The notes beneath the pieces were generated by a model, which had not been told where the DNA came from, made no database searches, and worked only from the letters and a program-made list of their open reading frames with translations. From Helicobacter sp. MIT 99-5507 (lineage in GTDB: Bacteria > Campylobacterota > Campylobacteria > Campylobacterales > Helicobacteraceae), in assembly GCF_003364295.1 (NCBI RefSeq), contig NZ_NXLO01000001.1, positions 62,001 through 126,000 of the forward strand: 64,000 nucleotides of DNA. Direction: 5' to 3'. This document shows, piece by piece, positions 1 to 64,000 of the stretch. How positions within the stretch are numbered: position 1 is the stretch's first letter; each line of letters opens with the position of its first letter. The position numbers and the translations under genes were made by a program.

Positions 1-1
1 T

Positions 2-409
2 ATTTGGTGGCTTATTATGAGCTATACATTCCTTTCACTAGATTATCAAAACGGAAGTTTTTGGATTCTATTAATTAATGCAATAATAACAATACTTGCA
101 TACAATAGTATAGGATTATTTATTTATTCTTTGATTGGAACGCATGTTAGGGCAATTAGTATCGCTGCTTTTTATGCTGCACCAAGCCTCGCATTTTTAG
201 GTATTACTTATCCTTTAAATAGTATGGATTTATTTCCAACTTTTTGGGGCTCAATACTTCCTATAATGAGATATATGCAAGTCTATATACAACAAGCAAA
301 TTATTCCATAGAGCCACTTTGTAGCTTAAGATTAATAATGCAGAATCTTCCATTTTTGTTATTTGGAATCTTAGGTGCAATGGTATATAAAAAGAAGAAT
401 CTATCATGA
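2..409 (+). CDS. ABC-2 type transporter permease, C-terminal part (5' cut by window edge)
   Basis: The reading frame is open to the first base of the window, so this is the 3' end of a longer gene; the first ATG, at base 17, is probably internal. The roughly 135 visible residues hold several hydrophobic segments and a GITYPLNSMD stretch resembling the last periplasmic loop of ABC-2 permeases of the YhhJ/YbhR type. The TGA stop overlaps the ATG of the next permease (ATGA), so two permeases are translationally coupled, as in HlyD–ABC–ABC drug or glycolipid exporters. Substrate unknown. Confidence 0.7.
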   Translation: MWWLIMSYTFLSLDYQNGSFWILLINAIITILAYNSIGLFIYSLIGTHVRAISIAAFYAAPSLAFLGITYPLNSMDLFPTFWGSILPIMRYMQVYIQQANYSIEPLCSLRLIMQNLPFLLFGILGAMVYKKKNLS

Positions 410-1545
410 TAAAGCTATTTGATACTATAAAATCAGAATTAAAGGTGATTCTAACGAGCTTTTCAATACTTACTATAATAATTGGTGGAAATATTATATA
501 TGCATTTTTTTATCCAAGTCCGTATCTAAATGATATTGTAGTAAAACAAAAAATTGCAGTAGTAGATGATGATAGGACAAATTTAAGTAGAGATTTTATA
601 TTTGCTGCAAATGCTTCACCAAAAATAAATATCACATATAATACCACGATGCAAGATGCAATGAATTTGATAACAAAACAAGAAATACATGGAATCTTAT
701 ACATCCCAAGCGGATTTGAAAAAGATTCTATTACTCTATCGGTGCCAAGTGTGTATTATATCGCGGATAATTCATATTTTTTCATTCATAGCACTATTAT
801 AGAAGGATTAAATAATGCTTCTAGTAAGCTTGAATTAGATATCAAACTCATGCAATCCTTATATGACAATCACATTAATATAGAAGGTAAAAAAATAATA
901 GATTGGCAATTTATACCATTATTTAATGAGAGTGTTGGATATTTAAATTATGTAATTGCAGCGATACTAATTTTTATACTTCATCAAACATTAATTATGT
1001 CATGTGGAATCTTATGTGGAATCCAAAATCAACAATTTTCTCAAGGTAAAAGAGATTATTTTTGTAAAGTAAGTCCATTTTTTTTAATCAATGCTAGAGT
1101 GATTGTATTTTGTATCATCTATGCACCTTTATTTTTGTTTTATTTCGGATTTATCTATGATTTATATAATATTACAACTCTTGCAGACTATTTGCAATTA
1201 ATTTTATTTGGTTTGACTTTTATATCTACAACAAGTGCATTTGGTATATTTCTTGGTAGTATTTTTAATAGAATGGAATATGTTCCACAAATTGCACTTG
1301 TGATGAGTATGCCATTATTATTTGCACTTGGTTTTGTGTGGCCTGTAGAGATGATACCACAATGGATTAAGTTTTTTATGTGGTTTGTGCCTATTACACC
1401 TAGTATTGATGGATTTTTGAAGCTAAATCAAATGGGTGCAGATTTTCATCTTTTGCAATTTGATTTTTATCATTTAATATTTTTAGGTGTTTTGTATATG
1501 TTTTTAGCTTATTTTATTATTCATTTTAGATTCCATAGGAATTGA
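406..1545 (+). CDS. ABC-2 type transporter permease
   Basis: A 379-residue protein with one N-terminal membrane segment (about residues 14-36), a periplasmic domain of about 140 residues and five or six membrane segments in the C-terminal half. This is the classic ABC-2 membrane (YhhJ/YbhR) layout. The motif FALGFVWPVEMIPQWI near residue 300 corresponds to the conserved C-terminal loop of the family and parallels the GITYPLNSMD stretch of the preceding permease. It overlaps that gene by four bases (ATGA) and is four bases from azlC. Probably one half of an efflux pump whose ATPase and adaptor lie upstream of the window. Confidence 0.8.
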   Translation: MIKLFDTIKSELKVILTSFSILTIIIGGNIIYAFFYPSPYLNDIVVKQKIAVVDDDRTNLSRDFIFAANASPKINITYNTTMQDAMNLITKQEIHGILYIPSGFEKDSITLSVPSVYYIADNSYFFIHSTIIEGLNNASSKLELDIKLMQSLYDNHINIEGKKIIDWQFIPLFNESVGYLNYVIAAILIFILHQTLIMSCGILCGIQNQQFSQGKRDYFCKVSPFFLINARVIVFCIIYAPLFLFYFGFIYDLYNITTLADYLQLILFGLTFISTTSAFGIFLGSIFNRMEYVPQIALVMSMPLLFALGFVWPVEMIPQWIKFFMWFVPITPSIDGFLKLNQMGADFHLLQFDFYHLIFLGVLYMFLAYFIIHFRFHRN

Positions 1546-1549
1546 GATT

Positions 1550-2245
1550 ATGATAGATTCTAAGACACTAAAAGATGCTTTTTTAAAAGATGTAGAAATT
1601 ATTATTGGATATATTTCTATGGGAATGATTTTTGGCATATTATTAAAAGCAAGTGGTTTTGGTGGATTGTGGGCTTTGTTTATTAGTGTATTTGTGTATT
1701 CAGGTGTTATGCAATTTTTAGCAATTAGCTTTTTTGGTGGCTCTTTTGGGTTATTAAATATTTTTATTACAACTTTGATGTTAAATTCTAGACAGAGTAT
1801 TTATACGCTAATAATGCTTCCAAAATATAAAAAGATGGGATTTAAAGGAATTTTAAATACATTTTGGCTTACAGATGAGACATTTGCAATAATACAAACA
1901 AAATCACCAAACAAAGATTCTAATCCAGATTTATTTGTATTTTTTATATCATTGTTTAATTATCTTGCATGGATTTTTGGTTGTGTTTTTGGGACATTTA
2001 TAAATGATATATTTAAATTTAACAAAGATGGATTGGAATTTATAATGCCTGCAATATTTATAGTGATATTTTTAGAGCAATACAAAAGTGCAAAAGAGCA
2101 TATTACAACCATTATAGGTATATTTGTAAGTATATTTTTCTTACTTACAATTGGTGAAAAATATTTTTTAATTGTATCAATTATTACTTGTATATTGATT
2201 TTTACAATTTTTAGAAAGAAATTAGAATCTAAAATGAAAGAATAA
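1550..2245 (+). CDS. azlC: AzlC family branched-chain amino acid exporter, large subunit
   Basis: A 231-residue polytopic membrane protein. The N-terminal half carries the AzlC signature: the stretch YISMGMIFGILLKASGFGG, then SGVMQFLAISFFGG near residue 55, and a LNSRQSIYTL block near residue 80. AzlC pairs with small AzlD proteins to export branched-chain amino acids or analogues. The next gene starts one base after this stop and encodes AzlD, which supports the call. It follows the ABC permeases by only four bases, so it may share their transcript. The real substrate cannot be read from sequence. Confidence 0.88.
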   Translation: MIDSKTLKDAFLKDVEIIIGYISMGMIFGILLKASGFGGLWALFISVFVYSGVMQFLAISFFGGSFGLLNIFITTLMLNSRQSIYTLIMLPKYKKMGFKGILNTFWLTDETFAIIQTKSPNKDSNPDLFVFFISLFNYLAWIFGCVFGTFINDIFKFNKDGLEFIMPAIFIVIFLEQYKSAKEHITTIIGIFVSIFFLLTIGEKYFLIVSIITCILIFTIFRKKLESKMKE

Positions 2246-2246
2246 A

Positions 2247-2561
2247 ATGGATATTTTGTTTATTATTTTAGTGATTGCAGTAGCAAATTTTATCACTAGA
2301 TTATTGCCATATTTTATTGTGCCAAAGGAGATTCCATCATTTATCAATTATATCTCAAATATATTGCCAAATGTAATTATTGCTATGCTTGTGGTGTATT
2401 GTCTAAAAGATACAAAATTTTTAGCTCCATTTTATGGATTAAAAGAGATTATAAGCATATTTGTAGTTGTTACACTTCATTTAAGCCTAAGAATATCAAT
2501 AGTTAGTATTTTAGGCGGAGTTATGTGCTATATGATTTTGGTGCAAAAATTTGGAATGTAA
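2247..2561 (+). CDS. azlD: AzlD family small subunit of branched-chain amino acid exporter
   Basis: A 104-residue protein with three or four membrane segments and the ANFITRLLPYFI motif near the N-terminus that is typical of AzlD. It is expected to form a two-component exporter with AzlC immediately upstream. Its last 11 bases overlap the TTG start of nadD, so translation of nadD may be coupled to it. Size and gene order match the family. Confidence 0.87.
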   Translation: MDILFIILVIAVANFITRLLPYFIVPKEIPSFINYISNILPNVIIAMLVVYCLKDTKFLAPFYGLKEIISIFVVVTLHLSLRISIVSILGGVMCYMILVQKFGM

Positions 2562-3072
2562 AATAGCAATTTTTGGTGGCTCATTTGACCCACCACATAA
2601 AGGGCATAAAGCCATAGTAGATGAATTATTAAAGCTAGATTTTTTAGATTTAATCATAATTTTGCCAGCATTTTTAAATCCATTTAAAAATAAGCCTCTT
2701 TTTTTGCCACAAAAAAGACTAGAATTGCTAAATGAAATAATAAAAAAAGATAAAAGGATTCTAATATCCAATTTTGAAATAAAGCAAAAAATCACTCATA
2801 GCATAGATTCTATCAAGTATTTCAAGGATTTTTATAAACCAGATTCTATATATTTTGTAATTGGAGCAGATATTTTGCAAGATTTGTATAAATGGCATAA
2901 AATAGATGAAATCCTAAATGAGGTAAATCTAATAATAGCAAGGCGAAATGATATAGATATAGAATCTAGTGAGTTTTACAAAAAAGATAAAACCATCATT
3001 CTTGATACAAACTATAATATCTCATCTACAATATTAAGAGAGCAATATTTTGCTAATTTTAAAGATTATTAG
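2551..3072 (+). CDS. nadD: Nicotinate-nucleotide adenylyltransferase
   Basis: NadD transfers AMP from ATP to nicotinate mononucleotide, giving deamido-NAD, a step common to de novo and salvage NAD synthesis. The 173-residue protein shows the nucleotidyltransferase motif FGGSFDPPHKGH (residues 8-19, with the HxGH pair at 16-19) and an ISSTILR motif near the C-terminus, both diagnostic. The start is TTG inside the end of azlD; no ATG precedes the motif in frame. Length is normal to slightly short. Followed after 42 bases by rsfS, an association common in bacteria. Confidence 0.95.
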   Translation: MECKIAIFGGSFDPPHKGHKAIVDELLKLDFLDLIIILPAFLNPFKNKPLFLPQKRLELLNEIIKKDKRILISNFEIKQKITHSIDSIKYFKDFYKPDSIYFVIGADILQDLYKWHKIDEILNEVNLIIARRNDIDIESSEFYKKDKTIILDTNYNISSTILREQYFANFKDY

Positions 3073-3114
3073 AATAGAATATAAGCTTTTAGATTCTACA
3101 TTTAAGAGGCATCA

Positions 3115-3453
3115 TTGAAAGAGAGATTAGATTTTATTATTGATTTATTAGATAGTAAAAAAGCTGAAAATATTACACTTATTGATTTAAAAGATAGTGG
3201 ATATATCACACAATATGTCATCATTGCTACGAGTATGGCAGATAAACATAGCTTTGCATTGCTAGATTATCTAAAAAGCGAGCTAAAGCCAAAGGGTGAA
3301 GTGTTTTATTGCACTGATGAGGAGAGTGGTGATTGGATTATTGCTGATTTAGGTGATATTATGGTGCATATTTTTACAGAAAATCATAGAAAGAAATTTA
3401 ATTTGGAAGAATTTTTATCAAACTACAAAAAGAATATGACTACAAAAAATTAG
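3115..3453 (+). CDS. rsfS: Ribosome silencing factor RsfS (DUF143)
   Basis: RsfS binds ribosomal protein uL14 and blocks joining of the subunits under nutrient limitation. The 112-residue protein carries the family blocks: KAENITLIDLKD, the YVIIATSMADKHS stretch, and EESGDWIIADLGDIMVHIF near the C-terminus. The start is TTG, preceded at a suitable distance by AAGAGG (3102-3107). Adjacent to nadD, its usual partner, and probably co-transcribed with it. Confidence 0.94.
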   Translation: MKERLDFIIDLLDSKKAENITLIDLKDSGYITQYVIIATSMADKHSFALLDYLKSELKPKGEVFYCTDEESGDWIIADLGDIMVHIFTENHRKKFNLEEFLSNYKKNMTTKN

Positions 3454-3541
3454 CTAGAATGATTATTGATACTAGCTATTAGATTGAATAATATATTATC
3501 CTAAAAGATATTTTTACTTAATTTAGTTTTTAAGGAATGCG

Positions 3542-4477
3542 ATGATGGTATTTGGACCAATTTTTTCAAGAAGATTTGGAATCTCACTTGGAGTTGATCT
3601 TTCACCACAAAAAAAGCAATGTAATTTTGACTGCCTATATTGTGAGCTAAAACCACCAAAAAGAGGAATGCCAAAAACAATTGCAAATTTTGATAAGGTT
3701 TTGCCACTAGAAAATCTACTAGAGAATGTAAAAGAAGCACTAAAAGTTCATAAAAATATTGATGTGCTTACGATTACTGCAAATGGTGAGCCTACCTTAT
3801 ATCCGCATCTAAAAGAATTTATCATACAGATAAAGCCATATATTCCAAAAAATGTAAAAAGCCTAATCCTTAGCAATGGAAGTCTTTTTGGGGATAAAAA
3901 ATTGCAAGATACGCTAAAAGAATTTGATATTGTAAAGTTTAGTTTAGATTCTATTTCTTCAAGTTTTAAAAAAATCGATAGACCGCATAAAAGCCTTACA
4001 ATAGAAGATATAAAAGATGGAATAAAAAGTTATGCAAAGATTAGAAAAAATACTCTTATTTGTGAGATTTTAGTAGTAGAAAATATCAATGATAATGATA
4101 ATGATATGATATTACTTGCTGATTTTTTAAGAGAAATTAAAGTTGATAGAATCGATTTAGGCACGATTGATAGACCGCCAGCTTATAATATCAAGGCTGT
4201 CAGTTTTGAGAGATTATTAGAATTAAGTAAAAATTTTGAAAGCAAAGATTCTAAAGATTTGTTTGTAAGCTTACCACAAAGAAAAAATACCAATATAGAT
4301 ATTTTGATAAATTTAAGTGAAAGTGATATACTAAATACATTGCAAAAGCGACCTATTGCGGTAAATGAAATAGAGAATCTATTTAATAAAAATAGTGTAG
4401 ATAGATTCCAAAAACTATTTAAAGATGGAGTTATTAAGATAAAAAATATGGGCTTAATTGATTTTTATACACTTTAA
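3542..4477 (+). CDS. Radical SAM protein (COG0731-like)
   Basis: A 311-residue radical S-adenosylmethionine enzyme. The cluster motif is CX3CX2C at residues 27, 31 and 34 (CNFDCLYC), followed by the TANGEPTLYP glycine-rich SAM-binding region near residue 80 and later RIDLGTIDRPP. The pattern belongs to the Fe-S oxidoreductases of COG0731, related to wyosine-type enzymes, whose bacterial substrates are unknown. The C-terminal 60 residues look like a small winged-helix domain (LNTLQKRPIAVNEIENLF). It stands alone between rsfS and the ankyrin gene. Confidence 0.85.
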   Translation: MMVFGPIFSRRFGISLGVDLSPQKKQCNFDCLYCELKPPKRGMPKTIANFDKVLPLENLLENVKEALKVHKNIDVLTITANGEPTLYPHLKEFIIQIKPYIPKNVKSLILSNGSLFGDKKLQDTLKEFDIVKFSLDSISSSFKKIDRPHKSLTIEDIKDGIKSYAKIRKNTLICEILVVENINDNDNDMILLADFLREIKVDRIDLGTIDRPPAYNIKAVSFERLLELSKNFESKDSKDLFVSLPQRKNTNIDILINLSESDILNTLQKRPIAVNEIENLFNKNSVDRFQKLFKDGVIKIKNMGLIDFYTL

Positions 4478-4518
4478 AAATATAATTTGCACTCTCATTT
4501 AAATAACAGAGGAAAAAG

Positions 4519-5187
4519 ATGGGTTTATTTGATAGATTCTTTCATAAACAAGAAAAAGAGGAAGTTGTTGAAGAAATAAAAAAATATGATGGTAATTTTT
4601 TTAATATAGCAAGAACAGGTAGCCTTAAAGATGTAAGAGAAGCACTAAGAGATGGTGCAGGTATTAATGATAAAAATGATCAGTGGTGCACTCCTTTGAT
4701 GTTTGCAGCAGAGGAAAATACAGACCCAGAAGTAATAAAAGAGCTAATAAAAGCTGGTGCAATTTTGGGAATGAAAACAAAAGGCGGAGCCACTCCACTA
4801 ATGGGTGCAGCACAAAAAAATAGCAATCCAGAAGTATTACAAGCCTTGATTGATGCGGGTGCAGATGTAAATATTGTAAATGATATAGGATTTACACCTT
4901 TAATATATGCAGCCATATTTAATCCAAACCCAGAATTTATAATAAGATTAGTAAAAGCTGGTGCTCGTGTAAATTATTCTAACAACATAGGCTATACAGC
5001 TTTTATATACGCTGCATTAAATAGTAAAAATATAATCATATTAAAAACATTGCTTGAACTTGGTGCAAATCCAAATCATAGAGATATGAACAATTTAAGA
5101 GCAATTGATCATTTAAGAAAAGAGACTGACTATCAAAATAATGAAATATATAAATTTTTATTAAGCTTAGAATCTGATTCTAAATAG
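4519..5187 (+). CDS. Ankyrin repeat protein
   Basis: A 222-residue protein without a signal peptide. After a charged N-terminus (GLFDRFFHKQEKEE) come about five ankyrin repeats from residue 35 on, each with recognisable cores such as CTPLMFAAEENTDPEVIKELIKAGA, shown here in shorter form as TPLMFAAEE, TPLMGAAQK, TPLIYAAIF and TAFIYAALN. Such proteins are protein-protein interaction scaffolds; in Campylobacterota some sit next to catalases, but no such neighbour is present. The RBS is GAGGAAAA just ahead of the ATG. Function unknown. Confidence 0.85.
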   Translation: MGLFDRFFHKQEKEEVVEEIKKYDGNFFNIARTGSLKDVREALRDGAGINDKNDQWCTPLMFAAEENTDPEVIKELIKAGAILGMKTKGGATPLMGAAQKNSNPEVLQALIDAGADVNIVNDIGFTPLIYAAIFNPNPEFIIRLVKAGARVNYSNNIGYTAFIYAALNSKNIIILKTLLELGANPNHRDMNNLRAIDHLRKETDYQNNEIYKFLLSLESDSK

Positions 5188-5196
5188 TAATAAATA

Positions 5197-5225
5197 TTGA
5201 CTTTAATATATATTTCTATTATAAT
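5197..5225 (+). promoter_or_regulatory. Sigma-70 type promoter of tRNA-Asn
   Basis: TTGACT (5197-5202) and TATAAT (5220-5225) are separated by 17 bases and end about 20 bases before the tRNA. This is one of only two near-consensus -35/-10 pairs noticed in the window. Confidence 0.75.
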
Positions 5226-5244
5226 CCCATCTCTAAAATTTTAT

Positions 5245-5319
5245 TCCGGATTAGCTCAGCGGTAGAGTAGGTGGCTGTTAACCACTTGGTCGTAGGTTCG
5301 AATCCTACATCCGGAGCCA
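5245..5319 (+). tRNA. tRNA-Asn (GTT)
   Basis: Full cloverleaf: acceptor TCCGGAT pairs with ATCCGGA, D-loop CAGCGGTAGAG, anticodon loop CTGTTAA with anticodon GTT, T-loop GGTTCGAATCC, encoded CCA end. Confidence 0.96.
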
Positions 5320-5385
5320 TCTCTTATTGTTATTAAATTACAGACTTTATGACCAAATTTGCTAACAGCATTCCCTCCATTTGAA

Positions 5386-5415
5386 AAACCTAGTTTTAAA
5401 GAGCTAGGTTTTTTT
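5386..5415 (+). terminator. Rho-independent terminator after tRNA-Asn
   Basis: AAACCTAG (5386-5393) pairs with CTAGGTTT (5404-5411) around a 10-base loop and runs into seven T residues (5409-5415). The 65 bases between the tRNA and this hairpin hold no recognisable gene. Confidence 0.8.
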
Positions 5416-5474
5416 ATATTAAACTTCATACTTTAAGTTATAATGACACATTTTTTACAAAGGATTTAATTTTT

Positions 5475-6500
5475 ATGAAAGATTTTATAGTAGCTATCGT
5501 AGGTGCAAGTGGTGCTGTCGGAGAAGAAATAATTACTCTATTAGAAAATGTAGATTTTGGTATTAAGGAATTAATTCCTCTTGCAAGTTCAAGAAGTGTA
5601 GGGAAAAGTATAACTTTTAGAGGAAAAAAAATACCTATTTTAGAAACTACTCATGATATATTTGCAAAGCTAAATATTGATATTGCATTTTTTTCTGCTG
5701 GTGGAAGCATAAGTAGTGAGTTTGCGCCAAGTGCTACAAAAGCTGGAACATTAGTCATTGATAATACTAGCTTTTTTAGAATGCAAGATAATGTACCTCT
5801 TATTGTCCCAGAAGTAAATCCAGATGATATTAGATTATGGAAAAATACAGGAATAATAGCAAATCCAAATTGCTCTACTATACAAATGGTGCAAGTCTTA
5901 GATCCATTGCATAAAAAGTTTGATATACAAAGAGTTGATGTTAGCACTTATCAAGCAGTTAGTGGTGCAGGAAAAAAAGGCATGGAATCTCTACTTACTC
6001 AAACAGCAAAAGAAATCAACAATAGCAATGATAAAGTGCTAGATTCTTTTACTCATAAAATCGCATTTAATCTAATACCTCATATTGATGTATTTTTAGA
6101 TAATGGATACACAAAAGAAGAAGTAAAAATGATAAAAGAAACTAGTAAGATAATGCATTCAAATTTTGCACTTAGTGCTACATGTGTGCGAGTGCCAATC
6201 TTGCGTAGTCATAGTGAATCAATTAGTATTAGATTTAATTCAAAAGTAAGTGCAAAAGAAGTAAGAGAAGTCTTAGAATCTGCAGAAAATGTAATAGTCA
6301 TAGATGATATAGCTAACAATAAATATCCAATGCCAATTATTGCTACTAATACAGATAATACCTATGTAGGAAGGATTAGAGAAGACTATTTTGATAAAAA
6401 TACTATCCATCTTTTTTGTGTTGCAGATCAAATTAGAGTAGGAGCAGCAACAAATGCTATTAGAATCGCACAAAAATGGGTAAAAATAAGAGAATCTTAA
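5475..6500 (+). CDS. asd: Aspartate-semialdehyde dehydrogenase
   Basis: Asd reduces aspartyl phosphate to aspartate semialdehyde, the branch point to lysine/diaminopimelate, threonine and methionine. The 341-residue protein has the NADP-binding GASGAVG near residue 10, SSRSVGK at 38-44, the active-site cysteine in NPNCST (Cys133), and a QAVSGAGKKG segment that follows it as in the bacterial family. Length is normal. RBS AAGGA lies 11 bases before the ATG. It appears to be a single-gene unit bounded by terminator-like hairpins. Confidence 0.96.
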   Translation: MKDFIVAIVGASGAVGEEIITLLENVDFGIKELIPLASSRSVGKSITFRGKKIPILETTHDIFAKLNIDIAFFSAGGSISSEFAPSATKAGTLVIDNTSFFRMQDNVPLIVPEVNPDDIRLWKNTGIIANPNCSTIQMVQVLDPLHKKFDIQRVDVSTYQAVSGAGKKGMESLLTQTAKEINNSNDKVLDSFTHKIAFNLIPHIDVFLDNGYTKEEVKMIKETSKIMHSNFALSATCVRVPILRSHSESISIRFNSKVSAKEVREVLESAENVIVIDDIANNKYPMPIIATNTDNTYVGRIREDYFDKNTIHLFCVADQIRVGAATNAIRIAQKWVKIRES

Positions 6501-6508
6501 TCTCTTAT
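6486..6508 (+). terminator. Terminator-like hairpin at the asd stop codon
   Basis: ATAAGAGA (6486-6493) and TCTCTTAT (6501-6508) form a perfect 8-bp stem with a 7-base loop that contains the asd stop codon; an AT-rich, T-containing stretch follows. Modest strength. Confidence 0.5.
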
Positions 6509-6583
6509 TAACTTTTTATTTACTTTACCTTAAAATTCACTCAATATTCAATAATAATAAGCAATTTGTTGTCAATATTATAT

Positions 6584-6589
6584 TATAAT
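6584..6589 (+). promoter_or_regulatory. Probable -10 element of the FadL-like gene
   Basis: TATAAT lies 34 bases before the ATG at 6623. A -35 box is not clear, which is common in Campylobacterota, where periodic AT stretches replace it. Confidence 0.4.
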
Positions 6590-6622
6590 ACCAAGTTTAA
6601 TTTATAGATTTTCTAAAATTAT

Positions 6623-9001
6623 ATGGATTTAAATTTGATTAAAGTAAATAAAAAGTTAATAACAATAATTTCATTTTATTTAGTTTCTCATCACCAAGCA
6701 CAAGCTTCTGGATTTAAAATAAATGAACAAAGCTTAAAGTCGGTAGCATTAAGTTCTGCTTATGTCGCTTCTGCTTATGGTGCTGATTCTAGTTATTTCA
6801 ATCCTGCAAATATGGGTTTTACATATGGAGTAAAAAAAACATATAGAGCAAGGACTTGCAATTCAAGGTATGGTTGTGTTGTCTCATCTGATAACAAAAC
6901 ACAAGATGATCATGAATTAGAAATAGCATTAACTGGAATCTACATCCCCGGATTTAATTTTAGCACTGATACAACAACAAAAAAAATAGGTGAGGGTAGT
7001 ATAAATTGGGGTCTTACATCCCAGACATATATGCATGTTCCACTAAATGATAGCATTATGAATCTAGCTACTGCACTTGGTGTGAATCTAAATTCACTAA
7101 AAGATCCTATAATATTAGAGCATGGTGGAGTTGGAAATACAAATCAACATGGGACTATAGGCTATGTAGAAGAGGGCACTAAGGTTTCAGGTTCTGCTGA
7201 TAGCACTATATTTCCTGTTCCAAAGATATTTTATAAAAGTAAAAGTTTTTTAAATGCTGGTGGTGGTGGATTTAATGTGGGTATATCTTTTACTGCTCCA
7301 AGCGGTCTTGCTATGAATTGGAATGGAGAGGCTGGAGCATTTCTAAAAGATGTTATGATTGCCATGGTGGAGCTCTCACCTGCAATTAGCTATCAATTTA
7401 GAGAAATAATTGGTATAGGTATAAGCCCTAGAATCTTATATGGTATGGGCAATTTTAATAATATAGTCTATGTGCCTTTAAATGGAAATGTGCTTACAAA
7501 TCTAAAAGATTATAATGAGATTCCAGAAGAAATGATTCCAGCAGCTATGAAAGATTTAATATATGCTGTAAATACCACAACAGGTGTTGCAGGATTTGCA
7601 GGATTATTTGTTGGTGGTGGTGCGCATTATAATAATACATTGCGTTATCAAATGCCAACATTATTTAACCCAGAGGCATGGTTTGGTATGCCTGATGTAT
7701 CTGCACTTGGTGATCCTAGAAATGTAACAGAATATAATAAAAAAGTTGCAGAAATAAATAAAAAAATCAAAGATAATTGGAATTGGTATAAAAATGAATG
7801 GTCAAATGGACATCTTGAATGGAGATATAATGATAAGACTTGTGCTTCTCAAACAACAATATGCTTACCAACTCTATTTAATCCTGTATCCAATCAAACC
7901 TATACTACAACGCTTCCAAATGGACAAAGCACAACAGGTTATAAATTTGTAAATGGTATAAATTATTGCATACAAAATGGCTATTCAACAAGTTGGTTTT
8001 TTGGTTGTCAAAATCTTGGTAGCACTATGGATGAAGCAAGAAAATTAGGTGCTTATATAAATTGCTATACAGGGACTTTTTATGATTTAAATGGTAATTT
8101 ACAAACATCAAATCCAGGACCTTGTGCACATCCAAATCCAACTGAAACAGATGCAGATGGTGCTCCAAGAGGATATTTGCCTCTTATGGATGCTAAAGCT
8201 TTAGCAGAAGCATTTGGTATGGGAAATATGGATATATCTACTGCACTTCGTGGTTCAACTAGAGTTGAACAAAAAAGCAATGGTGCAGATTTGGCATTTG
8301 GATATAGAGTTGGAATCACAATTAGACCTTTAAGCTTTGAGAATTATTCATTAACAATAAGTGGAGTTTATGACTCTCCTGTAGTATTTGATTTGAAGGG
8401 AAAATTAGATGCTACAACATATATAGGCGGAAGTCTTGGTAATATAAATATGAAAGCAGATTTAAATTTAAAGACACAATTGCCAGCACAGCTAAAAATT
8501 GGTTTAGCACAGAGATTTTATAACTTTACATTAGAATTAGTATATGAAAAGATATATTGGGCTGATGGTAAAAAATTTGATTTTGCATTTTCAAATCCTA
8601 CATTTACCGCACTTGATCCAAATAGTATTATTGGAACTTTTACAAAAGAGCAGCTTGAAAGTATGATGAGTTTAGCAAATTATGATGCGGTAGCTATGGG
8701 AAATGGTTGGAAAAATACAAGTGCTTATAGAGTTGGTGTGAGTTATATGTTTTCTGGTGGTTCTGTGTTGATGGGAAGTTTAGCATATGATGAAAGCCCA
8801 GTGCCTCAAGATCAAATAGGCATACCAGATAGCACAGCATATGTTATTGGTGCTGGAATTAATATACCATTAACAAGTAGATTTTCTCTTGGTGGGTCAG
8901 CTAGCATATATCTAAAAGATGGCTCAAAGAGTATTTATCAATCAGAAAATGGTATGGGTAAATTGATACTTGTAAATGCTTCTATGGGGTATTCTTGGTA
9001 G
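6623..9001 (+). CDS. FadL/OmpP1-type outer membrane protein, unusually large
   Basis: A 792-residue outer membrane beta-barrel of the FadL/TodX/OmpP1 family, whose members take up hydrophobic compounds. A signal sequence (about residues 1-29, ending QAQASG) leads into the family N-terminus GFKINEQSLKSVALSSAYVASAYGADSSYFNPANM, represented by NEQS...FNPANM, the hatch region. The C-terminus ends in aromatic Trp (MGYSW), as barrel proteins do. Typical FadL proteins are about 450 residues; here the middle (about residues 290-530) contains a large insert with several cysteines, YNKKVAEINKKIKDNW and proline/asparagine-rich loops. It converges with the HIT gene, overlapping by 20 bases. Confidence 0.85.
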   Translation: MDLNLIKVNKKLITIISFYLVSHHQAQASGFKINEQSLKSVALSSAYVASAYGADSSYFNPANMGFTYGVKKTYRARTCNSRYGCVVSSDNKTQDDHELEIALTGIYIPGFNFSTDTTTKKIGEGSINWGLTSQTYMHVPLNDSIMNLATALGVNLNSLKDPIILEHGGVGNTNQHGTIGYVEEGTKVSGSADSTIFPVPKIFYKSKSFLNAGGGGFNVGISFTAPSGLAMNWNGEAGAFLKDVMIAMVELSPAISYQFREIIGIGISPRILYGMGNFNNIVYVPLNGNVLTNLKDYNEIPEEMIPAAMKDLIYAVNTTTGVAGFAGLFVGGGAHYNNTLRYQMPTLFNPEAWFGMPDVSALGDPRNVTEYNKKVAEINKKIKDNWNWYKNEWSNGHLEWRYNDKTCASQTTICLPTLFNPVSNQTYTTTLPNGQSTTGYKFVNGINYCIQNGYSTSWFFGCQNLGSTMDEARKLGAYINCYTGTFYDLNGNLQTSNPGPCAHPNPTETDADGAPRGYLPLMDAKALAEAFGMGNMDISTALRGSTRVEQKSNGADLAFGYRVGITIRPLSFENYSLTISGVYDSPVVFDLKGKLDATTYIGGSLGNINMKADLNLKTQLPAQLKIGLAQRFYNFTLELVYEKIYWADGKKFDFAFSNPTFTALDPNSIIGTFTKEQLESMMSLANYDAVAMGNGWKNTSAYRVGVSYMFSGGSVLMGSLAYDESPVPQDQIGIPDSTAYVIGAGINIPLTSRFSLGGSASIYLKDGSKSIYQSENGMGKLILVNASMGYSW

Positions 9002-9485
9002 TTGATAGATATTTATTTGCTAGAATTTTAATTCTTTTGTAAATATCATCAAAATTTACACCATAAGATCTTGTATTGCCTATTGTTGTTATAAAATTTG
9101 TATCACCATTCCATCTTGGTAATAAATGCAAATGTAAATGTTTTGGGATTCCAGCTCCTGCGGCTGATTTGATATTCATACCCATATTAATTCCACTTGC
9201 ACCATATTCATATAAAATATTCATAGAATCTTGAGCGATACTACACATATTTAGCCATATATCTTTTGGTAGTTTTTCTGGAGAATCTATATGCATATTT
9301 GGGATAATTAGTATATGACCTGGAGTGTATGGATATTTATTCATCACGATAAATAAATCATTATTTCTAAAAACAACTTTATTTATCTCATCATTTAAAG
9401 GTGAATTTACAATGTCACAAAATACACATTCACTGCATTCACTTGTAAAATATGCTTCTCGCCAAGGTCCATACAAAATATCCAT
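8982..9485 (-). CDS. HIT family hydrolase with zinc-type cysteine motif
   Basis: Histidine-triad nucleotide-binding proteins cleave nucleoside phosphoramidates or dinucleoside polyphosphates. The HIT motif is HLHLHLLPR; an N-terminal CSECVFC resembles the zinc-binding cysteines of the Ap4A-phosphorylase-like branch, and PWREAYF before it is typical. I chose the ATG at 9485 (MDILYGPW), which has GGAG six bases upstream, over the ATG at 9497. The product is about 167 residues. Downstream of murF, ddl and a hydrolase; I recall the same neighbourhood in H. pylori (HP0738-HP0741). Confidence 0.9.
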   Translation of the reverse strand: MDILYGPWREAYFTSECSECVFCDIVNSPLNDEINKVVFRNNDLFIVMNKYPYTPGHILIIPNMHIDSPEKLPKDIWLNMCSIAQDSMNILYEYGASGINMGMNIKSAAGAGIPKHLHLHLLPRWNGDTNFITTIGNTRSYGVNFDDIYKRIKILANKYLSTTKNTP

Positions 9486-9523
9486 AAAATACTCCATAGT
9501 AAAATATAAAATGATTCTAACTT

Positions 9524-9541
9524 AGAATCTATAAAGATTCT
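9524..9541 (-). terminator. Hairpin made of an inverted AGAATCT pair
   Basis: AGAATCT (9524-9530) and AGATTCT (9535-9541) form a 7-bp stem with a 4-base ATAA loop, between the murF stop and the HIT start. It could act as a weak terminator. It is one of several intergenic inverted pairs of this word. Confidence 0.45.
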
Positions 9542-9611
9542 GCTTTTATTTTGTATATATTATTTTGATGTTTCACTTTGTTATGGCAAGTATTTAAAAA
9601 AGTATTACAAT

Positions 9612-11051
9612 CTAAATATAGCTTGGAGCATCATTTGCAAATAGTATCAAATCTCCATCACTACAAAACTTACTAAGTATATTATTTAAATCCATTTTAT
9701 CTTTTATGATAATTTTTTGTGCATTAGATATATTTTGAGCTAGAATCTTACTATTTAATTCACCAGTAATAATTGCTATATCAAGCACTTTATCAATCAA
9801 TATCGCAAGTTTTTCATTGTTTTTGATATTATTTTCTACGATTCCTGGAGTTACAATAATCTTTTTACCACCTTTATGTAATGAAGCTAATCTTATTGCT
9901 TCTTTCATACCATTTAAGTTACCATTAAAGCTATCATCTAGGATAATTTTGCCATTTATTTCTATTTTTTCAAGCCTATGTTCTATTTGTTTTAACTCTT
10001 TTACTAATTGAGTAATTTTATTTGGAGATACACCAAACTTATAAGCAATCATTATTGCAACGCATAGATTTGAGATATTAAATTCACCTAGAATCTTTGT
10101 CTCAAAGCTATAAGTTTTATCATCTAGTTTTATATCAAATTTACTGCCTGATAAATCACTATGTATATTTGAAATGTTTTGTGGGAATGGTATTATAGGA
10201 ACACTAATATCACTTGGTATTTCATTATCTTTAAACAAAAATACTTCTTTTAATCTTGTGCTTTTAAATAGCTCGTATTTTGTATTTTTTATATTTTCAA
10301 GAGATTTGAAATATTGCAAGTGCATTTCACCAATTTCACCTATTACTGCATAATGATGATTGATTAGATTTGATATTTTTTCTATATCGCCTTTTACTCT
10401 AGCTCCTGCTTCAACAATATATATTTGGCAATCATTTGGGAGATTATTGTTTATATCGCTTATTATTCCATTTATTGTATTTACACTTCTTGGGGTAGCA
10501 TAAGTTTTAAATTGTTTTGATAATAAAGAATAAATAAAATTTTTGATACTTGTTTTTCCATAGCTTGCAGTGATTGCTATGATGGTTAGATTCTCCATAG
10601 AATGTAGTTTTTCTATCGCCATTTTTTTATATTGTTTGATTATTATCATCTCACTTATATATGATATTAGAAGCGATATAATTAGCGATATAAATAAAAT
10701 ATATTTTGTTATGTTAAGAATAATTATTGCAACAAAACTAATTACAATGAATATAAAATAAGTAATAAAGAATCTACAGATTCTACTCGTCCAAACTAGT
10801 TTTTTATCAAGCTTTTTATACCAGATGATAAGAAGTGCTATATGAATAATATTATAATAGATAAAATAATCGCCTAGTAAGCAAAATAAAATCACAGGCA
10901 AAATAAAATATATTAAATGCCAATAAAATTTATTGTGTTTGAAAATAACACGCAATATATTGTAGTTATACCATTGGAGATTCTGTAATAAATAATATCC
11001 AATGGATAACATAAAAATGATGTTTGAAATTTGTAAGATTACATTATTCAT
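9612..11051 (-). CDS. murF: UDP-N-acetylmuramoyl-tripeptide--D-Ala-D-Ala ligase, membrane-anchored form
   Basis: MurF adds D-Ala-D-Ala to the UDP-MurNAc tripeptide, completing the peptidoglycan precursor. The 479-residue protein has about 140 hydrophobic N-terminal residues (four or five membrane segments), then the Mur ligase ATP loop ITASYGKTSIK (GKT at 165-167), VEAGARVKGDIEKI, and the C-terminal domain with HRLE and LDDSFNGN. The membrane N-terminus is absent from E. coli MurF but is known in Helicobacter relatives. It overlaps the hydrolase gene by eight bases and lies downstream of ddl, which makes its D-Ala-D-Ala substrate. Confidence 0.93.
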   Translation of the reverse strand: MNNVILQISNIIFMLSIGYYLLQNLQWYNYNILRVIFKHNKFYWHLIYFILPVILFCLLGDYFIYYNIIHIALLIIWYKKLDKKLVWTSRICRFFITYFIFIVISFVAIIILNITKYILFISLIISLLISYISEMIIIKQYKKMAIEKLHSMENLTIIAITASYGKTSIKNFIYSLLSKQFKTYATPRSVNTINGIISDINNNLPNDCQIYIVEAGARVKGDIEKISNLINHHYAVIGEIGEMHLQYFKSLENIKNTKYELFKSTRLKEVFLFKDNEIPSDISVPIIPFPQNISNIHSDLSGSKFDIKLDDKTYSFETKILGEFNISNLCVAIMIAYKFGVSPNKITQLVKELKQIEHRLEKIEINGKIILDDSFNGNLNGMKEAIRLASLHKGGKKIIVTPGIVENNIKNNEKLAILIDKVLDIAIITGELNSKILAQNISNAQKIIIKDKMDLNNILSKFCSDGDLILFANDAPSYI

Positions 11052-11748
11052 TTACAATCCTATCTATTGTTTTGGCGTGTTTTAAAAAAAAGAAATGATC
11101 ACCTTCTAAAATATATAATTTAGAATCTTTAATTATACTATGAATCTTTTGTGCCATATAAAGGGGAGTTGTATCATCATTTTTGCCCCAAAATATAAAT
11201 GCTTTATTGTCAAATTCACTAAATTTTATACTAAAATCTTCATTGACTGCAATTTTTAGGCATTCATACATATTTTGAGGTAGATTTTTGGCATCTTTTG
11301 TGCGAAATATCGTGCTTTTAATTCCAAAAAAATTCAATAACTTTGCTGATTTTATTTTTAGCCTTACTTTTATACTTTTTTCTTTTATAATCCCAGCACT
11401 GCTAAGTAATATTAGAATCTTTGGATTTAGAAGTGTTACAATTTTTCCTCCAAAGCTATGACCAATAGCTACATCTGCTTTTATATGTAGTAAATCTAGT
11501 AAAGCTTTTATAACATCACAATAATCATTAGAATCTAAAATATAATCATTTGAGCTATTACCAAAGCCAGGCAAATCAATATATATATGATTGTAAGAAT
11601 TAAAAAAATCACCAAAAGTATTTTGCAATAATTCTTTATTACTTCCCCAACCATGCAAAAAGATCGCCCAAAGTGGTGAATTATTATTTTTTATCATATA
11701 AGAAATATCAAATTTTCTCTCACCTAGCACAATATTTTTTAATGCCAT
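11044..11748 (-). CDS. Alpha/beta hydrolase
   Basis: A 234-residue alpha/beta-hydrolase fold protein: oxyanion-region FLHGWGSNKE near residue 33, nucleophile elbow GHSFGG near residue 96, an Asp in FWGKNDDTTP and a C-terminal GDHFFF histidine complete a plausible Ser-Asp-His triad. Its start shares a base with the ddl stop and its end overlaps murF, so it is in the ddl–murF operon. A similar gene lies in the same place in H. pylori (HP0739, from memory). The substrate is unknown; context suggests a cell-wall or lipid ester. Confidence 0.85.
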   Translation of the reverse strand: MALKNIVLGERKFDISYMIKNNNSPLWAIFLHGWGSNKELLQNTFGDFFNSYNHIYIDLPGFGNSSNDYILDSNDYCDVIKALLDLLHIKADVAIGHSFGGKIVTLLNPKILILLSSAGIIKEKSIKVRLKIKSAKLLNFFGIKSTIFRTKDAKNLPQNMYECLKIAVNEDFSIKFSEFDNKAFIFWGKNDDTTPLYMAQKIHSIIKDSKLYILEGDHFFFLKHAKTIDRIVNE

Positions 11749-12776
11749 TATTTACCTTTTGAAGCTTGAATCTTTGATATATATTTATAATTTATTTTTA
11801 TTGTTTCTCTATTTGGCAGATTGATTGAGAGTAAATTTATTTTTTCATTAAAATTATCAAAAAGATATGATGCAAGAGAGCCTGGAATTGGATTTATTTC
11901 ATTTAGATATACTTCATCATCAATGATAAAAAAATCACAGCGGATAAGCGAACCTTCAAAGCAATTTTTATAAATATTAATAAAAGAATCTTTTAGCTTT
12001 TTTTCTAAATTATCATTTAAATCTGCAACTTTTGGCTTACTTGTAGCATTAAAATCTAAATATTTTTTATCAAAATCTAAAAATTCGCCTTTATTTACTT
12101 CTTCAATTATAGAAAAATGCATCTCTCCATTTGCATAGAATCCTGCTAGATTGTATTCTTTGATATTTGAAATAAATGGCTCTACTACAATAACATCATC
12201 AAATTCAAAAGCAGTATCTAGTGAATAATCTAATTCTTTTTTATCTTTTATTACCGAAATTCCAATAGAGCTTCCAAGTCTTGCAGGTTTGATAATAGCA
12301 GGGAGATTAATATTTATTTTATCACCTTTATTAAATACTTCATAAGGCAATACTTTTATATTTCTTGATTTTGCAAAATCTTTTGTCAAAGCTTTATTAA
12401 AGCTAATTACACTTGCCTCGATTCTAGGTCCAATAAAATTCATTCCATAAAATCCAAGTAATGATGCGATTTCTCCATCTTCACCACTTTTTCCATGCAC
12501 TAGATTTATGATAGTTCCGCTAATGATTTTGTTTCCAAATAGGCTTTTTTGCACAAATCCATTATATGTGAGATACAGCTCTTTATCTTTTTTGTATGCA
12601 AGGTTTACAAAGTGCGTTGATTTCATGCTTTCACTAGGCACAAGATAAAATTTATTATCAGAATCTAAAAAAATAAAATGCTCTATATTATCTATTTTCT
12701 TTTTTATTGTTATGGCACTAACGATGCTTATTTCATGTTCAAAAGAATTTCCACCAAAAAGGACAATAAAACCCAT
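11748..12776 (-). CDS. ddl: D-alanine--D-alanine ligase
   Basis: Ddl joins two D-alanines using ATP; the product is used by MurF, encoded two genes downstream. The 342-residue ATP-grasp protein shows the family start VLFGGNSFEHEISIVSA, the VHGKSGEDGEIASLL loop near residue 94, KPARLGSSIGISV in the ATP-binding domain and the metal-ligand region EINPIPGSLASYLF near residue 285. Length and motifs are those of Campylobacterota Ddl. It follows the GT4 glycosyltransferase by 12 bases on the minus strand. Confidence 0.95.
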   Translation of the reverse strand: MGFIVLFGGNSFEHEISIVSAITIKKKIDNIEHFIFLDSDNKFYLVPSESMKSTHFVNLAYKKDKELYLTYNGFVQKSLFGNKIISGTIINLVHGKSGEDGEIASLLGFYGMNFIGPRIEASVISFNKALTKDFAKSRNIKVLPYEVFNKGDKININLPAIIKPARLGSSIGISVIKDKKELDYSLDTAFEFDDVIVVEPFISNIKEYNLAGFYANGEMHFSIIEEVNKGEFLDFDKKYLDFNATSKPKVADLNDNLEKKLKDSFINIYKNCFEGSLIRCDFFIIDDEVYLNEINPIPGSLASYLFDNFNEKINLLSINLPNRETIKINYKYISKIQASKGK

Positions 12777-12788
12777 ATTCTCTCCAAT

Positions 12789-13898
12789 TTATTGTAATAA
12801 TTTATTATATAGATTAATTATGCTATTTATCATTTTATCTTGTGTAAATTCACTTAAATATCTTTGATACGCATTATTTGCGTAAAATTCATAATTAGAT
12901 TCTATTTTTTTAATAGCACAAGCTATTGCTTTAGAATCTTTAGATTCTACAACCAAACCTGTTTTATTATTTTGATTTATCCAATCATTTCCAGATGGAA
13001 ATAATTTTGTGCAAATTACAGGTTTTTTAAAACTCATAGCCTCAATAAGGACTATGCCATAAGATTCTTGAATAGATGGTAATACAAAAATATGACAATT
13101 TGAATAATAGTGTTGTAGATTGTGCCTGCTAACTTTGCCTATTAAAAAAACTTTATTATTAAGATTGTTTTGTTTTATTAAAGATTCTAGATTCTCTTTT
13201 AATGCTCCACTTCCACCGATATATACTACATAATCATCATCTAAATATTTTGCACTCTCTATTAGGTATTCAAATCCTTTATTTAGAGCTAATCTACCAA
13301 GAGAAAAAATCACTTTTTTATTTTTTGGAAATTGAATAATAGAATCTTTATTTATATTTTTGTTTAATAAAGATTGTTTATCTACACCAATTGGAATGTC
13401 TATACATTTGTCACTAAAAGATTTCAAAAATGATGATTCATCGATATATTTTTGCGTTGTCCCGATAATGCAATCTGCAATTTTTAATAATTTTGTTAGT
13501 AAAGGTGTATATATTTTTAAGAGATTTTTTTGTCGAATGATATCAGAATGCCAATGAATTATTATTTTTTTATTTTTATAATTTGCTAGCAACAATGCCA
13601 CATTTGCCATAGGATCAGGTAAGTGCATGTGTATGATGTCATAATTATCTATAATCTCTTTTAGTTTAAAAATCATTTGAGGAGAAATTGAAGTAGAAGC
13701 CAGCTTGCCAAATGAAGCACAACGCATAATCTTTGCACCACAAGGCAGAATCTCTTCTTTGTATTCTTTTTTAGAATTAGAACATAGCACATCACATTTA
13801 ATCCCATTTGTATTTAATGCAATCGTCAAATCCTCAATAACTACCTCTATTCCGCCTATATCTGGAGGATAGAATTTTCCAAATTGTAAAACCCTCAT
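12789..13898 (-). CDS. Glycosyltransferase family 4
   Basis: A 369-residue GT-B glycosyltransferase. The N-terminal KFYPPDIGGIEVVIEDL glycine-rich acceptor loop and the C-terminal EX7E region (PSIQESYGIVLIEAMSFKKPVI) are typical of GT4, as is FSLGRLALNKGFEYLIES for nucleotide-sugar binding. No signal or membrane anchor, so it probably works at the inner face of the membrane on lipid-linked or lipooligosaccharide sugars. It overlaps the preceding glycosyltransferase by four bases (ATGA), and three transferases form one block. Confidence 0.9.
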   Translation of the reverse strand: MRVLQFGKFYPPDIGGIEVVIEDLTIALNTNGIKCDVLCSNSKKEYKEEILPCGAKIMRCASFGKLASTSISPQMIFKLKEIIDNYDIIHMHLPDPMANVALLLANYKNKKIIIHWHSDIIRQKNLLKIYTPLLTKLLKIADCIIGTTQKYIDESSFLKSFSDKCIDIPIGVDKQSLLNKNINKDSIIQFPKNKKVIFSLGRLALNKGFEYLIESAKYLDDDYVVYIGGSGALKENLESLIKQNNLNNKVFLIGKVSRHNLQHYYSNCHIFVLPSIQESYGIVLIEAMSFKKPVICTKLFPSGNDWINQNNKTGLVVESKDSKAIACAIKKIESNYEFYANNAYQRYLSEFTQDKMINSIINLYNKLLQ

Positions 13899-14857
13899 AC
13901 ATCCTCCTTTTTGCTAGATTTCAATATTTCTATTATATTTGGATAATGATTTATTATAGATTGTAGTTGCTTATCATTTCCACTTATTAGATTATTTAGC
14001 CATAGTGAATGCCCGCTATGTGGTGATATTGTCATAGCATTTCCATTTGCCATCAAATTATTTTTTACGACCGCAATTTTAGTGCCATTTAAAATAGCCA
14101 TAGCAAAAAGCCATAAATCATCAGCTTTTGGAGATAATTTCATAATCTTTTTATCATCAACTACATCTTTGTATAAAGAATTTGGTGGATAAAGCACGCC
14201 GCCCACACCTTCTAAAAATAAATCAAATCTAGGATTCTCTTGATTTTTAAAATCATTTTTCTTTACTAGATTCCAAGTGCTAAATGAATTTATTTTATCA
14301 TTAGAGATATTTACAATCCTTGCTCTTTGTGCCCAAATAACATTTTTATTTTTTAAATGAGATTCAAATAAACCTTTTAATAATCCTTGTGGGTAAAATA
14401 TATCATCATCTAGGGTGATAATGACTTCATTGTTATATTTTTGTAAGACTGGAATAATTTTATTATATTGATATAAATTATTTTCATTCCATAAAATATC
14501 TAGCCCATATTTTTGAAATTCCAAAATCTCATCTGGCAAGATTTCATTTTCAAATTCTTTATTGCTAAGCGATAATATAACTTTTTTTGGTTGGAGATTT
14601 TGCATAAAAATAGAATAAAGTGTATATTTGATTGTGTGGATTCTCTTTGGAAATGTAGTAAGCGATACGATAAAATCGCCTTTTTTGGCATTTATATTTG
14701 AAAGATTTATATTTTCAATCTTGCTAAGTTCATTTTTATTTAATTCATAATCTCTACCAAAAAACTTTAATATTTTATTTTTTAGATTTTTGTTTGGAAT
14801 AATTGTATGAAAAATAGCTTTTAAAAAAAGTTTTATTTTTAATTTTATATTTGCCAT
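13895..14857 (-). CDS. Glycosyltransferase, GT-A fold (GT2-like)
   Basis: A 320-residue protein. After a basic N-terminus it reads FIVSLTTFPKRI and ends the GT-A core with a VIITLDDDIFYP motif near residue 150, where the DDD is the expected metal/nucleotide-sugar site. A later PKADDLWLFAMAI segment fits the acceptor or catalytic acid region of a group often annotated as glycosyltransferase family A. It is embedded between a GT2 and a GT4 gene, all on the minus strand, so it probably adds a sugar in the same surface glycan. Donor and acceptor are not predictable. Confidence 0.75.
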   Translation of the reverse strand: MANIKLKIKLFLKAIFHTIIPNKNLKNKILKFFGRDYELNKNELSKIENINLSNINAKKGDFIVSLTTFPKRIHTIKYTLYSIFMQNLQPKKVILSLSNKEFENEILPDEILEFQKYGLDILWNENNLYQYNKIIPVLQKYNNEVIITLDDDIFYPQGLLKGLFESHLKNKNVIWAQRARIVNISNDKINSFSTWNLVKKNDFKNQENPRFDLFLEGVGGVLYPPNSLYKDVVDDKKIMKLSPKADDLWLFAMAILNGTKIAVVKNNLMANGNAMTISPHSGHSLWLNNLISGNDKQLQSIINHYPNIIEILKSSKKEDV

Positions 14858-14882
14858 CTAGAATCTTTATAATAGTTTATTT

Positions 14883-15839
14883 TTATAATTGTTTTTTACC
14901 AAATGTTAATAAATAAATTATCATTTTTACTAATATCTGCCATCGTGGCATATATTTCATAGAAATAATAGAATATTTTAGATAAGGTAAAATTATATCA
15001 TCATTGCAAATAAATTTTTTAGAAAAGCAAATAAAATAAGAGAGCATATCATCAATCTTTTTTAAAGATTGTTTGAAATATTTGTGTGAATTTAAATCTT
15101 TATTGTTTTGAATAATTTTTAAAACTTCTTTTAGATAGGTTCTATCATCAATTTGTTTTTGTAATTTTTCTTGTGTTCTTACCCTTGTGATTGAAGAATC
15201 ATTTTGACAATAAATATATAGATTCTCATCAATCCCGATACTCTTTTTTGCCAAAAGAGTAATGATAAAAAATAAAATTGTATCTTCTGATGAAATCAAA
15301 TGTCTATCTATAAAATCTATTTTTTCTATAGAATCTTTTATTAATTTCGTTTTATACATCCTACCTGCGAGATTAAGCCAGCTTTTATTGAAATTATCAA
15401 TAATGATTTCTTTTGTGATATTTTCATCTCTTAGTTCATTTATGTGTATTTTTGGCAAGGTGGCGTATTTTATGATAGGCTTATGCATAATTCCAAAATG
15501 AATCATGCAAGCATCTTTTATAGAATCTAGCAATAAAGACACGCTATTTTCTAACAAATAATCATCAGAATCTAAAAATATAATATATTCACCACGAGCT
15601 ATTTTTATCCCTTCTTTTCTAGCTAGAAAAGTCCCAAGATTTTTAGTATTTTTGATTAGTTTTATTCTAGAATCGCTAAAAGATTCTATTACTTTTAGGC
15701 TAGAATCTGTGCTTTTATCATCTATGATAATAATTTCAATATTTTTAAAAGTTTGATTTATGCAAGATGATATTGATTTTTTTAGATATTTACTAGTATT
15801 AAATACAGGTATTATGATGGATACTTTGGGATTTGTCAT
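14883..15839 (-). CDS. Glycosyltransferase family 2
   Basis: A 318-residue classical GT2: VSIIIPVFNTSKYLKKSI at the N-terminus, IEIIIIDDKSTDSS (first Asp pair), ARGEYIIFLDSDDYLL with the catalytic DSDD near residue 92. The C-terminal half is less conserved and ends in two hydrophobic stretches. Its start lies two bases from the end of the histidine kinase gene, so the three transferases may share a transcript with the two-component system upstream. Confidence 0.9.
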   Translation of the reverse strand: MTNPKVSIIIPVFNTSKYLKKSISSCINQTFKNIEIIIIDDKSTDSSLKVIESFSDSRIKLIKNTKNLGTFLARKEGIKIARGEYIIFLDSDDYLLENSVSLLLDSIKDACMIHFGIMHKPIIKYATLPKIHINELRDENITKEIIIDNFNKSWLNLAGRMYKTKLIKDSIEKIDFIDRHLISSEDTILFFIITLLAKKSIGIDENLYIYCQNDSSITRVRTQEKLQKQIDDRTYLKEVLKIIQNNKDLNSHKYFKQSLKKIDDMLSYFICFSKKFICNDDIILPYLKYSIISMKYMPRWQILVKMIIYLLTFGKKQL

Positions 15840-15841
15840 AT

Positions 15842-17038
15842 TTATTTATCCCAAGTTAGACTAAATATCGTGCCATTTGAGTTGGTATTTACATCAATTT
15901 TTATATTATATTCATTACAAATCTTTTTTACCAAAAACAAACCTATTCCAAAGCCCCCAGAATATGTGCTAAAACGCGTATATCTTTCAAATATATTATC
16001 TATATCTTTTATATTTATACCTTTTCCACTATCTTTAATCACAAAACTATTTTCATTTAAGCTTAAATGCACGCTTCCATCTTTTATGTTGTATTTTATC
16101 GCATTGCTTAAGAGATTATCAAATAAAAGGGTAAATTTTTCTTTACTACCATTAAAAACAACAGGTTTTATATTTGTAGTGATTTTAAGTTTTTTTTGCA
16201 CAAAAAATGGTGTAAAGAAATTTATTCGCTCTTTTAGTAAAATATCTAGCTGCAGATTGGTGTTATTATTTTCAATGCTATGTGGAAAATTATAAGCTGC
16301 TAAATCACTATAAATTTTACTAAGCTGCATTGAAGCAAGCCTTATTCGTTCTAGCTTTTTTTGTTCTTCTAATTCAAGATTATCTTTTTTTAGTGTTTCA
16401 ACACTCATTAAAATCACACTAATTGGCGTATTTATTTCATGTGTTGTATCTTTGATAAATATATCTAGGCTTTTTATATATTCATTCATAGGTTTTAAAA
16501 AGATTCTTACTAAAATAGTAGCTATAATGCCTATAATAGTAAGTATTAAAATAAAAAAGATTCCAAATTTTATTTTCATAAAAAAGATTTCATCATCCAA
16601 TATATTATCTTCTAAAAATACCTTAAATGGAAATGGTTTTTTTTCTCCTTTTATGTATTTAATTTTGTGTGGAACCATTTCGGGATTTGTGATGATTTTT
16701 TTATCAACTCTATATATTCCTGTTTTTAATTCTAATTTATTTGGATTTCTTGTAAGATTGGAATATATTAGATTGTTATCTTTATCATATATTGCAAATG
16801 GAATCTCAGTATTTATTATGATTTCTGGGAGAGCTCTTTTTGTATTATTATCGTATTTACGCAATGTATCAAATATTTCAAATGCAATGCTTCGCAAATT
16901 TGACATTTGGGAAAAAATGATATTTTCTTTTTCTTTTGTTATCAAAAAATAAAAACCTATACACAAAAATACCGCACTTGTGCCTAAATACAAAAGCAGA
17001 ATCTTTAATATTGTCTTTTTTGATGAACTATTTAACAT
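15842..17038 (-). CDS. Two-component sensor histidine kinase
   Basis: A 398-residue inner membrane kinase. Two membrane segments (about 11-33 and 158-180) flank a periplasmic sensor domain of about 125 residues. The dimerisation/phosphoacceptor motif FIKDTTHEINTPIS has the phosphorylated His200; the ATPase domain has an N box (DNLLSNAIKYN), a G1 box (IKDSGKGINIKD) and a G2 box (GGFGIGLFLVKK). It overlaps the response regulator by 11 bases. With the neighbouring His/Cys-rich secreted protein it resembles metal-sensing pairs such as CrdRS, but this is inference. Confidence 0.92.
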   Translation of the reverse strand: MLNSSSKKTILKILLLYLGTSAVFLCIGFYFLITKEKENIIFSQMSNLRSIAFEIFDTLRKYDNNTKRALPEIIINTEIPFAIYDKDNNLIYSNLTRNPNKLELKTGIYRVDKKIITNPEMVPHKIKYIKGEKKPFPFKVFLEDNILDDEIFFMKIKFGIFFILILTIIGIIATILVRIFLKPMNEYIKSLDIFIKDTTHEINTPISVILMSVETLKKDNLELEEQKKLERIRLASMQLSKIYSDLAAYNFPHSIENNNTNLQLDILLKERINFFTPFFVQKKLKITTNIKPVVFNGSKEKFTLLFDNLLSNAIKYNIKDGSVHLSLNENSFVIKDSGKGINIKDIDNIFERYTRFSTYSGGFGIGLFLVKKICNEYNIKIDVNTNSNGTIFSLTWDK

Positions 17039-17747
17039 AGCAATAGCCTTTATTATGACTATTTAGAATCTTATCTTTGCCTATTATTTTTCTAATATTT
17101 TTTATATATGCTCTAAGACTAAGTTCGCTTGGTTCTTGGTCTAATTCCCATAATTCATCAAAAATTACACTTTGTGATACATAAGAATTTGCATTTTGCA
17201 CTAATAAATTTAGCAATAAACTTTCTTTTTGAGTTAGTGGGATTTTTTTGTCATCTTGATATAAAATCTTTGATACAAAATAAAATTTTAATCCATTACC
17301 AAAATCTTCAAATTCATCTAGGCGACTTTTAAAAACTCGCTTTAATAAAGTCTCAATTCTTAATTTCAATTCTAATAATTCAAATGGCTTTTTTAAAAAA
17401 TCATCACAGCCTACCCCATATCCACTTTGAACATCTTGCAAGCTTGATAGTGAGGTGATAAATATACAAGGGGTAGTTTTATTTGTTTCTCTTAGTGTTT
17501 TTAATAGTTCAAATCCAGGTAAATTTGAAGATTCTATAAAATTATTACCAAATTCATTATCACTTGGGACTTTTACATCTAAAAGCCAAATATCAAATTG
17601 TTTTTCATACGCGAGATTTAGTGCATCATTTGCATTATCGCAATGTGTCACATTAAAACCAGATTCAACTAAAAATTCACATATTATCTCAGATAGTATA
17701 AAATCATCTTCTAATAGTAGAATCTTTGCTGCCACTTTCTCTCCCAA
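17028..17747 (-). CDS. OmpR-family response regulator
   Basis: A 239-residue regulator: receiver domain with acidic pair ED (13-14), phosphoacceptor Asp57 in WLLDVKVP and Lys in FLKKPFELLEL, then an OmpR/PhoB winged helix with LTQKESLLLNLLVQN and the recognition-helix region LSLRAYIKNIRKIIG. The receiver contains a short insertion after Asp57 (SDNEFGNNFIESSNLPG) compared with most OmpR proteins. It is upstream of and overlaps its cognate kinase gene; the secreted DUF1104-like gene ends 76 bases before its start. Confidence 0.93.
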   Translation of the reverse strand: MGEKVAAKILLLEDDFILSEIICEFLVESGFNVTHCDNANDALNLAYEKQFDIWLLDVKVPSDNEFGNNFIESSNLPGFELLKTLRETNKTTPCIFITSLSSLQDVQSGYGVGCDDFLKKPFELLELKLRIETLLKRVFKSRLDEFEDFGNGLKFYFVSKILYQDDKKIPLTQKESLLLNLLVQNANSYVSQSVIFDELWELDQEPSELSLRAYIKNIRKIIGKDKILNSHNKGYCYVK

Positions 17748-17778
17748 TATTTAACATTAATAGAATTGATAAAGCAAA

Positions 17779-17810
17779 TATGATAGCAAATCATACTTTT
17801 TGCTATCATA
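17779..17810 (-). terminator. Strong 12-bp hairpin between the secreted-protein gene and the regulator
   Basis: TATGATAGCAAA (17779-17790) pairs perfectly with TTTGCTATCATA (17799-17810) over an 8-base loop. It lies just downstream of the DUF1104-like stop and upstream of the response regulator, so it probably terminates or attenuates the secreted-protein transcript. Confidence 0.6.
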
Positions 17811-17823
17811 AATTTATATAAAA

Positions 17824-18270
17824 TTATTTTGGTTGAATTTGTGGCATTGATCTCATATCATCATTTGGCATAGGCTTTCTACCACAATTACAATCTGCTT
17901 TGTGTGGATTGTGTGGTTTTTGATCCATTTTGTGTGGTGGTTTTGGACAAGATGTTGGATCTTTGCTGCATTGTTCTTTTATGGCATTGAAAATCGCTTC
18001 TTGTCTTTGTTTTAAATCTCTTACTTTCATCTCACCATATACTTTTTCTTTTTGTGTTCTTAATTGCTCTTTAAATACTTTTGCATCATTTCCTGTCATG
18101 TTGTTTATACGATTTTCAATCTCTTTTTTATAGTCTAATACATCTTTTGGATCAACAATACCAGATAATTTTACTAATTCATCATTTGTTTTTTTGCTAA
18201 AATCAGCTCCAAAAGCAAAACTGCTAAAAATCAAACTTCCCATTAAACTAACTGCTAGAATCTTATTCAT
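17824..18270 (-). CDS. Secreted DUF1104-like protein with His/Cys-rich tail
   Basis: A 148-residue protein with a clean signal peptide (residues 1-21, ending AFGA). The body (SKKTNDELVKLSG...EIENRINNM and VRDLKQRQEAIFNAI) resembles DUF1104 proteins of Helicobacter. The C-terminal 50 residues are rich in His, Cys and Pro: CPKPPHKMDQKPHNPHKADCNCG, here abbreviated to its PHKMDQKPHNPHKADCNCG core. That suggests binding of copper, nickel or zinc in the periplasm. Upstream of a two-component system on the same strand. I recall that H. pylori CrdA/CrdRS joins a small secreted protein with a copper-sensing pair; the link here is inference. Confidence 0.7.
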   Translation of the reverse strand: MNKILAVSLMGSLIFSSFAFGADFSKKTNDELVKLSGIVDPKDVLDYKKEIENRINNMTGNDAKVFKEQLRTQKEKVYGEMKVRDLKQRQEAIFNAIKEQCSKDPTSCPKPPHKMDQKPHNPHKADCNCGRKPMPNDDMRSMPQIQPK

Positions 18271-18388
18271 ATTTAGCTCCTTTAATAAAAATCCTAGATT
18301 AAATCTAGTGATGGAATACTATATTTTAATTGTGTAATATTTGTGAAATAAATCTTATAATGCTAAAAATATAAATTTTGGAGATAAA

Positions 18389-19426
18389 ATGAATTTAGAT
18401 TCTAATATTTTTATAGCTGGACATCGTGGTTTGGTAGGTAGCTCTATATTAAAAGTGCTAAAAGATAAAGGATATAAAAACATCATAGTAAGAAGTAGAG
18501 ATGAGCTTGATTTAAGAGATTTTTCTTTAGTAAAAGATTTTTTTAAAAATAACAAAATTGATATAGTCGTGCTTGCTGCCGCAAAAGTAGGCGGAATCCT
18601 ATCAAATAATACATTTCGTGCGGATTTTATATTTGAAAATCTAGCAATCCAAAATAATATTATTCATAATTCATACAAATATGGCGTAAAAAAGTTATTA
18701 TTTCTTGGTTCAAGTTGCATTTATCCAAAGCTCTGCACACAGCCAATAAAAGAAGAATATTTGCTAAATGGTGAATTAGAATACACAAATGAACCTTATG
18801 CCATAGCAAAGATTGCTGGATTAAAAATGTGTGAATCTTATGCACTGCAATATGGTTGCAATTTTATCTCTGTGATGCCTACAAATTTATATGGGATTAA
18901 TGATAATTTTGATTTATATAATTCACATGTTTTGCCAGCAATGATTCGGAAAATGTATTTAGCAAAATGTTTGCAAGAAAATGATTATGATTCTATAAAG
19001 TTAAATCTTGGTGAAAACTATGAAAATATTTTAAAAGAATTTGGAATCTCAAAAGATAGTGTAAATATTTGGGGTAGTGGAAATGTAAGAAGAGAATTTT
19101 TACACTCTCTTGATATGGCTAAGGCTTGTGTATTTGTGCTAGAAAATATAGATTTTAAAGATTTAGCAAAAGGGCAAAATGTGCGAAATACACATATAAA
19201 TGTGGGCTGTGGTGAGGATATAAGTATAAGAGAATTAGCATATTTAGTAAGAGAGATTGTAGGATTTAGCGGAGAAATAGTATTTGATACTAGTAAGCCA
19301 GATGGAACACCTAAAAAACTGCTAGATATATCAAAGTTAAAAAATCTAGGATTCTCTCCTAGTATAAGCTTGCGAGATGGTATAAAAGAAGTATATAATG
19401 AATATAAAAATAGGGCAAAGTTGTAG
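18389..19426 (+). CDS. fcl: GDP-L-fucose synthase
   Basis: Fcl (WcaG) converts GDP-4-keto-6-deoxymannose to GDP-L-fucose by epimerisation and NADPH reduction. The 345-residue SDR protein begins IFIAGHRGLVGSSIL (glycine motif), has LFLGSSCIYPK and the catalytic pair in EPYAIAKIAG (YxxxK near residue 138). RBS GGAG precedes the ATG. The GT10 fucosyltransferase at 20131-21120 is the likely user of its product; GDP-mannose dehydratase (gmd) is not in the window. Confidence 0.94.
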   Translation: MNLDSNIFIAGHRGLVGSSILKVLKDKGYKNIIVRSRDELDLRDFSLVKDFFKNNKIDIVVLAAAKVGGILSNNTFRADFIFENLAIQNNIIHNSYKYGVKKLLFLGSSCIYPKLCTQPIKEEYLLNGELEYTNEPYAIAKIAGLKMCESYALQYGCNFISVMPTNLYGINDNFDLYNSHVLPAMIRKMYLAKCLQENDYDSIKLNLGENYENILKEFGISKDSVNIWGSGNVRREFLHSLDMAKACVFVLENIDFKDLAKGQNVRNTHINVGCGEDISIRELAYLVREIVGFSGEIVFDTSKPDGTPKKLLDISKLKNLGFSPSISLRDGIKEVYNEYKNRAKL

Positions 19427-19458
19427 CCTATCTACCATCGCAATCCTTTTTTACTTTA

Positions 19459-19604
19459 TCATTGTGATGGAATCCCACCCCATGTCATTGTGAGGGAATC
19501 CCCCCCCCTTTTTTTTGTCATTGCGAGGGAATCCACACCTCTTGTCATTGTGATGGAATCCCACCCCATGTCATTGCGAGAGAGTGAAACGACCGAAGCA
19601 ATCC
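19459..19604 (+). repeat. Five tandem TCATTGYGAG units (dispersed intergenic repeat)
   Basis: Units begin at 19459, 19485, 19518, 19545 and 19571, each starting TCATTGTGA or TCATTGCGA followed by GGGAATCC-like sequence; the last ends GAAGCAATCC. Unit 2 contains a run of nine C followed by eight T (19500-19516). Much richer in G+C than the surroundings and non-coding. Confidence 0.85.
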
Positions 19605-19674
19605 AAAAATAAAGCAAGGCACGCGAAGCGTATCAAACCAAACCAATCAAATCAAACACTACACCAAAGAAAGA

Positions 19675-19920
19675 CTAATAACCTGCTTCATTTAATCCTC
19701 TATAAGCATCACAACCTCCCTGATCTCTCAAATCACAAGCCTTGCCAAAAAATTCTTTTGCTTGCCTATAATCTTGACGAATACCTTTTCCATTGTGATA
19801 CATTAAACCAAGATTAAAGCATGCAATTGTATTTCCACCATCGCATTCTTGTTGCAGTGATTGTGATATATCTTCCGCCCATATTATTCCAAAAACACAT
19901 AAAATCATAAGTATTTTCAT
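19675..19920 (-). CDS. Small secreted Sel1-repeat (Hcp-like) protein
   Basis: An 81-residue protein with a signal peptide (residues 1-15, ending WAED) and a single Sel1/Hcp-type repeat containing paired cysteines (ACFNLGLMYHNGKGIRQDY, then FGKACDL). Helicobacter cysteine-rich proteins usually hold four to eight such repeats, so this is a one-repeat remnant or a minimal member. It sits between two oppositely oriented repeat arrays, which may have assisted its gain or truncation. Confidence 0.65.
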   Translation of the reverse strand: MKILMILCVFGIIWAEDISQSLQQECDGGNTIACFNLGLMYHNGKGIRQDYRQAKEFFGKACDLRDQGGCDAYRGLNEAGY

Positions 19921-20021
19921 TTATTTTCCCTTGTTTAGATTATAAAATGTTTGTATTCTAAAAGAATCAGACTTATATTTATTGTTATTTTTTGTTTGGT
20001 TTTTTGATTGTGTGGATTCTT

Positions 20022-20110
20022 GTGGATTGCTTCGCTTACACTCGCAATGATGATAGAATCCGCGGGGAATCGCTCGCAATGATGGAAAAATCTTGCAATG
20101 ATGAAAACTA
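20022..20110 (-). repeat. Inverted copies of the TCATTGCGAG repeat
   Basis: Read on the minus strand the sequence contains TCATTGCAAG, TCATTGCGAGCG and TCATTGCGAGTGTAAGCGAAGCAATCC-type units (complete form about 20035-20065). They match the plus-strand array at 19459-19604 but in inverted orientation, bracketing the Sel1 gene. Confidence 0.75.
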
Positions 20111-20130
20111 TTTTTTATGAGTATGTTTTG

Positions 20131-21120
20131 CTATTTTTGTGGTATTTTAAGTATTAAAAAACGCCAAATATTTGTAAGCTTAATGATTATATTTCTAGTG
20201 TGTTGAAATTTTTTATAACGTTTTTCAATATTTAATCGCCATTGCCCAAATCCCCGCCGATATGCTTGTTCTTTATTTTGTGAAAATATATGATCAAAAA
20301 AATTTTTTAAGCGTTCATCAAAGATTTTGTCATGATTTTTATCTTGCAAAAGTGGGGCATTTAGCATTTTTAGATATGCTTCATTATTAGAATCTAGATA
20401 TTTAATAAATTCTATTGCCTCATAAATATTTTTAAAACTTGAGATATTGATAAATGCTTTTTCATTTAACCCTCCCCCTAAATTGGATAAAGGTTTAGAA
20501 ATCGTGCTATCACCCCAATAGATTGGTATGCTACCTGCTACCTTGGCATCAAAAATCTTTTCAGTGATATAGCCATGTGTAGCAGAGTTTTCAAATGCAA
20601 TATTAAATTTATATTGGCTTAAGAATTTATGTTTATCATTTATAGGTGCTCCGATATTATTTTTATATCTTCCACCAGAATCTACGCGTTTATACTCACT
20701 TAAAGCATTAAAAAATTCTTCACGCAAAGAATCTGCCTTACTATTGCTAACGACAAAAGAACAAAACTTGCGATTTAGTGCTTCTTCTCCAAAGCTATAA
20801 GTTTTATCCCTTTCATTATCGCATATTTGGCGGAAACTAGTGGTATTAAGATACAATGGATAACGCAGATGCCTATCTTCAAACTCTAAATAATCAAAAC
20901 TTATTGCATAATCACAGAAATTAAAGTCTGGACGCACATTTTCTCCAGTGCAAAAAATCCTTATACAATCATATTTTATATGTTCTGCTTTTCCAAATAT
21001 ATCATAAAAGATAAAATCAGGATTTATAGAATCTAGCACATAGCCTTGTGGTAAAAAATTTTTATAAGTGCTATCTTCGCTACAACCATCTATGAAGTGA
21101 AGTTTTATGCACTTTTGCAT
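20131..21120 (-). CDS. Alpha-1,3/4-fucosyltransferase, GT10
   Basis: A 329-residue GT10 enzyme that transfers fucose from GDP-fucose to N-acetyllactosamine-type acceptors. The donor-binding block YKFNIAFENSATHGYITEKI, then AGSIPIYWGDSTI near residue 200, is the GT10 signature. The basic, amphipathic C-terminus (RYKKFQHTRNIIIKLTNIW) can anchor to the membrane, but the heptad repeats of H. pylori FucT are missing. No homopolymer tract is seen, so it is not obviously phase variable. With fcl nearby it implies Lewis-type fucosylation of surface glycans. Confidence 0.92.
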   Translation of the reverse strand: MQKCIKLHFIDGCSEDSTYKNFLPQGYVLDSINPDFIFYDIFGKAEHIKYDCIRIFCTGENVRPDFNFCDYAISFDYLEFEDRHLRYPLYLNTTSFRQICDNERDKTYSFGEEALNRKFCSFVVSNSKADSLREEFFNALSEYKRVDSGGRYKNNIGAPINDKHKFLSQYKFNIAFENSATHGYITEKIFDAKVAGSIPIYWGDSTISKPLSNLGGGLNEKAFINISSFKNIYEAIEFIKYLDSNNEAYLKMLNAPLLQDKNHDKIFDERLKNFFDHIFSQNKEQAYRRGFGQWRLNIEKRYKKFQHTRNIIIKLTNIWRFLILKIPQK

Positions 21121-21218
21121 ATCACCCCTTTTTGTAAAATAACGAAATTGTATCTTATGTCTCTTTTAGGGGGCTTAAATTTGGAGGCTTAAAGATGTTA
21201 TTCTTTTTTAGTTTTTAT

Positions 21219-22058
21219 CTAATCTTTTGGTGTAATCCTCATAAATACTGGGAATCTAGGTTTATTATCATTTGTTAGATTCTGGAATCTGTAAGTTATT
21301 ATTACTCCTATTTTTGGTGGATTTTTACGCATATTCATATCAAAGCCACTGCCAATTTTAAAAGTCTTGTTTGTAAAAATATCTTTACAAGTTATACTCC
21401 CCATAATTCCTTTGAATCTACCTTTGCCCTCATTTATAGAGATGATTTTGCATTCACTATCTTTCATCTTTTTTAGTTTTAATATATTGCTACTTCGTCC
21501 GCTTTCATAAGGTGCATTTGCATCTCTAACTACTATACCTTCACCACCATTATTTATTATTTGTTCTAAAAATGCAAATGCAGCTTCATTATTTTCAACT
21601 CTTATTTGTTCTATGATTTGAATGTTTGGATGAGATTTTAAAGTAGCTAGATATGATTTTAGTGGTGCTAGACGCTCATTTAGTGGCTTAGTATTCCAAT
21701 GTGCTTTATCAAAATTTGGGCTATCAAAAATCATAAATTTTATTTCTTTCCAATCTTTTGTCGGTATTTTATTGCTTATAATACTAAGGATTTTTTGAAA
21801 TTCTCCTCTATTACTCCAAAGTTCGCCATCAAGTGCAATGTCTTTTGGTAGATTTTCTAGCCACCATTTTGGTGCATTTATTATCTTTCCATTTCTAGAT
21901 TTTAGAATCTCACCATTCCAAAATGCACGCACTCCATCATATTTTTCACTCATAACAAAACCACTTAAATCTTCTCCATTAAATTCTTTTAAAAGCATTA
22001 AGTTTTGTGCATTTGCTATTATCAAAAATGAAATTAGAATCCAAAATAAAAATCTCAT
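21219..22058 (-). CDS. ligE: Secreted ATP-dependent DNA ligase, Lig E type
   Basis: A 279-residue minimal ATP-dependent ligase with a signal peptide (residues 1-17, ending ANAQ). Motif I is SEKYDGVRAFW (adenylated Lys39), motif III-like ALDGELW, motif IV EGIVVRD and a C-terminal OB-like part ending FPVFMRI. This domain-minimal, exported form is known as Lig E and occurs in naturally competent proteobacteria, including Campylobacter, where it may repair DNA in the periplasm or outside. It is separate from the replicative NAD ligase. Confidence 0.9.
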   Translation of the reverse strand: MRFLFWILISFLIIANAQNLMLLKEFNGEDLSGFVMSEKYDGVRAFWNGEILKSRNGKIINAPKWWLENLPKDIALDGELWSNRGEFQKILSIISNKIPTKDWKEIKFMIFDSPNFDKAHWNTKPLNERLAPLKSYLATLKSHPNIQIIEQIRVENNEAAFAFLEQIINNGGEGIVVRDANAPYESGRSSNILKLKKMKDSECKIISINEGKGRFKGIMGSITCKDIFTNKTFKIGSGFDMNMRKNPPKIGVIITYRFQNLTNDNKPRFPVFMRITPKD

Positions 22059-22189
22059 TTTTAGCCTTTAAATTTTAAATAGAAATAATTTTATTTAAAT
22101 TATCTTTTTTTGTAGTAAATATTTTAAATAAAATTAAAGACATTTTTAATGATAATAACATTTGCCTAAATGGTGCGCTTTTCTGTTAT

Positions 22190-22350
22190 AAAATTGCAAG
22201 TCCGATAAAATGTATTTTTTAGAATCTTGTAGTCATTTATGTGTGTTGGCATTTCTGTTATTTAGATATTTTTGTATCTAGGATTTGCCCCTAAGTAATT
22301 GCTCAGAATCTAGGTTTAGTATCTTGTAATAGGGGCTAGACAATTTTTAA
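22190..22350 (+). ncRNA. Candidate structured RNA upstream of purD, possibly 6S RNA
   Basis: The 332-base gap between ligE and purD has no ORF but contains nested pairing. AAAATTG (22190-22196) pairs with CAATTTT (22341-22347), GTCC (22200-22203) with GGGC (22333-22336), and an apical rod has GGCA/TGCC closing TAGATA/TATCTA. An alternative helix joins GCCCCTA (22287-22293) to TAGGGGC (22330-22336). The 160-base size, one long rod with internal bubbles and a place next to purD fit my recollection of 6S RNA genes in this class. I could not run a covariance search; strand and ends are uncertain. Confidence 0.42.
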
Positions 22351-22390
22351 GTAACGCCCATTTGGGTATAAAATATCATAAGGTTTAAAA

Positions 22391-23656
22391 TTGAAAATTT
22401 TAATAGTTGGAAGTGGAGCAAGAGAATATAGCATAGCTTTGAGTTTATTAAATGATATTAGATTAAGTCAGCTTTATTTCTGTCCTGGAAATGGCGCTAC
22501 ATGTGAATTAGGTGAAAATATTAATATAAAAGGTAATGAGGAAATAGTTGCTTTTTGTATCAATAACAATATAGCACTTGTTATTATAGGACCTGAAGCA
22601 CCGCTAACATCTGGACTAAGTAACCAACTAAGAGAAAATAATATAAGAGTTTTTGGACCTAGCAAAGAAGCAGCTAAGTTAGAAGATTCGAAAATATTTA
22701 TGAAAAATATATTAGATAAATATAATATCAATACAGCAAAATTTTTTAGTGGTAATAATAAAAATGAACTTTGTGATTTTATAGATAGTTTGGATACTCA
22801 AAAAGTAGTAGTAAAAGCAGATGGGCTTTGTGCTGGAAAAGGCGTAATTATAGCAAATAAAGATGAAGCAAAAAAAGTGCTAGATGAAATGCTTAATGGA
22901 AGCCTATTTGGGGAGGCTGGAAGTAGTGTAGTCATAGAAGAATATTTAGATGGATTTGAATTATCAATATTTGCTATATGTGATGGTGATGATTTTATCA
23001 TATTGCCAAGTGCACAAGATCATAAGCGATTATTAGATAATGATTTAGGACCAAATACAGGAGGTATGGGCGCATATAGCCCAACTCCACTATGTAGTGA
23101 TGAATTATTAAATGATATAAAACAAAATATAATAAAACCTACATTAGAAGCGATGAAAAATGAAGGTGCAGAGTTTTGTGGAGTGCTATTTTGTGGGATA
23201 ATGGTAGTAAATAATAAACCATATGTATTAGAATTTAATGTAAGGTTTGGCGACCCAGAATGTGAAGTAATATTGCCACTATTAAAAACTCCACTTCTTG
23301 ATATCATAAATGCTAGCATTGATAAAAAAATCAAAAATTTCAAATATGAGATTTTAGATAAAAGCTGCGTTGGTGTTGTAGTAGCATCAAAAAATTATCC
23401 ATTTCAAGCATCACCAAAAGAAGAGATACGATATTCAAAAATTAATTTTTTAAGTAATCAATTATCTCATATATCATTTGCAGGAGTTAGCAATATTGAT
23501 GGTAAGCTATATGCAGATGGAGGGAGAGTGTTTGTAGCAGTTGGTATCGGTGATACTATAATAGAAGCAAAACAAAATGCTTATAAATTGATAGAAAATA
23601 TAAGTTTTAAAGGCATGCAATTTAGAAATGATATTGCATATAGGGCATTAAAATAA
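22391..23656 (+). CDS. purD: Phosphoribosylamine--glycine ligase
   Basis: PurD makes glycinamide ribonucleotide, the second step of purine synthesis. The 421-residue ATP-grasp protein starts ILIVGSGAREYSIAL, has IGPEAPLTSGL, KADGLCAGKGVIIA in the ATP-binding domain, and LEFNVRFGDPECEVILPLL (metal/active site, usually NxRFGDPExQ; here the last residue is C-E). Start is TTG with AAGG eight bases upstream. Its stop overlaps the ATG of the RDD gene by one base, so the purD–pnp block is probably an operon. Confidence 0.96.
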   Translation: MKILIVGSGAREYSIALSLLNDIRLSQLYFCPGNGATCELGENINIKGNEEIVAFCINNNIALVIIGPEAPLTSGLSNQLRENNIRVFGPSKEAAKLEDSKIFMKNILDKYNINTAKFFSGNNKNELCDFIDSLDTQKVVVKADGLCAGKGVIIANKDEAKKVLDEMLNGSLFGEAGSSVVIEEYLDGFELSIFAICDGDDFIILPSAQDHKRLLDNDLGPNTGGMGAYSPTPLCSDELLNDIKQNIIKPTLEAMKNEGAEFCGVLFCGIMVVNNKPYVLEFNVRFGDPECEVILPLLKTPLLDIINASIDKKIKNFKYEILDKSCVGVVVASKNYPFQASPKEEIRYSKINFLSNQLSHISFAGVSNIDGKLYADGGRVFVAVGIGDTIIEAKQNAYKLIENISFKGMQFRNDIAYRALK

Positions 23657-24123
23657 TGGATATTGGAGAAATATTAGATAGAGAAGGTTTGCACCTTGCT
23701 TCAAATGATAAGAGAATCTTAGCACATATTATAGATGACTTTATTGTATCATTTATAATATTTATAGCATTTTATGAACAAATGATGTCTTTAAATGGTG
23801 ATATAAAAGCTTTGCAGCAATTTGTTGTTAAATTGGTGCCATATATCATTCTTTTAGCAATCATATACCACACTATATTTACTGCTTTGTATGGTGGAAG
23901 TATAGGTAAGATTCTATGTAAGATTAAAGTTGTAAGATTAGATACTCTTGATAAACCAAGCTATTTACAATCATTTTATAGATCTTTTATTAGAACAATA
24001 AGTGCAAATTTATTGCTTTATATACCATTGCTTTTTGCTTTTGTTGATAATTTTAAAAGAGCATTTCATGATATTGTTATGCAAACAATAGTAATTGATA
24101 TAAGTATCCCGCAAGATATATAA
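23656..24123 (+). CDS. RDD family membrane protein
   Basis: A 155-residue protein with three membrane segments. RILAHIIDDFIVSF contains the Arg-Asp-Asp type motif of the family and GGSIGKILCKIKVV the second conserved block. Function unknown in general. It lies between purD and lptD, an order I recall from H. pylori. Confidence 0.85.
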   Translation: MDIGEILDREGLHLASNDKRILAHIIDDFIVSFIIFIAFYEQMMSLNGDIKALQQFVVKLVPYIILLAIIYHTIFTALYGGSIGKILCKIKVVRLDTLDKPSYLQSFYRSFIRTISANLLLYIPLLFAFVDNFKRAFHDIVMQTIVIDISIPQDI

Positions 24124-24126
24124 ATA

Positions 24127-26289
24127 ATGCGAAAAATTTTATTATTCGTTTTATTGTTAAATATATTATTTGCAGAAACTGCAATAGAACAATATGATAG
24201 TGATAATAATAAAATTTTTGAATTATTTGCTGACAATTTAGATTCTATTGATTATACGACAATTATTGCCACTGGGAATGCTGTTGTTATTAGTCAAGAT
24301 ATGTATGTAATAGCTGACTACATAAAATATGATATTAAAAAAAAAGAAGCAAATATTTCTGGAAATATAAAATTTTATAGAGATGGATCATTATTTTTAA
24401 GAGCACAAAAAGCATTTGTAAGATTTGATGATGATTATTCAATGATTGAGCCATTTTATATGCAAGATTCTAAAAGTGGTATATGGATAAGCGCATCTTC
24501 TGCAAAAAATGAAAATGATGAATATGAATTTAAAAATATTGTTGTTTCTGGTTGCGATATAGATAGCCCTATTTGGCATATAGAAGGTAGCTCTGGATAT
24601 TATAATCAAGATAGTGCAATAGCAAGTATTTGGAATCCAAGAATATATATAAAAAATATTCCTGTGATGTATCTCCCATATATATTTATATCAACACAAA
24701 ATAAAAGAACTACAGGTTTTTTATATCCTGAATTTGCCACCTCATCACTTGATGGATTTGTATATATTCAGCCATTTTTTTTAGCTCTGCAGGATTTTTG
24801 GGATATGACTTTTAGCCCACAATTTAGAACAAGTAGAGGACTAGGTATAAATACACAAGCAAGATTAATAGATCCATTTGGAGAAATGTTTGTCTTAAAT
24901 GCTGGAATCTTTTGGAATAATGATAAATACAAACAAAAATATAATATAGAAAATCAAATCGTATTTGGTTTTGATTTTTCACATCAAAGGCGAGATCTTT
25001 TAAGCGATTTTATAAATTTTGATAGTGATGGATTGTATCTTGATTTTCGTTATATGAATGATTTAGATTATATAAGATTGCAGAGCACAAAAGATACTAC
25101 CATAGAAAATAGATTGCAAACTTCAAAAGCGAATTATTTTGCAACAAAAAATGATAATTATTTTGGATTATATTTTAAATATTTTTTAGATTTATCAAAA
25201 TTAAGCAATAGCGATACATTCCAAACCTTGCCTCAATTTCAATATCACAAATCACTAGAACAAACTGATATTAAAAATATTATGTATTCAATAAATGTAA
25301 GCACAAAAAATGTAGCTCGTAGTGTTGGATTTGGATATTTTGATAGCAGTATTTCTGTGCCTATATATTTTTATACACCACTTATTGCAGATTATTTTAC
25401 AATTGGTGCTAATATTAATTTGAATGCCAATATCATATCTTTAAATAATATAGATGAAGAAATGTCATCACAAAATAGAAACAGCTCTTATTTTGGTGCT
25501 ACATATGGATTATTTATAAACTCTGATATTGCAAGGCAATATGACAAGATATTTCATACAATGGGATTCAAGGCAAGTTTTTCAAGTCCTTTGTATCAAT
25601 ATTTTAATGATAATAATAATGTATTTAATCCTTTATTATCTGGTAGATATGGACGCCTAAGTGATGTCGCACTAACAAATCAACAAATCCAATTATCATT
25701 TTCTCAATACTTTTTTGGATTAAATGAAGTAGAGCTTGTATATCATAGAATCTATCAAAATATCAATCTACAAAATGGCGTGGAGAAATTTGATAGTTTG
25801 AGAAATGAATTTGGATTTATTCCAATTGAAAATATAGATATTATGACAACTTTTTTCTATTCTCATGTAAATAAAAATATAGAAGAAGCTTCATTGTCAT
25901 TTAATGCAAGATATGCTTATTTTCAAGGTAATATTACATATTTTTTAAAGAAAAAATTTGAATATTCAAATTTGATACTTACGGACAAATATACAGAAGA
26001 GAGTGCAAATTTTTTACGAATAAAATTAAGTAATGATTTTGGTTATTTTGCACTTTATGGTGATGTAGGATATGATTTCAAACTACGATATTTAAGAGAT
26101 TGGAATGTTGTAATATCAAAAGATATTAGATGTTTTGGTATTGGACTTAGATTTGCAAATGAAATTGTGCCAATTCTTACAACATCAGGTACGCAAACAA
26201 TTAGAAATAGATTCATTAGCTTAGAATTTAGATTTATACCAGTTACTGCCACATCTCTTTCATATAGATTTAAAGAAAGTAGGCAATAA
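24127..26289 (+). CDS. lptD: LPS-assembly outer membrane protein LptD
   Basis: LptD is the outer membrane barrel that inserts lipopolysaccharide into the outer leaflet. The 720-residue protein has a signal peptide (1-16), an OstA/LptA-like N-terminal domain (about 30-150, with ATGNAVVISQDMYVIADYIKYD core pieces), then LptD barrel sequence including RTTGFLYPEF near residue 195 and FSPQFRTSRGLGI. The C-terminus is basic-aromatic as in barrel strands. Three bases separate it from the RDD gene and six from the next. Confidence 0.92.
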   Translation: MRKILLFVLLLNILFAETAIEQYDSDNNKIFELFADNLDSIDYTTIIATGNAVVISQDMYVIADYIKYDIKKKEANISGNIKFYRDGSLFLRAQKAFVRFDDDYSMIEPFYMQDSKSGIWISASSAKNENDEYEFKNIVVSGCDIDSPIWHIEGSSGYYNQDSAIASIWNPRIYIKNIPVMYLPYIFISTQNKRTTGFLYPEFATSSLDGFVYIQPFFLALQDFWDMTFSPQFRTSRGLGINTQARLIDPFGEMFVLNAGIFWNNDKYKQKYNIENQIVFGFDFSHQRRDLLSDFINFDSDGLYLDFRYMNDLDYIRLQSTKDTTIENRLQTSKANYFATKNDNYFGLYFKYFLDLSKLSNSDTFQTLPQFQYHKSLEQTDIKNIMYSINVSTKNVARSVGFGYFDSSISVPIYFYTPLIADYFTIGANINLNANIISLNNIDEEMSSQNRNSSYFGATYGLFINSDIARQYDKIFHTMGFKASFSSPLYQYFNDNNNVFNPLLSGRYGRLSDVALTNQQIQLSFSQYFFGLNEVELVYHRIYQNINLQNGVEKFDSLRNEFGFIPIENIDIMTTFFYSHVNKNIEEASLSFNARYAYFQGNITYFLKKKFEYSNLILTDKYTEESANFLRIKLSNDFGYFALYGDVGYDFKLRYLRDWNVVISKDIRCFGIGLRFANEIVPILTTSGTQTIRNRFISLEFRFIPVTATSLSYRFKESRQ

Positions 26290-26295
26290 TAAATT

Positions 26296-26982
26296 ATGAT
26301 AGATAAGTTTTATAAACCATTTAATAATAGAGATGATGCATTGCATAAATTATTAGATATTATTCACCTTGAGAATCTAATAAAAGATAATGTAATTTTG
26401 CTTGCAATTAGTGCAGGTGGGTTATTGTTTGCAAATGAAATATCCAAAAGAACAAATCTATCACTTGATTTTTTATTTAGTGAGCCCATTTTTGCGCCAA
26501 AAAATCCTGATTGTAAAATTGCAATTGTAAGTGAAAGTATGGATATAATGATCAATGAAACTTTAGTTGATTGTTTTGATATATCATATGATTTTATATA
26601 TGGTGAAGCACAAAGAAAATATGAAGAAAAGATTCTACCTGATATTTATAAATATAGAAAAGGAGAGAATCTAAGATCTCTTGATAAAAGAAATGTGCTA
26701 ATAATAGATGAAGGCATTGAGAGCGGACTTTCAATAGGTGTTGCAATTAAAAGTTGTCTTAAAAAAGGTGTAAATGGAATCATGGTAGCAGCACCTGTAA
26801 TTAGCAATGATATAATATTATTATTAGATTCTTCTGTAGATGATGTATATAGTGTATATAATCCAAAACATTTTGTAAGCACAAAACATTATTTTAAACA
26901 TAGAGAAGAAATAGATTCATCTATTATTGTTGATATTTTAGATAAATCACTCTCAAAGTTAATACAAACACAAAAAGGGTAA
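26296..26982 (+). CDS. Phosphoribosyltransferase-like protein
   Basis: A 228-residue protein with a PRTase-type fold: ILLAISAGGLLFANEIS near residue 34 resembles the start of type I PRTases, and VLIIDEGIESGLSIGVA near residue 133 is a variant of the PRPP loop, which normally reads DDxxxTG; here Asp-Glu and Ser replace Asp-Asp and Thr. The substrate is unknown; loss of consensus residues leaves catalytic activity open. It is in the lptD–pnp operon. Confidence 0.75.
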   Translation: MIDKFYKPFNNRDDALHKLLDIIHLENLIKDNVILLAISAGGLLFANEISKRTNLSLDFLFSEPIFAPKNPDCKIAIVSESMDIMINETLVDCFDISYDFIYGEAQRKYEEKILPDIYKYRKGENLRSLDKRNVLIIDEGIESGLSIGVAIKSCLKKGVNGIMVAAPVISNDIILLLDSSVDDVYSVYNPKHFVSTKHYFKHREEIDSSIIVDILDKSLSKLIQTQKG

Positions 26983-26984
26983 AA

Positions 26985-29039
26985 ATGGAAATTAAAATAG
27001 AAAATAACAACTCTTTAGAGACAATATGTCTAAATGAAGTAGGCAAAGCTGCAAATGGTGCAATTTTGTATAAAAAAGGAAAAGCAGTTCTTCTTGCTAC
27101 AATAGCAACGGATATTAATGCAAATATAGAAGGTGATTTTCTTCCACTAACCGTTCAATACATCGAAAAGAGCTATGCAAATGGAAAATTCCCAGGTGGA
27201 TATATAAAGCGAGAGGGCAAACCTAATGAATTTGAGATTTTAACTTCAAGACTGATTGATAGAAGTCTTCGCCCATTATTTCCTAAAAGTTATAGATATC
27301 CTATACAAATAACAATTATGGTGCTTAGTGTAGATAAGGATTTGGATTTGCAGATTCTAGCACTAAATGCTGCATCTATTGCATTGCTTATTTCGGATTT
27401 ACCAATCAATAGGGCTATAAATGCGATTCGTATCGGTAGAATCGATGATAATTTTATTATCAATCCAGCGCTAGAGCAGATGAAACAATCAAGTATTGAC
27501 TTATTTATTTCTGGTGAAAATGAAAATATATTTATGATTGAATTTAAAAGCAAAATTGGAGAACTTAGTGAAGATAAAATGATAGAGGCAATAAAGCTAG
27601 CACAAAAATATATAAATACAACTTCACAAATATATATACAAAATCTAAGCCCTCACATAAAACCACATATAAAGATCAATTTACAAGATTCTAGTTTTAA
27701 TACTGATGTTTTCAATGCTATAAAAGAAAAATATAACGCTACACTAGAATCTTGCTTTTTAAATATGGCAAAAAATGAAAATGCTGCTCTTTTAAATAAT
27801 ATCATCCAAGATATTACAAATAATGAAGGTTATAACAAAATAGAAGTAGAAATTGCTGTATCAAAAATAAAAAGAGATTTTATAAGAAATAAGATTCTAA
27901 ATGAAGAAATAAGGCTTGATGGACGAGGATTGGATTGTATTAGAGATATAAGCATTTGCACAAATATACTTCCAAATGCACATGGAAGCACATTGTTTAC
28001 ACGTGGGCAAACCCAAGTGCTTGCTGTTTGCACGATAGGAAATGATAGTGATATGCAATCATATGAAATGTTGGCATCAAAATCTCCACTAAAAAGTAAT
28101 TTTATATTCCATTATAATTTTCCTAGTTTTAGCACAGGCGAGGCATACCCTATTGGTTCTGTTAATAGAAGAGAATTAGGACATGGAAATCTTGCAAAAA
28201 AAGCATTAGAATCTAGCATAAGGGGAGATAGTAGAGCAATTCGCATTGTATCTGAAGTGCTAGAATCTAATGGCAGTTCATCAATGGCAAGTGTATGCGG
28301 CGGCTCACTTAGCCTTTTTAGTGCTGGTATTGAGCCATTATTTTTGGTTGCGGGCATTGCAATGGGACTTGTAAAAGAAGGTGATAAATATAAGATTCTA
28401 ACTGACATAATGGGTATAGAAGATTATGATGGCGATATGGATTTTAAAGTCGCAGGAAATAGAGATGGGATAACTGCTTTGCAGATGGATATAAAAATAA
28501 ATGATATTAATATTGACATATTAAAAGATTCTCTACTAAATGCAAAAAAAGCAAGATTAAGTATATTAGATAAAATGGAAATTGCAAAAGATAATATTAT
28601 TTTAAATGAGAATACACCTATTTCAAAAAGTTTTCAAATTCCAACAAATAAAATATCAAGTATCATAGGGCAAGGTGGTAAAAATATCAAAGATATAATA
28701 GAGAGATTTGATGTAAATATCGATATAAATAAAGAAAATGGTAAGGTTAGAGTAACTAGCACAAATAAACAAAATATAGAAAATGCAAAAGATTATATAT
28801 TATCTAGTGTATTTGTAAAATTAGATGATTTTAAAATTGGCGATAGATTTAGTGGTAAAGTCAAACGTATCACAGATTTTGGATTATTTGTAGAAATCAA
28901 AGATGGAATCGATGGGTTAGTGCATAATTCAAGACTTATAAAAAATAATATAGATATTAAGTCATTTAATAAGGATGATATTTTAAGTATAGAAATAGTT
29001 GCAATAAATGACAATAAAATAGAACTGACTATATTGTAA
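26985..29039 (+). CDS. pnp: Polyribonucleotide nucleotidyltransferase (PNPase)
   Basis: PNPase degrades RNA 3' to 5' using phosphate. The 684-residue protein contains two RNase PH domains (about 1-210 and 300-520; FPGGYIKREGKPNEFEI-type motif with GGYIKREGKP, then LDGRGLDCIRDI and FSTGEAYPIGSVNRRELGHG), a KH domain (IPTNKISSIIGQGGKNIKDI, about 540-600) and an S1 domain (KITDFG-like RITDFGLFVEI, about 610-684). Two bases follow the upstream gene. Slightly shorter at the C-terminus than E. coli Pnp. Confidence 0.96.
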   Translation: MEIKIENNNSLETICLNEVGKAANGAILYKKGKAVLLATIATDINANIEGDFLPLTVQYIEKSYANGKFPGGYIKREGKPNEFEILTSRLIDRSLRPLFPKSYRYPIQITIMVLSVDKDLDLQILALNAASIALLISDLPINRAINAIRIGRIDDNFIINPALEQMKQSSIDLFISGENENIFMIEFKSKIGELSEDKMIEAIKLAQKYINTTSQIYIQNLSPHIKPHIKINLQDSSFNTDVFNAIKEKYNATLESCFLNMAKNENAALLNNIIQDITNNEGYNKIEVEIAVSKIKRDFIRNKILNEEIRLDGRGLDCIRDISICTNILPNAHGSTLFTRGQTQVLAVCTIGNDSDMQSYEMLASKSPLKSNFIFHYNFPSFSTGEAYPIGSVNRRELGHGNLAKKALESSIRGDSRAIRIVSEVLESNGSSSMASVCGGSLSLFSAGIEPLFLVAGIAMGLVKEGDKYKILTDIMGIEDYDGDMDFKVAGNRDGITALQMDIKINDINIDILKDSLLNAKKARLSILDKMEIAKDNIILNENTPISKSFQIPTNKISSIIGQGGKNIKDIIERFDVNIDINKENGKVRVTSTNKQNIENAKDYILSSVFVKLDDFKIGDRFSGKVKRITDFGLFVEIKDGIDGLVHNSRLIKNNIDIKSFNKDDILSIEIVAINDNKIELTIL

Positions 29040-29145
29040 GTTATTTTTTATTTTTTATTAGCAATAATACGCATTCAAGGCTGTTTGTAAGTAGGGGAGA
29101 GAACCGAAACGGCATTGCTTTGAAATATATAATTTGGAGTTTATA

Positions 29146-29463
29146 ATGAAAAAGATACTATTTGTATTTTTTGCTTTTATGGGTGTTGCTTTTGCAGCAG
29201 ATGGCATGAGTGGTGTAGATTTAATTAAAGCATATTCAGCAATTGGTGCTGTTGTAGGTCTAGGTATAGCAGCACTTGGTGGTGCAATAGGTATGGGAAA
29301 TACAGCTGCTGCAACTATTTCTGGTATTGCTAGAAATCCAGGAATAGGTGGTAAGCTAACAACTACAATGTTTATTGCAATTGCTCTTATAGAAGCACAA
29401 GTTATATATACACTTGTTATTGCTCTTATAGTTCTTTACTCAAACCCTTTACTAGCAGCATAA
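29146..29463 (+). CDS. atpE: F0F1 ATP synthase subunit c
   Basis: The c subunit forms the rotating proton ring. I place the start at ATG 29146, with GGAG at 29136-29139, rather than a TTG at 29134. The 105-residue product has a short signal-like N-terminus (FAAD), then helix 1 with GLGIAALGGAIGMGNTAAATISGIARNPG-type glycine repeats (GIAALGGAIGMG) and helix 2 with the ion-binding Glu in IALIEAQVIY. It is monocistronic, unlike the other atp genes, as in Helicobacter. A GC-richer leader precedes it (29070-29125). Confidence 0.95.
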   Translation: MKKILFVFFAFMGVAFAADGMSGVDLIKAYSAIGAVVGLGIAALGGAIGMGNTAAATISGIARNPGIGGKLTTTMFIAIALIEAQVIYTLVIALIVLYSNPLLAA

Positions 29464-29472
29464 GGTTTTTTT

Positions 29473-29495
29473 AGAATCCTTTTTTAAAGGATTCT
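29473..29495 (+). terminator. Hairpin downstream of atpE
   Basis: AGAATCCTTT (29473-29482) and AAAGGATTCT (29486-29495) form a perfect 10-bp stem with a 3-base T loop, 10 bases after the stop codon. No clean T run follows, so termination efficiency is uncertain; it also contains the recurrent GAATC/GATTC word in inverted form. Confidence 0.6.
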
Positions 29496-29525
29496 AGATC
29501 TATTATCTAAATCATTTTTTATTTT

Positions 29526-29610
29526 GCGGTTGTGGTGGAATTGGTAGACACGCCATCTTGAGGGGGTGGTAAGGCAACTTGTGCGAGTTCGAGTCTCGCC
29601 AACCGCACCA
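29526..29610 (+). tRNA. tRNA-Leu (GAG)
   Basis: Acceptor GCGGTTG pairs with CAACCGC; anticodon stem CCATC/GGTGG encloses loop TTGAGGG with anticodon GAG; long variable arm and T-loop GTTCGAGTC; encoded CCA. Confidence 0.95.
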
Positions 29611-29725
29611 TAATTTTATATTTTAAAAATCTTAATATTATTTTGTAAGTAAAAATTGGAATCTTTTATAATATTTTATATTACTTAAAAAATAATAGTA
29701 TTTTATGTTAGAATTCTATTTCTTA

Positions 29726-29812
29726 GCCGGAGTGGTGAAATTGGTAGACGCGCTAGACTCAAAATCTGGTAGGGGCGACCCTGTGTCGGTTCGAGTCCGA
29801 CCTTCGGCACCA
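29726..29812 (+). tRNA. tRNA-Leu (CAA)
   Basis: Acceptor GCCGGAG pairs with CTTCGGC; anticodon loop CTCAAAA gives CAA; variable arm AGGGGCGACCCT is typical of class II leucine tRNAs; CCA encoded. Confidence 0.95.
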
Positions 29813-29821
29813 TTTATATTG

Positions 29822-30853
29822 CTAATCTTTATTAAAAATATCAATCACATTTATTTTTAGATTAAATCCACTTAGTCCTACATAGTGTCTATTTGCATGC
29901 GTAGAAAGTAGTGTAAATTCACTAATTTTAAAATATCTAATGATTTGAGCACCTATTCCAAAATTTTTAGATTCTAGCTCTGTATCATTTTTGCTGCCAT
30001 GCATACATATAAGATAGCCACCATTATTTTTTAGAAATTCTATTGATTGTTTTAGTATGCTAAATTCATTATTTTCAAGCAATCTTAAGGTATTATCAAA
30101 TGTATGAAATTTAATAATATTGTTTTTGATAGGAAATTGATATACTATGTGCTTATTTTTTAAATGATCTAAAAATACAAATTTCAAACATTTTATATCA
30201 AAAAAAGTAACTTCTACTTCTTCTATTTTATGCACTAATTGTTCGTATTGCATTCTATAATAAATCAAATCTGAAACATATAGAATCTTTAGATTATGTT
30301 TTTCTGCAAATTGAATTACAAAATCATCATTATTATTTGCCATCGTGCCATCATCTTTTATTAATTCACAAATAACTGATATAGGCTTTAATCCTGCTAG
30401 TTTGCAAATATCTACACTAGCTTCTGTATGTCCTGTTCTCTCCAATACTCCACCATTTTTTGCAATCAATGGAAATATATGCCCTGGACGAGCAAAATCG
30501 CTTGGTTTTGAATCTTCATTGCAAATAAGTTTGATAGTCATATCTCTTTCAAATGCACTAACACCTGTTTTTGCTTCTTTTGCATCTACTGAAATTGTAA
30601 ATGCAGTTTCATGATTTGAATTATTATTAGTTACCATCAAGGGAAAATCTAATTTATCTGCTATTTCTTTTGTTAGTGATACGCATAGCACACCTCTTGC
30701 TTGTGTAATTAGAAAATTTACTTTATCTGCAGAGCTAAATTCACCTGCATAAACTATATCACCTTCATTTTCTCTTTCTTCATCATCCATTATAATGATA
30801 AGCTCACCATTTTTTATAGCCTGTAAGGCTTCTTTTACTCTTTTAATTTGCAT
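29822..30853 (-). CDS. ribBA: 3,4-dihydroxy-2-butanone 4-phosphate synthase with degenerate GTP cyclohydrolase II domain
   Basis: The N-terminal half (about residues 1-200) is RibB: DDEERENEGDIVYAGEF near residue 23, RPGHIFPLIAKNGGVLERTGHTEAS-type core (GHIFPL and RTGHTEA) and CELIKDDGTMAN. It forms the four-carbon precursor of riboflavin. The C-terminal 140 residues occupy the GTP cyclohydrolase II position but lack the zinc-binding Cys cluster, so only RibB activity is expected; a complete ribA lies at 60005. I start at the ATG at 30853 with AGGA upstream; a longer upstream frame starting at 30922 would overlap the tRNA promoter. Confidence 0.92.
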   Translation of the reverse strand: MQIKRVKEALQAIKNGELIIIMDDEERENEGDIVYAGEFSSADKVNFLITQARGVLCVSLTKEIADKLDFPLMVTNNNSNHETAFTISVDAKEAKTGVSAFERDMTIKLICNEDSKPSDFARPGHIFPLIAKNGGVLERTGHTEASVDICKLAGLKPISVICELIKDDGTMANNNDDFVIQFAEKHNLKILYVSDLIYYRMQYEQLVHKIEEVEVTFFDIKCLKFVFLDHLKNKHIVYQFPIKNNIIKFHTFDNTLRLLENNEFSILKQSIEFLKNNGGYLICMHGSKNDTELESKNFGIGAQIIRYFKISEFTLLSTHANRHYVGLSGFNLKINVIDIFNKD

Positions 30854-30915
30854 AATAATTCCTATATAATCATTGTTTTTTAAATTACAAATTATAACTA
30901 AAAAATAAAATATAC

Positions 30916-30944
30916 TTGACAATAGAAAATAAAATAAATATAAT
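30916..30944 (+). promoter_or_regulatory. Consensus sigma-70 type promoter of the tRNA-Gln/fMet pair
   Basis: TTGACA (30916-30921) and TATAAT (30939-30944) with a 17-base spacer, ending 21 bases before tRNA-Gln. Confidence 0.85.
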
Positions 30945-30965
30945 CTAAGCTTTTAAAAAAGTTAT

Positions 30966-31040
30966 TGGGGTATAGCCAAGTGGTAAGGCAGCTGGTTTTG
31001 GTCCAGCCATTCAGAGGTTCGAATCCTTTTACCCCAGCCA
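30966..31040 (+). tRNA. tRNA-Gln (TTG)
   Basis: Acceptor TGGGGTA pairs with TACCCCA; anticodon loop centre TTG in CTGGTTTTGGTCCAG; T-loop GGTTCGAATCC; CCA encoded. Confidence 0.95.
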
Positions 31041-31053
31041 TACTTATCTTTAG

Positions 31054-31130
<77 letters not shown>

Positions 31131-31273
31131 AATCTTATAGAATCTACAATAATACTACAAAAATAATACACCAATTACATACTTTTTTATTTAAGTTTTT
31201 AAGTAATCATCTAATACCAAAATATAAATATGAACATATTGCTAATACGAACATTGGATAACATAATAGGTCC

Positions 31274-31294
31274 AATCTTAAAGAATTTAAGATT
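31274..31294. promoter_or_regulatory. Inverted repeat ahead of the cytochrome/reductase pair
   Basis: AATCTTAAA (31274-31282) and TTTAAGATT (31286-31294) are perfect inverted repeats with a 3-base centre, 25 bases before the cytochrome start. Upstream, CTAATAC occurs twice (31211 and 31242) and GAACAT twice (31232 and 31249). Either an operator or a leader hairpin. Confidence 0.4.
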
Positions 31295-31319
31295 ATATAA
31301 ATTCTAGGAGTATTGGTAA

Positions 31320-31886
31320 ATGGGGAAGATTCTAAGTTTCATGATTATTTTTATAGCTTTTGTATTTGGAGCTGATTATACAACTAGTGTTAGCTCTTTA
31401 TACAAAGAAGGAAGTGAAAAAGTAATAGGCAGATTGCTTCCAACTGTAGAGGTAGAAATCTTAGGAAAAGTTGAAAATAAGATTAAAGTATCATTTGTAG
31501 GATATATCCAAGATGGTGTAGAAAATGCAGTGTATTTTGTGCCAAATCGCAGAATCTTAGTTGCTGGAATAACAAAAGGTGTTGATTATGATTATAAAGT
31601 AATTGACACTATAAAAGATGGTGATAAAGTATGGAAAAAGATAAAAACTACATTTCTTAGTGATGAGGATGAATTTACAAAAGATGTAAATAGCTTATAT
31701 CAAAAAGTAGATACATTATATTCTGATAATTGTTCATTATGTCATGCCTTGCATAATAAAAAAGAGTTTAATGCAAATCAGTGGCCTAGTGTAGTTAATT
31801 CCATGCTAAGTAGAACTGCAATATCAAAGGAAGAAAGCTATTTACTAATTCAATATTTACAAAAAAATGCAAAAGATATGCAATAA
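31320..31886 (+). CDS. Periplasmic monohaem cytochrome c, TorC-like partner
   Basis: A 188-residue exported protein (signal about 1-18, ending FGAD). The single haem motif is CSLCH at residues 138-142; the preceding part (about 30-110) is a beta-rich SH3-like domain. This matches the small cytochrome encoded beside the molybdoenzyme N-oxide/S-oxide reductase of Campylobacter (Cj0265c/Cj0264c, from memory), not the pentahaem TorC of E. coli. The reductase gene begins 17 bases downstream. RBS TAGGAG. Confidence 0.82.
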   Translation: MGKILSFMIIFIAFVFGADYTTSVSSLYKEGSEKVIGRLLPTVEVEILGKVENKIKVSFVGYIQDGVENAVYFVPNRRILVAGITKGVDYDYKVIDTIKDGDKVWKKIKTTFLSDEDEFTKDVNSLYQKVDTLYSDNCSLCHALHNKKEFNANQWPSVVNSMLSRTAISKEESYLLIQYLQKNAKDMQ

Positions 31887-31902
31887 ATTTAATGGAGTGA
31901 TT

Positions 31903-34394
31903 ATGAAAAATATAAATAAAAATATGAATAGAAGAAACTTTTTAAAATTAGGAGCAGTGTTTGCAGCAATACCTCTTATAGATAATGCGGCAGGGAGAGG
32001 TAAATTATTTGCAAATAGTAATATAAGTAAATATTCTCTAGATTTAGTAAGAAATGGTGAAGTTATCACAGGAGCTCACTGGGGAATCTTAAAGGTAACA
32101 ATAAGAGATGGAAAAGTAGTAGATTCTACAAATGCAATAGAAAATAAAACCCCAAATCCACTTCAAGGTGTTACAAAAGATTTGATTTATACTCAATCAA
32201 GAATAAGATATCCAATGGTAAGAAAAAGCTATATAGAGAATCCTGATAGCCCAAAACCTGAATTAAGAGGAAAAGATGAGTGGGTAAAAGTAGATTATAA
32301 CACTGCTATAAAATTAATAGCCCAAGAGCTTAAAAAACATATAGAGACAAAGGAGCAAGTGGAATCTATGCTGGAAGTTATGGCTGGTATAGTCCTGGAA
32401 GAATGCACAATTGTAGAGTATTGCTATGGTGTTTCTTAGGTATGGCTGGTGGATTTGTTGGAAGCACTGGAGATTATTCAACAGGTGCAGCACAAGTCAT
32501 CATGCCACATGTAACAGGAACGATAGAAGTATATGAGCAACAAACTTCTTGGGATTTGGTATTAAGCGATTCTAAAGTCGTTGTTATTTGGGGAGCAAAT
32601 CCTTTTGCAACTTTAAGACTTGCATGGGGAATTACAGATTCTGAAGGTATTGAGTATCTAAAAAGATTAAAAGATTCTGGTAAAAGAATTATCCACATAG
32701 ATCCTATATACAATGAAACAGCACAAATGCTAAATGCAGAGTGGATTGCACCTATTCCAAATACAGATGTTGCATTGATGTTAGGAATCGCTCATACAAT
32801 GTATAAAAATAATAAATATGATAAAGATTTTATAGAAAACTACACAACAGGTTTTGATAAATTTTTGGATTATTTACTTGGTAAGAGTGATAAAACTCCA
32901 AAAGATGCGAAATGGGCTTCTAGTATTACAGGTATTAGTGAAAAAACAATCAATGATTTAGCAGAAACTTTCTTTAATAATAGAACTATGCTTTTATCTG
33001 GCTGGGGAATGCAAAGAGGGCATCATGGAGAGCAACCACATTGGATGCTTGTTACATTAGCTTGTATGATTGGACAAATCGGATTAGCTGGCGGTGGATT
33101 TGGATTATCATATCATTATGCAAATGGCGGTGTGCCTACAGCAACTGCTCCAGTGCCAGGAGGTATTACTTCTGGAAGTTCTAGCGGTGGTGCTGCATGG
33201 TTAGAGCAAGCATCAAAAGTAAATATTCCTGTTGCAAGAGTTGCTGATATGCTATTAAATCCAGGGAAAACAATAGATGTTAATGGTGAGAAAGTAACAT
33301 ATTCAGATATTGATTTTGTGTATTGGGTCGGCGGGAATCCACTTGTTCATCATCAAGATACAAACAATTTTTTAAAAGCATGGAGAAAGCCAAGAACTAT
33401 TGTAGTGCTTGATCCATATTGGACTCCAACTGCAAGACATGCTGATATTGTAATGCCAATTACAACTACATATGAAAGAAATGATATATCACTTACTGGT
33501 GATTATTCAAATCTAAATTTAGTGCCTATGAAACAGCTAGTAGAAAAAGAATATGAAAGCGTTGATGATTATCAAGTATTTTGTGATTTAGCAAGAGAAT
33601 TTAAAGTATTTTATAAATTTAGTGAGAATAAACATGAAATGCAATGGATTGAAGAGTTTTATAACACTGCATTAGAACAATCAAAATCACTAAATATAGC
33701 CATGCCTACATTTAAAGAATTTTGGCAAGCAAATAAGCCATTAACATTTCAAGCCCCTTATGAAAATACAGAATTTATAAGACATAAAGATTTTAGAGAT
33801 GATCCTATATTAAATCCACTTGGCACGCCATCTGGTCTAATAGAAATATATTCACAAACTATTGAAAAAATGAATTATGATGATTGTAAGGCACATCCAA
33901 CTTGGATGGAACCAATTGAATGGCTTGGAATGAATAATAAACCTGCAGAATTTCATATGATTAGCTCACATCCTGCAGATAGATTGCATAGTCAATTAAG
34001 CAATACAAGTCTAAGAGATTCTTATGCTATAAATGATAGAGAACCAATCTGGATAAATCCAAAAGATGCAAAAACAAAAGATATAAAAGATGGTGATATT
34101 GTTAGAGTATTTAATGCTAGAGGACAAATTCTTGCTGGAGCAAAGCTAACAGAAAATATAAGAGAAGGTGTTGTTAAGGTTAGTGAGGGGGCTTGGTATA
34201 ATCCACAAGAAGAAGGCGAAATTGGCTCACTTTGTAAAAATGGATGTGCAAATGTGCTAACTATTGATATACCAACATCAAAATTAGCAAATGGAAATAT
34301 TTCTCATACTGCATTAGTAAATATTGAAAAATATAAGCAAGAAGCACAAGAAGTAGATATTTTTAGGCAACCAAAAGGTATTTATAATCAATAA
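31903..34394 (+). pseudogene. torA: TorA/BisC-type molybdopterin N-/S-oxide reductase, frameshifted
   Basis: A periplasmic molybdoenzyme reducing TMAO, DMSO or biotin sulfoxide. The start at 31903 (GGAG upstream) gives a Tat signal, MNRRNFLKLGAVF. The first frame matches the family up to HIETK (about 32350), then drifts to a stop at 32437; the -1 frame carries GASGIYAGSYGW directly onward from 32352, through GDYSTGAAQVIMPHV (molybdenum-ligand Ser) to the normal C-terminus at 34394. One missing A in the ACAAAGGAG stretch would explain it. Either a recent inactivating mutation or a sequencing error. The intact protein would be about 830 residues. Confidence 0.88.
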
Positions 34395-34399
34395 AAATT

Positions 34400-34425
34400 A
34401 GATTCTATGGGATTCCATAGAATCT
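34400..34425. terminator. Hairpin downstream of the reductase gene
   Basis: AGATTCTATGG (34400-34410) and CCATAGAATCT (34415-34425) form a perfect 11-bp stem with a 4-base loop, six bases after the stop codon. No T run follows on the plus strand. It contains the recurrent AGATTCT word in inverted form. Confidence 0.6.
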
Positions 34426-34512
34426 TAAAGAACAAAATAATATTAACTGCATATAATTCATAATCAAAATATCTATCTTAAATCTATTACAAAATCACAT
34501 TTGGGAGCTAAA

Positions 34513-35175
34513 ATGCGTGATATAGTATTGATTGGTTCAAAAGCAGAATCTAATATAAAATCTCTAGTTGTAAGTGAGATTGAATTGCTTGAATTTACAT
34601 TGAATCTTGCAAATATAGATGCATTAATTTTCACTTCAAAATATGCGATTAAATCGCTTGCAAATAACGCAGATAGACTAAATGATCATACTTGGAAAAA
34701 GATTCCTAGCTTTGTTATAGGAAAATCTAGTGCAGATTATTTAAGGCAAATGGGTGGCAAAATCGAATATATAGGCGAAGATTCTCATGGTGATGGTTTT
34801 GCAAATGAAATCATTCCACTTTTAAAAGATAGGAATCCTTTATATATAAGAGCTAAGAAAATCGTATCACATATAAATGAAAAACTCATTCATCAAAAAA
34901 TCAAATTACATGAAGTAGTTGGATATGAAAATAAAATAAAAAAGCTAGATTCAAAATTAGCACCAAAACCAAATTCTATCTTGATATTTACTGCACCAAG
35001 CCATTATAAAGCATTTTTATCTAATTTTAAATGGGATGGTAGCTATATTGCAGTGGCAATTGGTATGACTACTTTTGGCGTTTTTGATGCTGGAGTAAAT
35101 GCGTTTGTATCACCAAAACAAAGCATACAAGCTTGCATAGAACTTGCAGAAGAATTAAATACAAGATTACCATGA
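34513..35175 (+). CDS. hemD: Uroporphyrinogen-III synthase
   Basis: HemD closes hydroxymethylbilane into uroporphyrinogen III in haem synthesis. Sequence conservation is low in this family, but the two-lobe pattern is present: ALIFTSKYAIKSL near residue 45 and SILIFTAPSHYKAFL near residue 155, with the IAVAIGMTTF-type block (VAIGMTTF) near the C-terminus. I start at ATG 34513 with GGGAG upstream. The stop overlaps the xseA start (ATGA). Length about 220 residues is normal. Confidence 0.85.
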   Translation: MRDIVLIGSKAESNIKSLVVSEIELLEFTLNLANIDALIFTSKYAIKSLANNADRLNDHTWKKIPSFVIGKSSADYLRQMGGKIEYIGEDSHGDGFANEIIPLLKDRNPLYIRAKKIVSHINEKLIHQKIKLHEVVGYENKIKKLDSKLAPKPNSILIFTAPSHYKAFLSNFKWDGSYIAVAIGMTTFGVFDAGVNAFVSPKQSIQACIELAEELNTRLP

Positions 35176-36527
35176 ATATTTTAAGTGTCACGCAGCTAAC
35201 AAAACAAATAAAACAAACATTGATAAATTATTTTGGTGAAATTCAAATTCAAGGTGAAATCGGAAGCCTTACAAATCATCAAAGTGGGCATTGTTATTTT
35301 ACATTAAAAGATTCTAATGCAAGTATAAGATGTATGCTTTTTAAGGGGACAAGGGCAAAGCTAAATAATATTATTTTAAAAACAGATATGCAAGTAATTG
35401 TAACTGGGAATCTAAGTATTTATGAGAGTCGTGGTGAATATCAAATCATATGTTCAAATGTCAAAGAATATGGTATTGGGAATCTAGCAATAAAATTTGA
35501 AGAATTAAAAGAAAAATTAAAAAATAAAGGTTATTTTGAATCTAGTATCAAAAAAGATATTCCAAAATTTCCCAAAAAGATTGCACTAATTACATCTTTA
35601 AGTGGAGCTGCACTAAAGGATATGAAATTTGTTGCAAATAGATGTTGGAATCTTACAAGATTTACTATCTTTGATACTTTGGTGCAAGGCAATGAAGCAA
35701 AATATATGATTGAACGAAATATCAAAATAGCAGATTCTCTAGGATTTGATATTATTGTTTTGGCAAGAGGAGGTGGAAGCCTTGAAGATTTATGGGCTTT
35801 TAATGAAGAGATTGTCCTTGAAGCTATATACAATGCAAAAACTCCAATAGTATCTGCAATAGGTCATGAAACTGATACTCCGCTTAGTGATTTTGTAAGC
35901 GATCTAAGAGCTCCTACGCCATCAGCTTGTATGGAGATGATACTTCCAGATAAAAATGAATGGTTACTAAGACTTAGTGATTTGTTTGATAATATAAATA
36001 ATATAGAAAATAAAAATTTACTACGATTCAAAGAGATGCTAGATTCTGCATATTCAAAATTAAATTTTTTTAAATTTAATTACAATAGCTTGAATGATAA
36101 ATTGCATTCTATGAGAGCTAGTTTGAATCTAACACTAAATAGACATTTAAATGCAAAAATAGAAACAATAAAAAACTTATCTATTTATTTAGATGTTAGC
36201 TACAAAAATATATATCCATCAAAAATCCAAAATATAAAGATATTAAAATATTCATTGCAGAATCTATTTTCTATTTTATTAGCACAAAAGAGAATTTTTG
36301 ACAAAAAAGAATTAGATTTTCAATTTGATATTTTTTTGAAAAATAAAGAGAATGAATTAAAAAAGTTAAAATTACTTCTAGAGGCAAAAAATCCAAAAAA
36401 TAAATATCAAAAAGGATATGCACAAATAACAATAGATAATAAAATATTATCATTAGATGAAGTAAAAAAAGGTGATACTATCACATTAAGTGATGGTATC
36501 ACTTCAAAAGAAGCTAGAATCTTATAG
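35172..36527 (+). CDS. xseA: Exodeoxyribonuclease VII large subunit
   Basis: XseA with XseB degrades single-stranded DNA. The 451-residue protein begins NILSVTQLTKQIKQTL, has the OB domain (FGEIQIQGEIGSLTNHQSGHCYF pieces: QGEIGSLTNHQSGH), then the catalytic core LARGGGSLEDLWAFNEE and IGHETDTPLSDFVSDLRAPTPSA, shown in part as GHETDTPLSDF. A long coiled-coil region follows. The start codon overlaps the hemD stop; a frame beginning at 35133 is too long. It converges with the DASS transporter gene, overlapping by six bases. Confidence 0.95.
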   Translation: MNILSVTQLTKQIKQTLINYFGEIQIQGEIGSLTNHQSGHCYFTLKDSNASIRCMLFKGTRAKLNNIILKTDMQVIVTGNLSIYESRGEYQIICSNVKEYGIGNLAIKFEELKEKLKNKGYFESSIKKDIPKFPKKIALITSLSGAALKDMKFVANRCWNLTRFTIFDTLVQGNEAKYMIERNIKIADSLGFDIIVLARGGGSLEDLWAFNEEIVLEAIYNAKTPIVSAIGHETDTPLSDFVSDLRAPTPSACMEMILPDKNEWLLRLSDLFDNINNIENKNLLRFKEMLDSAYSKLNFFKFNYNSLNDKLHSMRASLNLTLNRHLNAKIETIKNLSIYLDVSYKNIYPSKIQNIKILKYSLQNLFSILLAQKRIFDKKELDFQFDIFLKNKENELKKLKLLLEAKNPKNKYQKGYAQITIDNKILSLDEVKKGDTITLSDGITSKEARIL

Positions 36528-37976
36528 CCATCTATATGCTACAAACTGCACCCAAGGAATGCAAAGCACTAAAAATACTACTAGATAAATTATTCCAAAT
36601 ATAAATCCTAATTTCCAAAAGTCTTTACCACTAACATAACCAGAACCAAACCATACAGGCGAAGGCCCTGTGCCATATGGAGTGATGATTCCCATAATAC
36701 CAAGTGATAACATTAAAAATAATGTAAATTGTCTGATATCAATACCTTGTATAGTCCCTGCAACTGTTATAAATAATGCAAGTAATGCAGTAACATGGGC
36801 AGTTGTGCTAGCAAAGAAATAATGTAATAAATAAAACAATACAACAAGTCCAATCATTGCTTCCATTGCTCCAAAAGTGCTTAAATATTTACCACCAATA
36901 TCAGCAATAAAGTTTAAAAAACCAACATTTTTTAGTCCGCCAGCAAGTGTAACTAATGAACCAAACCATGCTAAAACTCCCCAAGCTGCTTTATTAGTAA
37001 GCACATCATCCCAAGTAATAATATTTAATAACACCATAGCAATCATAACACTAAGTGCAACTGTTGTAGCATTTACATTAAAAAAATCACCAAATATCCA
37101 AAATATCAAAGCAAAAAATGCAAGTCCTATCATAGACCATTCTTTTGATGTTATAGAGCCAATTTTTTTAAGTTCTTCACCAGCCCAAATTGACGCTTCT
37201 TTTGAACCTTTTGATGTTGGTGGATAGAATATATATGTTAAATATGGTGTAGCAATAAATAAAACAATACCAGCAGGTAAAAATGCCATAAACCAACCAA
37301 ACCAACTTATAGCCTCAACTCCACTTTTTGTAGCTGTTTCCATTGCAAGTAAGTTTGGTGCTAATCCTGTAAAAAACATAGAGCTAGTTACGCAAGTTGC
37401 TGCTAGTGATACCCATATCAAATAACCACCTATTTTTCTAGGTTCTTTATCTGGATAACTGCCAACCATAGGTGGAATAGAACTTACGATAGGGTAGAGT
37501 GTGCCACCACTTCTTGCTGAATTTGATGGTATAAATGGAGCCAAGATTCCATCTGCAATAGCAATTGCATATCCAAGTCCTAGAGTAGTTTTACCAAGTA
37601 ATTTTATAAGTATCAAAGCCATTCTTCTGCCAAGACCACTTTTTTGATATCCAAGCCCAATCATAAAGGCAGCAAATATTAACCAAACCGTTGAATTTGA
37701 AAATCCTGCCAAGCCCCATGATACAGCCTCACTTGATTTGATGACTTTAGTTACATCACCGCTTCCTGCAGGACCAATTTTAAACCAAATGCAAATACCA
37801 ACTCCTACAAGACCAACTAATGCCGCAGGAATTGGTTCTAATATCAAGCCAACAACAACACCAATAAAAATACTAAAGTAAAGCCAAGTATTTTGACTTA
37901 ATCCTTCTGGTGTAGGTAAGATAAAAATTATCATAGCTACTAATACAGGGATAAATAGCTTTATGTATTTCACCAT
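36522..37976 (-). CDS. DASS family anion:sodium symporter
   Basis: A 484-residue transporter with about 11-12 membrane segments of the divalent anion:Na+ symporter family (CitT/TtdT/SdcS). The family motif SNSARSGGTLYPI near residue 150 and its C-terminal counterpart GTGPSPVWFGSGYV are present. Likely substrates are succinate, fumarate, malate, tartrate or 2-oxoglutarate; sequence alone does not discriminate. A duplicated TTAACTCTCCTTAA-like leader (37977-38005) includes its RBS. Confidence 0.9.
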   Translation of the reverse strand: MVKYIKLFIPVLVAMIIFILPTPEGLSQNTWLYFSIFIGVVVGLILEPIPAALVGLVGVGICIWFKIGPAGSGDVTKVIKSSEAVSWGLAGFSNSTVWLIFAAFMIGLGYQKSGLGRRMALILIKLLGKTTLGLGYAIAIADGILAPFIPSNSARSGGTLYPIVSSIPPMVGSYPDKEPRKIGGYLIWVSLAATCVTSSMFFTGLAPNLLAMETATKSGVEAISWFGWFMAFLPAGIVLFIATPYLTYIFYPPTSKGSKEASIWAGEELKKIGSITSKEWSMIGLAFFALIFWIFGDFFNVNATTVALSVMIAMVLLNIITWDDVLTNKAAWGVLAWFGSLVTLAGGLKNVGFLNFIADIGGKYLSTFGAMEAMIGLVVLFYLLHYFFASTTAHVTALLALFITVAGTIQGIDIRQFTLFLMLSLGIMGIITPYGTGPSPVWFGSGYVSGKDFWKLGFIFGIIYLVVFLVLCIPWVQFVAYRWL

Positions 37977-38114
37977 TTAACTCTCCTTAATTTAACTCTC
38001 CTTAATATTGTTAAGCATTACTTATTGCATATATTTTTTAAAAAAGTTTAGATATATATCAAAAATTTGTTATCATTTTTATTCAACTTCTTTGATTTGA
38101 GATTAATATTTATT

Positions 38115-38873
38115 ATGTTTAGAGTTCTAAAAATTTGTTTTATTGTGTTGTTTATTAATTTGTCATTTCTTAAAGCATATGATACGAAAGAATTATTACA
38201 AAATGCTAATGTGCATAAACCATCGACATATTATGAGCCAAGTAGCAAATGGGGATATTTAGGTTTAGGCGTAGGGCTAATAGCTGTTAGTTCTATTGTT
38301 GCTACTGGATTATTATATATTATGCCAGAGAGTGTAACTAAATGGAATAGAGATGATATTAATGATATCTTTAATAAATGGAAAATGCGCACAAAGCAAG
38401 GTCCTGTAGTCGATAATGATGAATTATGGCTAAATTATATAGCACATCCATATTTTGGAGCAGTGTATTATTTGCAACCAAGGATGGCTGGATTTTCTTG
38501 GAGTGCTTCTGCATTATTTTCTTTTTTAGCTTCAAGTTTCTTTTGGGAATATGGCATTGAGGGATTTGCAGAGATTCCAAGTTGGCAAGATATCATCATT
38601 ACTCCTGCTTTTGGTGCATTGCTTGGAGAAGGATTCTATCAATTAATAAGATATATACAAACAAATAACAATGAGCTATTTGGTTCGTGGTGGCTTGGAA
38701 AAAGTATTATTTGGATTTTAGATCCACTTGGTAGCTTGATATATAGCACTGGGCTTGGAGAAGCACTTGGAATCTATAATATAAATGATAAAAATAATCT
38801 AGAGATCATATCATCTCCAATATTTATAAATACAAAAGGTGGATTTGGGCTAAGCCTATATATTAGATTCTAA
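38115..38873 (+). CDS. DUF3943 family protein
   Basis: About 252 residues from the ATG at 38115; a TTG at 38067 would add 16 residues. Signal-like hydrophobic N-terminus, a second membrane-like stretch (WGYLGLGVGLIAVSSIV), then the DUF3943 signature NYIAHPYFGAVYYLQPR near residue 120, followed by PSWQDIIITPAFGALLGEG. The repeated short hydrophobic segments suggest a membrane or barrel protein. Function unknown. Confidence 0.75.
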   Translation: MFRVLKICFIVLFINLSFLKAYDTKELLQNANVHKPSTYYEPSSKWGYLGLGVGLIAVSSIVATGLLYIMPESVTKWNRDDINDIFNKWKMRTKQGPVVDNDELWLNYIAHPYFGAVYYLQPRMAGFSWSASALFSFLASSFFWEYGIEGFAEIPSWQDIIITPAFGALLGEGFYQLIRYIQTNNNELFGSWWLGKSIIWILDPLGSLIYSTGLGEALGIYNINDKNNLEIISSPIFINTKGGFGLSLYIRF

Positions 38874-38944
38874 AAGATTCTGGAATATTTTTTGCTTTTT
38901 ATCAAGAAGATTCTATAAAGTTCTTGTTGGTAAAGGGAATTGTA

Positions 38945-39922
38945 ATGCAAATAAAATGGATTTTTATTTTTATTATTTGTCTGGATTTAATGTATGGCGC
39001 AAAAATAAAAGATATAAGTAATATTTTAGGTGTTAGAGAAAATGAGCTAACAGGATATGGGCTTGTCATAGGATTAAATGGGACAGGCGATAAAAGTAAT
39101 TCAAAATTTACTATGCAAGCAGTATCAAATATGCTAGAGACGATGAATATAAAAGTATCTCCAAATGATATAAAATCAAAAAATGTAGCTGCTGTAATAG
39201 TGAGTGCGAAACTTCCACCATTTGCACGAGCAGGAGATAAGATAGATATATCAGTATCTTCACTTGGAGATGCAAAATCACTATCTGGCGGGACTCTTGT
39301 TTTAACACCACTTAGTGCTATTGATGGGAATGTATATGCAATAGCACAAGGAAATATTTCCAATCTTTCAGATTCTCTTACAGCCACTATTCCACAAGCA
39401 GGCACAATAGAAAGAGAGCTAGTATATGATATATATAATAAACCAAATGCAACATTAAGCCTAAAAGATGCTGATTTTAAAAATGCTATTAATATTCAAA
39501 AAGCTATAAATAATCATTTTAAAGCCAATATAGCTCTAGCTAAAGACCCAAGGACTATATCACTAACAAAGCCAAATAATATAGGAATGGTAGAGTTTTT
39601 GAGTATGGTAGAAGATATCGATATTGAATATCAAAAAAATGATAAAATCATTATAGATGAACAAAGTGGCACGATTATTACAGGAAGTGAGATTAGAATC
39701 ACGCCAATTACAATAAGTCATGGAGATATGACAATAAAAATCATAGATTCTACAAATACTCAAAATCAAACACAAAATAATCTAATAGTAGCAAATAAAC
39801 CAACTATATCTTCACTTGTTGGAGCATTGCAAAAAATAGGAACAAGCTCTAGTAATATCATATCAATTTTAAATGCTATAAAAAAATCTGGTGCAATCAA
39901 TGTTGATATAGAGAGTATTTAA
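38945..39922 (+). CDS. flgI: Flagellar P-ring protein FlgI
   Basis: FlgI assembles the periplasmic P-ring around the flagellar rod. The start at ATG 38945 gives a signal peptide ending MYGAK, then KDISNILGVRENELTGYGLVIGLNGTGD-type N-terminus (GYGLVIGLNGTGD), LPPFARAGDKIDISVSSLGDA (FARAGDKIDI) and the C-terminal VGALQKIG...ILNAIKKSGAI. The product is about 325 residues, slightly short, as in Helicobacter. The chaperone FlgA and other flagellar genes are not adjacent. Confidence 0.94.
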   Translation: MQIKWIFIFIICLDLMYGAKIKDISNILGVRENELTGYGLVIGLNGTGDKSNSKFTMQAVSNMLETMNIKVSPNDIKSKNVAAVIVSAKLPPFARAGDKIDISVSSLGDAKSLSGGTLVLTPLSAIDGNVYAIAQGNISNLSDSLTATIPQAGTIERELVYDIYNKPNATLSLKDADFKNAINIQKAINNHFKANIALAKDPRTISLTKPNNIGMVEFLSMVEDIDIEYQKNDKIIIDEQSGTIITGSEIRITPITISHGDMTIKIIDSTNTQNQTQNNLIVANKPTISSLVGALQKIGTSSSNIISILNAIKKSGAINVDIESI

Positions 39923-39927
39923 AAATT

Positions 39928-41547
39928 GTGTATAAAATAAAATTTAGCAAAGTTTTAGGGGGGGGGTATCAAGATAAGATATTTTATCTTGTATTGATAT
40001 TATTTTGCGTAGGAATAATCATATATAGCAGATATAGCTTCAACCTAGATGATATAGCGTGGTGGCTAAATATTTTTCATAATATACCAATTGAAAATAA
40101 TATACATTTAGATCTTGGGAGATTCTACCCCCTAGCCTTTTTAGACTTAAATCTATTGATGAAAATTTCAAATTCTCCATATTTATTTTTCTCTTTTAAT
40201 GCAATTATTGTATTTGTAATTGGTGTATTGTTTTATAAATTATTAAAATTGAATAATATTAACTACAAATTATTAATATTTATCATTTGTTTTTTTAATG
40301 TTGGTTTTATAACGATTAATGTAGGCATTTGTTATCCTGAAAGGGTATTGATATTATTTATCGTTATTTTTATTATATGTAGTTATTATGCACAATATAG
40401 CAATAAATATGCAATTATATTAGGGATTATTAGCGCAAATATTGCAATTTACCTTAAAGAGCCTGCATTTGTTGTCATTGGTTTGTTTGGATTATTTCAT
40501 ATTATATATCACTTTTTTAATAGATGTTATTCTAGGATATTTTTATTTTATAATATTGCATTAGTTATTAGTGCTTTTATATTTATAAGCATATATGTAT
40601 TTTATGTATCACCACAAATTGTAGTAAGTTATAATGATAATATTTTAAATCAAGAAGCATTGGATCATAAAGAATATATTATATTTCTTGCAAAAGGATT
40701 GTTTAATTTTACAATAGAAAATCCTTTTTTGATGATTTTACTGCCATTTGTTGTAATAACAAAGATTCTATTTTTTAAATATTTTAGATTAAATCCATTT
40801 TTAGATAGTCTTTTGTTTGGTGGATTTTTGTATTTATTGGTATATTTAAAATTACAAATATTTACAAATTATTATCTTGCGCCTATATATTTTATAGTTT
40901 CTTTTTCTCTTGCATATTATGTAAAACGATATAAAATTTATAAATACATTGCATTATTTTGCCTCTTGTTTTACACGATAAATACACTCCCACAAAGCAT
41001 TTGGACTTTTATTAGTCTCAAAAAAGATGGCGTAGCTTTTCATTTAAGCCTAGATTTTGTAGATAAATACACAAAAATAGCTAATGACAAAGTAAATATT
41101 TATTTTGATGGTATAGGTAGAGGGGAGAATTATAATGATCATTATTGGGTTTATTTTATTAGATATTTAGAAGAAGTTTATAGTGCAGATAATTTTGATA
41201 TAAAAACAAAAGATGAAAATTCATCAAATTTATTATTAAAACCACTGCATTTTGTATTTGATAAAGATTCTAAATATAGCATTTATAACTCTTTTAGAGT
41301 AGATAAGCCAAAAAAAGGAGATTTAATCATATTAAATAACTTTACTAATAAATATATCAATAAAGAATATATAGAAAATATGAATAAAAATTATTCCCTG
41401 ATATACAAAACAAATCTCCTAGGCTTGCCACAAATAAATCTAAAAACGATGATAAAATATTTGCTAAAAGATTCAAATATACAATACACACAAAATAGCA
41501 ATGTATTCAAATTGCCAATAGATACTTATATTTACATTGTAGAATAA
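39928..41547 (+). CDS. Integral membrane glycosyltransferase-like protein, phase variable (in frame)
   Basis: A 539-residue protein with about 10-11 membrane segments in residues 15-370 and a soluble C-terminal domain of about 150 residues. Layout and the early acidic pair in FNLDDIAWW recall GT-C glycosyltransferases (Gtr/O-antigen glucosyltransferase type), but I recognise no definite family. A G9 tract at codons 11-13 (KVLGGGYQDK) makes it a contingency gene, ON as sequenced. The start is GTG at 39928, six bases after flgI, without a strong RBS, so coupling to flgI is possible. Confidence 0.6.
   Translation: MYKIKFSKVLGGGYQDKIFYLVLILFCVGIIIYSRYSFNLDDIAWWLNIFHNIPIENNIHLDLGRFYPLAFLDLNLLMKISNSPYLFFSFNAIIVFVIGVLFYKLLKLNNINYKLLIFIICFFNVGFITINVGICYPERVLILFIVIFIICSYYAQYSNKYAIILGIISANIAIYLKEPAFVVIGLFGLFHIIYHFFNRCYSRIFLFYNIALVISAFIFISIYVFYVSPQIVVSYNDNILNQEALDHKEYIIFLAKGLFNFTIENPFLMILLPFVVITKILFFKYFRLNPFLDSLLFGGFLYLLVYLKLQIFTNYYLAPIYFIVSFSLAYYVKRYKIYKYIALFCLLFYTINTLPQSIWTFISLKKDGVAFHLSLDFVDKYTKIANDKVNIYFDGIGRGENYNDHYWVYFIRYLEEVYSADNFDIKTKDENSSNLLLKPLHFVFDKDSKYSIYNSFRVDKPKKGDLIILNNFTNKYINKEYIENMNKNYSLIYKTNLLGLPQINLKTMIKYLLKDSNIQYTQNSNVFKLPIDTYIYIVE
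39958..39966 (+). repeat. G9 tract near the start of the membrane glycosyltransferase-like gene
   Basis: Nine consecutive G encode Gly-Gly-Gly in the ON frame. A change by one base would end translation within the N-terminus. Confidence 0.85.
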
Positions 41548-43769
41548 TCTTTATTTATATATGCACCAATTTGTCCAAGCGAGATTCCGCCATCATTTGG
41601 AGTTATTTTTTTATGCATATATAGCTTGATATTATGTTTTTTTGTAAGATTATGTAGTTTATTGCATAGAATCCTGTTTTGAAATACGCCTCCACTTATA
41701 AATAATGGATATTTATATTTGAGTGCTACTTTTATGATCAAATCTGCAATAGTATTTATAAATTTACTTGCTATTTTAATCTTGTCTTTTTCTTTTAAGA
41801 TTTCTAAAATTATAGAATCTAATATTATTTCATCATCTATTATTTCAAACAAAAAAGAATCTTTTATATTTTTATCATACAAAGATTCTATTATCATCCC
41901 GCTTTCACCTTCATAGCTTTGTTTTTCTAAGCCACAAAAATATGCGACAAAATCAAAGATTCTACCCATAGATGAGCTAGAAATGCAGTTTAGATTATTT
42001 TTATAGATTTGATGATATAAGGCTATATTATCTATATTCAAATTTAAAATCTCATCTCCTAAGATTCCATATAAAATTCCAAGTGCGATTTTTTTATTAT
42101 CTTTTATAAGATTATTATCGCTAATTAGTGGAAAATATTTTATATGTAAGATTCTAGATATTTTATCACCACATTTCAAAAAAAACTCTCCACCCCAAAT
42201 ATTATTATCATCTCCAAGTCCAGTGCCATCAAATATCACTCCCAAAGCATTTTTAATATCTAGCAAATTATTATCAAGTAATACACTATAAAAATGCGCT
42301 TTATGATGATAAATATTTAGAATCTCTGCGTTAAATCTATCTCTTAATTCTAATGCAATTTTGCTTGAATTATATTGCAAATGGCAATCTCTTAGAATGA
42401 TTTTTGGAGTGATATTATAAATCCCTAAAAATAATTCAATGACTTTTTTATAATAAATAATAGAATCTACACTCTCTAAATCCGCGATATATGGCGAAAT
42501 AATGATATTATCTTTATAAAAAAGTGCAATTTGATTTTTTTGATTTGCTCCAAGTGCAAGTAGTGCATCTTTGCTATAAAATTTATTTAGTTTTATACTA
42601 AGTGGATAATACCCTCTTGCAGGACGAAGAAATATAGATTTGTTACTTTCTAGTTTTACTATCAAACTATCATCAATAGGATTTATTATATCTCTATTAT
42701 AATCTAGTAAATAATCAAAAATATTAGCAATTTTTTCATACATTTCATTCTTAGAAACGATAATTGGCTCACTTGAGAGATTTGCAGATGTAAAGATGAG
42801 TGGCTCATCAAATTCTCTTAATAACATCTTATGCATCGCAGTATATGCAATAACTACGCCTATTGTATTTAAATTTGGAGCGATATTATCTGGAAGTGGA
42901 AGTATTGGCTTGTCTAATAAAACTATTGGTGTATATTTTGAAACTAATAATTTTCTATCATATTTATCTATATTAAAATATTTGCTAGCTTTATTTATAT
43001 CTCCAAAGATTATGGCAAATGGCTTATTTGGACGATTTTTTAGTAATCTTAATTTTTCTATGATATTAGATTGTGCTTTGCATACGAGATTAAATCCTCC
43101 AACTCCTTTTATTGCGAGAATCTTTCCACTTTTAATAAAAGATATTGCTAGATTTATAGCATCATTATTATTTGCTAGATTATTTTTATTTTTATCAAAT
43201 AAAAATAGTTTTATACCACAAATTGAGCAAGAATTTGGCTCTGCGTGGAATCTCCTGCTTTCATTAGAATCATATTCAGCTTTGCATGTGCTACACATTT
43301 TAAAATCACTCATTGAGGTATTATGTCTATCATATGGCAGTGATTTTATGATGCTATATCTTGGACCGCAATATATGCAATTTATAAATGCATAATCAAA
43401 TCTTCTATCAAATTTGTTATTTAATTCTTTTAAGCAAAATTTACAAATCCCCAAATCTTGAGGCAAAGCAGAATAAATTAGATTCTCTTTATTTTTAGAG
43501 CTTTTTTTTATGCAAAAATCATCATATAGAATCTTAGATTCTATTTTTTTTATTGTTATATCATTGATGGAAGCATTGTGTGGTTTGTTTCTTTTTAATT
43601 CAAATAAAAATTTATCAATATTTATAGATTTTCCTTGCAAGATGATATAAAGGCTACTTCCATCATTTTTTACAAATCCATTGTATTTAAATTTATTTGC
43701 TAGATTGTATATAAATGGACGAAATCCAACTCCTTGGACAATCCCAAAAATAGATATTTTATAAGTCAT
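41532..43769 (-). CDS. hypF: Carbamoyltransferase HypF, hydrogenase maturation
   Basis: HypF activates carbamoyl phosphate for synthesis of the cyanide ligands of [NiFe] hydrogenase. The 745-residue protein has an acylphosphatase domain (GIVQGVGFRPFIYNLA at the start), two zinc-finger CX2C pairs (CKFCL, CIYCG, CSTCK, CSICG between about 105 and 190), the YrdC-like domain (about 205-385) and a Kae1-like domain with HHKAHFYSVLLDNNL and FDGTGLGDDNNIWGGEF pieces (GTGLGDDNNIWGGEF). No other hyp or hydrogenase genes are in the window. It converges with the preceding gene, overlapping by 16 bases. Confidence 0.95.
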   Translation of the reverse strand: MTYKISIFGIVQGVGFRPFIYNLANKFKYNGFVKNDGSSLYIILQGKSINIDKFLFELKRNKPHNASINDITIKKIESKILYDDFCIKKSSKNKENLIYSALPQDLGICKFCLKELNNKFDRRFDYAFINCIYCGPRYSIIKSLPYDRHNTSMSDFKMCSTCKAEYDSNESRRFHAEPNSCSICGIKLFLFDKNKNNLANNNDAINLAISFIKSGKILAIKGVGGFNLVCKAQSNIIEKLRLLKNRPNKPFAIIFGDINKASKYFNIDKYDRKLLVSKYTPIVLLDKPILPLPDNIAPNLNTIGVVIAYTAMHKMLLREFDEPLIFTSANLSSEPIIVSKNEMYEKIANIFDYLLDYNRDIINPIDDSLIVKLESNKSIFLRPARGYYPLSIKLNKFYSKDALLALGANQKNQIALFYKDNIIISPYIADLESVDSIIYYKKVIELFLGIYNITPKIILRDCHLQYNSSKIALELRDRFNAEILNIYHHKAHFYSVLLDNNLLDIKNALGVIFDGTGLGDDNNIWGGEFFLKCGDKISRILHIKYFPLISDNNLIKDNKKIALGILYGILGDEILNLNIDNIALYHQIYKNNLNCISSSSMGRIFDFVAYFCGLEKQSYEGESGMIIESLYDKNIKDSFLFEIIDDEIILDSIILEILKEKDKIKIASKFINTIADLIIKVALKYKYPLFISGGVFQNRILCNKLHNLTKKHNIKLYMHKKITPNDGGISLGQIGAYINKDYSTM

Positions 43770-43844
43770 TAATCAAACATACCTTGCAAATATACCTCTA
43801 AATTTTTTATGCTCGTATATTAGTATAAATTTTACAAATATTGC

Positions 43845-43850
43845 TATAAT
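43845..43850 (+). promoter_or_regulatory. Extended -10 promoter element of the PepSY-like gene
   Basis: TATAAT with an upstream TG (TTGCTATAAT), 34 bases before the ATG; the RBS AAGGAG is at 43873-43878. Confidence 0.6.
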
Positions 43851-43884
43851 CTAATTTCATTTTTGTTATATAAAGGAGAAAGAA

Positions 43885-44310
43885 ATGCAAAAAGTCGTTA
43901 TTAGATTTATATTAGGTTTATTTTTATTAAGTGGCATAGCAAATGCTGATATGGTAGTTCCTGCGACTGCATTACCAAAAAATGCACAAAGTTTTATATC
44001 TAGCACTTTTAAAGATGCACAAGTAATGTATGTAGAGCAAGATTTTGATAGCTTTGAAGTGAGATTATCAAATGGTGTAAAAATAGATTTTTATAGAGAT
44101 GGTAATTGGAAGGAGATAGAAAGCTATAATGGTATAAATCCAGCTCTTTTGCCAGCTCAAGTAGCAACAACTTTACAATCAACATTTCCAAATGTAACTA
44201 TAATAAAAGTAGAAAAAGAATGGAGTGGTTATGAAGTAAAACTAGCAAATATGCTAAAAGTGTATATAAATGAGGCTGGACAAGTTATAGGTCAAAAATC
44301 CGATGATTAA
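43885..44310 (+). CDS. Secreted PepSY-like (DUF2874) protein
   Basis: A 141-residue periplasmic protein: signal peptide 1-21 (ending ANAD), then two tandem copies of a domain of about 55 residues, each with an alpha helix and a beta meander (ALPKNAQSFISSTFKDAQVMYVE and TLQSTFPNVTIIKVEKEW, abbreviated here). This is the putative beta-lactamase-inhibitor-like PepSY fold. Function unknown; such proteins are often controlled by two-component systems. Good promoter and RBS. Confidence 0.8.
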   Translation: MQKVVIRFILGLFLLSGIANADMVVPATALPKNAQSFISSTFKDAQVMYVEQDFDSFEVRLSNGVKIDFYRDGNWKEIESYNGINPALLPAQVATTLQSTFPNVTIIKVEKEWSGYEVKLANMLKVYINEAGQVIGQKSDD

Positions 44311-44342
44311 TTTTTCAAATATCTGCTAAGATTTAAATAAAT

Positions 44343-45231
44343 ATGAAAACAAATTTATTTATCACTGGTGGAAGTGGATTTATCGGTAAGCATTTTATCG
44401 ATAAATTCTATCTAGATTATGATATAAAAGCTATAGCACGAGATTCTAGTGTAATTGATAAAAATAAGTGCAAAGTTTTTTATTATGATAGGGATATTAA
44501 TAAATTAAATAATTTTTTTATGAATGAAAATAGTGTTATGGGGGGGGGTATTACACCTAGCAACATTATATCTATCAAATCACAATATTTGTGATATAGA
44601 AAAGCTTATTGATAGTAATATCACTTTTGGTAGTGAAGTCTTAGAATCTGCCTGTAACAACAATATAAAATTTTTTATTAATATCCTTACTTTTTCAATA
44701 TTTGCAAATTCAACTACTTACAATCCACTTACATTTTATGATAGCACAAAGCAAGCATTTTATGATATTTTAGAACTTTATAAAAGTAATTTTAAAAATA
44801 CAAAATTTATTAATCTTTTACTTTATAACACTTATGGTGCTAATGATACAAGACCAAAAGTGCTAAATCTATGGCACAAGATAAGTAAGAGCGGTCAATG
44901 TCTAGAGATGAGCAAAGGTGAACAGCTAATTGATATAAGCCATATCGATGATGTTATAAATGCAATAAATATTGCTATTAAAAATATAGATTCTCTTGAT
45001 AGTGATATTATATATACTATAGAAAATACTCCGCGTTTAAGTTTGAGAGAATTAGCTAAAGTATTTGAAAATGCTACAAATACAAAATTAAATATAAAAT
45101 GGAATAAACCATATAGAGAAAATGAGATTTTTAATCCCATATCAAGTCTAGATTCTACAAAATTACAAAAGCTACCGCATTATATACCAAGTATTAATAT
45201 AAATGATGGCATTAAAAGCGTCTTTGGATAA
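44343..45231 (+). CDS. NAD-dependent epimerase/dehydratase, phase variable (out of frame)
   Basis: An SDR sugar-nucleotide epimerase/reductase gene split by a G9 tract. The first frame (44343-44594) has the Rossmann motif FITGGSGFIGKHF; the second carries VLHLATLYLSNHN, DSNITFGSEVL, the C-terminal RLSLRELAKVFENATN and GIKSVFG. Reading through with 8 or 11 G joins them into about 295 residues. The paralogue at 51478-52362 has LIGVIHLATLY at the same place without a tract, confirming the join. No YxxxK is obvious in either copy (ctYDSTKQAF here gives YxxxK-like YDSTK). OFF as sequenced. Confidence 0.85.
44540..44548 (+). repeat. G9 tract, OFF state
   Basis: Nine G; eight (or five, eleven) would restore the epimerase frame. 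Confidence 0.85.
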
Positions 45232-45281
45232 TATTTGTAAGAAAAATCATAATATCTAGATATGAATAATTTAATTAAATA

Positions 45282-45295
45282 AGATTCTAGAATCT
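45282..45295. repeat. Abutting inverted AGATTCT/AGAATCT pair
   Basis: AGATTCT (45282-45288) and AGAATCT (45289-45295) make a 14-base perfect palindrome in the 188-base gap between the epimerase and rfbH; nothing else was recognised in that gap. Confidence 0.6.
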
Positions 45296-45419
45296 TTATA
45301 AATATCTACTATTTATATATTTTGGAAAATAAGGAATATTGATTGAGTGAGTTTTTTAAATGATAAAGATATAATTCTTAAGATATAATATTTATTTTAT
45401 ATTTTTAAAAGGGGTAGAT

Positions 45420-46796
45420 TTGATAAGTCTAAGAGATGAAATCTTGCAAAAAGTAAGAGATTATTACAATCTTTATCATAAAAAAAGTAAAGATTTTACT
45501 AAAGGTGATAGGATAAATTATGCAGGAAGAATTTATGATGAAAATGAAATCGTAAATTTAGTGGATAGCGCACTTGATTTTTGGCTTACAGCTAGTAAAT
45601 ATGCTAGAGAATTTGAAAATAAATTAGCTAAATATTTAGGTGTAAATTATGCACTTTTAGTAAATTCTGGTTCAAGTGCAAACTTGCTTGCATTCTCTAC
45701 TTTAACTTCTCCTTTACTAAAAGATAGAGCTATAAAAAGAGGAGATGAGATTATTACTCTTGCAGCTGGATTCCCAACCACTATATCACCTATTGTGCAA
45801 TTTGGTGCAATACCTGTATTTGTAGATATTACTTTAGAGAGTGCAAATATTGATACAACTATGATAAAACAAGCAATCTCTCCTAAAACAAAAGCAATTT
45901 TTATAGCACATACACTTGGGAATCCATTTGATTTAAAAGCAATAAAAGAGATTTGTGATAAATATAATCTTTGGCTTATAGAAGATAATTGTGATGCACT
46001 TGGTGCAAAATATGATGGTAAATTTACAGGAACTTTTGGTGATATTGGCACATCTAGTTTTTATCCAGCACATCATATCACAATGGGCGAGGGCGGTGCG
46101 ATTTATACAAATAATCCACTTTTAAAAAAGATTGCTTTAAGTATAAGAGATTGGGGTAGAGATTGTTATTGTGAAGGTGGAAAAGATAATACTTGTGGAG
46201 CGAGATTTTCTCAAATGCAAGGAAATCTTCCATTTGGCTATGATCACAAATATATCTATTCACATTTTGGATACAATCTAAAAGCTACAGAAATGCAAGC
46301 AAGTATTGGTGTTGCACAACTTGATAAGCTTGATTTTTTCATCCAAAAACGACAAGAAAATCATAAATATTTATATCAGAGTCTAAGTAAATTTAATGAT
46401 ATATTTATTTTGCCACAGGCTACACCTAATTCACAGCCAAGCTGGTTTGGATTTTTAATCACTCTAAAGGATGGTGTGAATTTTAGTAGAAATGAGATAG
46501 TTGAGTTTTTGGAATCTAAAAATATCCAAACTAGAAATCTTTTTGGTGGTAATATGCTGCTTCACCCTGCATTTGATAGCCTAAAAGAAGGAATTGATTA
46601 TAAAGTAGTAGGGGATTTAAAAAATACTAATAAAATTATGAAAGATAGTTTTTGGGTTGGCGTATATCCTGGAATCTCAAATATAGAAATAGAATATATT
46701 AGAGATGTAATAGATGATTTTATGGGGGGGGGGAATAAGCAAAATCTAAATTTAGCTACTTTCTTTAATCCATCTCTTACAAGGCTTGTAGCATGA
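45420..46796 (+). CDS. rfbH: RfbH-type CDP-4-keto-6-deoxyglucose 3-dehydrase (E1), with tract-extended C-terminus
   Basis: E1 is a PMP- and [2Fe-2S]-dependent DegT-family enzyme that removes the C3 hydroxyl to make 3,6-dideoxyhexoses. The usual Lys is His in FYPAHHITMGEGGA, as in E1. The four cysteines fit the E1 iron-sulfur pattern C-X57-C-X1-C-X7-C exactly (EDNCDALG ... RDCYCEGGKDNTC). Start is TTG behind AAAAGGGG. After residue 435 a G10 tract adds a 23-residue tail ending at an ATGA shared with the next gene; with other tract lengths the protein stops just after the tract. Confidence 0.92.
   Translation: MISLRDEILQKVRDYYNLYHKKSKDFTKGDRINYAGRIYDENEIVNLVDSALDFWLTASKYAREFENKLAKYLGVNYALLVNSGSSANLLAFSTLTSPLLKDRAIKRGDEIITLAAGFPTTISPIVQFGAIPVFVDITLESANIDTTMIKQAISPKTKAIFIAHTLGNPFDLKAIKEICDKYNLWLIEDNCDALGAKYDGKFTGTFGDIGTSSFYPAHHITMGEGGAIYTNNPLLKKIALSIRDWGRDCYCEGGKDNTCGARFSQMQGNLPFGYDHKYIYSHFGYNLKATEMQASIGVAQLDKLDFFIQKRQENHKYLYQSLSKFNDIFILPQATPNSQPSWFGFLITLKDGVNFSRNEIVEFLESKNIQTRNLFGGNMLLHPAFDSLKEGIDYKVVGDLKNTNKIMKDSFWVGVYPGISNIEIEYIRDVIDDFMGGGNKQNLNLATFFNPSLTRLVA
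46724..46733 (+). repeat. G10 tract at the 3' end of rfbH
   Basis: Ten G encode Gly codons after Met435. Nine G give a stop after five further codons (ATAAGCAAAATCTAA); eight or eleven give GAATAA directly. Confidence 0.85.
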
Positions 46797-47459
46797 TACA
46801 AGCCATATTTCAAACAATCATAAATAAATTAAAATGGAAGCAAAAATTTAATTCTTTCTTAAAACAATATAGACTTAAAAACTCACATAATTTTACAACT
46901 CCTGTAAATATTTTTAATCTAGATAATGTAGTTGTTGGCAAAGGAAGTTATGGTCCATTGCAAGTTTTAGATTATGGAAATATTGATGCCAAAGTAAAAA
47001 TTGGTAATTTTTGTTCTATTGCAAATGGTGTGATATTTTTATCGGGGGGGGGGGCATAGCATGAATTGCTTTTCAACATATCCATTTTATGCTTATTACA
47101 CCGATAAAATTGAGAAAAATACAACAAAAGGCGAGACTATCATTGGAGATGACTGCTGGATAGGGCTAAATGCTATTATATTATCTGGCAGCAAAATAGG
47201 CAAAGGCTGTGTGATTGGTGCAGGAAGTGTCGTCCGTGGTGAGTTTGAACCATATAGTGTAATTATTGGCAATCCTGCGATACAAGTAAAAAAGAGATTT
47301 AGTAATGAAATAATTGAGATTCTAGAATCAATTGATTTTGATACTTTAGATAGTGATAAAATCTTAGAGCATTTGCATAGATTTTATACTCCCCTTGATA
47401 AGAATCTCGCATTAGAAATTAAATATTTGCTTAAAAAAGAGGGGGCTTACAATGAATAA
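46793..47459 (+). CDS. Hexapeptide-repeat acetyltransferase, phase variable (out of frame)
   Basis: A left-handed beta-helix (xenobiotic/CatB-like) acetyltransferase interrupted by G11. The first frame (46793-47059) reads [11 protein letters not shown] and [18 protein letters not shown]; the second continues [17 protein letters not shown], then [33 protein letters not shown] (core [13 protein letters not shown]). Ten G would give the family sequence [17 protein letters not shown] of a protein of about 222 residues. It would O- or N-acetylate a sugar in the glycan. Its ATG overlaps the rfbH stop; its end overlaps the methyltransferase start by eight bases. Confidence 0.88.
47044..47054 (+). 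repeat. G11 tract, OFF state
   Basis: Eleven G interrupt the acetyltransferase; ten would restore the frame. The longest tract in the window. Confidence 0.87.
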
Positions 47460-48732
47460 TAAATGTAAAAATTGTGGCTCTATCTTAAAGTTAAAAATAG
47501 CAGATTTATCATTTGCTCCTCCATCAAATTCATTTCTAAATAAAGATGATTTACAAAATGCAGAATCTTATTATCCGCTAAAAGTATATTTATGTCAAAA
47601 TTGCTTTTTAGCACAAGTTGATGAATATAAAAATGTAAAAGAAATTTTTTCAAAAAATTATGTATATTTTAGTTCATATTCTAGCACTTGGGTTGCTCAT
47701 GCAAAGTCGTATGCAGAGATGATTATCAAAAAACTAGATTTAAATAAATCATCTCAAGTCATAGAAATTGCAGCAAATGATGGATATTTATTGCAGTTTT
47801 TCAAAGGGATTCCAAGCATTGGAATTGAGCCTACTTCTAGCACTGCAAAAGTTGCAAAATCCCGTGGTATAGAAATAATTGAGAAATTTTTTAATAAAGC
47901 CCTAGCTTCTAATCTACCAAAAGCAGATTTAATAATTGGTAATAATGTCTTAGCACATGTGCCAAATATAAGAGATTTTGTAGCAGGTGTGAGAATCGCT
48001 CTTAAAAAAGATGGTGTAGCAAATTTTGAATTTCCACATATTCTTAATCTAATAAAATATAATCAATTTGATTCTATATATCATGAGCATTTTTATTATT
48101 ATAGTTTGCATTCTGTAATTGATTTATTTAAAAGAGAGAATCTTTATATTTATGATGTTGATATTTTAAAGACACATGGCGGAAGTTTGAGGATTTATGC
48201 TAGTAAAAATAAAAAGCAAATAAGTAAAAATATCATAAATATCTTAGCATTAGAGAAAAAATACAATCTTGATAATAAAGATGGTTATTTATCTTTGGAA
48301 TCAAATATGCAAAAAATAAAGATTGATTTTTTATCTTTATTGTTAAAATTAAAAAAGAATAATAAAAAAGTTATTGCATATGGAGCTGCAGCAAAGGGAA
48401 ATACTTTGCTTAATTATTGTGGTATCAAAGATGATTTGATAGCTTATGCAATAGACAATTCACCCCACAAGCAGAATCTTTTCTTGCCCGGAAGTCATAT
48501 AGAAGTAAAAAATAAAGATTTTATAAAAGAGCAGATTCCAGATTATATTTGGATTCCAGCATGGAATATCAAAGATGAGATTATCAAAGAAGTAGAATCT
48601 ATATTTAAGGCAATTTTAAGCAACCCTAAAAATAGTAACATGGGGGGGGGTAGTATGCAGATTTATCATCACTACTCCAAAAGTAAAAATTATCACCAAA
48701 CATATCACCATATCCAAAGGGGAGCAATATGA
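47452..48732 (+). CDS. C-methyltransferase for sugar nucleotides (TylC3/EryBIII-like), C-terminus set by a G tract
   Basis: A 426-residue SAM-dependent sugar C-methyltransferase: N-terminal zinc-type cysteines (CKNCG and CQNC), then [14 protein letters not shown] site [26 protein letters not shown] and a C-terminal domain with [17 protein letters not shown]. After residue 397 a G9 tract leads to a 29-residue tail that ends at the ATGA of the next gene. With eight G the frame reads [12 protein letters not shown], which matches the family's usual GG-(R/K)FVxxIPxxxxI ending, so the normal protein is probably the 8-G version. It would methylate the deoxy sugar made through RfbH. Confidence 0.87.
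48642..48650 (+). repeat. G9 tract at the 3' end of the C-methyltransferase
   Basis: Nine G give the tail that ends at ATGA; eight restore a family-like C-terminus and run 74 bases into rfbC; ten give an immediate TAG. Confidence 0.85.
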
Positions 48733-49283
48733 GTCGCTTCACCTTTGTAGAAACAAAAATAGAAAATTTATTTGTGATAGAACCAAAACAAATAAAAGAT
48801 GAAAGAGGATATTTTGAACGATATTTTTGTAAAGAAAATTTCAAAGAAATCGGGCTTTCAAAAGAAATAGTCCAAATAAACCACTCTTTAACAAAATTAA
48901 AAGGTTCTATTCGTGGTATGCACTTCCAAACTAAGCCTTTTAGTGAAATAAAGATTATCCGCTGTATTTCTGGCAGTATTCAAGATGTAGCAGTCGATTT
49001 AAGAAAAGATTCTAAGACATTTTTAAAGCATTTTACAATCACACTAAGCAAATCAAATAACAAATATTTATATATACCAGAAGGCTTTGCACATGGATTC
49101 CAAGCCTTAAGCAATAATGCAGAGATTTTATATCTTACAACAGCACCATTCCAAAGTAGCGCAGATAGCACTATAAACCCACTTGATAAAGTTTTAAATA
49201 TAAAATGGAATCTAGATATTACAAATATTTCACCAAAAGATAAAAACGCCCCTTTTATAGATGGCAATTTCAAAGGAATTTAA
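48729..49283 (+). CDS. rfbC: RfbC-like sugar-nucleotide 3,5-epimerase
   Basis: A 184-residue cupin-fold epimerase of the dTDP-4-dehydrorhamnose 3,5-epimerase family. Family marks are KDERGYFERYF, SIRGMHFQ with the catalytic His, VDLRKDSKTF and YIPEGFAHGFQALS. It could act on dTDP-, CDP- or GDP-4-keto sugars in this cluster. Its start overlaps the stop of the methyltransferase in the present tract state. A second, distinct copy is at 52359-52910. Confidence 0.9.
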   Translation: MSRFTFVETKIENLFVIEPKQIKDERGYFERYFCKENFKEIGLSKEIVQINHSLTKLKGSIRGMHFQTKPFSEIKIIRCISGSIQDVAVDLRKDSKTFLKHFTITLSKSNNKYLYIPEGFAHGFQALSNNAEILYLTTAPFQSSADSTINPLDKVLNIKWNLDITNISPKDKNAPFIDGNFKGI

Positions 49284-49293
49284 AGGAGAAAAA

Positions 49294-50124
49294 ATGCAGA
49301 AAGAAACATTATTGGAATATTTACAAAGAAAAATCAAAAGACAAAGAGGAGATTATAAAAATAAGATTCTATTTTCACAAAGAATCTTAAATCCATATCT
49401 AAAGGTAAAATACAGATTTAGCAAGGATTACAAAAATGCACTTGCAATGCAGCTTGATTTGATAGAAAATGCTATTGTTGATCCAAATGGAATTGGAGGG
49501 ATAAATCTAAAACTTCATAATGCCCATGTGCCAAAAAGATATTATGATATTTTTTATCGTATTTTTAGAGAAATGGGGGGGGGGAATCCAAAGATTACAA
49601 TAGATTGTGGTGCGCATGCTGGGCTTGTTACTGATTTGTTGCTTGATTGTGGTGCAGTGGTGCATTTGTTTGAACCAAATGATATTTTATTTCCAATTTT
49701 ACAAAATAAATACAAAAATAATAAAAATGTGATACTGCATAAAGCCGCCTTATCAAACAAAGATGGCAAGGCAAAGTTTATGCTTAATGATAGTATTTCA
49801 CAAGGAAATAGGCTAGATTCTAGTGGTGATTATAATGAAGGCTATGATGAATATTATGAAGTAGAAGTAATTGATTTGGTGAGATATATTAATGAAAATA
49901 TATTAAATACAAATGACAGAATCTATTTTTTAAAGCTTGATATCGAAGGTGCAGAGTTTGATATTATCGATAAGATAATAGAAACCAAACTATATGAAAA
50001 AATCGATTATATCGCTTGCGAAACACATGAAAGATATTTTATAGATGGTAAAAATAAAATTACAAATCTAAAAAGATTAATCAAAGAGCACAATATCAAT
50101 AATATTTTATTAGATTGGATATAA
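49294..50124 (+). CDS. FkbM family methyltransferase, phase variable (in frame)
   Basis: About 276 residues from ATG 49294 (AAAGGAG upstream). The FkbM SAM-binding core is TIDCGAHAGLVTDLLLDCGA, VHLFEPND, then HKAALSNKDGKAKF and KLDIEGAEFDII near residue 225. Such enzymes O-methylate sugars. A G10 tract just before the SAM motif (REMGGGNPKITID) places it in frame now. Codon-level coupling with rfbC is loose (10 bases). Confidence 0.88.
   Translation: MQKETLLEYLQRKIKRQRGDYKNKILFSQRILNPYLKVKYRFSKDYKNALAMQLDLIENAIVDPNGIGGINLKLHNAHVPKRYYDIFYRIFREMGGGNPKITIDCGAHAGLVTDLLLDCGAVVHLFEPNDILFPILQNKYKNNKNVILHKAALSNKDGKAKFMLNDSISQGNRLDSSGDYNEGYDEYYEVEVIDLVRYINENILNTNDRIYFLKLDIEGAEFDIIDKIIETKLYEKIDYIACETHERYFIDGKNKITNLKRLIKEHNINNILLDWI
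49575..49584 (+). repeat. G10 tract in the FkbM methyltransferase, ON state
   Basis: Ten G encode Met-Gly-Gly-Gly in frame; any change not divisible by three truncates the enzyme before its SAM site. Confidence 0.85.
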
Positions 50125-50152
50125 TTTTGCATTTTATAAACAAGGGGAGTAA

Positions 50153-51481
50153 ATGCAAGAAGATATTCAAGATTATTTAGAAATAAAAATTTCTGATTTA
50201 ATTGATGAAGATTCAAAAGAATATAAGAGTTTGCTAAATTTAGACAAAAAATTTAACATGCAAAGCGTAAATACAAATCTATTAAATACTCGAGGGATTC
50301 CAAATAAAGAAGCAAAAATTGCTAGATTTATGAAATTTAAATTAGCACCATTTGATATATTACATTTTGATCATATTGAGATTGTAACTACAAGTGGTGG
50401 TGCATTTTATAATGGCAAAATAGTGCAAGAAAATACAGGTGGATTTGGCACTCATGGCTTTGTAAATAATAATTATAATTTTTATAAAAAATTGCAAAAA
50501 CATTTTTTTATACCAACAAATATGACAGAACTAAAACAAGTAATAAAAGTCATAATCAGCCTTTTTAAAGGAAAAGAACAAAGAGAATTAAAATCAAACA
50601 AACAAAAGATTCTATGGCACTCACCAAATTGGGATTGTTTTTCTCATTTTAGTTTTGAAGAATTTCCAAGACTTCTTGCTACACTAAAAGCACTATACAA
50701 TAAGAAGCAAGTAATTAGGGGGGGGCAGCAACAAGAATCTAAAATATATGATATAGATTTTAATGAATTAGTCATTATTGCTCCTATTAGAAATTCATGG
50801 CAATTTGATCAATATATCTACCCAGCACTTCTAAGTCTCACACAAGAACATAATAAAAATTGTCCATTTGCAATAAAAAAAGAAAATATTATTTGTGTTA
50901 ATGATGCAAAAATGCCACAAAAAATGGTAACTGATGTAAATAATGTTTTTATTCCAACTCAAGTAAAATGCAACAAAAAATATTTAGTAGATGCGATGGA
51001 ACATTTAAGAGCGTTTTATTATGATGAAAATTTTATTAATAATTTTGAGCGGATATATATATCAAGGGCAAAAAGCGCAAAAAGATTCTTGATAAATGAA
51101 GATGAATTTAGAGAATTTTTGGAATCTAAATATGGATTTAAAACATTGTATATGGAAGAAGTGAGTTTCAAAGATAAGATTAATTATCTAAGTAGAGCTA
51201 AAGTAATACTAAGCATAGATGGCACTTCTATAATGAATTATGGTTACATGAAAAGCGGAGGAAAAGCGATTGCATTAAGATCATCAGATTTTGCAGAATA
51301 TCCTATTGATTATTTATTTGGAATTGAATTTTTACCAATTATTTGTGAGTTAAGAAATGAAAAAGATACCGATCATATGGATGGATTTGTTGGTGCTTGG
51401 TGGGCTTCAAATCTGTATGCAGATATTGATTATGTAGAAGAAAAATTTAGGGCATATGGAATAACTAAGATAGAATCTTAG
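50153..51481 (+). CDS. GT61-type (DUF563) glycosyltransferase, phase variable (in frame)
   Basis: A 442-residue protein whose C-terminal half fits the DUF563/GT61 family: WQFDQYIYPALLSL, ERIYISRAKSAKRFLINEDE (core YISRAKSAKR) and KVILSIDGTSIMNYGYM. The donor is usually a pentose or GlcNAc in known members. A G8 tract at codons around 190 (VIRGGQQQ) is in frame. RBS GGGGAG. It is convergent with the epimerase on the other strand, overlapping by four bases. Confidence 0.8.
   Translation: MQEDIQDYLEIKISDLIDEDSKEYKSLLNLDKKFNMQSVNTNLLNTRGIPNKEAKIARFMKFKLAPFDILHFDHIEIVTTSGGAFYNGKIVQENTGGFGTHGFVNNNYNFYKKLQKHFFIPTNMTELKQVIKVIISLFKGKEQRELKSNKQKILWHSPNWDCFSHFSFEEFPRLLATLKALYNKKQVIRGGQQQESKIYDIDFNELVIIAPIRNSWQFDQYIYPALLSLTQEHNKNCPFAIKKENIICVNDAKMPQKMVTDVNNVFIPTQVKCNKKYLVDAMEHLRAFYYDENFINNFERIYISRAKSAKRFLINEDEFREFLESKYGFKTLYMEEVSFKDKINYLSRAKVILSIDGTSIMNYGYMKSGGKAIALRSSDFAEYPIDYLFGIEFLPIICELRNEKDTDHMDGFVGAWWASNLYADIDYVEEKFRAYGITKIES
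50718..50725 (+). repeat. G8 tract in the GT61 gene, ON state
   Basis: Eight G (Arg-Gly-Gly) in the middle of the gene; the shortest of the coding tracts. Confidence 0.75.
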
Positions 51482-52362
51482 CTTTTTATAATTTTTGTTA
51501 TACCATCTTTAAAAGTGAAGCATTCTTGCCAATTTGGCAGATCTTCACCACCTTCAAATGGGATGAAGTTTTCTCTTTGCATATATGGTTTTGCACCCCA
51601 TAATATATTTAATTTCTTGCCTATTATTTCTTCAAATATATTTGCAAGCTCACGCAATGTTTTTCTTTCTTTTGTATGAAGTGCAAATATTTTATTTTTT
51701 GCTAGAGTTTTGTATTTTGAGTTTAATAAATCAATTAGCACAATAAATGCATTTATTACATCATCAATATATATTATGTCAATTAGTTGCTCTCCTTTGC
51801 TCATTTCTAGTGTCTTGCCACTATTTGCAACTCTAAGCCATAGATTAAATATTTTTTCTCTAGTGTCATTTGGTCCATATGTATCATTTAGATAAATAGT
51901 GCTAAAGGTGATATTTGTCGTGTTTGCATAGAAATTAATAATATTATTAAAAGCACTTTTAGATGCTGCGTATAGATTCAAAGGATTATTTGGCATATTT
52001 TTATAAAATTGCCAAAATGTGCCAACATTTATAAACCAACCATCAAATTTTAATAATGATAGAATCTCGCATATCTCACTTCCAAAAGTAATATTAGAAT
52101 CTATAATACACTTGATGTCATCAATTTTGTGTGTTTTTATATATAAAGTTGCTAGATGTATTACGCCTATTAAATCTTTATCTTTTAAATATTCTAGTAA
52201 GCTTAGGGCATTTTTGTATCTATATATTTTACAAAAAGATTCTATTCTACTAGAATCCGAATTTTCTCTTATAATTGCTATGATGTGATATGATTTGCTT
52301 AGTGTTTTTATTAGATTTGAGCCTATAAACCCACTGCCGCCTGTAATTAGAATAGTTTTCAA
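51478..52362 (-). CDS. NAD-dependent epimerase/dehydratase (tract-free paralogue)
   Basis: A 294-residue SDR enzyme with ILITGGSGFIGSNLI, LIGVIHLATLYIKTHK, DSNITFGSEIC, YAASKSAFNN (catalytic YxxxK) and RKTLRELANIFEEIIG. It is a clear paralogue of the switched-off gene at 44343-45231, but the site of that gene's tract is GGCGTA here, so it cannot slip. It overlaps rfbC upstream by four bases (ATGA). Likely a 4-reductase or epimerase in deoxy-sugar synthesis. Confidence 0.88.
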   Translation of the reverse strand: MKTILITGGSGFIGSNLIKTLSKSYHIIAIIRENSDSSRIESFCKIYRYKNALSLLEYLKDKDLIGVIHLATLYIKTHKIDDIKCIIDSNITFGSEICEILSLLKFDGWFINVGTFWQFYKNMPNNPLNLYAASKSAFNNIINFYANTTNITFSTIYLNDTYGPNDTREKIFNLWLRVANSGKTLEMSKGEQLIDIIYIDDVINAFIVLIDLLNSKYKTLAKNKIFALHTKERKTLRELANIFEEIIGKKLNILWGAKPYMQRENFIPFEGGEDLPNWQECFTFKDGITKIIKS

Positions 52363-52910
52363 AAATATCCCTCTATTCTATCACTAAAAGATAAATCACG
52401 ATTAGAGATAATAAATTTATCAATATTATATTTCTTTGCTATTTCCTCCCATCTAAATCCAAAGCTATCATACTTCACCCCGCAATCATGTTCTTTGCTG
52501 TATTCACTTGTTTGCATATAATGCACTTTTGTATTATCCTCAAGGCTTAAAAATCCATGTGCAAATCCTGCTGGTATATATAGGCATTGAAGATTAATAG
52601 AATCTAATTGAATATAAAAATTTTGCTTATATGTTTTGGAATTTTGCCTCAAGTCAAGCACTACATCAATAATACTTCCATTTGATACATATACTAATTT
52701 TGCATGTTCTTTTGGAGGAATCTGAAAGTGCATACCACGAATAACGCCTTTTTGTGATACAGAATAAAATGATTCAAAAAATTCAGCATTAAGTTTATAA
52801 GTCTCAAAAATATTTTTATTGAATTGTTTTACAAATTGTCCTCTTAAATCTTTATGTGGAGTGATATTTATGATGTATAGATCTTTAAAAGTAGTATTTA
52901 TTATCTCCAT
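52359..52910 (-). CDS. rfbC: RfbC-like sugar-nucleotide 3,5-epimerase, second copy
   Basis: A 183-residue epimerase with HKDLRGQFVKQF, VIRGMHFQIPPKEHAKLVYV (core RGMHFQ), VLDLRQNSKTYK and YIPAGFAHGFLSLEDN. It differs clearly from the copy at 48729, implying two substrates or two branches. Start codon abuts the stop of the epimerase upstream (TAAATG) in the present tract state, and its stop overlaps the next epimerase. Confidence 0.9.
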   Translation of the reverse strand: MEIINTTFKDLYIINITPHKDLRGQFVKQFNKNIFETYKLNAEFFESFYSVSQKGVIRGMHFQIPPKEHAKLVYVSNGSIIDVVLDLRQNSKTYKQNFYIQLDSINLQCLYIPAGFAHGFLSLEDNTKVHYMQTSEYSKEHDCGVKYDSFGFRWEEIAKKYNIDKFIISNRDLSFSDRIEGYF

Positions 52911-53825
52911 TTACGCAACCTTCTTATGAAGATAATAAATATATGTTATAAAATCATTTTTTAGTGCGACCCCCCCCCTATTTAGGTGGTAGGCTATCGT
53001 TTTTGTAATACCATCTTTATTGCTATATTTTGGTATATAACCAAAACTCTGTAGCAGTGATATATCAGTTTTTATATTCATATTTTCTAAAGGATTATAT
53101 GGCTTTTCTCCAAATAATAATTTTGAATTTGTATTTGAGTATTGATTAAATATATCTAATGTAAGTTCTATAAAATCCTTTAGTCTAGTTTGTTTTCCAC
53201 TTCCTAGCTCACAACGTGTGTATTTTTTAAAAGAATCTATATTATTAATGATGATTTTAAATGCATTTATTACATCATCAATATATATAAAATCTCGTAG
53301 TTGCTCACCTTTGCTTAGTTTTATATTATTATTTAAAATCATTTGTTCTATTAGATAATGTATAAATTTATTATTATCATCAAATGGTCCATACATATGC
53401 TCAATACAAACATCAATAATATTTATATTATCAAAATATCTAAAATAATTACTAAGATGATTTTTACTCATGCAATATGGATTTGTCATGGGATTTTGAA
53501 GAGTATTTATATTGATGAAAGTTTTGATATTTTTATCATTGGCAAATTCCAAAACCTGAATACCAAATAATAGATTAGAATCTATTATTTCACTTAGTTT
53601 ATTGCCATTTCTGCCATAATTTGTAGCAGTATGAATAATAAAATCAATATTTTTTTCTATATGATTTAAATCTTTAGAATCTACAAGCTCTATATCATAG
53701 TCTTTTAGTCTCCAAAGATTACTATCTTTTCTTATTACTCCAATGATTTTATTAGATTTATAAAATGCTTTTACCAAATGGCTACCTAAGAATCCACTTG
53801 CTCCAGTAATTAAAATAGTTTTCAT
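52911..53825 (-). CDS. NAD-dependent epimerase/dehydratase with tract-extended C-terminus
   Basis: A 304-residue SDR protein: ILITGASGFLGSHLVKAF, IHTATNYGRNGNKLSEI, PYCMSKNHLSNYF (YxxxK) and LSKGEQLRDFIYIDDVINAF core GEQLRDFIYIDDV. The family part ends near YHLNR (residue 283). A G9 tract (coding strand) then adds 21 residues and the stop lies directly before the ATG of rfbC. With eight or ten G the protein ends two to six codons after the tract. Function: sugar-nucleotide modification in the adjacent cluster. Confidence 0.87.
   Translation of the reverse strand: MKTILITGASGFLGSHLVKAFYKSNKIIGVIRKDSNLWRLKDYDIELVDSKDLNHIEKNIDFIIHTATNYGRNGNKLSEIIDSNLLFGIQVLEFANDKNIKTFININTLQNPMTNPYCMSKNHLSNYFRYFDNINIIDVCIEHMYGPFDDNNKFIHYLIEQMILNNNIKLSKGEQLRDFIYIDDVINAFKIIINNIDSFKKYTRCELGSGKQTRLKDFIELTLDIFNQYSNTNSKLLFGEKPYNPLENMNIKTDISLLQSFGYIPKYSNKDGITKTIAYHLNRGGVALKNDFITYIYYLHKKVA
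52970..52978 (-). repeat. C9 tract (G9 on coding strand) at the 3' end of an epimerase gene
   Basis: Nine G on the minus strand encode Arg-Gly-Gly-Val near the C-terminus. Eight give GGSHstop, ten give GGGRTKKstop. Confidence 0.83.
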
Positions 53826-53855
53826 TCAAAATTGCCTAAGACTTTTATATGATTC

Positions 53856-54464
53856 TTATCCACCAAATGCACTTTGACTTCTATCACTGCTACCAGCACT
53901 ACTACTATTACCAAAAAAGCCGCTTTTTCCACTGCTTGCAGTAGCTCTATTTGTGCTTGCTCCTGCTTGATTTCCAAATGAATTTTTGCTTCTTTCATAT
54001 GCTTGTGGCGATTTGTATGTCGTTCTTTGCTGTGTTTGAAAATTTTGATTATTAAAGAGTTTGTTTCCTATCCAGCTGCCTATTATCGCACCAGCAGCAG
54101 AAGCAAGTATAGCCTCACCAAGTCCTAATCCTGTTCCTGTTGGATTTGTAAGCTGTGAAGTACCATTATCAATTTTCTTTTCTTCTTCTTTTAGCATCTC
54201 ATTTATTTCTTCATTGCTTAACATTCTCTCATTTCCATCTTTTGATTTTAAAAGCACTCTTGTTGTATCACTTGGGTGTTCTTCTAGAATCTTATAGCTT
54301 CCATCTTCTTGCTCTTCAATAATTACAAAAGCCCCTTGCTTTATAGAATTTGATGTTGCCTGCTCTTTGTTATCTTGTGAATTGCAACCTGATAATACAA
54401 ATAATGTTGCAATTCCTATACTACCTGCTATGCTGTATTCACCTATTTTTCTAATATGTTTCAT
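53856..54464 (-). CDS. UPF0323 family lipoprotein
   Basis: About 202 residues from ATG 54464. A lipoprotein signal precedes the lipobox LSGCNSQ. The middle is charged ([26 protein letters not shown] pieces), followed by a glycine/alanine zipper ([25 protein letters not shown], core [14 protein letters not shown]) and a Ser/Gly/Ala-rich low-complexity tail. This matches the UPF0323 lipoproteins of Helicobacter and Campylobacter. Function is not established. The HIT gene lies just upstream on the same strand. Confidence 0.87.
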
Positions 54465-54472
54465 TTTATTTT

Positions 54473-54805
54473 TTATCCTAATTTTTCCCATTTTAACTTT
54501 GCTCCTCCAAGTATATGAAAATGTAAGTGCGGGACTTCTTGCCCACCATCGCTACCTATATTAGAAATGATTCTATAACCATTCTTATCTAAACCAACTT
54601 TTTTTGCTACTTCTTTTATAAACTCATTTAAACCTTTTAGCAATTCTGCATCTGCATTATGAAAATCTTTTATACATTTTTTTGGAATTGCTAATATATG
54701 AATAGGTGCTTTTGGATTGATATCATAAAATGCTAAAAAATCATCATTTTCTAATACTTTATTTGCTGGAATCTCTCCACTTACTATTTTCTCAAATATT
54801 GTCAT
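54473..54805 (-). CDS. HIT family protein (HinT-like)
   Basis: A 110-residue histidine-triad protein close to Hin[34 protein letters not shown]-type start (core [15 protein letters not shown]) and the triad [11 protein letters not shown]. It probably hydrolyses AMP-lysine-type phosphoramidates. It differs from the zinc-type HIT protein at 8982-9485, so the window holds both branches. Eight bases separate it from the UPF0323 gene. Confidence 0.93.
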
Positions 54806-54871
54806 TTTATACCTTTAGTGTATTAAATTAGATTGAAATTATCTTATATCATTATTTAAAAATTAATTATT

Positions 54872-55577
54872 TAAAAATTAGATTCTACATAGTTTTTTAT
54901 TGTGAAAGCTCGCAATATTATGATACTTTCAAATCCATTCTTGATGCATTAGATAGATTTTCTCACCCTTATACTTATTACACTTCAAATAAAGATGATT
55001 TATGCTTTTTTAGAAATTCTCCATTTGGCACTTTTAGCTACATAGGCAAAGGTAATAGAGCTTATAGTATTCTTAATCGTTTAAATGCAGATATTTTCGT
55101 GCTAACTACGCCTGGACTTGATGTCTTGCAAATAAAACGCAATCGTGGTGTAAAACATTATTGTCATATCGTGCATGCGCTTACACCTATGACTTATCGT
55201 GTATTTGGTATAGATTATTTTGTTCTGTATTAGTTGCAAATAGTGCTCAATTAGATTTTATCCGTGATATAGAATCTGCTCATAATACCAAAGCAAAATA
55301 TATAGCAATTACTGGTAGCACTTATCTTGATGAATTAAGCTTAAAGCAAGATTCTAATAAGAATCTAAATAAAGATTCTAATACAATATTAGTATCGCCA
55401 TCATGGGGAAAAGAAAGTCTTCTTTTTAAATTTGGATTAGATTTGCTTTTACCCTTGGCACAAAGTGGCTATCACATTATCATTCGTCCGCACCCACAAA
55501 GCTTTATCTCTAAAGATGAAAATGAAAATATTAAATATTTACAAGAATCTTTACAATCCTATAGCAATATAAAATAA
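54872..55577 (+). pseudogene. CDP-glycerol glycerophosphotransferase-like remnant, frameshifted and truncated
   Basis: One frame from about 54880 reads VFYCESSQYYDTFKS, YTYYTSNKDDLCFF and KHYCHIVHALTPMTYRVFG, then hits TAG at 55231. The next frame resumes at once with SVLVANSAQLDFIRDI, a TG(S)TYLDEL block and IIIRPHPQSF before a stop at 55575. One missing base in TTTTGTTCTG would join them. There is no good start codon and the usual C-terminal third is absent. The family transfers polyol- or glycerol-phosphates to glycans and is found beside phosphonate genes, as here. Confidence 0.75.
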
Positions 55578-55635
55578 GAAATTGCGTGAGGCTTATTTAG
55601 ATAATTTGCATTGCAAAAATTTAAAAAGGATAATA

Positions 55636-56661
55636 ATGCTAGATACACAAGAATTCGGAAAGCTTTTAAAAGATATTGGAGTAGAGCAATTTAGTGGCGT
55701 GCCTTGTTCATATCTTGCACCACTTACAAGTCTAAATCATACTTTTAAGATTCCAATACTTGGCTTTGTATCACTTCGAGGCAAGCGAGATGAAAATAAC
55801 AAAAACACAGATGAGCCCCAACATGAACTCTTAGGCGTGATAACTGATAAGCTTTTAGAAATTTGTGAGATAAAATATGAATTTTTAGATTTTGATATTA
55901 AAAAGGCAAAAATACAAATAAAGCATGCAAAAAAGATTTTAGATTCTAATCAAAGTTTCTTTTTTATCGTGCAAGAAGGGACATTTTGCAAAGTTCCATT
56001 AAATCTCAATCCACTTGATAAATCAAATATTGTTTTATTAGATTCTAAAAAAATGAAATCTAGTGCAGAATCTACTATTCCATCGCGACTTGAGGCACTT
56101 AGAATCTTGCATAATCTTGCATTTAGACATAATGCCCTACTTTTTGCTACCACTGGAAAATGTGGCAGAGAACTTTATGAGATTGCTGATAATCCAAATC
56201 AATTTTATATGGTTGGCTCTATGGGTTGTGTTAGCTCACTATCCCTTGGCATAGCACTTGCAAGTAAGCATAAAGTTATTGCTATTGATGGAGATTCTGC
56301 ACTTTTAATGCGACTTGGAAATTTAAGCACAAACGCATATTATGCGAAAAATCGCAATCTTGATAATTTTTGCCATATTTTATTGGATAATCAAAGTCAT
56401 GATAGCACAGGTGGGCAGTTTAATCTCTCGCCATTTGTAGATTTTGCAAGTATTGCAGAATCTTGTGGATATGATAAGGTAAATATCGCTTATAATTTAA
56501 ATGATTTTCAAAAGTATATAAATCTATTTTTGGAAGCAAATGCTGGTGGCGCTCACTTTATATATTTAGCGATAAAAAAAGGTAGCAAAGAAAATCTTGG
56601 ACGACCAAAAATACTACCACAAGATGTAGCAAAGAGATTATCTAATTTTTTATCTCTTTAA
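55636..56661 (+). pseudogene. aepY: Phosphonopyruvate decarboxylase with internal deletion
   Basis: Ppd is a ThDP enzyme that decarboxylates phosphonopyruvate to phosphonoacetaldehyde in phosphonate synthesis. The start at ATG 55636 (AAAGGA upstream) gives 341 residues. IGVEQFSGVPCSYLAPL runs straight into TSLNHTFKIPILGFVSLRG; in the family these blocks are separated by about 40-50 residues holding the NEGDAxA glutamate and the LMQNSG segment. The C-terminal half is intact: TGKCGRELYEI, AIDGDSALLMRLGNLSTN and QSHDSTGGQ. Loss of the ThDP-activating Glu should abolish activity. The frame upstream to 55582 has no good RBS. Confidence 0.8.
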
Positions 56662-56854
56662 ATTTATAAGGAATATTGTAGTTTGTTAAAAGCAAATCAA
56701 CTAAAGAAAAATCATCAATATATATTGCAATACCACAATCACTAGAGATTTCTCTAGGAATCGTAGTGATTTTATGGCTAATTTTTGATTGTTTTAGTAG
56801 CTTTTCTACTTGAAAAGCATAAAAATCTACATCAAATATTAGATAACCCTTCAT
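56642..56854 (-). CDS. DUF3343 family small protein, FdhU-like
   Basis: About 70 residues from ATG 56854. The DUF3343 signature is YLIFDVDFYAFQVEKLL and the C-terminal PREISSDCGIAI with a conserved Cys. These proteins are putative sulfur or selenium carriers and pair with YedE transporters; in Campylobacter jejuni the pair FdhT/FdhU (Cj1500/Cj1501, from memory) is needed for formate dehydrogenase activity. Its start lies just after the yedE stop, and its 3' end overlaps the decarboxylase remnant by 20 bases. Confidence 0.8.
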   Translation of the reverse strand: MKGYLIFDVDFYAFQVEKLLKQSKISHKITTIPREISSDCGIAIYIDDFSLVDLLLTNYNIPYKFKEIKN

Positions 56855-56858
56855 TGCT

Positions 56859-57917
56859 TTATTTTTTTTCTTTTGCAAAAAATGCGACAATCAAACAAAA
56901 TGCGATACCTAGTAAAACTGCAGTAGGTGCATTTGCTGTAATTCCATTTGCAGAACTTGCTAGATTAAAATTGTGTGCTATTGCACCGCCAAGAAGCAAT
57001 CCAAGTACAAATATACCAGCATCATTATCACCTTCTCCAGCAAGCACGAGCTGTCTTCCTGGACAACCACCACCAAGACTAAATGCTAATCCACATAATA
57101 GCATGCTAAGAAAATTCCATAATATATTATTGTGTGCTATTGGCTGATTTGTAAAACCTAGTGAGAAAAATCCAAATGCTAGATTTGTAATAAATGCTGC
57201 AACAAGCAATGCCATTACACCTTGTAGCATTGCGCTATCTTTGATTAAATATATATTTTTAAATGCTCCAATAGTGCAGAATCTACTTCTTTGAAATATA
57301 AAGCCAATAGAGATTCCAGCTACAATTGACAATAAAAATGGAGCATGCGCTGCCCCTGGACCTTTTGTAGAAAATGATATAGGTGAATTATCACCAAATA
57401 CTTTCCAAGCAAAAAATAACAATAATGCAATGATAAAAAATAAAAATCCAAATCCAGAAAATTTATTTAACTCTTTTTTAGAACCAAGAGAAAATCCTCT
57501 TTTTATAAAAAAGCTTCCAACAATTATTCCACCAACAAGTCCAAATAATCCAGCAATAGCACTTAAATCCCCAGCACTAAGTCTTAAAAACAATCTCCAA
57601 GGACAGCCCAAAAATACCAATGCCCCTATCATAGCAAAGATTCCAAGTATAAATCTTATAACAGGCGATGAACCACCTCTTCCTTTGAATTCACTAAAAA
57701 TCAATGATGCTATAAATGCGCCAATAACAATACCAATAATCTCTGGTCTTATATATTGTGTAGCTTGCATTTGATGGAGGTTTAGTGCTCCTGCTATATC
57801 TCTTGTAAAACATGCTGCACAAACACCCATATTTTTTGGATTCCCAAAATATACAAGGATAGGTGCCAAAACCCCAAGTAACGCTCCTGAAATAACAGGC
57901 ATAGTTGCAAATTTCAT
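56859..57917 (-). CDS. fdhT: YedE/YeeE family sulfur/selenium transporter, FdhT-like
   Basis: A 352-residue membrane protein with about ten segments and two internally similar halves. GNPKNMGVCAACFTRDIAG and RSRFCTIGAFKNIYL carry conserved cysteines, LGCPWRLFLRLSAGD and GGGCPGRQLVLAGEGD are the two signature cysteine loops of YedE. It is thought to import thiosulfate- or selenium-related species for selenoprotein or molybdenum enzyme maturation. It lies between two phosphonate-gene remnants on the opposite strand. Confidence 0.87.
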   Translation of the reverse strand: MKFATMPVISGALLGVLAPILVYFGNPKNMGVCAACFTRDIAGALNLHQMQATQYIRPEIIGIVIGAFIASLIFSEFKGRGGSSPVIRFILGIFAMIGALVFLGCPWRLFLRLSAGDLSAIAGLFGLVGGIIVGSFFIKRGFSLGSKKELNKFSGFGFLFFIIALLLFFAWKVFGDNSPISFSTKGPGAAHAPFLLSIVAGISIGFIFQRSRFCTIGAFKNIYLIKDSAMLQGVMALLVAAFITNLAFGFFSLGFTNQPIAHNNILWNFLSMLLCGLAFSLGGGCPGRQLVLAGEGDNDAGIFVLGLLLGGAIAHNFNLASSANGITANAPTAVLLGIAFCLIVAFFAKEKK

Positions 57918-58091
57918 AAATAATTCCTTTGTATTTATTTTAGATTCTAAACAGCTTGAAGAATTTTTAAAAAGAAAGATTACAAAAGCTGTGTATGCTT
58001 AAACCTTAAGCTAATTATTGTAAAACCATATGTTGTAAAAGATGCTTATTGTAATGTAAAATACTGCAAAATTCAAGATAAAGGCAAAATT

Positions 58092-59140
58092 ATGAATTTT
58101 TCTTATTACAATCCAGTAGATATTAGGTTTAATGTATCTTATATTGATATTTTAAAGGATATAGATTTTAAAAATGCCTTGATAGTCACTTCAAAAGGAT
58201 TTAAAAAAGAGGCATAATAAAGAAAATGCAAGATATATTTAAAAATAAAATTAATTATGTTTTTGATGAAATATCACCAAATCCAGAGCTTTCATTTTTG
58301 CAAAATATAAAAAAAGATTTGCCTAATTTTGATTGCATTATAGCTATTGGAGGTGGAAGCGTGCTAGATAGTGCGAAATTTTTATCTCTTAAAAATGAAA
58401 TTATGGCTAAAAATGGAGCATTAGAAATCATAGGTAATGTAGAATCTAAATCCATATATGCTATACCAACTACAGCAGGGACAAGTAGTGAGCTAACAAA
58501 ATGGGCGACTATTTGGGATAAAGATTCAAATATAAAATATTCTCTAAATCATAATCTTTTATATCCCAAAATCGCTATTTATGATATAAATCTCATGCAA
58601 AGCATTCCAAAAGATATTACGATTTCTACTGGACTTGATGTATTAAGTCATGCAGTAGAATCTATTTGGAATATTAATGCAAATCCAATATCTACAAACA
58701 ATGCAATAAAAGCAATAGATTTGATACTGCAAAATCTAGCTTTATTAAGCTGCAATCTAGATTCTAGAGATTTAAGAGAGAATCTAGCTCTTGCTTGTAT
58801 ATACGCAGGATTTGCTTTTTCAAATACACAAACTGCACTAGCACATGCCATAAGCTATCCAATCACAATGAGATTTGGAATCCCACATGGAATAGCTTGC
58901 TCTTTTAGTATTCCATTGTTATTAGATTGCATTCCTAAAGGAGAATCTTGCTCTTTATTGTTACAATACAAAGATAGAATAAAAAATCTTTTTTATGATT
59001 TAGAGATTTCACAAGATTTAAAGGATTATGGGCTAGATTCTAAATTTATTAATGAAATATTTGTTAGTCTAAATCAAAGAGCAAAAAATAGCATTTTTGA
59101 TATTAATTTTGTAAAAGAGAGATTTTTAGAAAATATATAA
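58092..59140 (+). pseudogene. Iron-containing alcohol dehydrogenase (phosphonoacetaldehyde reductase-like), frameshifted
   Basis: The first frame, ATG 58092, reads MNFSYYNPVDIRFN and ALIVTSKGFKK, then stops at GCATAATAA. With one more A in the A6 run (58203-58208) it reads GFKKRGIIKKMQDIFKN, joining the second frame (58226-59140). That part has the NAD site CIIAIGGGSVLDSAKF, PTTAGTSSE and iron ligands in GLDVLSHAVESIW and RFGIPHGIACS. The joined product would be about 350 residues. Family members near ppd genes reduce phosphonoacetaldehyde to hydroxyethylphosphonate; that role is inferred from context. Confidence 0.8.
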
Positions 59141-59149
59141 TGAGGATTT

Positions 59150-59533
59150 ATGCAAGTAAGAATATATTACGAAGATACTGATTGTGGCGGCATTGTATAT
59201 CATACAAATTATATAAAATACTGCGAAAGAGCAAGAAGTGAGCTATTTTTTAGTAATGGCGTTATGCCAAATACAGATAGAATAGGACTTGTTGTGCGGC
59301 ATATAGAATGTGATTTTTTAGATTCTGCAAAGCTTGGTGATTTGCTTGTTGTAAGTTCAAAGATTTTAAAACTTGGCAAAAGTAGTATAATCCTAAAACA
59401 AAGTATAAATCTCGATACTAAAGTAATTTTTGAAGCAACTATAAAACTTGCTTGTATTGATGTAATAAATAAAAAAATAGAGAAGATTCCAAGTGAAATT
59501 TTAAAAATATTAGAGGCGATGCAAAATGGATAA
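59150..59533 (+). CDS. ybgC: YbgC family acyl-CoA thioesterase
   Basis: A 127-residue hotdog-fold thioesterase: QVRIYYEDTDCGGIVYHTNYIKYCERAR, with the conserved Asp in YEDTDCGGIVYH and Tyr-His pair. YbgC hydrolyses short acyl-CoA or acyl-ACP. It overlaps the DUF493 gene by eight bases; I recall the same pair in H. pylori (HP0495/HP0496). Confidence 0.93.
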   Translation: MQVRIYYEDTDCGGIVYHTNYIKYCERARSELFFSNGVMPNTDRIGLVVRHIECDFLDSAKLGDLLVVSSKILKLGKSSIILKQSINLDTKVIFEATIKLACIDVINKKIEKIPSEILKILEAMQNG

Positions 59534-59780
59534 TAAAGATTTAAATATAGAATATCCTAGAATCTGGGAATATCTAATCATCACAAGCAATAAAGATATA
59601 TTACAATCAAGTATAAAAGATAAGTTTGGTTCATTGGATTATAAATTTGAATTCTCTAAAGATAGCACAGGTGGTAAATATTCTAGTTATAATTTTAGTA
59701 TCTATGTAGTTAGCCAAAAAGAAAGAGATGAAATTTTTAAAATATTAACAAATATAAAAGATGTAAAAGCAGTTATTTAG
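59526..59780 (+). CDS. DUF493 (YbeD-like) protein
   Basis: An 84-residue protein with a ferredoxin-like pattern: EYPRIWEYLIITSNKD at the start, then KDSTGGKYSSYNFSIYV and IFKILTNIKDVKAVI, matching the DUF493/YbeD family. It has been linked to lipoate or energy metabolism in E. coli but the function is not settled. Co-translated with ybgC. Confidence 0.87.
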   Translation: MDNKDLNIEYPRIWEYLIITSNKDILQSSIKDKFGSLDYKFEFSKDSTGGKYSSYNFSIYVVSQKERDEIFKILTNIKDVKAVI

Positions 59781-59828
59781 CTTAATATTATTTTAAAAAT
59801 AAAATTATATAATCTCGAATTCAAAAAT

Positions 59829-59913
<85 letters not shown>

Positions 59914-60004
59914 TTTATCTTTCAAAATAATAAAATTTATTCTTACTTTAAGATACAATACATTTTTCTAAAACAATATCTTTTTAACTAGGACATTATA
60001 TTTT

Positions 60005-60574
60005 ATGGAAGTATCAAAGCAAGCAAATTTACCAACAAAATTTGGTAATTTTATCATTCAATCTTTTAGAGAAGATAATAATAAAGCAGAGCATTTAGTA
60101 TTAAAAAGTAATGAGTTAGGTGCTATTCCACTTGTTAGAGTGCATTCTGAATGTATGACAGGCGATGTTTTTGGTAGTAGGAAATGTGATTGTGGTGATG
60201 AGCTAGAAATTGCAATGAAAAGAATCGCAGCAGAAAATGGAATGATTATATATTTGCGTCAAGAGGGTAGAGGGATTGGGCTATTTAATAAAGTAAATGC
60301 CTATAATCTCCAAGACAATGGATATGATACGGTTGAAGCAAATAATAAATTAGGATTTGGAGCAGATTTGAGGAATTATGATATAGTTGGTAAGATTTTT
60401 GATTATTATGGGATTAAGAGTATTCGACTTCTTACAAATAATCCAAAAAAAATAAGCGAAATATCAAAATTTGTTAAAGTGCAAAGAGATAGTATTCTTG
60501 CTACACCAAATCAATATAATAAAGAATATCTAAAAATCAAACAATCAAAACTAGGGCATTTACTAGAATCTTAG
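60005..60574 (+). CDS. ribA: GTP cyclohydrolase II
   Basis: RibA opens the imidazole ring of GTP in the first step of riboflavin synthesis. The 189-residue protein has the zinc cluster SECMTGDVFGSRKCDCG (three cysteines), LRQEGRGIGLFNKV with the catalytic region and LLTNNPKKI near the C-terminus. This complete copy complements the degenerate cyclohydrolase domain of the RibBA protein at 29822-30853. It is convergent with cadA. Confidence 0.95.
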   Translation: MEVSKQANLPTKFGNFIIQSFREDNNKAEHLVLKSNELGAIPLVRVHSECMTGDVFGSRKCDCGDELEIAMKRIAAENGMIIYLRQEGRGIGLFNKVNAYNLQDNGYDTVEANNKLGFGADLRNYDIVGKIFDYYGIKSIRLLTNNPKKISEISKFVKVQRDSILATPNQYNKEYLKIKQSKLGHLLES

Positions 60575-60581
60575 ATTCTAG
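60563..60581. terminator. Bidirectional hairpin from inverted AGAATCT pair
   Basis: CTAGAATCT (60563-60571) and AGATTCTAG (60573-60581) form 9-bp arms around one base, across the ribA stop and between convergent ribA and cadA. The single-base centre means fewer pairs can form in RNA. Confidence 0.5.
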
Positions 60582-60583
60582 GT

Positions 60584-62659
60584 TTATGCCTTTAAGATTC
60601 TCATTGAATTTAATAATGCAAGCAATGCTACACCCACATCCCCAAATACAGCTTCCCAAATAGTTGCAACACCAAATACTCCAAGAATAATAAATAATAT
60701 CTTTATAATAAATGCAAAGGCAATATTTTGATAAATAATATTTTTTGTCTTTTTTGCGATTTCTATAGCTTTTACCATGCTTGATATTTTGTCATTTATG
60801 ATTAATACATCTGCACTCTCTTTGCTTACATCACTACCTAATTTTCCCATACTTACACCAATATCTGCTAGAGCAATACATGGTGCGTCATTTATACCAT
60901 CACCTATAAATACAGCATTTCCGCTAGCATTTTGTTTGAATTCTATAAAATATTTTGCTTTTTCCTCTGGCAAGAGATTGTATTTTACATTCTCTAAGCC
61001 TAGCTTATCACATATTTTTTTTGATGCAAATTCATTATCACCAGTTAGCATTATCATATTTGTTACACCAAGATTCTGCAATTCTTTAAGTGCCTCTAGT
61101 GAATCTTCTTTTAATTCATCTGCTACGAGTATGTATCCTGCATAGACTCCATCTATTGCTATATGTGCAACACTGCCATCAATATCGCAATTATTATGTT
61201 TTATATTGTATTTATGCAATATTTTGTCATTACCAGCTAGAATCTCTTTGTAATTACAAGTAGCCATTATTCCAAGACCGCTTATTTGCTCAAATTTTGT
61301 ATTATTACATTGATGAGGATGTAGTGTTTTGTTGTATTCATCTTTTATAGAAAGCGCTATTGGGTGATTTGAAAAATTTTCTGCACAAAAAGCATATTGT
61401 AAAACATCATCTTTGCTAAATCCATTTTGCGGGATAATATCTACAACTTTAAACACACCTTTTGTAAGAGTGCCTGTTTTATCAAATGCAATATGACTTA
61501 CATTGCTAAGTGCTTCTAGATAATTTGCCCCTTTTATCAAAATATGATTTTTTGAGCAGCTTCCAATGCCTCCAAAATATGCTAATGGCACACTTATTAC
61601 AAGTGCACAAGGGCAGCTAACCATCAATACTACTAATGCTCTATAAATCCACTCACCAAATTCACCAAAACCAAATAATGGAGGAAGTATTGCAATTGCA
61701 AGTGCTATAAAAAATACAATTGGTGTATAGATTCTTGCAAATTTTGTAATAAAACTCTCCATTTTTGCTTTTTTATTACTTGCATTTTGCACCAAATCAA
61801 TAATCTTTGCAACACTAGAATCTTCGTATAATTTCGTTACTTTTATCTCTAATATTCCATTTAGATTTAATGTGCCTCCTAGAATTTTTGTATCAATTTG
61901 TGCTTCTTTTGGTATTGGTTCGCCCGTAAGAGCTTTCGTATCAATGAGGCTTTTTCCGTTTATTACAATTCCATCAGTTGGAATCTTCTCTCCAGGCTTT
62001 ACTATAAAAATATCATCTATTTTTAAATCTTGTGGTGGAATATCAATGATATTAGAATCTTGCTTTAAGTGGGCGATATTTGGTGCGATTTGCAATAGAT
62101 TTTTTATTGATTTTTTTCCTTTTTGCACCGCTAAATCTTGCAGAAACTCTCCTGTTTTGAAAAATAACATTACAGCCACTGCCTCTTCATATGCTTGAAT
62201 TGCAAATGCAGAGATTGTAGCAATAAACATTAATGTATTTTCATCAAAGAAATCTCTTTTTTTGATATTATTAAATGCACTTTTAAATATATCTTTTCCA
62301 GAGATTAGATAAATAATTATTAAGATTCCAATCGATATATATTTTGTAATCTCATTATCTACAACATGCAATACAATAACAGCTATTAAAAATACTGCTA
62401 TTAATCCACTTAAAAAACATAACTCTTTTTTTGTATCAAATTCATCTGTTGTTGGATTTTCTTTGCTTATATTTATATTTGATTCTATAGATTTGATAGT
62501 TTTTATTGCTAGATTGATATTTGTTGTATCAATTTCTAATATATTATTGTTTGTGTCAATATGCACATAGCTTACACATTCTAGTTTTTGTAATGCACTT
62601 TCTATTTTATTAGCACAAGAAGAACAGCTAATATTTGTAATATAAAATTTTTCTTTCAT
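60584..62659 (-). CDS. cadA: Zn/Cd/Co-exporting P1B-type ATPase
   Basis: A 691-residue heavy-metal P-type ATPase. N-terminal HMA domain with CSSC (Cys12, Cys15), membrane metal site CPC (349-351) within SCPCALVISVPLA, phosphorylation site DKTGTLT (Asp393), TGEP and GDGINDAPCIA. The CPCALVIS form and lack of CopA-type sequences point to the ZntA/CadA (zinc, cadmium, cobalt) subgroup, as for H. pylori CadA. Located upstream of tmRNA on the opposite strand. Confidence 0.92.
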   Translation of the reverse strand: MKEKFYITNISCSSCANKIESALQKLECVSYVHIDTNNNILEIDTTNINLAIKTIKSIESNINISKENPTTDEFDTKKELCFLSGLIAVFLIAVIVLHVVDNEITKYISIGILIIIYLISGKDIFKSAFNNIKKRDFFDENTLMFIATISAFAIQAYEEAVAVMLFFKTGEFLQDLAVQKGKKSIKNLLQIAPNIAHLKQDSNIIDIPPQDLKIDDIFIVKPGEKIPTDGIVINGKSLIDTKALTGEPIPKEAQIDTKILGGTLNLNGILEIKVTKLYEDSSVAKIIDLVQNASNKKAKMESFITKFARIYTPIVFFIALAIAILPPLFGFGEFGEWIYRALVVLMVSCPCALVISVPLAYFGGIGSCSKNHILIKGANYLEALSNVSHIAFDKTGTLTKGVFKVVDIIPQNGFSKDDVLQYAFCAENFSNHPIALSIKDEYNKTLHPHQCNNTKFEQISGLGIMATCNYKEILAGNDKILHKYNIKHNNCDIDGSVAHIAIDGVYAGYILVADELKEDSLEALKELQNLGVTNMIMLTGDNEFASKKICDKLGLENVKYNLLPEEKAKYFIEFKQNASGNAVFIGDGINDAPCIALADIGVSMGKLGSDVSKESADVLIINDKISSMVKAIEIAKKTKNIIYQNIAFAFIIKILFIILGVFGVATIWEAVFGDVGVALLALLNSMRILKA

Positions 62660-62785
62660 AATATCTCTTTTGATATAAAATTAAGGTTTGATTATAACAA
62701 AATCCTTGACAATTTTATTTTTAAGGATTAGAATGATAAGGTTTTTTAAAGTTTTCTTATTTATGCCTAATTTATTCCTAATTAT

Positions 62786-63157
62786 GGGGCTGATTTGGCG
62801 TTCGACAGAAAGTAGAAGATAAAGATTGCATACCAGTTTGATTGATACTGTAAAATCATCACATAAATTTAAACGCAAATAATAAAAAACTAGCTCCAGC
62901 TTACGCAAGAGCAGCGTAAGTTTAACAATCCTTTTTGGAGCGGAGTGATATAGATTCTAGCTATATATTTACTCTTCATTTTTGCTAGATAGCTATTGTA
63001 TTAGTTGCTTTGATAATACATAGTGAAGTCTTTCAAAGTGGCTTAATATCATCGAAGCTTGTGATATAAGCAAATATAAAGCTTCATTTTTTAAGTATGT
63101 CGAGGTTTTTATTGGTCTATTTTTTGGACTGGGGTTCAATTCCCCACAGCTCCACCA
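62786..63157 (+). ncRNA. ssrA: Transfer-messenger RNA (tmRNA)
   Basis: The 5' end GGGGCTGATTTGGCGTTCGA and the 3' end GGTTCAATTCC...CAGCTCCACCA form the tRNA-like domain, with GGGGCTG pairing to CAGCTCC. The tag reading frame starts at GCA 62875 and ends at TAA 62917-62919, giving ANNKKLAPAYARAA, close to the Campylobacter and Helicobacter tags. Total 372 nt, a usual one-piece tmRNA, with CCA encoded. tmRNA rescues stalled ribosomes together with SmpB. Confidence 0.96.
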
Positions 63158-63253
63158 AAATCTTTTATATTATTTATTTTTACATTTTTAAGATATTTTA
63201 TTTAGTTGTTTTTATTATTTAGTGCTTTTTATATAGTGTATTTTTCGGATATT

Positions 63254-63275
63254 AATTGCTTGTTTTGAGGCAATT
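63254..63275 (-). terminator. Terminator-like hairpin after the MerR gene
   Basis: AATTGCTT (63254-63261) pairs with AGGCAATT (63268-63275) with one G-T pair and a 6-base loop, directly downstream of the regulator's stop codon on the minus strand. The rest of the 118-base gap after tmRNA shows nothing recognisable. Confidence 0.45.
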
Positions 63276-63689
63276 TTACACTTCATCAAATCCTTTACAT
63301 TTGTAGTTTTCAGGCTTTTTCCCAAGCCTTATAAATTCATCATAAAATTCTACCTTACCCTCAAGCATATTTTCTATAAGCATTAAACGTTTCATTTCCT
63401 CACGCACAATCTCAAGCTGTTTTTTAATCATTGCTTGACGTTTTGTTAGATTTGATTTATCTTCACCACTTGAGAGAAGTTTAATATATTCATGCACTTT
63501 CTTGATGCTCATACCACCTTTGCGTAGGCAATCTATCCAAATTACTTGCTCTAGTCCTTTTAAAGAGAAGTAAAGCACTCCATTTTTATCTCGCTCTAAG
63601 TTATCAAATAGTCCTTTGCTTGCCCAAAAACGCAATGTCCGTGAAGGAATATTAAGTCTGCGTTCAACATCGATGATTGTATAAGCTAT
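63276..63689 (-). CDS. MerR family transcriptional regulator, probable ATA start
   Basis: A regulator of about 138 residues. From the ATA codon at 63687-63689 the frame reads AYTIIDVERRLNIPSRTLRFW, then ASKGLFDNLERDKNGVLYFS: a full MerR winged-helix HTH. An in-frame TAA lies four codons upstream, and AAGGAG is placed five bases before the ATA, so no ATG, GTG or TTG start keeps the complete domain; the first one is TTG at 63635, which removes half the HTH. The C-terminal half is a coiled coil (RQAMIKKQLEIVREEMKRL). The lone late cysteine in YKCKGF gives no clear metal site. Confidence 0.78.
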   Translation of the reverse strand: MAYTIIDVERRLNIPSRTLRFWASKGLFDNLERDKNGVLYFSLKGLEQVIWIDCLRKGGMSIKKVHEYIKLLSSGEDKSNLTKRQAMIKKQLEIVREEMKRLMLIENMLEGKVEFYDEFIRLGKKPENYKCKGFDEV

Positions 63690-63741
63690 AGATTCTCCTT
63701 ATTAAATTTTATTTTAGAATGTATTATCTACTTTTTTATAT

Positions 63742-63772
63742 ATTATATATCCTTACACCTAATGTTTGTCAA
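63742..63772 (-). promoter_or_regulatory. Probable promoter of the MerR gene with 19-bp spacer
   Basis: On the minus strand TTGACA (63772-63767) and TATAAT (63747-63742) are 19 bases apart, the elongated spacing typical of MerR-controlled promoters, and lie about 55 bases upstream of the proposed start. Confidence 0.6.
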
Positions 63773-63786
63773 GGCTTTAGATGTAA
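63753..63786. promoter_or_regulatory. Imperfect inverted repeat, candidate operator
   Basis: TTACACCTAA (63753-63762) and TTAGATGTAA (63777-63786) are inverted repeats with one mismatch per arm pair and a 14-base centre that covers the -35 box of the MerR promoter; consistent with autoregulation or control of a divergent gene beyond the window. Confidence 0.45.
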
Positions 63787-63965
63787 TATAGGATTATTTT
63801 TTTAAGTTGTTTTAATGTGATTACAAAAAAATATAAATAGAGATTCTATCCCTTGTATAATAAAGAGTTTTTTGGTGTAAAAAAAGATAGAAAAGTTTGC
63901 AAGCCCTAAAAATAGTCCTTGAAATAAGGCAGGATTTAGAATAAAGAATTTTAAATTAGATTCTC

Positions 63966-63986
63966 AAAGGTAAGAATTTTACCTTT
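63966..63986. other. Hairpin near the window end
   Basis: AAAGGTAA (63966-63973) and TTACCTTT (63979-63986) pair around GAATT. The 310 bases from the MerR gene to the window end hold no ORF; apart from the promoter, operator and this hairpin I see nothing there. Confidence 0.35.
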
Positions 63987-64000
63987 AAGAATGATTAATT

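Follow-up and report, generated by a model that had tools for sequence, protein, structure and literature searches.

A poly-G tract at the 3′ end of an epimerase gene, a likely phase-variable coupling switch of the downstream rfbC gene in Helicobacter sp. MIT 99-5507

Poly-G tracts at the 3′ ends of genes have been described in Helicobacter canadensis. Snyder et al. 2010 (PMC2823697) listed eight genes carrying such tracts, the epimerase gene rfbB among them, termed the arrangement 'C-terminal phase variation' and proposed that the C-terminal sequence of the protein is switched. A study in Neisseria gonorrhoeae (PMC5320596) added fusions with the downstream gene. Catalogues of phase-variable genes credit each tract to the gene that contains it. 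We analysed a 64,000-nucleotide stretch of the genome of Helicobacter sp. MIT 99-5507, hereafter the window, in which a gene of this type (gene A) is followed directly by an rfbC gene (gene B). The features of the locus are as follows.

52911..53825, minus strand: gene A, encoding a NAD-dependent sugar epimerase/dehydratase of 304 aa (present frame)
52970..52978, minus strand: G9 tract (C9 on the plus strand) in the 3′ end of gene A
52911..52969, minus strand: runway tail, open in the present frame, with TAA at 52911-52913
52961..52963, minus strand: stop codon used with G8, read from the sequence
52954..52956, minus strand: stop codon used with G10, read from the sequence
52919..52925, minus strand: AAGAAGG, Shine-Dalgarno-like site of rfbC within the tail, read from the sequence
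52359..52910, minus strand: gene B, rfbC/rmlC-like, dTDP-4-dehydrorhamnose 3,5-epimerase family (PF00908), the proposed switched gene

The geometry of the locus is established directly. With G9, the TAA of gene A (52911-52913) abuts the ATG of rfbC (52910-52908) to give TAAATG, a stop/start contact as in translational coupling. This frame continues for 19 codons beyond the last codon of the tract, or 21 when the Gly-Gly codons of the tract are included. With G8, the frame stops 9 nt after the tract, 50 nt short of rfbC; with G10, it stops 16 nt after the tract, 43 nt short. The long epimerase frame is regained with G6 or G12. The tract lengths specify three alternative C-termini, and the layout of C-terminal phase variation is thereby also met. 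Gene B matched PF00908 with an E-value of 1.8e-49 and TIGR01221 with 140 bits, below the cut-off of 155.75 for that family. A preliminary sequence-only reading had described the epimerase frames, their stops and the TAAATG contact, and this description held in full. Its statement that the tract lies at the C-terminal end of the enzyme family also held: the PF01370 and PF16363 matches of gene A end by residue 275, and in 20 tract-free homologues from other phyla the C-terminus falls 2-17 residues past reference residue 277, near the tract. Past the same residue, the window protein continues for 27 residues and its relative in Helicobacter sp. 16-1353 for 81. The epimerase tail is outside the enzyme family, whose C-terminus falls approximately at the tract.

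The length of the epimerase tract is far above background. In the sampled sequence, G/C runs were bimodal in length: runs of 3, 4, 5 and 6 numbered 803, 163, 14 and 0, respectively, and those of 7, 8, 9 and 10 numbered 2, 2, 29 and 12. The 1.53-Mb genome of MIT 99-5507 contains 98 tracts of at least 8. By this length criterion, the epimerase tract is a contingency tract and not a chance run. Variation of its length in MIT 99-5507 is inferred; in the H. canadensis orthologue, the tract varies from G11 to G17 in population reads (PMC2823697).

Other tracts of the genome were also recorded. A G9 tract at 44540-44548 (plus strand) of the window lies near the 5′ end of an epimerase paralogue and leads to an early stop at its present length; one G less would give an open frame of ∼680 nt, an ordinary 5′ switch. 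A G11 tract at 47044-47054 (plus strand) divides a hexapeptide acetyltransferase into ORFs 46793-47059 and 47061-47459, which one G less would unite. Many 5′ tracts in this genome directly precede CAGCAGCAA or similar. Finally, a cluster at C1:400627-419652 has 14 tracts in ∼19 kb, many of them 3′-terminal, and it is possible that several consecutive genes switch separately there.

Given this arrangement, we propose that the tract is a slipped-strand phase-variable coupling switch, located in gene A and controlling gene B. We consider this reading likely, with the reservation that the effect on expression is inferred and no expression data are at hand. In the proposed mechanism, enzyme A is complete before the tract, and every tract length would yield a nearly unchanged enzyme. 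The tract length would instead set the position at which ribosomes leaving gene A stop. In the connecting frame, ribosomes would traverse a throw-away open tail containing the ribosome-binding site of gene B, stop on the start codon of B (TAAATG, TAATG or ATGA) and could restart on B. In the other two frames, ribosomes would terminate shortly past the tract, leaving 50 and 43 nt to B at this locus, and coupling would be lost. An enzyme that is nearly unchanged at every length would make a switch on A poorly placed, which favours coupling to B. The dependence of B on upstream translation, and reinitiation in preference to relieved polarity, are both inferred.

The window contains two further junctions of this type.

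46724..46733, plus strand: G10 at the 3′ end of rfbH (45420-46796); the following ORF starts at 46793, overlapping the tail stop (ATGA)
48642..48650, plus strand: G9 at the 3′ end of a methyltransferase gene (47452-48732); an rfbC paralogue starts at 48729, overlapping the tail stop (ATGA)

As at the epimerase locus, the recognizable protein families end close to these tracts: the RfbH profile covers residues 3-436 of 458, and the PF08484 match of the methyltransferase stops ∼11 residues ahead of the tract. The sequence-only reading had claimed recurrence in an unrelated gene pair. This held for the junction at 46724 (RfbH followed by the acetyltransferase) and only in part for that at 48642, where the downstream ORF is again an rfbC paralogue (PF00908). 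In these genomes, ∼30% of tract-free same-strand pairs have a stop within −8..+1 of the next start. Because ordinary pairs overlap in this way so often, two cases in one window are insufficient evidence.

We therefore rely on a survey of 3′-tract junctions in five Helicobacteraceae genomes: that of MIT 99-5507 (G000); G001, a congener which we take to be Helicobacter sp. 16-1353; G003, which we take to be an uncultured Helicobacteraceae MAG; G071; and G078, which we take to be H. rodentium ATCC 700285, of a genus other than that of MIT 99-5507. From the agreement of its tract lengths and frames with the published table (PMC2823697), we infer that G071 is H. canadensis, of the same other genus as G078. 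All tracts of G000 and G003 were read, as were most of those of G001; 35 of the 142 tracts of G001 and 16 of the 54 of G078 were left out. A 3′-tract junction required an upstream frame of at least 100 codons to the tract, a next same-strand gene no more than 300 nt away, and no frame continuing more than 200 nt beyond the start of that gene. A junction was scored as connecting if the stop of one frame ended at −1..+8 of the next start. Gene starts were taken from a simple caller based on codon usage and Shine-Dalgarno sequences; it is blind to upstream stops, and some starts may be wrong. Two controls were used: dinucleotide shuffles of the spacer (1000 rounds, last 20 nt retained), and points at equal distances before starts in tract-free gene pairs.

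According to this survey, the layout recurs. A connecting frame was present in 12 of the 21 3′-tract junctions of G000 (shuffle mean 4.2, maximum 9) and in 32 of 57 over the five genomes (shuffle mean 9.6, maximum 17 in 1000). Exact contact occurred in 56% of 3′-tract junctions of the five genomes versus 35% of ordinary pairs (p = 7e-4). The enrichment that the sequence-only reading had proposed as a check was thus found. Its suggestion that one frame always reaches the next start was too strong: beyond the 56% with exact contact, the proportion with a frame within 17 nt of the next start is about 75%, leaving approximately a quarter without any. At this looser 17-nt criterion, the 3′-tract class was indistinguishable from ordinary gene pairs (p = 0.40). 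The tails thus behave as real gene ends although they lie beyond the end of the family. At present, 16 of the 32 connecting junctions are in the connecting phase, 8 have one G too many and 8 one G too few. The enrichment contrasts were not corrected for paralogous junctions, and two borderline entries are internal tracts, followed by conserved sequence.

The off-frame stops of these junctions lie a median of 13 nt past the tract (22.5 nt for ordinary coding sequence; p = 3e-6). In 56 of 62 cases, at least 30 nt separate the stop from the next start. Tracts at 5′ and internal positions likewise have early off-frame stops (median 15 nt). Early stopping is therefore a general property of tracts and is not specific to the 3′ class.

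The published H. canadensis genes were compared in the same manner. In five of the eight (HCAN_0165, 0641, 0643, 0653 and 0914), one frame ends no more than 1 nt from the next start. HCAN_0165 (rfbB) was matched to the orthologue of the window epimerase by its tract length and frames. At the HCAN_0665 junction, the TTG called as the start is doubtful, and the next ATG lies 7 nt after the stop. Separately, the tract at C1:939878 of G071, which matches flaG (HCAN_0914), and that at C5:92221 of G078, at the end of a similar-sized gene, both connect; the contact is TAATG in G071 and TAGATG in G078, and the tails are ∼16 and ∼57 codons long, respectively.

To the extent that recurrence argues for selection, as the sequence-only reading had held, the claim is supported, but by comparison between species, which lay beyond the data of that reading. 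The epimerase-end tract precedes rfbC at an equivalent position in five species, as G9, G9, G14 and G11 in the four others; the lengths over the five are 9, 9, 9, 14 and 11, and the tails 19, 24, 70, 18 and 18 residues. In G003, the epimerase tract is now at a non-connecting length, and the connecting frame is intact. Between orthologous junctions, identity of the upstream bodies is 54-79% and extends to within a few residues of the tract; most of the downstream genes can also be recognized as orthologues. By contrast, the tails are mostly unrelated in sequence and unequal in length (19/24/70 residues for epimerase-rfbC, 20/61 for rfbH, and 25/83 and 31/41 for others). The window epimerase tail had no detectable similarity to the orthologue tails of G003 and G001 (z of −0.4 and −0.3). 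Tails were alike in two closer pairs only: G071/G078 and one G000/G003 junction. For a tract inside a protein, used as a control, the sequence after the tract was conserved (z = 27.8), and the method is therefore able to see conservation. Each listed orthologous junction has an open frame from the tract to the next start, and tails remain open for up to 84 codons despite their divergence. The comparison thus demonstrates that tract position is conserved and that a connecting frame stays open even though the tail sequence is not retained. We infer that this combination is best explained by selection on the position at which ribosomes stop.

Two other accounts of the tails were rejected. The tail is not a conserved C-terminal domain, as orthologue tails are mostly unalignable, and tract plus tail is not a dispersed repeat, as the tails within the MIT 99-5507 genome have no common sequence. 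Two genes of G001 (L072, minus strand, 711 and 2380) share near-identical sequence over ∼20 nt after the tract, GGGGGGGGGTRGCACAAAAATATAAAATA, as if one had been copied from the other.

The layout extends beyond the surveyed genomes. In further genera of the family, epimerase homologues found by homology search have contacts of ATGA (G096), TAATG (G054) and TAGTG (G062), and a stop at +8 (G046). In a second family of the order (f11), which we take to be probably Campylobacteraceae, 11 of 17 junctions connect under the same rules, including chains of ∼350-codon genes. The second-family sample was picked for its many tracts and had no shuffle test of its own, and one match, in G212 (746694), has a doubtful next start. 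Because the layout recurs across relatives of Helicobacter and Campylobacter, 3′ tracts probably switch the downstream gene and not the host gene, the effect on expression again being inferred.

Several observations bear on how, or whether, gene B depends on translation of gene A. RNA structure hiding the downstream start or ribosome-binding site was not detected, there being no excess pairing over shuffles at 43 junctions. Dependence would therefore rest on reinitiation or polarity. Masking by structure is not required in all coupled pairs. The Shine-Dalgarno-like site of rfbC itself may allow uncoupled translation, a possibility that counts against coupling. Moreover, in H. pylori tlpB-hp0102, translation of the downstream gene is independent of upstream translation (PMC8295292), which is a warning against assuming coupling.

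Of the alternatives, we rank second a switch on gene B at the level of transcription, although we consider it unlikely. In this reading, an early stop exposes a C-rich, G-poor untranslated tail to Rho, which ends the transcript ahead of gene B, whereas translation in the connecting frame would protect the tail. Rho is present, and for C. jejuni it has been suggested that contingency genes with an early stop undergo Rho-dependent termination (PMC3025981). A C-rich, G-poor composition characterizes the tails of G000 (C 0.18 and G 0.10, versus 0.11 and 0.16 in coding 3′ ends; p = 1e-7) and of G001 (0.21 and 0.09; p = 2e-9), and in both the bias is present at all three codon positions. However, G071 shows the bias only weakly and G078 not at all, and the epimerase-rfbC tail itself is without it (7 C, 7 G). 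Many of the gaps (median 56 nt) are short for Rho loading, and stops falling exactly on the start codon are left unexplained.

Two further readings appear very unlikely. The published H. canadensis reading is phase variation of the C-terminus of protein A, the position of the next gene being incidental. The last residues of A do change with tract length, and this interpretation was published for eight genes (PMC2823697). It predicts a conserved alternative C-terminal sequence, which was not met among the orthologues compared: their tails are wholly different (z near 0) while the bodies are 54-79% identical, and no C-terminal sequence is kept. Nor does it account for the 56% of junctions at which the long frame ends exactly on the next start. 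The remaining reading is ordinary operon packing: overlapping stops and starts are frequent, and the tract would simply happen to occupy the final codons of A. In its favour, ∼30% of tract-free pairs overlap, and the 3′-tract class cannot be told from ordinary pairs at 17 nt. Against it, exact contact is enriched (56% versus 35%, p = 7e-4), the position of the tract is conserved between species, and the tails, which lie beyond the family end, have diverged yet are open for up to 84 codons.

A bolder form of the coupling hypothesis is that these junctions represent a recurrent, at least order-wide class of switch, in which a hypermutable tract at the end of gene A turns coupling to gene B on and off through a runway ORF, constrained in frame and free in sequence, and that at many junctions in surface-glycan clusters the wrong gene is annotated as phase variable. 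Taken jointly, we lean towards these claims, by a narrow margin. If they are true, the on/off calls in many surface-glycan clusters of Helicobacter and Campylobacter sit on the wrong gene, and genes without a tract of their own become phase variable. They would also provide a function for 3′ tracts, which have been presented as C-terminal switches but so far have no tested role.

The proposal that 3′ tracts switch the downstream gene by coupling was not found in the open-licence literature searched, and its novelty is thus unproven. Phase variation and coupling are each known; what would be new is phase variation acting through coupling, a functional step that is inferred. The locus shares with C-terminal phase variation (PMC2823697, PMC5320596) a poly-G tract at the 3′ end of a gene. 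The authors of those studies proposed C-terminal switching or fusion with the downstream gene, not downstream control, and a long frame ending on the next start codon was unreported. With translational phase variation at 5′ or internal tracts in Campylobacter, Helicobacter and Neisseria, it has in common a slipped-strand change of frame and early off-frame stops. Those tracts switch the gene that holds them, whereas here the tract-holding gene is essentially complete. The G repeat of H. pylori tlpB-hp0102 and its regulator RepG (PMC8295292) also combine a G repeat with a co-transcribed LPS gene; unlike the 3′ tract described here, that repeat is in the 5′ leader and acts gradually via an sRNA. 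Finally, stop/start translational coupling (TAATG, ATGA) likewise brings terminating ribosomes to the next start, with a Shine-Dalgarno-like site inside the upstream frame. Such coupling is normally fixed, whereas here the start is reached at one tract length in three.
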